Shown in pieces: positions 1-33,098 of a DNA stretch of 33,098 nucleotides. This DNA comes from Actinomycetes bacterium. GTDB taxonomy: Bacteria > Actinomycetota > Acidimicrobiia > Acidimicrobiales > RAAP-2. The translations under genes and the position numbers were made by a program. Location: the NCBI GenBank assembly GCA_021828005.1, contig JAKATJ010000012.1, positions 1-33,098 on the forward strand, given 5' to 3'. A model generated the notes under the pieces. The model was given only the letters and a program-made list of their open reading frames with translations, was not told the origin of the DNA and did not search any database. Within the stretch, counting starts at the first letter, position 1; every line of letters starts with the position of its first letter.

Positions 1-431
1 TCGCGGCCCTTGTCGAGCCGGAGCCGGACCTGCGCCGCCGGGTCGCCGCGGGCGACCAGCCGCGCCTGCTGGACCTCCGCGGACGGCGGCAGGAGGAGCA
101 CCACCACCGCGTCCGGGCACCTCGCCACGACCTGTTCGGCGCCCTGGAGGTCGATCTCGAGGAGCACGTCGGCGCCGGACGGGGGGTCCGGCGTCGGCGT
201 CCCGTAGAGGTTGCCGAGGTACTCGGCCCACTCGAAGAACCCGCCCTCTGCGATCCGGCTGCGGAATTGCTCCGGCGTCACCCACACGTAGGCGTCCTCG
301 GCCTCGCCTGGACGCCGCGGTCGCGTCGTCCAGGATCGGCTCAGCCACAGATCGGGCACCCGCGCCCTGAGCGCGGCCGCGACGGTGCCCTTGCCTGCAC
401 CGCCGGGGCCGATCAGGACGAACGTCGTCAG
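1..431 (-). CDS. gmk: Guanylate kinase, 3' part beyond window
   Basis: Phosphorylates GMP to GDP with ATP in the cytoplasm. About 143 residues are visible before the window edge cuts the C-terminus. The P-loop GPGGAGKGT lies near residue 9. It is followed by the GMP-binding stretch SRSWTTRPRRPGE, then FFEWAEYLGNLYGTP and LLEIDLQGAEQV, all typical of Gmk. The track misses this gene because the frame is open upstream without any ATG, GTG or TTG close to the P-loop. The best start is CTG at 431, which overlaps the mihF stop as CTGA and gives a normal short N-terminus (MTTFVLIGPGG). The pairing mihF-gmk is standard in actinobacteria. The identity is secure; the start codon is inferred. Confidence 0.9.
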   Translation of the reverse strand, partial: MTTFVLIGPGGAGKGTVAAALRARVPDLWLSRSWTTRPRRPGEAEDAYVWVTPEQFRSRIAEGGFFEWAEYLGNLYGTPTPDPPSGADVLLEIDLQGAEQVVARCPDAVVVLLLPPSAEVQQARLVARGDPAAQVRLRLDKGR

Positions 432-748
432 CGCGAGGCGGTCTGCTCGAGGAGCTCGGCCCGCTGCTTCGCCCCCAGGCCCTGAAGCCGGCGGCTCTCG
501 GCGATCCCGACGGTGACCATGAGCCGGCGCGCCTTCACCTTGCCGAGCCCGGGAAGGGACTCGAGCACGGAAACCACCTTCATCTTCCCGACGGTCTCGT
601 CGGACTCCGCCTGGTCCAGGAGCTGGGCAAGGGTGAGGGAGCCCATCTTCAGCCTCTCCTTCACCTCCGCCCGCTCCCGTCGCACCTTGGCGGCTTTCTC
701 CAGCGCGGCTTGGCGCTGCTCGGCGGTGAGTGCGGGGGGTTGCGGCAT
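428..748 (-). CDS. mihF: Actinobacterial integration host factor MihF
   Basis: Nucleoid-associated DNA-binding protein of 106 residues, about the length of mycobacterial mIHF. The track ORF starts far upstream inside pyrF; the ATG at 748 gives the conserved N-terminus (LTAEQRQAALEKAAKVRRERAEVK). Residues about 50-100 carry the helix-two-turn-helix-like DNA-binding part, seen as GKMKVVSVLESLPGLGKVKA and the RRLQGLG motif. It lies 22 bp after pyrF and just before gmk. A TACAGT hexamer 6 nt upstream of the ATG suggests its own leaderless promoter inside the operon, which would suit an abundant chromosomal protein. The GGGAGG further upstream is too distant (13 nt) to be an ideal ribosome site. 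Confidence 0.93.
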   Translation of the reverse strand: MPQPPALTAEQRQAALEKAAKVRRERAEVKERLKMGSLTLAQLLDQAESDETVGKMKVVSVLESLPGLGKVKARRLMVTVGIAESRRLQGLGAKQRAELLEQTASR

Positions 749-754
749 GTGCCG

Positions 755-760
755 ACTGTA
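755..760 (-). promoter_or_regulatory. -10-like TACAGT before mihF
   Basis: TACAGT lies 6 nt upstream of the mihF ATG, the spacing expected when transcription starts at the start codon. It would let mihF-gmk be transcribed separately from the pyr genes. No clear -35 is seen. Confidence 0.5.
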
Positions 761-770
761 GCCTCCCTGA

Positions 771-1643
771 TCAGGGCAGGGCGGCAGCGAGCTCGTCTCG
801 CAGGCGCGAAGCCGCCGCCCGCAGCCCGTTCCGCCCCTCCGACAAGAGCGTCCGTGACGCCGACGGGAGGACCGTGCCCGGTGCGCAGCGCGCGAACCGG
901 CGTGCCACGTCGGCCACGGTGGCCCCCTGCGCGCCCAGCCCCGGCGCCAGCACCACCCCGGCGAGGTCGCTGAGCCCTTCGGGCGGGGTCCTTCCCGTCG
1001 CGCTGACGACCACCCCGACCGAGCCGAGACCGCCCGCCCGGCCGACCTCCTCGGAGTTCCAGCGGCTGATCGAACGCACCATCGACTCCTCGACCGTGGC
1101 GCCCTCGCGGAGCACCGCCTCCTGGAGCTCACGACCCTCGGGGTTCGAGCTCGTCACGACGACGACGAGCCCCCGCCCCGTCGCACGTGCGGCGACGACC
1201 ATCGGGAAGAGCGCGCCGATGCCGACGTAGGGCGTGGCGGTGACCGCGTCCGCGGCGAGGGGACCGCGGAACCACGCGTCCGCGTACGCCTCGGTGGTGC
1301 TGCCGATGTCCCCACGCTTGGCGTCCGCGACGACGAGCATCCCAGCGCCGCGTGCTGCGGCGACGAGCTGCTCGAACGCCGAGATGCCTCGTGCCCCGTG
1401 CCGCTCGAAGAACGCGACCTGTGGCTTCAGCGCTGCGACGACGCCATCGAGCTCGCGGACGCACGCCTCCCCGAACGAGAGGAGCCCATCGGCGTCGTCG
1501 GGGAGCCCGAAGACGTCGAGGAGCGCCGGGGAGGGGTCGATGCCGACGCAGAGCGGGCCGAGCGCGCGGATCGCGGCCCGGACGCGCTCGCCGAAGGTGG
1601 CGGTGCCGGGCACGGCGGGTGCGTGGTCAGCCGAGGGCGGCAC
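771..1643 (-). CDS. pyrF: Orotidine 5'-phosphate decarboxylase (type 2 family)
   Basis: Last step of UMP synthesis, decarboxylating OMP in the cytoplasm. The 290-residue protein matches the longer mycobacterial/myxobacterial PyrF type. It has the substrate-site VGIDPSP near residue 35 and the catalytic DAKRGDIGSTT near residue 110. VVVTSSNPEG and VVLAPGLGAQG follow toward the C-terminus. The start is GTG at 1643, with GAGGAG seven nt upstream, so it overlaps the end of pyrD by 17 nt; no better start is seen. Translational coupling to pyrD is likely. Confidence 0.95.
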   Translation of the reverse strand: MPPSADHAPAVPGTATFGERVRAAIRALGPLCVGIDPSPALLDVFGLPDDADGLLSFGEACVRELDGVVAALKPQVAFFERHGARGISAFEQLVAAARGAGMLVVADAKRGDIGSTTEAYADAWFRGPLAADAVTATPYVGIGALFPMVVAARATGRGLVVVVTSSNPEGRELQEAVLREGATVEESMVRSISRWNSEEVGRAGGLGSVGVVVSATGRTPPEGLSDLAGVVLAPGLGAQGATVADVARRFARCAPGTVLPSASRTLLSEGRNGLRAAASRLRDELAAALP

Positions 1644-2551
1644 CGCTCAGCTCCTCTGCCGTCGTCTTGCGCCGCGCGCACCAGCGCGCCAGCTCCTCTT
1701 GCACTCGCCACGGCGCGCGCGGGTCCGCGAACGTCGCGGTGCCGACCTGGACGGCGTTCGCCCCCGCCATGAGCAGCTCCGCCGCGTCCGCTCCCGACGT
1801 GACCCCGCCCACGCCCACGATCGGCGCATCGGGGAACGCACGCCGGCAGTCGTGGACGGCACGGACGGCGATGGGGTGCAGCGCCGGCCCCGACAACCCG
1901 CCGGCGAACGGCGCGCGGCCGTCGTCGACGTCCACCCACATCGCCGGCATCGTGTTCACGAGCGTGAGACCGGACGCGCCCGCCTCGAGCGCCGCCGCTG
2001 CGATCACGCAGATGTCCGGCACCGCCGGGCTGAGCTTCGCCCACACCGGGACCCCGCTGCGCCCGAGCACGCCGGCCGCCGCGGCGACCGCCTCGGCGGT
2101 CCCCTCGGGGGAATGGGCGAACAGGTGACCAGAGAGGTTCGGGCAGCTCACGTTCACCTCGACGGCGACGACCCCGGGCGTGACCTCCCCGCCACCGGCC
2201 AGGAGCGCCGCCGCTGCGGCGGCGAACTCCGCGGCCGTGCCGCCCCAGACGCTCGCGACCACCGCCGCGCCGTGGGCGAGCAGGCCGGGGAGGTCCCGCG
2301 CGCGCCAGGCCGCGACACCGGGGCCCTGGAGCCCGACACGGTTCAGCATCGAGCCGCCCGCGGCGCCGTGGACACGCATGCCGTCGTTCCCCGGCCAGGG
2401 GTGCGCCGCCAGTGACTTCACCACGACCGCCCCGAGGTCGGCGAGCGGGCCGTAGGCGGCGAGCTCGGCCCCGTGGCCCGACGTCCCCGACGCGGTCATC
2501 ACGGCGGAGCGGAGCCGCAGCCCGCCGACCCTCGTCGCGAGCGCGCGCCGC

Positions 2552-2571
<20 letters not shown>
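1627..2571 (-). CDS. pyrD: Dihydroorotate dehydrogenase, class 1B-like
   Basis: Oxidises dihydroorotate to orotate with FMN. The 314 residues include [10 protein letters not shown] near residue 25, the loop NVSCPN with the catalytic cysteine near residue 140, [10 protein letters not shown] and [13 protein letters not shown]. The Cys rather than Ser base, the absence of an N-terminal membrane extension and the overall pattern fit class 1B, not the class 2 enzyme of mycobacteria. Class 1B enzymes normally need the Fe-S/FAD subunit PyrK, usually encoded next door, but carB directly precedes this gene and no pyrK is in the window. The ATG overlaps the end of carB by 20 nt and has AGGAG 7 nt upstream. 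Confidence 0.95.
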
Positions 2572-5857
<3,286 letters not shown>

Positions 5858-5889
5858 GTCTCGCTCCCTTCCGTCCGTCTCGAACCGCG

Positions 5890-6957
5890 CTAGCCGAGCA
5901 TCTCGGCGAACGCGCGGAACAGGTACCTGGCGTCGTGCGGTCCGGGGCCCGCCTCTGGGTGGTACTGGACGGAGAACGCGCTCGCCCCTGCGAGGCGCAC
6001 GCCCTCGACGACCCCGTCGTTCAGGTTCACGTGCGTCACCTCGGCGCCGGGGACGTCGGTCACCGCGTAGTTGTGGTTCTGGCTCGTGATCTCGACGGCC
6101 CCGTCGGCCAGCCGCTGCACGGGATGGTTGGTCCCGTGGTGGCCGAACAACAGCTTGTACGTCGAGCCGCCGAGCGCTGCGCAGAGGAGCTGGTGGCCGA
6201 GGCAGATCCCGAAGATGGGCACCTTGCCGACCAGGTCGGCGATCGCCGACGTCGGCCCGGGGAGCGCGCCCGGGTCGCCGGGGCCGTTCGACAGGAGCAC
6301 GCCGTCGGGCTCCATGGCCAAGACGTCGGAAGCCGGCGTCGACGCGGGGACCACCGTCACCGTCCCCATCCGTTCGAGCTGCCGGAGCATCGTCTGCTTC
6401 ACGCCGAAGTCGTACGCGACGACCCGGCGCGGTCCGCTCCCGCGTACGTACGGGGCAGGCGTGGTCACGTCCGACACGAGGTCGCGGCCGTCGGTCGGAA
6501 GCGCCTGCGCGGCCGCCTCGCGCAGCGCCGTTTCGCCGGCCGTCCCGAAGGCGCAGGGCATGGCGCCCTTGTCGCGCAGGTGGCGCGTCAAGCGGCGCGT
6601 GTCGACGCCGCTCACCGCGGGGACGCCCCGGCGCCGAAGCCAGCAGTCGAGGCCTTCCCTCGCGCGCCAGCTCGAGGGCTCCGGCGTGAGGTCGCGGACG
6701 ACGACGCCGAGGCAGTGGACCCGGCCCGACTCGTCGTCCTCGCCGTTGGTGCCGTAGTTCCCGATGTGCGGGTACGTGAAGGCAACCACCTGGCCGGCGT
6801 ACGACGGGTCGGTGAGCACCTCTTGATAACCGCAGAGCGCAGTGTTGAAGACGAGCTCGCCCGTCGCAACCGGTGCCGGCGCGCCGGCGGCCTCGCCCTC
6901 GAACACCTCGCCGTCGGCGAGCACGAGCAGCGCAGCAGCACGCGGGCCACCGCTCAC
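5890..6957 (-). CDS. carA: Carbamoyl-phosphate synthase small subunit
   Basis: Glutamine amidotransferase subunit that supplies ammonia to CarB. It has 355 residues if it starts at GTG 6957, giving the usual beginning ([15 protein letters not shown]). The track start at 7032 lies inside pyrC and is unlikely. The N-terminal CPSase small domain contains [20 protein letters not shown]. The class I amidotransferase domain has the nucleophile Cys in [10 protein letters not shown] and the His/Glu pair in [12 protein letters not shown]. The GTG and the pyrC stop share GTGA, a 4-nt overlap that implies coupled translation. Confidence 0.97.
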
Positions 6958-8240
6958 CGCTGCGCCTCCGCGTCGACGACGACCGCCTCGCCTGCCGCGA
7001 TCGTGTGGCGGTTCCTGCCCGTGAACGTCCACCCCGAAAAGGGGGTGTTCCGGCTCCGGCTCGAAAGCCGCGCCGGGTCGACCGTCCAGGTGGCCGCGGG
7101 GTCGATCACGCAGAGGTTGGCGGCGGCGCCCTCCACCACCGGGCCGCCCTGGCGCGGGGCCAGGCCGGCGATCTGCGCGGGCCGCCAGCTCATGCAGGCG
7201 AGCGCGAGCTCGAGGCCGAGGAACGAGAGCGCGACCGACAGCGCCGTCTCCAGCCCGAGCATGCCGGGAGGCGCCTCGTCGAAGGGAAGGTCCTTCGCCT
7301 CGGGGGCGTGCGGGGCGTGGTCGGTCGCGATCGCGTCGACCACCCCGTCACAGAGCCCGTCACGAAGGCGCTCCACGTCCTCTCGGCTGCGTAGCGGCGG
7401 GCTCACCTTGAACATGGGGTCGTACCCGGCGCACGCGGCGTCCGTCAGCACGAGGTGGTGCGGGGTCACCTCGGAGGTGACGCACAGCCCCTCGGCCTTG
7501 GCCCGCCGGACCAGCTCGACAGAGCCCGCGGTCGACAGGTGGAGGAGGTGGAGCCGGGCACCCGTGAGACGCGCGAGCGCGATGTCGCGGCCGACCATCG
7601 TCTCCTCGGCCGCCGCCGGAGCCCCCGGCAGACCGAGCCGGCTCGACCACGCCCCCTCGTGCATGGCGCCACCCGCCGCCAGGGCGGCGTCCTCGCAGTG
7701 CTGGGCGAGGGTCACGCCGAGCCCGCGCGCGTAGTCGAGCGCCCGGCGCATCAGCGCGCCGTCCTGGACGCCCGCGCCGTCGTCGGTGAAGATCCGGACA
7801 CCGAGCGCGGCGAGCTCGCCCATGGGCGCCAGCCGCTCCCCCTCCCTGCCGACCGTGATCGCTCCTGCGACCGCCACCTCGACGGGCGCGCGTGCCCCGA
7901 GCGCGAGCACCTCGGTCGCGACCGCGGCGCAGTCGACCGGCGGCTCGGTGTTCGGCATGGCGACCACCGCCGTGTACCCGCCGAGCGCCGCCGACCGGGC
8001 GCCCGTCTCCACGGTCTCGGCCTCCTCCCCCCCGGGTTCGCGCAGGTGGGCGTGGAGGTCCACGAGGCCCGGCGCCACCACGCACCCGCCTGCGTCAAGC
8101 ACCAGCGCGCGGCTCGGCGCGTCACGCGCGGCGTCGGGCCCCACGGCACGGACGACCCCGTCGGCGACCACCACGTCGGCCCGGCGGCGGCCGACCGCGT
8201 CCAGGACCTCGCCGCCTCGCAGCACGAGCGGCCGGCTCAC
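6954..8240 (-). CDS. pyrC: Dihydroorotase, class I
   Basis: Zinc amidohydrolase that cyclises carbamoyl aspartate to dihydroorotate. It has 428 residues from GTG 8240 ([16 protein letters not shown]), a start that overlaps the pyrB stop as GTGA. The long N-terminal extension in the track is out-of-frame pyrB and should be dropped. Metal ligands appear as HAHLREPG near residue 60 and in [12 protein letters not shown] near residue 305. The NTEPPVD segment and the C-terminal [12 protein letters not shown] are also typical. The protein seems intact and catalytically complete, unlike inactive pyrC-like partners known for some aspartate transcarbamoylases. Confidence 0.97.
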
Positions 8241-9151
8241 ATCGCACCGCCGAGCAACAAGAAGAGGACGGCCATCCGGACCGCGACCCCGTTGGTCACC
8301 TGGCGCGTGACCACCGCCTGGGGAAGGTCGGCGACGTCGCTCGCGATCTCGACGCCGCGGATCATGGGACCTGGGTGGGTGACGACCGCGTCGGGGTCCA
8401 GGAGCCGAGCCCGCCGAGCGGTCAAGCCGAAGCGGGCCGTGTACTCGCGCAGCGTCGGGACGAACATGCCGGCGCCGCGTTCGGCCTGCAGCCTGAGCAG
8501 GGACACGACGTCGGCCTTCGGCAGCGCCGCGTCGAGGTCGTCGGTCACCTCGACCGGCCATCCCTCGAGGGAAGCTGGCAGCAGGCTCCCCGGCGCGACG
8601 AGGGTCACCGACGCGCCGAGCGCGTCGTAGGCGAGGACCTGAGACCGGGCCACCCGGCTGTGGAGGACGTCTCCGACCACGAGGACCCTCAGCCCCTCGA
8701 TCTCGCCGCGTACCTGGCGCACCGTGAAGCAGTCCAGCAACGCCTGGGTCGGGTGCTCGTGCCACCCGTCGCCCCCGTTCACCACCTTGCAGCGCCGCAC
8801 CCACCTGCTCACCTGCACGGGCACGCCCGCCGACGGGTGCCGGACGACGAGCGCGTCCATGCCCATCGCCTCGATGGTCTCGACGGTGTCGCGGACCGAC
8901 TCGCCCTTCTTCACCGAGGAGGCGCCGACCGAGAACGAGAGCACGTCGGCGGACAGGCGCTTGGCCGCCGTCTCGAAGGAGAGGCGGGTGCGGGTCGAGT
9001 CCTCGAAGAACAGCGTCGCGATCGCCTTGCCGCGCAGCGTCGGGACCTTCCGTATCGGGCGCGTCCCGACTTCGGCGAAGGCCTCCGCGACGCGCAGGAC
9101 CTCCTCGATCCCGTCGCGCCCGAGGTCCGACACCGAGAGCAGGTGTGTCAC
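8237..9151 (-). CDS. pyrB: Aspartate carbamoyltransferase catalytic subunit
   Basis: Condenses carbamoyl phosphate and aspartate. The 304 residues carry the carbamoyl-phosphate site [12 protein letters not shown] near residue 50, the 80s-loop-like [12 protein letters not shown], and [10 protein letters not shown] near residue 130. The later [10 protein letters not shown] helps bind aspartate in this family. No regulatory pyrI is present, so control is probably through the upstream PyrR leader. The GTG start overlaps the pyrR stop as GTGA, and the end overlaps pyrC in the same way. Confidence 0.98.
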
Positions 9152-9702
9152 TGCAGGGTCCCGATCGTCACGCCGTCCTCGGAGACGTCCACCATCTCGT
9201 CCCGCCGGGTCGGGAGGTTCTTCCCGACGTAGTCCGGCCTGATCGGAAGCTCTCGATGGCCGCGGTCGACCATCACCGCCAGCTGCACCGTGCGCGCCCG
9301 CCCGAAGTCGCTCAGCGCGTGGAGCGCGGCCCGCACGGTGCGCCCGGTGAACAGCACGTCGTCGACCAGCACCACGGCCTTGCCTGTGAGCTCGCAGGGG
9401 ATCTCGGTCACCGCCTCGGGCAGCACGGGCCGGAGCCCGATGTCGTCGCGGTAGAAGGCGACGTCGAGGGTCCCCATCAAGACGTCTGCGCCCTCGGCTT
9501 GCCGCAGCGCCTCGGCGATGCCACGAGCCAGCGGCACGCCGCCGGTCTGCAAGCCGACGAGCACGACGCCGTCGAGGCCGCCGTTGCGCTCGGCGATCTC
9601 GTGCGCCATCCGGACGAGCGCGCGGTGGAGGTCCGCTGCGGAGAGGACCTGGGTCCGTGGCACGAAGATGCGGCCGCGGTTACTGCGCTTGCGCTCGGCC
9701 AA
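9148..9702 (-). CDS. pyrR: PyrR bifunctional regulator / uracil phosphoribosyltransferase
   Basis: RNA-binding regulator of the pyr operon that, in characterised members, binds its leader hairpin when UMP/UTP is high and can also have uracil phosphoribosyltransferase activity. The PRPP loop is [18 protein letters not shown], followed by [20 protein letters not shown], diagnostic of PyrR. I place the start at TTG 9702, which has GGAGG 4 nt upstream and gives 184 residues. The track GTG at 9729 sits inside the PyrR-binding hairpin and is unlikely. It is the first gene of the pyr block, 76 bp after nusB, and its stop overlaps pyrB (GTGA). Confidence 0.95.
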
Positions 9703-9714
9703 CGGTCCTCCTGT

Positions 9715-9745
9715 CCGTACGGGCCTCACAGGACCCGCTTCACGG
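9715..9745 (-). promoter_or_regulatory. PyrR-binding RNA hairpin in the pyrR leader
   Basis: On the minus strand an upper stem CGGG(T)CC pairs with GGCCCG around the loop TGTGA. This keeps the conserved PyrR core (GTCC, N, G, N, GAGG, C) and the bulged U. A lower stem CCGT/ACGG is separated by the purine-rich bulge GAAG, as in known binding loops. Its 3' side ends about 3 nt before the ACAGGAGG ribosome site, so bound PyrR should block translation, as described for Mycobacterium smegmatis. No attenuator with a T-run follows. A competing stem TCCTGT/ACAGGA could also form. Confidence 0.85.
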
Positions 9746-9755
9746 TCGAAGGGGA

Positions 9756-9761
9756 ACCTTA
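9756..9761 (-). promoter_or_regulatory. -10-like TAAGGT for the pyr transcript
   Basis: TAAGGT lies about 53 nt before the pyrR TTG. Initiation some 7 nt downstream would give a short leader that contains exactly the PyrR hairpin and the Shine-Dalgarno. No -35 is recognisable. Confidence 0.5.
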
Positions 9762-9778
9762 CCCCGCGGGTGCCCCCG

Positions 9779-10177
9779 TCAGCGCACCTGCGCCGCGACC
9801 GTGCGCAAGATGCCGTTCACGAAGGCGCCGGACTCCTCGGTCGAGTAGGTCTTGGCGAGCTCGACCGCTTCATCGAGCACGACGGCCGTCGGGGGCCCGT
9901 CCTGGTCGAGCAGCTCGGCGACGGCCATCCGCAGGACCAGACGATCGACGACGGCCATCCGTTCGAGCGGCCATCCGATCGAGGCGGCCGCGATGAGCGC
10001 GTCGGCGCGGACCCGGTGGCGCTCCGCGGCGGCGACGAGGTCGGCCGCGAAGCGGTCGGGCGGGACCGCCAGCGCGGCCACGACCGCGGTCGGCGCCTCC
10101 CTCTTGAGCTCCGCCTCGTAGAGCAGCCCGAGCGCGCGTTCGCGCGACTGGTGCCTCGTGGGCTCGTCGGTCGGCAC
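9779..10177 (-). CDS. nusB: Transcription antitermination factor NusB
   Basis: All-helical RNA-binding factor that joins NusE (S10) on boxA to support rRNA antitermination. The 132-residue length fits. The N-terminal [18 protein letters not shown], central [17 protein letters not shown], and C-terminal [26 protein letters not shown] are the family hallmarks. The GTG start at 10177 is the first sensible one. It follows efp by 66 bp, as in many bacteria, and precedes the pyr leader. Two direct repeats GGGCTCGTCG lie upstream and a third lies in its first codons. Confidence 0.95.
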
Positions 10178-10215
10178 GTTCGCTCGGGGCTCGTCGCTCT
10201 GGATCGGGCTCGTCG
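10160..10215. repeat. Three direct copies of GGGCTCGTCG between efp and nusB
   Basis: The 10-mer occurs at 10160, 10187 and 10206 on the plus strand, two copies in the efp-nusB gap and one within the nusB 5' end. In such GC-rich DNA this may be chance; a regulatory role is only a possibility. Confidence 0.35.
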
Positions 10216-10243
10216 GTGGGCGTAGAGCGCCCGCCGGGCCCGC

Positions 10244-10804
10244 TCAGGCCCGTGCCAGGTACTCGCCGGACCGGGTGTCGACCCGGATCGACTCCCCCGG
10301 GTTGACGAACAGCGGCACCTGCACCACGAGGCCCGTCTCGACGGTCGCTGGCTTGCGGGCGCCCGAGACCCGGTCCCCCTGGATGCCCGGCTCCGTGTCG
10401 GTCACGGTCAGCTCCACTGCTGCGGGAAGGTCGATCCCGACGATGTCGCTCCCGTGCATCTGGAGGTAGACGGCGTTCCCCTCCCTCAGGTAGCTGGCGG
10501 CGTCGCCGAGCGTCGCCCGGGTGACCTGGATCTGCTCATAGCTCGTCGAGTCCATGAAGACGTACTCGTCGCCGTCGCGGTAGAGGAACTGCATCTCGTG
10601 CTTGTCGATGATGGCCTGCTCGAGCTTCTCGTCGGCACGATAGGTCTTCTCGAGCACCGCGCCCGTTCGCACGTTCTTCAGCTTGGTGCGGACGAACGCT
10701 CCGCCCTTGCCGGGCTTCACGTGCTGGAACTCGACGACGGTGAAGAGACCTTCGGGGAGATCGAGCGTCATGCCGTTCTTCAGGTCGTTCGTGGAGACGG
10801 GCAT
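10244..10804 (-). CDS. efp: Translation elongation factor P
   Basis: Enters the ribosomal E site to relieve stalling at polyproline. The 186 residues show the KOW-like N-terminal domain with the tip loop HVKPGKGGAF, whose lysine near residue 33 is the usual modification position, then two OB-fold domains (EYVFMDSTSYEQIQ, VPLFVNPGESIRVDTRSGEYL). The ATG at 10804 has AGAGGA 4 nt upstream. About 80 bp separates it from the peptidase gene. No epmA/epmB-like or rhamnosyltransferase partner is in the window, so the modification state is unknown. Confidence 0.97.
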   Translation of the reverse strand: MPVSTNDLKNGMTLDLPEGLFTVVEFQHVKPGKGGAFVRTKLKNVRTGAVLEKTYRADEKLEQAIIDKHEMQFLYRDGDEYVFMDSTSYEQIQVTRATLGDAASYLREGNAVYLQMHGSDIVGIDLPAAVELTVTDTEPGIQGDRVSGARKPATVETGLVVQVPLFVNPGESIRVDTRSGEYLARA

Positions 10805-10883
10805 CGGGTCCTCTCGGCGCTCCTGTGCTCTTGGCTGCTCTGTCCTGCTCCGGTCGCGTTCGGGCGGTCGCCTGCCCGCGTCC

Positions 10884-11969
10884 TCACGCCGCGGCAGTCT
10901 TGGTGAAGTTCGTGAGGGCTCGGCTTCCCGTCTCGACCACCACCAGGGTGTCCTCGATCCGGACGCCGCCGGTCCCCGGGAGGTACACCCCCGGCTCCAC
11001 CGTGACGATCATGCCGGCGGCCAGGGTAGCAGTGCCGAGCGCGTTCACCGTCGGCGCCTCGTGGATGTCGAGCCCCACACCGTGGCCGGTGCCGTGCTCG
11101 AACCGCTCCGCCCAGCCAGCCGCCGCGATCACGTCGCGGCAGATCGCGTCGACCTTGCTGCAGGCCACGCCCGGAGCCACGGCCGCCACGCCGAGCGCCT
11201 GGGCGTCGGCCACGACGTCGAACACCTTGGCCAGCTCGCCCTCGGGCTCGCCCCCCACGCAGAACGTCCGGGTCATGTCCGACCGGTAGCCGTCGAAGGT
11301 CGCGCCGAAGTCGATCACGACGGGCTCCCCCCGCCCGATCCTGCGGTCCGTCGGGCGGTGGTGCGGCTTCGCGGAATTCGGCCCGGCCGCGACGATGGTC
11401 TCGAAGGCGACGCTCTCGGCGCCCCCTCGGCACATGGCGGCGTCGAGCTCCAACGCGAGCTCCGACTCCGTCACCCCGCTCGACACCATGGCGAGCACGT
11501 CTGCGAGCGCGGCGTCGGCGATCGCGGCGGCGCGCGCCACGCGGTCGACCTCACCGGCGTCCTTGATCTCGCGAAGCGCCTCGACCTGCCCGATCGTCGG
11601 GAGGACCTCGCCCACGAGCTCTCTCCACTGCCGGCTGTCGTTCCAGCTCACGTGGTCCGCCTCCAGGCCGACGTGCGCCGCGGCGGAGACGAACGCCCGC
11701 ACCGCCTCCCGCTGGGCGCCCAGCGCCCCGACGGCGATCTCGACGGGGGCACCAGCCGCCGCCACCTGCTCGGCCGATTGCGTACGGTACCGACCGTCGG
11801 TGGTGAGCAGCGCGCCGCCCGCGCTGACCGCGAGCAGGCCGGCGGAGCCGGTGAAGCCCGTCAGGTAGCGGACGTTCGAAAGGTTCGTGACGACGAGCGC
11901 GTCCACACCCGCGTCGTCGAAGCGCGCCCGGAGCCGGTCGAGCCTGCCCGCGACGTCGAGGGGGATCAT
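10884..11969 (-). CDS. M24 aminopeptidase (Xaa-Pro aminopeptidase family)
   Basis: Predicted cytosolic metallopeptidase that removes N-terminal residues preceding proline (PepP/PepQ group). With the ATG at 11969 it has 361 residues; the track ORF is longer only because it runs into aroQ in another frame. The N-terminal creatinase-like domain covers about residues 1-130. The pita-bread domain follows with the metal ligands in VIDFGATFDGYRSDMTRTF, HGTGHGVGLDIHE, VTVEPGVYLPG and GGVRIEDT. The ATG overlaps the aroQ stop (ATGA). The aroQ-pepP-efp order is common; exact substrate preference cannot be read. Confidence 0.92.
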   Translation of the reverse strand: MIPLDVAGRLDRLRARFDDAGVDALVVTNLSNVRYLTGFTGSAGLLAVSAGGALLTTDGRYRTQSAEQVAAAGAPVEIAVGALGAQREAVRAFVSAAAHVGLEADHVSWNDSRQWRELVGEVLPTIGQVEALREIKDAGEVDRVARAAAIADAALADVLAMVSSGVTESELALELDAAMCRGGAESVAFETIVAAGPNSAKPHHRPTDRRIGRGEPVVIDFGATFDGYRSDMTRTFCVGGEPEGELAKVFDVVADAQALGVAAVAPGVACSKVDAICRDVIAAAGWAERFEHGTGHGVGLDIHEAPTVNALGTATLAAGMIVTVEPGVYLPGTGGVRIEDTLVVVETGSRALTNFTKTAAA

Positions 11970-12481
11970 GGTCGTGGCTCCTCGTCTTTCCGGAGGTCTT
12001 CGCGTGCGGGCGCGGGTGCCGGGGGGGCATCGCCTCGCACGTGCGCGCGCGCCCCGCAGATCCGCACCGCGGCTTCGACGGCGAGCTCGTAGCCGAGCCC
12101 GCCCATGCCGGCGACCAGCCCGTCTGCGGCGGGAGCGACCACCGAGGTGTGCCGGAACGGCTCCCGGGCGGCGGGGTTCGACAGGTGGAGCTCGACGACC
12201 ACCCCATCGTAGGCACGGAGCGCGTCGTGGAGCGACCAGCTCGTGTGCGTGAGCGCGCCGGCGTTCACCACCACCGCGTCGGCCCGCCCTCGTGCCGCGT
12301 GCACGGCGTCGACGAGCGCACCCTCGTCGTTGGTCTGGAAGTGGTCGAGCGTCCATCCGTGGGACGCCGCCACGGCCGCGGCGCGCCGCACGTGCGAGGC
12401 GAGCGCATCGGTGCCGTACACCCCCGGCTCGCGGCGACCGAGCAGGTCCAGGTTCGGGCCCGATAGCAGCGTCACGTGCAT
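11966..12481 (-). CDS. aroQ: 3-dehydroquinate dehydratase, type II
   Basis: Third shikimate-pathway step, dehydrating 3-dehydroquinate. Type II signatures are GPNLDLLGRREPGVYG at the N-terminus with the catalytic Tyr, NAGALTHTSWSLHDAL, and ELHLSNPAAREPFRHTSVV. It has 171 residues, with an extra acidic/basic tail of about 25 residues beyond the normal C-terminus. The ATG at 12481 overlaps the end of aroB by 10 nt. The stop overlaps the peptidase start (ATGA). Confidence 0.96.
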   Translation of the reverse strand: MHVTLLSGPNLDLLGRREPGVYGTDALASHVRRAAAVAASHGWTLDHFQTNDEGALVDAVHAARGRADAVVVNAGALTHTSWSLHDALRAYDGVVVELHLSNPAAREPFRHTSVVAPAADGLVAGMGGLGYELAVEAAVRICGARAHVRGDAPPAPAPAREDLRKDEEPRP

Positions 12482-13536
12482 GCGAGCTCCTCCAGGGCGG
12501 CGAGCACGGCCTCCGGCGCGACCTCGCGCACGAGCTCGACGCCGCGAGGGCCGTCGAGGACGAACGCCAGGTCGTGCGCAGCCTTCTTGTCCCGTGCCAT
12601 GTACGAGAGGAGCCTCTCCTTGTCGACGCCCGCGAGGCCGGAGGGGAACCGGCCGGACAGGCCGAAGCGTGCCAGCACCTCGCGGTGGAACGCCACCCGA
12701 TCGTCTTCGATGCGACCGAGACGCCGGGCGAGCAGCGCAGCGTAGACGAGCCCGACGGCCACCGCCTCCCCGTGGCGGAGGTCGCCGCCCACCTCCAGGC
12801 AGGCGGCCTCGAGCGCGTGGGCGAGGGTGTGGCCGTAGTTCAAGAGGACCCGCTCCCCCGTGTCGCGCTCGTCTGCCGAGACCACCGCCGCCTTGCGGGC
12901 GACGCAGCGGGCGACCTGGACCTCGAGCCCGAGCAGCGGGAGGTCGGGCTCCCCCAAGAACGCGTACTTCGCCATCTCGCCGCGTCCCGACGCCCACTCG
13001 CGCGCGGGCATGGTCTCGAGCAGCGCGGTGTCGCAGATGACCCCGGAAGGCTGCCAGAAGGCTCCCACGAGGTTCTTTCCCTCGGGCAGGTCGACCCCGG
13101 TCTTCCCGCCGATCGCCGCGTCGACCTGGCAGAGCAGCGACGTCGCGACGGTGCAGTACGGCGTGCCGCGGTGGTAGCAGGCCGCCACGAACCCTGCGAG
13201 GTCGCTCACGACGCCGCCGCCGACGGCCACGACCGCGTCGCTCCTCGCGAGGCCCGCGCGTGAGAACGCCCGGCAGAGCGCCCCCACGTTGGCCAGCGTC
13301 TTCGCGCGCTCCCCCGCCTCCACCGTGTGGACGGTGAACGGGATGCCGGGGTCGATCCCCGCGAACCACGGCGCGGCGGCAACCGCCTCGTCGGTGACGA
13401 CCGCTACCTGCCGGGCGGCCGGGACCCGCCGGGCGAGCAGACCGGCCAGCTCGCCGGACGCACCCTTTCCGACGAGGACGTCGTAGCCGAACGCGCGCAG
13501 CGCAACAGGCACGGTCGTCACGTTCGACGCGCTCAT
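12472..13536 (-). CDS. aroB: 3-dehydroquinate synthase
   Basis: NAD- and metal-dependent enzyme turning DAHP into 3-dehydroquinate. The 354 residues include AVGGGVVSDLAGFVAACYHRG near residue 100, IGGKTGVDLPEGKNLVGAFWQP near residue 145, and the metal-ligand regions GEMAKYAFLG, NYGHTLAHALE and LRHGEAVAVGLVYA. The ATG at 13536 overlaps the aroK stop as ATGA; the longer track ORF extends into aroK out of frame. aroC, aroK and aroQ flank it. Confidence 0.97.
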   Translation of the reverse strand: MSASNVTTVPVALRAFGYDVLVGKGASGELAGLLARRVPAARQVAVVTDEAVAAAPWFAGIDPGIPFTVHTVEAGERAKTLANVGALCRAFSRAGLARSDAVVAVGGGVVSDLAGFVAACYHRGTPYCTVATSLLCQVDAAIGGKTGVDLPEGKNLVGAFWQPSGVICDTALLETMPAREWASGRGEMAKYAFLGEPDLPLLGLEVQVARCVARKAAVVSADERDTGERVLLNYGHTLAHALEAACLEVGGDLRHGEAVAVGLVYAALLARRLGRIEDDRVAFHREVLARFGLSGRFPSGLAGVDKERLLSYMARDKKAAHDLAFVLDGPRGVELVREVAPEAVLAALEELACT

Positions 13537-14099
13537 GCGCGCGCCCGCGCCTCGGGCACCCGCCGCTGCACCTCGTCGGCCACGCCGGCAGGGTCGAGGT
13601 CGTCCACGTCGACGACCACGTCGGCGACCTCCTGGTAGAGACTGCGTCGCTCCCGGTCCAGGCGGACGAGTGCGCCCTCGGCGTCGGAGAAGAGGAGGGG
13701 GCGGTGGTCGTCCGCTCCCGCGCCGTCGCGGGCCGGCGCGGCCATGTCCGCGCGCACGCGCCGGAGCAGCGTCTCGGGCCTCGCCCGAAGCCACACCACG
13801 GTGCCGGCCCGCCGGAGGAGCGTCCGGTTCGCCGGGTCGAGCACCGCGCCGCCGGCGACCGAGACGACCGCGGGCTCGTCGTCCTCCAGCGCGGCGGCGA
13901 GCGCCCTGCTCTCCAGGGGGCGGAACGCCTGCTCGCCACCGGCCTCGAAGAGCTCCTTCACGGTGCGCCCGGTCAGCGCTTGGACCTCGTCGTCCGAGTC
14001 GACGTAGCGCCAGCCGAGGCGACGAGCGAACAGCTCGCCCACCGTCGTCTTGCCGGCGCCCATCATCCCGACGAGGAGCACGCGGCGCGGCGTCGTCAT
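13533..14099 (-). CDS. aroK: Shikimate kinase
   Basis: Phosphorylates shikimate with ATP. The 188 residues carry the Walker A motif [11 protein letters not shown] at residues about 11-21, the shikimate-binding DSDDEV and the GGAV motif, and a lid region with RPLL. It is slightly longer than usual because of a charged insertion ([19 protein letters not shown]). The ATG overlaps the aroC stop (ATGA), and the stop overlaps aroB the same way. Confidence 0.96.
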
Positions 14100-15289
14100 G
14101 CGCGCACGGGCGGCGACAGCGTCTCGCCGAGGGCGCCGAGGTAACCGTCTCGGTTCCTCACCACCTCTGCGACCGAGTCCCCGCCAAACTTCCTCAGCGC
14201 CTCGTCCGCGAGCACGAGCGCCACCATCGTCTCGGCCACGACGCCCATCGCGGGCACCGAGGTGACGTCCGTGCGCTCCTTGAAGCTCACGGCCGGGCTG
14301 TTCGTGGCCACGTCCACCGTCTCGATGACGGGCCGGCCCAGGGTCGCCAGGGGCTTCATCGCCGCGCGGGCGACCAGGAGCCCGCCGATCGAGATGCCGC
14401 CCTCGATCCCGCCCGCGCGCGCCGTGTCACGGACGTACCCGCCTGACGCGGCAGCGGCAGCGTCGACGCGGATGGCGTCGTGGGCCGCGGACCCGCGGCG
14501 CGCTGCCACCTCCCACCCGTCGCCGATCTCCACGGCCTTCACCGCCGGGATGCTCACCAGGGCCTGCGCGAGGAGGCCGTCGAGCCGCCGGTCCCAGTGC
14601 ACGTGGCTCCCGAGCCCGACGGGGACGCCGTAGGCGAGCACCTCGGCCACCCCGCCCAAGGAATCGCCCTCCTTCGCAGCGGCCTTCACCGCGGCCACCA
14701 TCCGCTCCTCGGCTTCGGGGTCGGCCGTCCGCACGGGTGAGGCGTCGATCCGCTCCAGGTCCCCGGGCCCGGGCCGCGTCTCTTCGCTCGCGCGTTCGGG
14801 GCCGAGCTGGACGACGTGGCTCAGCACGTGCATCCCGAGCCGGGCGAGCAGCAGCTTGGCGAGCGCGCCGGCCGCCACCCGCGCGACCGTCTCCCGGGCG
14901 GACGCGCGCTCGAGCACGTCGCGTGCGTCGTCGAAGCCGTACTTCTGCATGCCCGCGAGGTCCGCGTGGCCAGGTCGGGGCCGGGTCAGCACCGTCGAGG
15001 GCGCGCCCGGTGCGGGCGACATCTCCTCGGTCCACTTCCGCTCCCACTCGGAGTTCCCGATCTCGATCGCGACCGGCGACCCCAGGGTCCGCCCGTGGCG
15101 CACGCCGCCCAAGATGGTGAGCTCGTCCGCCTCGAAGCGCATCCTCGGCCCCCGGCCGAAGCCGAGACGACGCCGGCGCAGCTCCGCGCCCACGTCGTCG
15201 GCCGTCACCCGCAGCCCGGCGGGCAGGCCCTCGACCACGACGACGAGCGCCTTTCCGTGCGACTCGCCGGCCGTCAGGTACCGCAGCAT
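14096..15289 (-). CDS. aroC: Chorismate synthase
   Basis: Last shikimate step, FMN-dependent formation of chorismate, which also feeds the menaquinone genes found further along. The 397 residues show the N-terminal [20 protein letters not shown], the [14 protein letters not shown] loop, [32 protein letters not shown], and the C-terminal [37 protein letters not shown]. The ATG at 15289 has no Shine-Dalgarno. A TAGCGT 6 nt upstream suggests a leaderless mRNA, making aroC the first gene of the long minus-strand run. Confidence 0.98.
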
Positions 15290-15295
15290 CCCCCC

Positions 15296-15301
15296 ACGCT
15301 A
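15296..15301 (-). promoter_or_regulatory. -10-like TAGCGT before aroC
   Basis: The hexamer is separated from the aroC ATG by six G residues, consistent with a leaderless start. It is the likely head promoter of the aro-to-gmk run. Confidence 0.55.
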
Positions 15302-15312
15302 CCGAGCGCCGG

Positions 15313-15342
15313 GCGAACGGGGAGCCGGCGCCCCCCGTTCGC
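15313..15342. repeat. Perfect 10-bp inverted repeat upstream of aroC
   Basis: GCGAACGGGG and CCCCGTTCGC flank a 10-nt loop in the gap between the pilD-like stop and aroC. It covers the expected -35 zone of the aroC promoter. It could be an operator or a terminator stem for the upstream gene; no T-run follows. A smaller hairpin, GCGGC-TCAC-GCCGC on the minus strand, sits next to it. Confidence 0.6.
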
Positions 15343-15378
15343 GGCGTGAGCCGCCCGCCCCCGAGCGCGGCGCGCGGC

Positions 15379-16170
15379 CTAGCGGGCGTGGAGCCAGAGG
15401 CCGCCCAGCCAGGCGCCCCACAGGACGCCGAACATCGTGCCGAGCGCGAGCGCGGGCGCGAACGGGAAGCGGCGGCGGCCGCGGGTGGACAGGACCGCGA
15501 TGCCGAACAGCGCGCCAGCCACGAACGCCGCGAGGAACCCGAGGTAGAGGGCAGCGAACCCGAGCCATCCGAGCGCGCCGCCGCACAACCCGGCGAGCCG
15601 CACGTCCCCGAAGCCCATCGCCTTGGGGGAGATCCACCACACCACCCCGAAGAGGACGAACGCGATCGCTCCGCCTCCGAGGGCTTCGACCATCGGGCGC
15701 CACGCGTGGTCCGTCGCCGAGGCGGCCAGGAGCCCCGCTCCCACCACCGCCGCCGCGACGTAGACGATACGGCGCGGGACGAGGCCGGTGCGCAGGTCGG
15801 TGACCGAGACCACCACGAGCGCGCCGGCGAGCACGCAGTACGCAGCGAGCTGCGGGACCGCTCCGAGCCGGACCGCGCCGAGCGCGCAGGCGGCCGCGGT
15901 GACCAGGGACACGGCTCCCGTCTCGAGCGCGGCCGGCGCGCCGGCACGGACCACCGTCGCTGTCACGTCCCCCGGCGACCGGGCGCCGGCTGTCGGCGCG
16001 CCGGCCGGCGGCGGTCCGGCAACGGCCAACGCGGGACCTGCGGCGCCGTCCGCGGCGAGCTGGGGCTCGCCGGTTGCGGCCGGGCGCCGGACCTGTCGCG
16101 CGACGAGGTCGAGCAGCGGCCCGGCTGCTGCTCCGCCGACGCCGCAGACGGCCACAACCCAGGCCGTCAT
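15379..16170 (-). CDS. Prepilin peptidase, A24 family, lacking the zinc-binding domain
   Basis: Membrane aspartic peptidase expected to cleave type IV pilin-like leader peptides. It has 263 residues and about seven hydrophobic segments. The two catalytic aspartates are seen in VVSVTDLRTGLVPRR (residue about 123) and MGFGDVRLAG (the GxGD motif). The N-terminal part keeps one hydrophobic segment, but the usual cytosolic loop with paired CxxC motifs is replaced by an Ala/Pro/Gly-rich stretch (about residues 30-80), so N-methylation is doubtful. The ATG lies 7 nt after the nfuA-like stop. No pilin genes are in the window. Confidence 0.85.
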   Translation of the reverse strand: MTAWVVAVCGVGGAAAGPLLDLVARQVRRPAATGEPQLAADGAAGPALAVAGPPPAGAPTAGARSPGDVTATVVRAGAPAALETGAVSLVTAAACALGAVRLGAVPQLAAYCVLAGALVVVSVTDLRTGLVPRRIVYVAAAVVGAGLLAASATDHAWRPMVEALGGGAIAFVLFGVVWWISPKAMGFGDVRLAGLCGGALGWLGFAALYLGFLAAFVAGALFGIAVLSTRGRRRFPFAPALALGTMFGVLWGAWLGGLWLHAR

Positions 16171-16177
16171 GGCGCGC

Positions 16178-16816
16178 TCAGTAGTACGGGTTGGCGCCGA
16201 CCGCGTGGTCCGTCACGTCCACCACCCGGGTGATCTCGGGGACCTCCTCGCGCAGGGCGGTCTCGATTCCCTGCGACAACGTCATGCGGGACATCGCGCA
16301 GCCCTGGCAGCCGCCCGACAGCCGCAGGTACGCGACGCCGCCGCCTTCGTCGATCGCGACGAGGTCGGATCGGCCGCCGTGCGCGGCGATCGAGGGGTTG
16401 ACCATCTCCTCCAGCACCGCCCTCACGCGGGTGCCGAGAGGGCCGTCGAGGCCCGCCGCCATCACGTCTTCGGGTACGCCGAGCTCGTCGGGCTCGGGCG
16501 AGTTCGGGTTCACCAGGACGAGCCCGCCCTCGCCCTCGGCATTCCACTCGAGCCGCGCGCCGCGCAGCCGGTCGACGCTCGACTTCGGAACCACGATGGT
16601 CAGCTCGTCGTCCACGACGAGGGTGTCGTCGTCCGCGGCATCCGCCCGGGCCTGGAAGTAGAGGTCGTAGACGAACTGGGCATGCTGCACGCCGCGCACC
16701 TCGAGCCACAGCGCGAGGCCGCCAGGGTCCTGCTCTTGCGCGAGCGCCTCTGCCACGACCTGGCGCGCCTCGGGCGACAGCGTGACGAGGGCGAGCTCTT
16801 CTGCGATCCGTGCCAT
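16178..16816 (-). CDS. NfuA-like Fe-S cluster carrier
   Basis: Predicted carrier that delivers iron-sulfur clusters to target enzymes. The 212 residues have an A-type (HesB/IscA-like) N-terminal domain that lacks its cysteines (residues about 10-105). A C-terminal NifU domain follows, with LRLSGGCQGCAMSRMTLSQGIE, whose CxxC ligates the cluster. The real start is the ATG at 16816 (MARIAEELALV). TACAAT, a close -10 match, is 6 nt upstream and there is no Shine-Dalgarno, so the mRNA is probably leaderless. It is divergent from a cysteine-rich gene only 31 bp away and precedes the prepilin peptidase. Confidence 0.9.
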   Translation of the reverse strand: MARIAEELALVTLSPEARQVVAEALAQEQDPGGLALWLEVRGVQHAQFVYDLYFQARADAADDDTLVVDDELTIVVPKSSVDRLRGARLEWNAEGEGGLVLVNPNSPEPDELGVPEDVMAAGLDGPLGTRVRAVLEEMVNPSIAAHGGRSDLVAIDEGGGVAYLRLSGGCQGCAMSRMTLSQGIETALREEVPEITRVVDVTDHAVGANPYY

Positions 16817-16822
16817 CGCGCC

Positions 16823-16828
16823 ATTGTA
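16823..16828 (-). promoter_or_regulatory. -10-like TACAAT before nfuA-like gene
   Basis: TACAAT is one base from the TATAAT consensus and lies 6 nt before the ATG, one of the clearest leaderless-type promoters here. Confidence 0.65.
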
Positions 16829-16833
16829 CGGGG

Positions 16834-16839
16834 TATGGT
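16834..16839 (+). promoter_or_regulatory. -10-like TATGGT before the cysteine-rich gene
   Basis: TATGGT lies 8 nt before the ATG at 16848, back to back with the nfuA TACAAT, so both divergent genes are likely leaderless. Confidence 0.6.
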
Positions 16840-16847
16840 CCGGCGCC

Positions 16848-17621
16848 ATGGCCACCCGCCACGTCCCCGTCCACGAATGGGTGAGCTTCGAGGATCCCGA
16901 CGAGGACCGGACCTGGGTGTTCGACGTGACGTTCCTCACCAGCAACTGGACCTGCATCTACGGCCGCGGCTGCCAGGGGGTCCTCACCGAGCCCGCTCCC
17001 GAACTGGTCCACGGGTGCTGCTCCTACGGGGCGCACTTCGTCGACGACGACGACGTCCGCCGCGTCGAGCGGGCGGCCGGGAAGCTGAGCGACAGACAGT
17101 GGCAGTACCGCAGCCGTGCCCTGAAGAAGGGGATCACCCGCCAGACCAGGCGGGGCGAGACCATCACCCGGCTCGTCGACGGCGCCTGCATCTTCCTCAA
17201 CCGGCCGGGCTTCCCCACCGGTCCGGGGTGCGCGCTCCACCAGGCCGCGCTCGCCGGGGGGCGACGCCCGCTCGACCTGAAGCCCGAGGTGTGCTGGCAG
17301 CTGCCGCTCCGCAGGGAGGACCAGGTCGCCGATGACGGCCACGTCACCTCGACGGTCGGACAGTGGGACAGGCGCCACTGGGGGGCCGGGGGGCAGGAGT
17401 TCGCCTGGTGGTGCACCGAGTCGAAAGAGGCCTTCGTCGGGACGTCACCGGTCTACGAGCAGATGGCCGACGAGCTCGCCGAGATGACGGGCAGGAAGGT
17501 GCACCGGGCGCTTTGCGCCTACCTCGAAGACCGGGCCCGGCGCGTGCGGGTCCCGCTCCCCCACCCCGCGGTCCGCCGCAACGATCGCGAGCGGTTGCTT
17601 CCGGGGACCGACGCCGGCTGA
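16848..17621 (+). CDS. Cysteine-rich protein, possible metal- or Fe-S-binding (DUF3109/YkgJ-like)
   Basis: The 257-residue protein has no signal peptide or membrane segment. Cysteines fall in clusters: TCIYGRGC near residues 36-42, HGCCSYG near 57, GACIFLN near 110, TGPGCALH near 124, PEVCWQL near 145, and EFAWWCTE near 190. This spacing resembles zinc/iron-chelating cysteine-cluster proteins such as the YkgJ or DUF3109 families, but I cannot confirm the family. It is divergent from the Fe-S carrier nfuA across 31 bp, so a cluster-bearing protein is plausible. The ATG at 16848 follows a -10-like TATGGT; the track start at 16782 lies inside nfuA and is rejected. Confidence 0.8.
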   Translation: MATRHVPVHEWVSFEDPDEDRTWVFDVTFLTSNWTCIYGRGCQGVLTEPAPELVHGCCSYGAHFVDDDDVRRVERAAGKLSDRQWQYRSRALKKGITRQTRRGETITRLVDGACIFLNRPGFPTGPGCALHQAALAGGRRPLDLKPEVCWQLPLRREDQVADDGHVTSTVGQWDRRHWGAGGQEFAWWCTESKEAFVGTSPVYEQMADELAEMTGRKVHRALCAYLEDRARRVRVPLPHPAVRRNDRERLLPGTDAG

Positions 17622-17655
17622 CGCTCCGGGCGGGCTCGCCGGTCGTGCGCGGCGG

Positions 17656-17865
17656 TCAGTCCTCGAGCGGGTCGCGCTCCCAGTCGTCGTGCGAGGGCGC
17701 GAGCGACCCGAGGATCCGGTCGTACTGGTCCTCCTCGGCGAGGCACCACGACGCGTGCACATCCTCGGGCTCGGCTCCGCACTCCGGGCACCGCTCCCCA
17801 GCGGTGGTGACTGAACGCTTGAGGCTACGCGCTTCTTCGAAGCGCCGATGGCGTCCCTTCTTCAC
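17656..17865 (-). CDS. Small zinc-ribbon protein of unknown function
   Basis: I do not recognise the family. With GTG 17865 as start (GGGAG 5 nt upstream) it has 69 residues. A basic N-terminus (KKGRHRRFEEARSLKR) is followed by one zinc-knuckle-like set, CPECG and a later Cys in HASWCLAEE, and an acidic C-terminus (DDWERDPLED). The longer alternative from ATG 17925 has no ribosome site. The charged polarity suggests nucleic-acid or protein binding, which is only inference. It converges on the cysteine-rich gene (34 bp) and diverges from the 70-residue gene at 18065. Confidence 0.7.
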   Translation of the reverse strand: MKKGRHRRFEEARSLKRSVTTAGERCPECGAEPEDVHASWCLAEEDQYDRILGSLAPSHDDWERDPLED

Positions 17866-17983
17866 GACCACTCCCTTGCTGCCCGTCCGCGCTCGAGACG
17901 CTTGGTCGACCGAGCCTGGGGCCATGTAGACGACCTGGCCGACACCTGCCCATCGCAATCGGTGAGCGCCCGGCCGCGCTTGC

Positions 17984-17989
17984 AGTGTA
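17984..17989 (-). promoter_or_regulatory. Possible -10 TACACT for the zinc-ribbon gene
   Basis: TACACT lies about 118 nt before the chosen GTG and would give a leader of roughly 110 nt, unlike the leaderless neighbours. The gap 17866-18064 shows no other clear signal on this strand. Confidence 0.35.
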
Positions 17990-18049
17990 GTCGTTGGAAC
18001 GCGCCCCACCTCGTCGCCTCCGGGGCGTGTGCGCCGGCTCCACCCCTCG

Positions 18050-18055
18050 TATGCT
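18050..18055 (+). promoter_or_regulatory. -10-like TATGCT before the 70-residue gene
   Basis: TATGCT lies 9 nt before the ATG at 18065, with no Shine-Dalgarno between, consistent with a leaderless start. Confidence 0.5.
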
Positions 18056-18064
18056 GGCCCGACG

Positions 18065-18277
18065 ATGGATTTCGACACTGACGCGATGGTCGCGCGGTTC
18101 CGTGAACGGGCCCAGGCGGTCAAGGACCGCGGGCTCCCTCCGGTCGAGGGGCCGGAGCGCCAGAGGTTCAGGGAGCAGGCGCAGCTCGACTACATGGACT
18201 TCGCCATGATCGGCGACGCAGAGGCGACGCTCGAGGACGGGATCCTGACCCTGCGGGTCGACCTCCGCCCCCGCTGA
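18065..18277 (+). CDS. Small conserved-looking protein of unknown function, 70 residues
   Basis: I do not recognise it. The protein begins MDFDTDAMVARFRERAQAVKDRG, a helical amphipathic stretch. It continues with PPVEGPERQRFREQAQLDYMDFAMIGDAEATLEDG and ends in a beta-like TLRVDLRPR. No cysteines, signal or membrane segment are present. The ATG at 18065 is favoured over the track start at 18029 because a -10-like TATGCT sits 9 nt upstream. Its stop lies 2 nt from the end of the convergent flavin-reductase-like gene. Coding is supported by the codon-position GC pattern and the promoter, not by a family match. Confidence 0.7.
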   Translation: MDFDTDAMVARFRERAQAVKDRGLPPVEGPERQRFREQAQLDYMDFAMIGDAEATLEDGILTLRVDLRPR

Positions 18278-18279
18278 TC

Positions 18280-18825
18280 TCAGCCGCCGTACCTCATGGC
18301 GGTGTCCTCCATCCGCAGGAGCGGGGGCAGGTCGCCAGCGGGGCCGCCGACCGCGACGACCTCGCCCACGAAGAGCTCGTGGCTGCCGAGCAAGAGGCGG
18401 TGCCGCAGCGAGCAGTCGAGCCAGGCTGCGGCGCGCGTGAGCACGGGCGCGCCCGTCGCGCGCACCTCCACGCCCTCCCCCGCCATCGAGACGACCGCGC
18501 CGCCGTCGCGCCTTTCGATCTCGTCTTCCGAGACGGGCTTCACGAAGCGCCGAACCACTGCACGGTCCTCCCGCGCGAGCAGGCTCAACGAGAAGCCCCC
18601 GCCCGCAGCGACGAGCTCGTGAGTCACGGAGGCGGCGTCGACCGCCACCCCGACGAGCTTCGGCTCGACCGCGACCTGGAAGGCGAGGTTGGCGGTCATC
18701 AGGTTGACCCTGCCGCCCGCCGCGCTGCCCACCACGTAGAGGCCGCTCGGCATCGCCCACAGCACCCGCCGGCGGAGGCGGTCGTCGACATCCTCGGGCA
18801 CGCCGCCTCCGGCACGGCCCGGCAT
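18280..18825 (-). CDS. Flavin-reductase-like FMN-binding protein
   Basis: Predicted NAD(P)H:flavin oxidoreductase or FMN-binding split-barrel protein of 181 residues. The pattern VLWAMPSGLYVVGSAAGGRVNLMTANLAFQVAVEPKLVGVAVD, FSLSLLAR, LDCSLRHRLLLGSHELFVGEVVAV is typical of the flavin reductase domain. In that family it supplies reduced flavin to a partner monooxygenase, or acts alone; no monooxygenase is adjacent. The ATG at 18825 shares one base with the stop of the upstream gene (TGATG), so the two are translationally coupled. The longer track ORF is an out-of-frame run into that gene. Confidence 0.85.
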   Translation of the reverse strand: MPGRAGGGVPEDVDDRLRRRVLWAMPSGLYVVGSAAGGRVNLMTANLAFQVAVEPKLVGVAVDAASVTHELVAAGGGFSLSLLAREDRAVVRRFVKPVSEDEIERRDGGAVVSMAGEGVEVRATGAPVLTRAAAWLDCSLRHRLLLGSHELFVGEVVAVGGPAGDLPPLLRMEDTAMRYGG

Positions 18826-19340
18826 CAGAGGATCCCTGTTGTGACCGGCAGCACGGTCGTGGTCGTCGTGGGCGGCGTCGTCCCCGTGAGGACCCGGACC
18901 CGGCGCAGCACGTCTTCGAAGAGGACCGCCGCCCGGTCCCGGTCGCGTCCGAACGCGCCGAACAGCGGGGCGCTCGCAGCCGGAGACCGGTAGCACGCCT
19001 GAGCGGCGTCGTACTCCAGGCCGTAGGCGCGCGCAAGGAGCTGGGTGACCACCGTGTCGGGTGAGGGCAGCTGGTCGTTGAATGTCTGCGAGCTGGTCGC
19101 CATCGCCGCGCACACCGTGTGCGCGGCGGTGATGCCCTTGCCCGCGGCCAGCGCCTTCTGCACGTCGTTGCCGTCGCCCTCGAGCGTGCCGATGTCCTGG
19201 CCCAGGCTCGTGCTGCCCACCCAGCTCGCGAGGCGCTGCGCCGGGCTCCCCGACGCACCGTGACCGAGGGAGACGAACGCCACGACCCCGATGGCGGCGA
19301 CCACGAACGCCCCCAGCACCAGCCATCGCCTGCCAATCAC
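18825..19340 (-). CDS. Membrane-anchored or secreted protein of unknown function
   Basis: The 171-residue protein begins with a positively charged end (MIGRRW) and one hydrophobic segment, LVLGAFVVAAIGVVAFVSL. This gives either a signal anchor or an uncleaved signal; no lipobox Cys is seen. The exported part is mostly helical with two cysteines (HTVCAAM, AQACYRS), possibly a disulfide. It ends in a Thr/Pro-rich stretch (TGTTPPTTTTTVLPVTTG) like a cell-wall linker. The start is GTG 19340. It follows tyrS by 37 bp and is coupled to the flavin-reductase-like gene through TGATG. I do not recognise the family. Confidence 0.8.
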   Translation of the reverse strand: MIGRRWLVLGAFVVAAIGVVAFVSLGHGASGSPAQRLASWVGSTSLGQDIGTLEGDGNDVQKALAAGKGITAAHTVCAAMATSSQTFNDQLPSPDTVVTQLLARAYGLEYDAAQACYRSPAASAPLFGAFGRDRDRAAVLFEDVLRRVRVLTGTTPPTTTTTVLPVTTGIL

Positions 19341-19377
19341 CGCGCGCGGGCCGCCTCGGTCGCCGGCGCCATCTGGC

Positions 19378-20646
19378 TCACTCGACGACGAGCAGGTGGT
19401 ACTCGCGCCTCCCCCGCCGCAGCACGAGGTAGCGGTCGTGCAGCAGGTCGCCCGGGCCGAGCACCCGATCGGGGTCGTCCACGCGCCGGTTGTTCACGTA
19501 CGCGCCGCCCTGCGCGATGGCGCGGCGCGCCTCTCCCCTCGAGGCGACGAGCCCCGATGACGTCAGCGCGTCGACGACGCCCACCCCGCCGCTCAGGAGC
19601 GCCGAGCGCGCGACGCCGCTCGACGGCGCCTCGCCGACGACGTCGAGCAGCGTCCGCTCGTCGAGCGCGGCGATCTCCTCGCCGAACAGCGCGTGCGACG
19701 CGCGCTCCGCCTGCCGAGCCTCCGCCTCGCCGTGCACGAGGGTGGTCACTTCGTGCGCGAGCGCGTGCTGCGCGGCGCGGCGCTGTGGGCGCTCTGCAAT
19801 CTCCTTGTCGAGCGCCTCGACCTCGTCGTGCTCCAAGAACGTGAAGTACCTGAGGTACGTGCCGACGACGGCGTCCTCGGTCTTCATGAGGTACTGGTAG
19901 AAGTGGAACGGGCTCGTGAGCGCCGGGTCGAGCCAAACGGCTGCAGAGGCCGTCTTGCCGAATTTCGTCCCGTCGGGCTTCAAGACGAGCGGCGTCGTCA
20001 TCCCGTGCGCCGTCTTCCCTGACAGCTTGCGGATGAGCTCGACGCCCATGGTGATGTTGCCCCACTGGTCGCTCCCGCCGACCTGCAGCTCGCAGCCGTA
20101 GTCCTCGTGGAGGCGGAGGAAGTCGTAGGCCTGGAGGAGCATGTAGCTGAACTCGGTGTACGAGATCCCCTGGTCCGGGCGCTCGAAACGCGAGCGGACG
20201 GCTTCCTTGGCCACCATCTGGTTCACGGTGAAGTGCTTGCCGACGTCGCGGAGGAAGTCGATGACGGGCAGCTGGGAGAGCCACGCGCTGTTGTCGAGCA
20301 CGAGCCCGTCGGCGAGGTCGATGAAGCGTGCGAGCTGCGGTCGGATGCCCTCGATGTGGGCTGCGAGCTGCTCGGCGGAGAGGAGCGGCCGCTCGTCGGT
20401 CTTGCCTCCCGGGTCGCCGATCATGCCGGTGCCCCCGCCGCAGAGCGCGATGGGCCGGTGGCCGGCCAGCTGGAAGCGGCGGAGCGTCGCGAGCTGGAGC
20501 AGGCTCCCGATGTGGAGGCTGGCGTTCGAAGGGTCGAAGCCGACGTACAAGGTCAACCGGTCGTCGTCGAGGCGGGACCAGAGACGGTCGTCGGTCACCT
20601 GGTGCACCACCTTGCGGAAACGGAGGTCCTCCGACAGGGTCGGCAC
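19378..20646 (-). CDS. tyrS: Tyrosyl-tRNA synthetase
   Basis: Charges tRNA-Tyr in the cytoplasm. The 422 residues are full length for the bacterial type. The class I HIGH motif is in DPSNASLHIGSLLQ (near residue 45), the tyrosine/ATP pocket in GGGTGMIGDPGGK, QAYDFL and GGSDQWGN, and the KMSKS equivalent is KFGKT near residue 235. The C-terminal 65 residues form an S4-like RNA-binding domain (GEARRAIAQGGAYVNNRRV). The start is GTG 20646, the only in-frame start near the usual N-terminus. No T-box is visible in the 68-bp leader; a weak TATGGC lies 11 nt upstream. Confidence 0.97.
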   Translation of the reverse strand: MPTLSEDLRFRKVVHQVTDDRLWSRLDDDRLTLYVGFDPSNASLHIGSLLQLATLRRFQLAGHRPIALCGGGTGMIGDPGGKTDERPLLSAEQLAAHIEGIRPQLARFIDLADGLVLDNSAWLSQLPVIDFLRDVGKHFTVNQMVAKEAVRSRFERPDQGISYTEFSYMLLQAYDFLRLHEDYGCELQVGGSDQWGNITMGVELIRKLSGKTAHGMTTPLVLKPDGTKFGKTASAAVWLDPALTSPFHFYQYLMKTEDAVVGTYLRYFTFLEHDEVEALDKEIAERPQRRAAQHALAHEVTTLVHGEAEARQAERASHALFGEEIAALDERTLLDVVGEAPSSGVARSALLSGGVGVVDALTSSGLVASRGEARRAIAQGGAYVNNRRVDDPDRVLGPGDLLHDRYLVLRRGRREYHLLVVE

Positions 20647-20714
20647 CGGACCAGCCTGCCATATCCCGCGTTCTACCCTCTCGCCGCGAGCGCGCCCTGT
20701 CGTCGCGCGGCGCC

Positions 20715-22424
20715 CTACGCGGCTCCCGCGGTGTGCAGCCCGACGCCCCTCAGCGCGTCGCCGACGGCCGCATGCACCCGGCCGTGCACGGCCACGTTCT
20801 CCTGCCGGGACACCACCCGCGCCCGGACCACCGTGACGCCCTCGCCTCGGCACGCCGCCCGCACCGCCTCTCCCAGCTCTGAGAGCGTTCCCACGTCCGC
20901 GGTCCGATGTCCGAGCCCCGCTGCCGCGCGCACCACGTCGGGCGCCTGGGGCGTCGCGAAGAGCCGCTCGAACCGGGCCCTGTCGACGGCGTCCGCCTGC
21001 TCCAGGAACTCGAAGATGCCGCCACCGCCGTTGTCGACCACCACGATGGTGCAGGGCACGCGCTGCGCGTCGCACGGCGCGACGAGCGACGACAGGTCGT
21101 GGAAGAACGCGAGGTCTCCTACCAGCGCGAGCACCGGGCCCGCCGCCGCGGCCGCTGCGCCCATGGCGGTCGAGCACACGCCGTCGATGCCGTTCGCGCC
21201 GCGGTTGGCGAGCACCTTCGGGGGCGCAGGGCGCGGCCGGCAGAACCACTCGAGGTCGCGCACCGGCATCGACGAGGAGACCACGACGGTCGTGCCGGCG
21301 GGCACCTCGGCGAAGAGCCGGCGCGCGACGAGCGGCTCGCTGAAGCAGTCGCCGCCGAGGGCTGCGTCGACGGCACCCTGCGCGACGCGCTCGGCGTCCT
21401 GCCACCCTTCGAGCCAGCCGGGGGACGGCTCAGGGCGCGGGACGCGCAGCGCGGCGGCGAGCCATGCCTCGGGGTCGGCGCGGTGGACCACGGCGGCGCG
21501 GCGGTCCGCGTCGTCCCATCGCCACCACGGATCGACCGCGATCGTCGCCGCCTGGGACAGGAAGGCGGGGACCGCCTTCGACGCCCACGGCGAGCCCAGC
21601 CGGACGACCGCGTCGGGCCGGAGCGCCGCCGGCGCGTGGCGTGCGATCGCGTCGGCCGCCGCGATGACGTGGGGGTGCGGGACCCGGCACCCCGAACGCG
21701 GGTCGGCGAGCACCGGCCAGCCGAGCTGCTCGGCGAGCGCGAGCACGCCCGCGGGCGACCCGCAGCCCGCCCCGGCGAGGAGGACGCCGTTGGCGGCCGG
21801 CCAGGTCCACCCCTCGGCGGCGCCGGCGTGGACCACGACGCGGTGCGCGGCCTCGCCGGCGGGCCGTCCCTCGGGCAGCGGCCCTGGCTCGCCGGCGAGC
21901 GGCTCGCGGAACGCCAGGTTCAGGTGGACGGGGCCCGGGCCCAGAGGGCCCGAGATCGCTTCGGCCACCGCACGCGCCCCGAGAGACCGCCACGACCACG
22001 CGGCCTCCTCGACGGGGACGCCCGGGTCGGCTGCCCAGCGGAGCGCGCCAGGGTAGATGCCCCGCTGGTCGATGGTCTGAGGCGTGCCGACGCCGTGCAG
22101 CTCGGGAGGGCGGTCGGCGGTGCAGACGATCAGCGGGACGCGCCCGTGGTGGGCCTCGACGACCGCAGGGTGGAGCTCTGCCGCGGCGGTGCCGCTCGTC
22201 ACGCAGACGACGACGGGACGCCCGGTCGCGCCGGCGAGCCCGAGGGCGAAGAACCCCGCCCCGCGCTCGTCCAGCCGGACGTGCAGGCGGATCGCCACGT
22301 TCCCGGCGAGCGCGAGCGCGAGCGGGGTCGAGCGCGAGCCGGGGCAGACCACGGCGTCGCGCACGCCGGCGCGAACCCACTCGTCGACGAGGGTCGCCGC
22401 GAAGGTGGCCTGGACTACGCTCAC
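20715..22424 (-). CDS. menD: SEPHCHC synthase, menaquinone synthesis
   Basis: Thiamine-diphosphate enzyme that joins isochorismate and 2-oxoglutarate in the classical menaquinone pathway. The 569 residues have the ThDP family N-terminus CPGSRSTPLALALA (near residue 28), VTSGTAAAELHPAVVEA, and TADRPPELHGVGTPQTIDQ. The cofactor-binding C-terminal part has ANRGANGIDGVCSTAMG, LVGDLAFFHDLSSL and VVVDNGGGGIFEFL. The start is GTG 22424, five bases away from the divergent menH-like start; unlike its neighbour it has no obvious TANNNT upstream. Chorismate comes from aroC elsewhere in the window. Confidence 0.97.
   Translation of the reverse strand: MSVVQATFAATLVDEWVRAGVRDAVVCPGSRSTPLALALAGNVAIRLHVRLDERGAGFFALGLAGATGRPVVVCVTSGTAAAELHPAVVEAHHGRVPLIVCTADRPPELHGVGTPQTIDQRGIYPGALRWAADPGVPVEEAAWSWRSLGARAVAEAISGPLGPGPVHLNLAFREPLAGEPGPLPEGRPAGEAAHRVVVHAGAAEGWTWPAANGVLLAGAGCGSPAGVLALAEQLGWPVLADPRSGCRVPHPHVIAAADAIARHAPAALRPDAVVRLGSPWASKAVPAFLSQAATIAVDPWWRWDDADRRAAVVHRADPEAWLAAALRVPRPEPSPGWLEGWQDAERVAQGAVDAALGGDCFSEPLVARRLFAEVPAGTTVVVSSSMPVRDLEWFCRPRPAPPKVLANRGANGIDGVCSTAMGAAAAAAGPVLALVGDLAFFHDLSSLVAPCDAQRVPCTIVVVDNGGGGIFEFLEQADAVDRARFERLFATPQAPDVVRAAAGLGHRTADVGTLSELGEAVRAACRGEGVTVVRARVVSRQENVAVHGRVHAAVGDALRGVGLHTAGAA
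22416..22421 (+). promoter_or_regulatory. -10-like TACGCT before the menH-like gene
   Basis: TACGCT lies 8 nt before the GTG at 22430 and sits inside the first codons of the divergent menD, again a leaderless-type spacing. Confidence 0.5.
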
Positions 22425-22429
22425 CGCAC

Positions 22430-23197
22430 GTGCTGCACGCGGAGTCGAGCGGGTCGGGGCCGCGGCTCGTGCTCGCGCACGGGTTCACCCAGACCGCGAG
22501 GTCGTGGGGACGCTTCGCCGATCTCGTGGGCGCAGGCCGGGAGCTCGTCCGCGTCGACCTCCCCGGCCACGGGGGATCCGCCGCCGTACGGGCGAACCTC
22601 GTCGAGTGCGGCGCGCTCCTCGCGGAGGTCGCGGGAGCAGGCGGGGTGCCGTTCGACCTCCTCGGCTACTCGCTCGGCGCCCGCGTCGCCCTGCACGCCG
22701 CGCTCGGCCGCCCCGACGGGCTCGGACGCCTCGTCCTGATCGGCGCGACCGGGGGCATCGAGGACGCTCGGGCGCGCGAAGACCGGCGACGGCGCGACCT
22801 CGCCCTGGCCGCGGACGTGGAGGCGGACGCGGACGCGTTCCTCGCGCGTTGGGTGGCCCAGCCGATGTTCGCCGCGCTGGGCGACCCCGGCATGGAGCAG
22901 CGGCGCCGCAACACCCCGGCCGGCCTCGCGTCGAGCTTGCGGCTCGCGGGCACCGGAGCCCAGGACCCGTTGTGGGACCGCCTCTTCGACCTTCGAGCTC
23001 CTCTCCTCGCGCTCGCAGGCGCGGACGACGTGCGGTTCGCCCTCGCGGCGGAGCGCCTCGCCACGGCCGCGCCGGCCGCGGTCTTCTCCCTCGTCCCAGG
23101 CGCGGGTCACGCGGCGCACCTCGCCCAGCCGGAGCTGTGCGCGGGGATCGTCCGCCGCTTCCTCGACGCCGGGCGGCCGGCCCGCGCCGCGCCCTGA
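22430..23197 (+). CDS. menH: MenH-like alpha/beta hydrolase (SHCHC synthase candidate)
   Basis: Probably eliminates pyruvate from the MenD product to give SHCHC. The 255-residue alpha/beta hydrolase has LAHGFTQTARSW (oxyanion region), DLPGHGGS, the nucleophile Ser in LLGYSLGARVALH near residue 85, and the catalytic His in VPGAGHAAHLAQP near residue 225. The assignment to MenH rests on the fold plus its position back to back with menD; a general hydrolase cannot be excluded. The GTG start follows TACGCT by 8 nt, suggesting a leaderless mRNA. It converges on menA with 23 bp between stops. Confidence 0.82.
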   Translation: MLHAESSGSGPRLVLAHGFTQTARSWGRFADLVGAGRELVRVDLPGHGGSAAVRANLVECGALLAEVAGAGGVPFDLLGYSLGARVALHAALGRPDGLGRLVLIGATGGIEDARAREDRRRRDLALAADVEADADAFLARWVAQPMFAALGDPGMEQRRRNTPAGLASSLRLAGTGAQDPLWDRLFDLRAPLLALAGADDVRFALAAERLATAAPAAVFSLVPGAGHAAHLAQPELCAGIVRRFLDAGRPARAAP

Positions 23198-23220
23198 GGG
23201 CGACGCCCGGCGCCGGGGGC
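23195..23220. terminator. Possible two-way hairpin between menH-like and menA
   Basis: The short gap between convergent stops contains the perfect palindrome CCCGGCGCCGGG (23206-23217) and a GCCC-TGA-GGGC stem over the menH stop. No T-run follows on either side, so termination is only suggested. Confidence 0.35.
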
Positions 23221-24147
23221 TCACAGCACGATCCCGAGCGCGAGCAGAGCACCCACCGCGAGCTGCAGCTGTCCCGTCCTTGCGAGGACCGCCAGCAGCT
23301 CCCGTCCGCTCGCGCCGTCGAGCACCGCACGCGAAGGCCGCAACCCAAGGGGGAGCGCGCCCAGCGCGACGAGCGCCCAGGGGCGGACTGCCGCCGCGCC
23401 CGCGATCCCCGCCACGACCCCTGCGAGGGACCCGACGTAAAGCCACCGGGCGCGCCGGGGGCCGACGCGCACCGCGAGGGTCCGCTTCCCCGCCGCCGCG
23501 TCGCCGGCGACGTCGCGCAGGTTGTTCGCCTCCAAGAGCGCAGTCGAAAGGAGCCCGACCGGGACGCACACCCACCACAGGCCGAACGCCTGGCGCTGCA
23601 CGTACGCGGAGCCCACCGTCGCGACGACGCCGAAGAAGAGGAAGACGAACGCTTCACCGAGCCCGAGGTAGCCGTAGGGCCTGGGTCCGCCCGTGTACAG
23701 CCACCCGGCGACGACGCACGCTGCGCCGACAGGGACCAGCCACCACGTGGTCGACGCGGCCAGCGCGAGACCCGCTGCGCCAGCGACCCCGAAGCACGCG
23801 AGCGCCGCTCGCCGGACCGACTCGGGCGTCGCCGACCCCGACGCGACGAGGCGCAGCGGCCCGACACGTCCTCGGTCCGTGCCGCGGACCCCGTCGGAGT
23901 AGTCGTTCGCGTAGTTCGTGCCGACCTGCAGCGCGAGCGCGACGACGAGCGCCATCCCCGCGCGCCACCAGATGACCGCGTCCGGGCCGGCGACCAGCCG
24001 TCCGCCGCCGGGTGCGCCGCTCCGCATCCACCACCCCACGGCGGTGCCCACGACGACCGGCACGGCCGCCGCCGGGAGCGTTCGAGGCCGCGCGCCGGCC
24101 ACCCAGCGCGACAGCGGACCCGGGACCGCCGCGGGCGCCGTGCTCAC
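23221..24147 (-). CDS. menA: 1,4-dihydroxy-2-naphthoate polyprenyltransferase
   Basis: Integral-membrane UbiA-family enzyme attaching the isoprenoid tail to DHNA to give demethylmenaquinone. The 308 residues have about eight to nine hydrophobic segments. The two Asp-rich motifs are NYANDYSDGVRGTD (near residue 78), followed by the RLVASG motif of MenA, and NNLRDVAGDAAAGKRT (near residue 208). The start is GTG 24147, 18 nt after the menB stop, so menB-menA form an operon. The methyltransferase for the last step (ubiE/menG) is not in the window. Confidence 0.96.
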   Translation of the reverse strand: MSTAPAAVPGPLSRWVAGARPRTLPAAAVPVVVGTAVGWWMRSGAPGGGRLVAGPDAVIWWRAGMALVVALALQVGTNYANDYSDGVRGTDRGRVGPLRLVASGSATPESVRRAALACFGVAGAAGLALAASTTWWLVPVGAACVVAGWLYTGGPRPYGYLGLGEAFVFLFFGVVATVGSAYVQRQAFGLWWVCVPVGLLSTALLEANNLRDVAGDAAAGKRTLAVRVGPRRARWLYVGSLAGVVAGIAGAAAVRPWALVALGALPLGLRPSRAVLDGASGRELLAVLARTGQLQLAVGALLALGIVL

Positions 24148-24165
24148 GAGCGGCTCAGCTCTTCG

Positions 24166-25065
24166 TCAGGGACGGCGGGGAAATCTCGAGAAGTCGGGCG
24201 CTCGTCGCCCGACGTACGCGTCGCGCCCCTCCTGCCCCTCCTCGGTCATGTAGAACAGCATGGTCGCGTCCCCCGCGAGCTGTTGGACGCCCGCGAGGCC
24301 GTCGTCTGCGGCGTTCATGCCGGCCTTCAGCATGCGCAACGCGATCGGGCTCAGCGTGAGCATCCGACGGCACCACGCCGCGGTCTCGGGCTCGAGCTCT
24401 GCGAGCGGGACGACCGCGTTCACGAGACCCCAGTCGAGCGCCTCCTTCGCGCCGTACTGGCGGCAGAGGAACCAGACCTCCTTCGCCCGCTTGAGGCCGA
24501 TCGTGCGCGCGAGCAGGCCCGCGCCGTAGCCGCCGTCGAAGCTCCCGACCTTGGGCCCCGTCTGGCCGAACCGCGCGTTGTCGGCCGCGATCGTGAGGTC
24601 GCACACCAGGTGGAGGACGTGCCCGCCACCGATCGCGTACCCGGCGACGCTCGCGACGACAGGCTTCGGGAGCCGCCGGATCTGGACCTGGAGGTCGAGC
24701 ACGTTGAGCCGGCCCACGCCGCGACGCGCCAGCTCGTCGTCGCCGACGTAGCCGTCGTCCCCGCGGATCCGCTGGTCGCCGCCCGAGCAGAACGCGTCGG
24801 GCCCCTCGCCTCGCAGCACCACGACACCCACCTCGGGGTCGTCGCGGGCCAGCTCGAAGGCCTTCGACAGCTCCGACACGGTCTGCGGCCGGAAGGCGTT
24901 GCGCACCTCGGGGCGGCAGATCGTGATCCGCGCGATCCCTTCCGCCGTCTCGTAGCGGATGTCCCGCCACTCACCGGACGCTTCGAACTCCGGGAGCGGG
25001 AGCGCGCGCAGCCCGTCGAGGGGGTCGATGGGCCTGCCGGAGACGACCGTGTCCACCGCGTCCAT
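24166..25065 (-). CDS. menB: 1,4-dihydroxy-2-naphthoyl-CoA synthase
   Basis: Crotonase-fold enzyme closing the second ring on OSB-CoA, using the product of menE. The 299 residues include the N-terminal [39 protein letters not shown] near residue 100, [42 protein letters not shown] (the MenB-specific stretch), and the C-terminal [25 protein letters not shown]. An extra about 20 residues precede the usual N-terminus. The ATG at 25065 has TAGGTT 8 nt upstream and no Shine-Dalgarno. It is divergent from menE over 21 bp. Confidence 0.97.
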
Positions 25066-25072
25066 GGCCCTC

Positions 25073-25079
25073 TAACCTA
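25073..25079. promoter_or_regulatory. Overlapping divergent -10 elements for menB and menE
   Basis: The 7-bp TAACCTA reads TAACCT toward menE (8 nt before its GTG) and TAGGTT toward menB (8 nt before its ATG). The two -10 hexamers share five bases, so only one polymerase could open this site at a time. Confidence 0.6.
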
Positions 25080-25086
25080 CCGGCAG

Positions 25087-26238
25087 GTGCCGGAGCTCGT
25101 CGCACTCGACCTCCCCGGTGGACCCGGGTTCCTGGACGCGTTGCGAGCGGCATGGGACGTCGGCGACGCCGTCGCGCCGCTCGATGGGCGGCTTCCCCCT
25201 GCCGCCGCGCGCGCGCTCCTCCGCGCGCTCGCGCCGACGAAGGTGATCGCTCCCGACGGCGACGTCGTCACGCTCGAAGGCGGCATCCCGGTCGAAGAGG
25301 GGGACGCCGTCGTGGTCGCGACGAGCGGGTCGACCGGCAGGCCGCGCGGGGTCGTGCTCACGCACGACGCGATCGACGCGAGCGCGCGGGCGACGAGCGC
25401 ACGCCTCGCCGTCGATCCCGGCCGGCACCGCTGGCTCGCGTGCCTCCCGCTCTCCCACATCGGGGGCCTGTCGGTGCTGACGCGCTCGCTCGTCACCGGG
25501 ACCCCGTGCACCGTGCTCCCTGGCTTCGACGCCGACGTGGTCGAGTCCGTGGCCCGACGGGGCGACGCCACGCACACGTCGCTCGTCGCGACGGCGCTCG
25601 ACCGGGTCGACCCTGCGCTCTTCGCATGCATCCTGCTCGGCGGCGCGGCACCTCCGCACGCGGTCCCCGCCAACGTCGTGACCACCTACGGGATGACCGA
25701 GACCGGCTCGGGCGTCGTCTACGACGGCGTCCCGCTCGAGGGTGTGGACGTCGCGGTGGGAACCGGGCGTGCCGGGGAGGGCCGCGCCGGAGAGGTCCTC
25801 CTCCGCGGCCCCATGCTGCTACGCGCCTATCGCGACGGGACCGACCCGAGGGTGCCCGGCCCCGACGGGCGCGGTGGGTGGCTCCCGACGGGCGACGCGG
25901 GCGCGCTGTCCGGCCACCGCCTCGTCGTCGACGGCCGGCTCACAGAGGTGATCACCACCGGCGGCGAGAAGGTGTGGCCGATCCCCGTCGAGCAGGCGAT
26001 CGCCACGCTCGCCTCGGTCGCCGACGTCGCGGTGTGGAGGCGGCCGGACCCCGAGTGGGGCGAGCGGGTGGTCGCGTGGGTCGTCCCCGCGGACCCCTCA
26101 GCTCCGCCCCAGCTCGCCTCCCTCGTCGAGGCGGTGCGCGCGACGCTGCCGCCTTGGGCCGCGCCCAAGGAGCTGGTGCTCACCGACCGCCTGCCGCGCA
26201 CGGCGTCGGGAAAGCTCCGGCGGGCGGGCCTCTCCTGA
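25087..26238 (+). CDS. menE: o-Succinylbenzoate-CoA ligase
   Basis: Adenylate-forming enzyme that activates OSB for MenB. With GTG 25087 the protein has 383 residues, the short actinobacterial form. ANL motifs are present in order: VVVATSGSTGRPRGVVLTH near residue 80, TTYGMTETGSGVVYDG near 200, GWLPTGDAGAL near 265, and the C-terminal lysine in PRTASGKLRRAG. The 1384-residue track ORF is real only in this last part; the rest is antisense to menD and menA. TAACCT sits 8 nt upstream of the GTG, with no Shine-Dalgarno. Confidence 0.96.
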   Translation: MPELVALDLPGGPGFLDALRAAWDVGDAVAPLDGRLPPAAARALLRALAPTKVIAPDGDVVTLEGGIPVEEGDAVVVATSGSTGRPRGVVLTHDAIDASARATSARLAVDPGRHRWLACLPLSHIGGLSVLTRSLVTGTPCTVLPGFDADVVESVARRGDATHTSLVATALDRVDPALFACILLGGAAPPHAVPANVVTTYGMTETGSGVVYDGVPLEGVDVAVGTGRAGEGRAGEVLLRGPMLLRAYRDGTDPRVPGPDGRGGWLPTGDAGALSGHRLVVDGRLTEVITTGGEKVWPIPVEQAIATLASVADVAVWRRPDPEWGERVVAWVVPADPSAPPQLASLVEAVRATLPPWAAPKELVLTDRLPRTASGKLRRAGLS

Positions 26239-26277
26239 CGGCGCCTGCCTCCGCGCAGTCGTCCACGCCCACGCCGG

Positions 26278-27045
26278 CTACGCGATGCCTCCGGACGGCC
26301 GGCTCGTCGCGCCGCCGTCCACGGTGAAGACGGTGCCGGTGACCCACGACGCCTCGTCGGAGACGAGGAAGAGGGCGGCCGCCGCGACGTCGTCGGGCTC
26401 GCCGATGCGGCGCATCGGGATCTGGGAGGCGACCAGCGCCTCGTGGGGCTCCCACAGCGCACGGGCGAAGCGGGTGCGGACGAGCCCGGGCGCGATCGCG
26501 TTCACCCGCACGCCGGGCGCGAGCTCGTACGCGAGCTGCCTGGTGACGTGGATCACCGCGGCCTTCGTGGCGCTGTACCAGCCGATGCCGGGCTCGGGGC
26601 CGAGACCGCCGGCGGAGGCGATGTTCAGGATCGACCCTCCCCTGTCGCGCAGGGCTGCGGCGTACGCCGCCTGGCACCAACAAAGGACGCCCAGGAGGTT
26701 GACCTCCAGCGTCTTGGTCGCCCGTTCGCGGTCGATCTCGAGGAGCGGGCCGAAGTGGGGATTGGTCGCGGCGTTGTTGACCAGGACGTCCAGCGAGCCG
26801 AACCGCTCGATGGTCGCCTCGACGCACGAGTTCACCTGCGAGGGGTCCCCGGCGTGCGCGACGTGCCAGGCCACCTCGCCGTCCGAGCCGGCGAGCCCGT
26901 CGGCGGCGGCCTCCAGGGCGTCGGCCCTCCTCGACGAGAGCATCACAGAAGCTCCCGCCTCCGCGTAGCGCCGCGCGATCGCAAGCCCGATGCCTCGACT
27001 CGCACCGGTGACCAGCGCGACCTTGCCGTCGAGCCGCACGTCCAT
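26278..27045 (-). CDS. SDR-family NAD(P)-dependent oxidoreductase
   Basis: Classical short-chain dehydrogenase of 255 residues. The cofactor site is TGASRGIG (near residue 13), then NNAATN, the catalytic Ser in NIASAGG and the YSATK Tyr-Lys pair, ending with [11 protein letters not shown]. It resembles FabG-like 3-oxoacyl reductases and glucose-dehydrogenase-type SDRs; the substrate cannot be read. The true start is ATG 27045 ([14 protein letters not shown]), with TAGCGT 8 nt upstream. It is divergent from the DUF255 gene and convergent with menE. Confidence 0.92.
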
Positions 27046-27053
27046 TGCCGACC

Positions 27054-27059
27054 ACGCTA
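27054..27059 (-). promoter_or_regulatory. -10-like TAGCGT before the SDR gene
   Basis: TAGCGT, the same hexamer as at aroC, lies 8 nt before the ATG. The divergent TACCAT for the next gene is about 20 bp away. Confidence 0.5.
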
Positions 27060-27077
27060 TCGACGCGCCGGCGCCCC

Positions 27078-27083
27078 TACCAT
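27078..27083 (+). promoter_or_regulatory. -10-like TACCAT before the DUF255 gene
   Basis: TACCAT lies 7 nt before the GTG at 27091, supporting that GTG over the in-frame ATG at 27100. Confidence 0.5.
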
Positions 27084-27090
27084 CAGCGTC

Positions 27091-29115
<2,025 letters not shown>

Positions 29116-29155
29116 GCTCGTCTGGCCGCCCGGCGCGTCGACCGGGTCCGCATCG

Positions 29156-29164
29156 AGGAGGTGA
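29156..29164 (+). promoter_or_regulatory. Strong Shine-Dalgarno AGGAGGTGA deciding the start at 29166
   Basis: AGGAGGTGA is an almost complete complement of the 16S rRNA 3' end and lies directly before GTG 29166, fixing the start of the unknown gene in a region where many first genes have none. Confidence 0.7.
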
Positions 29165-29165
29165 G

Positions 29166-30050
29166 GTGCCCGGCACACGACGCCAGGGCGTGCATGCGCC
29201 AGCGCACGCGCGGGGGGGCGCCGCGACACGGCGTGGCGGCGGCGCGGCCGGCGGCGGCGGCGCCGTGCCCGTCCCAGAGGAGCAGCTGACGGCCGCCGGC
29301 GGCGCTGCACGCTCGAGCGAGACCCCGGCGAGATCCTCCCTCCGAGCCGCTGAGCCCTCCCGCCGCGGCCGCGCGCTCCTGCGGGACGTCGTGCACCGGG
29401 ACCGGACGCTCACTGCGGGGGGCGCCGAGCTCCGGCTCCTGGTGATCGCGTGCACCCCGGAGGACACGACCGCCGTCGACCTCGCATCGGGATCACTGGT
29501 ACGGCTCCGCGTCCCATGGCCGGCCGGCCACGCGCCGGACCTCGCCCTCTTCGACGTGGTGGAGGCCACCTTGGCCGACGACCCCGAGTCCGACGACCTG
29601 GCCCAGCCCGAGGCGGTGACGGTCGCCGCGCCCCCACGCCACGTCGGGTCGCTGCAGGGGCGGCGCGTGCGCAGGGTGCTCGCGCGCCTCGTGACCACCC
29701 ATGACGACCCGCTGCTCGGGTTCCACGGGCCGTCCGCACCGTACTGGGGATTCCACGGGCTCCGGCCTTCGCTGGCGCTGATCCGGCCGGCGCGCGGCCC
29801 GCAGCTGCTTCGCCGCGGCGCCGACGGCTCGACCTGGGTCCGCTTCGGCTGGGCGCGCGACGACGTCTGGCTTCCTGTGGAGGACGGCCGCGCGGTCCGG
29901 GCGCTCGCCGCTTCCCGCCGCGACCGCCTGTCGGGAAAAGCCCTCGCGACGGCGCTCGGGTTCTCTCCGCACTACCTCCTCGTCGCGCTGAGCGGTCCCC
30001 GTGCCGGTCACTGCTACAAGATCTGCGCGGCGGTGCTGCCGAAGGGCTGA
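29166..30050 (+). CDS. Protein of unknown function with low-complexity N-terminus
   Basis: I do not recognise this 294-residue protein. The first about 75 residues are Gly/Ala/Arg/His-rich and probably disordered. From about residue 78 a folded part follows (RALLRDVVHRDRTL, LRLLVIACTPEDTTAVDLASGSLVRLRVPW, LALFDVVEATLADDPE). A conserved-looking core then reads PLLGFHGPSAPYWGFHGLRPSLALI, with two GFHG repeats 13 residues apart. It ends GPRAGHCYKICAAVLPKG. Beta-rich with no membrane segment. It starts 50 bp after the DUF255 gene with a strong Shine-Dalgarno. The 1001-residue track ORF is real only in this part. Confidence 0.78.
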   Translation: MPGTRRQGVHAPAHARGGAATRRGGGAAGGGGAVPVPEEQLTAAGGAARSSETPARSSLRAAEPSRRGRALLRDVVHRDRTLTAGGAELRLLVIACTPEDTTAVDLASGSLVRLRVPWPAGHAPDLALFDVVEATLADDPESDDLAQPEAVTVAAPPRHVGSLQGRRVRRVLARLVTTHDDPLLGFHGPSAPYWGFHGLRPSLALIRPARGPQLLRRGADGSTWVRFGWARDDVWLPVEDGRAVRALAASRRDRLSGKALATALGFSPHYLLVALSGPRAGHCYKICAAVLPKG

Positions 30051-30139
30051 CGGGAGGTCCGCCGGAGAGGTGGCCGGCCAGCCCGCGCCGCTCGCCCGCG
30101 CCGAGCACGCGACCTCCACAGGCAGGCGAGCCCTGGACG

Positions 30140-30808
30140 TCAGCGGGAGAACTTGCCTCCGGCCAGGTCCTCGGCCATGGCCCAGCCGAAGGCGACAAGC
30201 CGGTCGCCCCGCTCGGAATCGACCGCTCCGAACACCTCGAGCGCACCCTCGGGAAGCTTCACCTTCGGGTGCACGAAGTCCAGACCGCCGGCTGCAGAGC
30301 CGTCTCCCTTCACGACGAAGGTCCGGTCGTCGAGCCTGGACCCTGCCCCGAACCGCTTCGCAAGACGCCGAGCCCACGCTCGCTCCTCGCCCGAGGGGCG
30401 GTGGCCGGCGGTCGGGACGACGTCAACGAGCCCGGTGAACGCGCAGAAGCCGTCCGCGCGCACGAGCCTCGTGCCGAGCAGGACGTCCTCGTCGGGGAAC
30501 GCGAGCAACGCCCGCCGGAACTGGTCCGCCATCATGGCCTTCAGGGCGGAGTCGGCCCGGCTGGTCCGGTCGACCGAGGCCACGCCCACGAGCAGCGACG
30601 GCGTGCCGCCGATCCGCTCGAGCGTGCAGAACGAATAGCCGCGGAGCTTCCTCTCGTCCCTTACGGTCGTGACGAGCACCCACTCCTCACGTTCCTTCGA
30701 CAGGAACCCGATGTCGAACCCGAGGGGCTCTACTCCGAGATCGGCAAGCTCTTCCAGCTCAGCGTCACTGAGTGCGGTGCAATCCTTCGTTGTGACCACC
30801 ATCGGCAT
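30140..30808 (-). CDS. Conserved-looking protein of unknown function, 222 residues
   Basis: I do not recognise the family. The protein starts MPMVVTTKDCTALSDAELEELADLG and continues with a beta-rich middle (EEWVLVTTVRDERKLRGYSFCTLERIGGTPSLLVGVASVDRT). A helical part follows (DSALKAMMADQFRRALLAFPDEDVLLGTRLV), then GRP-like charged stretches and a C-terminus with GALEVFGAVDSERGD. The middle is somewhat reminiscent of a GNAT-like fold, with no acetyl-CoA loop I can point to. TAGAAT lies 6 nt before the ATG. It converges on the unknown gene at 29166 and follows bpa on the same strand. Confidence 0.78.
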   Translation of the reverse strand: MPMVVTTKDCTALSDAELEELADLGVEPLGFDIGFLSKEREEWVLVTTVRDERKLRGYSFCTLERIGGTPSLLVGVASVDRTSRADSALKAMMADQFRRALLAFPDEDVLLGTRLVRADGFCAFTGLVDVVPTAGHRPSGEERAWARRLAKRFGAGSRLDDRTFVVKGDGSAAGGLDFVHPKVKLPEGALEVFGAVDSERGDRLVAFGWAMAEDLAGGKFSR

Positions 30809-30814
30809 GGCGAG

Positions 30815-30820
30815 ATTCTA
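30815..30820 (-). promoter_or_regulatory. -10-like TAGAAT before the 222-residue gene
   Basis: TAGAAT, one base from consensus, lies 6 nt before the ATG at 30808, a strong leaderless-type promoter. Confidence 0.65.
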
Positions 30821-30841
30821 CCGCCCGAGCCGAGCGGCCAC

Positions 30842-30854
30842 ATCCGTGACGGAT
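30842..30854. repeat. 13-bp palindrome ATCCGT-G-ACGGAT
   Basis: Perfect 6-bp arms around one base, placed at or just upstream of the expected -35 of the TAGAAT promoter. It could be an operator; no regulator can be assigned. Confidence 0.45.
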
Positions 30855-30925
30855 CGGCGATGACCGCGCCCGGACCGCGCCGCACAGCGCCGCGGCGCCT
30901 TCCACGGGGCTGAGACGGCGGGGGC

Positions 30926-31489
30926 TCAGAGGTACGTCCCCGGGCGTGGCGGGACCGGCTCGTCGTCGTCGGGGCGTGGCAACCCTCGTTGGCGCATCTG
31001 GTCGAGCTGCGCCCTGGCGGCCATCTGCTGAGCGACCAACGTCGCCTGGATGCCGTGGAACAGCCCCTCCAACCACCCGACGAGCTGGGCCTGTGCGATC
31101 CTGAGCTCCGCCTCTGAGGGAACCTCGTTGTCGAAGGGGAACGCCATGCGGTCGAGCTCCTCGGACAGGTCCGGCGAGAGGCCGGAGGAGAGCTCCCGGA
31201 CCGACTGCTCGTAGATCTCCTTCAGCCGCACGCGTCCGGCTTCGTCCAACTGCGCCTGGCGGACCTCGTCGAGAAGCTGCTTGACCATGGTGCCGATCCG
31301 CATCACCTTGCCGGGCTGCTCGACGGATTCGCGGCGCTCGTCGGGGCCCTCCCCTCCGTCGCCGCTTGCGCCGTCAGCTCCGGCACCCCGTGTCGCCGAG
31401 GGCGATGGTCGCCCGGGCCCCGGCAGCACCTCGTCTGGCGAGACCGCCTGCTCGGCGTCCGTCGTCGGTGTCGAGTCCACTGTGCTCAT
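30926..31489 (-). CDS. bpa: Bacterial proteasome activator
   Basis: ATP-independent ring activator of the 20S proteasome (Bpa/PafE, formerly DUF2587). The 187 residues begin with a disordered acidic stretch of about 55, then the conserved core [31 protein letters not shown]. Next come LSSGLSPDLSEELDRMAFPF and AELRIAQAQLVGWLEGLFHGIQATLVAQQMAARAQLDQMRQ, the four-helix bundle. The protein ends in GTYL, matching the GQYL proteasome-docking motif of mycobacterial Bpa. Its presence implies 20S proteasome genes elsewhere. The ATG at 31489 has no obvious -10 or ribosome site. It lies between a phosphodiesterase and an unknown gene. Confidence 0.95.
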   Translation of the reverse strand: MSTVDSTPTTDAEQAVSPDEVLPGPGRPSPSATRGAGADGASGDGGEGPDERRESVEQPGKVMRIGTMVKQLLDEVRQAQLDEAGRVRLKEIYEQSVRELSSGLSPDLSEELDRMAFPFDNEVPSEAELRIAQAQLVGWLEGLFHGIQATLVAQQMAARAQLDQMRQRGLPRPDDDEPVPPRPGTYL

Positions 31490-31556
31490 GGCGTCGATGA
31501 TGCCAGAGGCCGGGGGGTCCCAGAGGATCCGCCGACGGCTTCGCTCGCGCGTGCGA

Positions 31557-32720
31557 TCACGACTTGGGTGCCCACGCGAGCAGTGGGACGGACATCTCGT
31601 CCGGCGTGAGCGAGCCGTGACGGCAGACGAGGCGCTGCTCCCCCGTGTCGGCAGGGTCCAAGAATGCCGTCGCTGCGAACGGCACGAGAGCGACGTCCCC
31701 GAGCCGCGCCCGCACGTCCGCGGCGGGGACGCCGCCGAGCCAGCCGTCGTCGACCACCTGCGCGACGTCGCGCACCCAGGCGACGTCGGCGTACCGCTCC
31801 GAGGCGACGGCGAGGAGGTCGTCCTTCGCGCCAGGCCGCGCGTGCAGCCACCGGAACCGGCCCTCTCCCGAGAGCAGCGTGACGGCAGCCATCACGTCGG
31901 CACCGAGCACCTCGATCGACGGACCGACCTCGACCTGCCCGTGGTCGGCCGTCACGACCAGCGCCGCCCCGGGCCGGAGCACGTCGAGGAGGTCGCCGAC
32001 CAACCGGTCCACGGCACGAAGCTCGGCGTCGTAGTGCTCGTCCAGCCCGCACGCGTGCGCAGTGCGGTCGACGCCGTCGTAGTACGCGTAGACGAAGGGC
32101 GCACCGCGCTCGAGAAGCTTCCACACCTCGACGACGAGGCCCGCGGGCGTGCGCCAGCCGTAGAGGGGCGAGTCGCCGAGGTGAGCCGCGGTGAACCCGG
32201 TGGCGGCGTACTCGTTCCTCGAGACGACGGGCGTCGGTCCCGGGCTCGCCGGGAAGGCCGGGCGCGGCTGGAAGGAGCGTGCGGGGACGAGCCGGCGTCC
32301 GTCGCGCTCCCCGAGCCGCCACCCGAGGACGTTCAGGATCTCGTCGCCCACCGCGACGCGGTAGCCGACCACGCCGTGCTCCGACGGAGGGAGCCCGGTC
32401 GTCAGGCTGGTCAGCGCCGACGCGGTCGTGCTGGGCGCGACCGACGTGATGGTCGTGCCCGTGCCGCTGCCGAGCGCGGGCGCCAGACGCGAGACCCTCG
32501 CGTCGAGCTGCTGCGAGCCGAGGCCGTCGAGCACGAGGAGCACGATCTGACGGGCTCCATGGACCGGCTCGGGCACCCAGTCGGCCCGGGTTTCGGCCGG
32601 CTCGTCCACCGCGCCGACCTCGGCGAGCAGCAGGCGGACGACCTCGGTCAGGCAGCGCCCGCCGAAGTCCGGCAGCACCGGCTCGGGCGTCGAATCGGCC
32701 GGCACCGGGCTTGCGACCAT
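31557..32720 (-). CDS. Alkaline-phosphatase-superfamily phosphodiesterase
   Basis: Predicted metal-dependent nucleotide pyrophosphatase/phosphodiesterase, 387 residues. The first metal site and nucleophile region are VLLVLDGLGSQQLD and SVAPSTTASALTSLTTGLPPSEHGVVGYR (Thr/Ser nucleophile near residue 95). Later metal ligands are in VYAYYDGVDRTAHACG, VVTADHGQVEVG and CRHGSLTPDEMSVPL. No signal peptide is seen, so a cytosolic enzyme is likely; the substrate is unknown. The ATG at 32720 follows TACGCT by 8 nt. It diverges from the Rrf2 regulator across 152 bp and precedes bpa. Confidence 0.9.
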   Translation of the reverse strand: MVASPVPADSTPEPVLPDFGGRCLTEVVRLLLAEVGAVDEPAETRADWVPEPVHGARQIVLLVLDGLGSQQLDARVSRLAPALGSGTGTTITSVAPSTTASALTSLTTGLPPSEHGVVGYRVAVGDEILNVLGWRLGERDGRRLVPARSFQPRPAFPASPGPTPVVSRNEYAATGFTAAHLGDSPLYGWRTPAGLVVEVWKLLERGAPFVYAYYDGVDRTAHACGLDEHYDAELRAVDRLVGDLLDVLRPGAALVVTADHGQVEVGPSIEVLGADVMAAVTLLSGEGRFRWLHARPGAKDDLLAVASERYADVAWVRDVAQVVDDGWLGGVPAADVRARLGDVALVPFAATAFLDPADTGEQRLVCRHGSLTPDEMSVPLLAWAPKS

Positions 32721-32728
32721 CGCCGCCC

Positions 32729-32734
32729 AGCGTA
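32729..32734 (-). promoter_or_regulatory. -10-like TACGCT before the phosphodiesterase gene
   Basis: TACGCT, the same hexamer as at the menH-like gene, lies 8 nt before the ATG at 32720. Confidence 0.5.
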
Positions 32735-32851
32735 GAAGTCCGCGGGCCCGCCAGGCGAGACGGCGCCCCGCGACACGACTGCACCGGCGACTCCTCGCTG
32801 GCTCACGCCGAATTGCCCGGGAACGGGGCCTGCCTCCTCTGGTGCGCCTGG

Positions 32852-32874
32852 ACGTCCCGGTAACATCGGGATGT
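32852..32874 (+). promoter_or_regulatory. Inverted repeat over the -10 and start of the Rrf2 gene
   Basis: ACGTCCCG and CGGGATGT (7 of 8 positions pair) flank 7 bases containing the -10-like TAACAT, which is 6 nt before the GTG. A dimeric regulator bound here would block initiation, so autoregulation by the Rrf2 protein is a natural guess. Confidence 0.55.
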
Positions 32875-33098
32875 GAGAGTGTCCACCCGCGGCGACTACG
32901 CCTGTAGAGCCCTGCTCTCGCTGGCCTTGCACGGCGCCACGTCGACACCCACCTCCGTCCGCGACATCGCCGAACGGACCGGGCTCCCCCAGCCGTACCT
33001 CGAGCAGATCCTTCTCGCGCTGAAGGGGGCAGGGCTCGTCCGCTCCAAGCGCGGCGTCGGAGGCGGCTACGTGCTCGCACGGGAGCCGGCCGACATCA
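32873..33098 (+). CDS. Rrf2-family transcriptional regulator, cut by window end
   Basis: About 75 residues of a winged-helix regulator are visible. It starts VRVSTRGDYACRALLSLALHG, then TSVRDIAERTGLPQPYLEQILLALKGAGLVRSKRGVGGGYVLAREPADI, the full DNA-binding part of Rrf2/IscR/CymR proteins. The C-terminal sensor part, where IscR- or NsrR-type cysteines would lie, is outside the window, so the signal cannot be named. The GTG at 32873 has TAACAT 6 nt upstream and no Shine-Dalgarno. Confidence 0.93.
   Translation, partial: MRVSTRGDYACRALLSLALHGATSTPTSVRDIAERTGLPQPYLEQILLALKGAGLVRSKRGVGGGYVLAREPADI

Follow-up and report, generated by a model that had tools for sequence, protein, structure and literature searches.

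The window analysed here is the whole of a 33,098-nt contig from the incomplete genome (2.3 Mb, 185 contigs) of an uncultured actinobacterium whose named relatives are Acidimicrobiales. On the minus strand, the site of interest is flanked by nusB (9779-10177) and pyrR, the latter the first of a run of pyr and car genes (Table 1). That the gene following the leader is pyrR, as a sequence-only reading of this DNA had claimed, was borne out: the encoded protein passes the NCBIfam equivalog NF003549 with 211.8 bits (cut-off 138), resembles the solved PyrR structures 1ufr (E 9e-53) and 1non (E 4e-50), and keeps a 19-residue PyrR segment in the comparison with PDB PyrR. The GTGA-type coupling proposed for pyrR/pyrB, pyrB/pyrC and pyrC/carA likewise corresponds to real overlaps in the sequence. 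Directly upstream of pyrR stand efp and nusB (9779-10804, minus strand), whose products EF-P and NusB are each relevant to transcription-translation coupling; the starts of relatives' PyrR proteins hold PP motifs, and this is possibly a coincidence.

Table 1. Features of the pyr locus and its leader (positions in the window).
Feature	Position	Strand	Details
-10 element TAAGGT	9756..9761	-	no recognisable -35; predicted transcription start ~9747-9749
PyrR-binding hairpin (predicted operator)	9715..9745	-	lower stem CCGT/ACGG, purine bulge GAAG, upper stem CGGG..CCCG, loop UCCUGUGAGG
Upper stem and PyrR recognition loop CGGGUCCUGUGAGGCCCG	9720..9737	-	loop letters near-invariant, stem pairs covary
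Shine-Dalgarno (SD) AGGAGG	9707..9712	-	2 nt past hairpin; ACAGGAGG at 9714-9707
pyrR	9148..9702	-	TTG start 9702-9700, 184 aa; bifunctional pyr operon regulator / uracil phosphoribosyltransferase
pyrB	8237..9151	-	NF002032, 377.5 bits; start overlaps pyrR stop (GTGA)
pyrC	6954..8240	-	Amidohydro_1 / DHOase; start overlaps pyrB stop (ATGTGA)
carA	5890..6957	-	TIGR01368, 419 bits; start overlaps pyrC stop (GTGA)
carB	2552..5857	-	CPSase_L domains; 32 nt past carA, same strand
pyrD (dihydroorotate dehydrogenase)	1627..2571	-	PF01180, 167.6 bits
pyrF (OMP decarboxylase)	771..1643	-	PF00215, 97.6 bits

Read 5' to 3' on the minus strand, the hairpin consists of CCGT (9745-9742), GAAG, CGGG, U, CC, UGUGA, GG, CCCG, u and ACGG (9718-9715). 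Its consensus CCGTNAAGCNNGTCCNGNGAGGCNNGNACGG occurs once in the 33 kb with zero mismatches, and never in 100 shuffled windows, even when three mismatches were allowed. Of 111 homologous loci, 109 carry the strict motif upstream of pyrR, and all 111 do once it is relaxed slightly. When 55 distinct hairpins were aligned over their 10 pairs, 98.9% of cells were paired (41% or less in slid versions), and five of the ten pairs show two-sided changes, amounting to 23 cells against a shuffled mean of 3.5 and 0-2 in slid registers. Compensatory changes, whose absence from related genomes the earlier reading had named as grounds for abandoning the element, are thus found. The lower stem CCGT/ACGG with its purine bulge was also described correctly, the GAAG bulge being conserved and the lower stem 99.1% paired.

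Searched with a covariance model built from this alignment, 350 of the 397 genomes sampled from the order gave a hit with E of 0.001 or better, covering 178 of 204 genera. The source genome holds one convincing copy; another match (G000:C47, 21 bits) falls within an unrelated long ORF and was rejected as chance. The Rfam PyrR element, suggested earlier as a check on this leader, misses it: RF00515 (gathering score 54) matches neither the window, even below threshold, nor any other part of the source genome, and scanning the window against Rfam returned chance-level families only, whether the limit was the gathering score or an E value of 10. Among relatives, 6 of 31 genomes match RF00515 at or near their pyrR leaders, all below the cut-off (best 34.1 bits).

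The core hairpin of the sequence-only reading therefore stands, with one small correction at the bulged T drawn in it. RNAalifold folded the hairpin top as a hexaloop CUGUGA with U-G as its closing pair. In this register a U-A pair is kept at both loci where G24 is changed to A, and the bulged-U pair cannot form in L111, which together make the hexaloop a slightly better fit. When folding was followed along the growing transcript, the hairpin dominated until about 54 nt had been made. With 12 nt of coding sequence added, the minimum free energy fold of the window leader (-20.1) is not the PyrR hairpin (-13.1 in the hexaloop register), so the naked RNA may prefer another fold. A purine-rich SD adjoins the hairpin in nearly all relatives' leaders, and the distance from hairpin end to start codon is 12 nt in the window and 8-13 nt across its family. 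An in-frame GTG within the loop (9729) was rejected as the true start, since the spacing between hairpin and start differs between loci, so that this GTG is not kept in frame, and the conserved SD adjoins the later start.

The TAAGGT promoter, proposed to set the hairpin at the 5' end of the mRNA, agrees with a -10 element held in register across most leaders. Of 147 non-redundant leaders, 90, the window among them, have TAnnnT exactly at -16 from the lower stem, and about 136 have it between -17 and -13; at other positions it occurs in 0-2 leaders. A G two bases before TAnnnT is conserved (extended -10) across the 147 leaders, and a conserved -35 was not seen in them. As the transcript is predicted to start 2-4 nt ahead of the hairpin, the site would become available to PyrR on leaving the polymerase. 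Read-through transcription from efp-nusB may also occur.

Based on these conserved features, the best explanation is that the hairpin serves as an RNA operator of PyrR, through which the overlapping pyrR-pyrB-pyrC-carA genes would be repressed in translation (probability about 0.85). Transcription would start about 2-4 nt 5' of the hairpin, and when UMP/UTP is high PyrR would bind the loop on the nascent mRNA. The hairpin ends 2 nt from AGGAGG and 12 nt from the start codon, a distance that puts it inside the ribosome footprint, so loading of the 30S subunit would be physically prevented. With pyrR untranslated, the overlapping pyrB, pyrC and carA would lose translation too, by coupling and probably polarity; at low pyrimidines PyrR would come off and the ribosome load. 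PyrR binding, UMP/UTP as the signal and the translational outcome are what we infer, the first two from the protein family. In the simplest mechanism PyrR and the 30S subunit would compete, and the stop/start overlaps would carry the effect to the later genes.

The sequence-only reading had reported no T-run attenuator. No T-run terminator was found in the window leader, and the predicted terminator is present in 0 of 30 loci of the window's family, but setting translation against attenuation oversimplifies the picture across the lineage. Of 162 distinct pyrR 5' ends, 67 have within their first 72 nt a perfect stem of 6 or more pairs with a T-rich stretch behind it. Resampling synonymous codons at the usage of each gene gives 13 +/- 3.5, and elsewhere in these genes stretches of 72 nt hold 0-5 such stems. 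These hairpins fall at pyrR codons 9-17 in many families of Acidimicrobiales other than that of the window (L066, L173 and L220 are examples), with the typical sequence ACGCCCCC-n4-GGGGGCGT-TTTTGTT encoding TPPxGGVFV. In an alignment of 74 segments picked by protein position, not by pairing, 38 cells carry two-sided changes (11.9 when shuffled) and 89.4% of cells are paired (62% or less when slid); stem variants include CGCCTCC/GGAGGCG, ACCCCACC/GGTGGGGT and CGCGCCC/GGGCGCG. Codon choice at this N-terminal type is unusual as well, GTT preceding Phe in 57 of 92 cases, against 84 of 2093 elsewhere; for TTT the figures are 43 of 102 and 16 of 291. The terminator-like hairpin would account for both the peptide TPPYGGVF and these codons, which are rare in GC-rich genomes. 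The predicted terminator arm begins about 24 nt past the start codon, and the stem would be disrupted only once a ribosome had loaded and read a few codons; in many relatives a blocked ribosome would thus leave the terminator in the first pyrR codons free to stop transcription too.

In other classes of the phylum a like arrangement occurs with the leader unfused: the hairpin and SD are followed by a leader ORF of about 14-27 codons running across a terminator-like stem, and the leader stop overlaps the pyrR start (L140, L142, L234, L236, L241, L247, L249, L250 and L252). Two of the leader peptides end in GGVF. Family f3 has a second PyrR hairpin before carA with its own SD and a mini-ORF of 22-31 codons. 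At each of the nine loci examined (L159, L160, L161, L162, L164, L166, L167, L169 and L170) the TGA of this ORF shares 4 nt with the carA start, and most of them have a terminator-like stem and T-run. The gene 3' of the loop is thus pyrR in the window and carA at these second copies. In two genomes of family f7, pyrR and carA are on separate contigs, each with a PyrR hairpin (L150/L151 in G247, L152/L153 in G151); the hairpin therefore goes with pyr genes rather than with one locus, and control in trans is implied.

Taken together, these comparisons suggest that PyrR control across Acidimicrobiales is probably a translation-coupled attenuator with the leader peptide now fused to the start of PyrR, that the cassette was copied to carA in one family, and that the window's family, on losing the terminator, reverted to purely translational repression but kept a remnant of the fused leader. 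With the leader fused, TPPYGGVF would exist because its codons form the terminator hairpin and U-run, exposed when PyrR keeps the ribosome off. As history, we infer that a leader ORF with terminator became fused to pyrR in Acidimicrobiales and was then stripped of its terminator in the window's family. On the tree the fused-terminator trait is clustered, with at least five changes, and the ancestral state is not fixed; the window's family may either have lost the predicted terminator or never had it. The window itself looks like a terminator-less, purely translational form of the translation-coupled PyrR attenuator. No earlier description of a fused-leader attenuator was found in the open-access literature.

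The relatives' predicted terminators bear on how the window leader would work. It might act mainly by transcription attenuation, PyrR blocking translation and an uncovered terminator or Rho then stopping transcription, with the effect falling on the mRNA. The covarying hairpin at pyrR codons 9-17 outside the window's family and its counterpart in the leader ORFs of other classes favour this, and Rho-dependent polarity could serve here without a T-run; yet neither stem nor T-run occurs in the window or the 30 loci of its family, and full stems number 0 of 24 among f1-like N-termini. We regard attenuation as the main mode here as rather unlikely. An attenuator of the Bacillus type, with an RNA antiterminator competing with the PyrR hairpin, would fit a loop identical in kind, the terminator of relatives and their weak RF00515 matches, but the window lacks a terminator, and pairing between hairpin and terminator arm in relatives is no stronger within a locus (-6.48 kcal/mol) than between loci (-6.40 kcal/mol). 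With no own-locus preference and no conserved, covarying antiterminator candidate seen in relatives, such a device is very improbable.

The two-state switch of the sequence-only reading, with a TCCTGT/ACAGGA stem that would hide the SD, is hardly to be expected either: the six-base match is present in the window (-7.1 kcal/mol) but far weaker than the hairpin alone (-13.1), and it is complete in only 5 of 162 leaders, TCCCGT breaking the stem in most. The palindrome does sit just past the promoter, where a DNA operator or a chance repeat could also lie. We give that next to no credence given the asymmetric invariant loop, the G-U pairs, the compensatory stem changes and the copies before carA, and PyrR binds RNA in studied relatives.

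Translational repression by PyrR at such a site has a precedent. Fields and Switzer are said to have found in 2007 that pyrR of Mycobacterium smegmatis is repressed by PyrR at the translation level. By analogy, the window appears to share with it a PyrR loop at the pyrR ribosome site, an attenuator that is not needed and pyrR at the head of pyrR-pyrB-pyrC-carA; the loop lies within ribosome-binding reach of the pyrR start (12 nt), and no terminator accompanies it in any of the 30 family loci. In the window the SD sits next to the hairpin but is not part of it, and hardly any transcript is predicted to precede the hairpin. For the pyrR leader of Thermus ZO5, Van de Casteele et al. reportedly proposed in 1997 that a PyrR-dependent terminator is prevented by a translating ribosome and not by an antiterminator. 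The same principle would apply to the relatives with a leader ORF and terminator, except that Acidimicrobiales have the leader segment joined in frame to PyrR, and the window has no terminator. In Escherichia coli pyrBI, UTP is sensed through RNA polymerase pausing, whereas here PyrR would block the ribosome. Leader translation (pyrL) across the pyrBI terminator prevents termination (PMC5021804), as we propose for the relatives.

The Bacillus subtilis pyr attenuators (RF00515; PMC7430163) share with the window the loop consensus, the purine bulge and the PyrR protein family. Their loop and upper stem follow ARUCCNGNGAGGYU (also ARUCCAGAGAGGYU) with a purine internal bulge (PMC7430163); the window's GGUCCUGUGAGGCC fits the former, differing only by a paired G-C for A-U and at N positions, and CGGGUCCUGUGAGGCCCG agrees with the latter at the fixed letters of the loop, again with G-C replacing the closing A-U. 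In contrast to them, the window has neither an intrinsic terminator nor a competing antiterminator, and RF00515 does not match it.

Judged from sequence, the window element would be another PyrR operator of the translational type, a kind already known, and the novel part would be the order-wide fused-leader attenuator. PyrR operator control would thereby extend to an order of mostly uncultured bacteria that the Rfam model misses. The loci offer a natural series for attenuator evolution, from the operator alone to the operator with leader ORF and terminator, the leader fused to the regulator and the terminator lost. The terminator in the first pyrR codons is a directly testable case of RNA control shaping a protein sequence.

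Two minor variants were also seen among the leaders. At L063, L067 and L101, ORFs of 6-11 codons past the SD have a stop overlapping the pyrR start, so pyrR translation may be coupled to them. In L141, L143, L145 and L148, from other classes, the lower stem is CCTTT/AAGG, which places the SD inside the PyrR hairpin, where it would be hidden directly.
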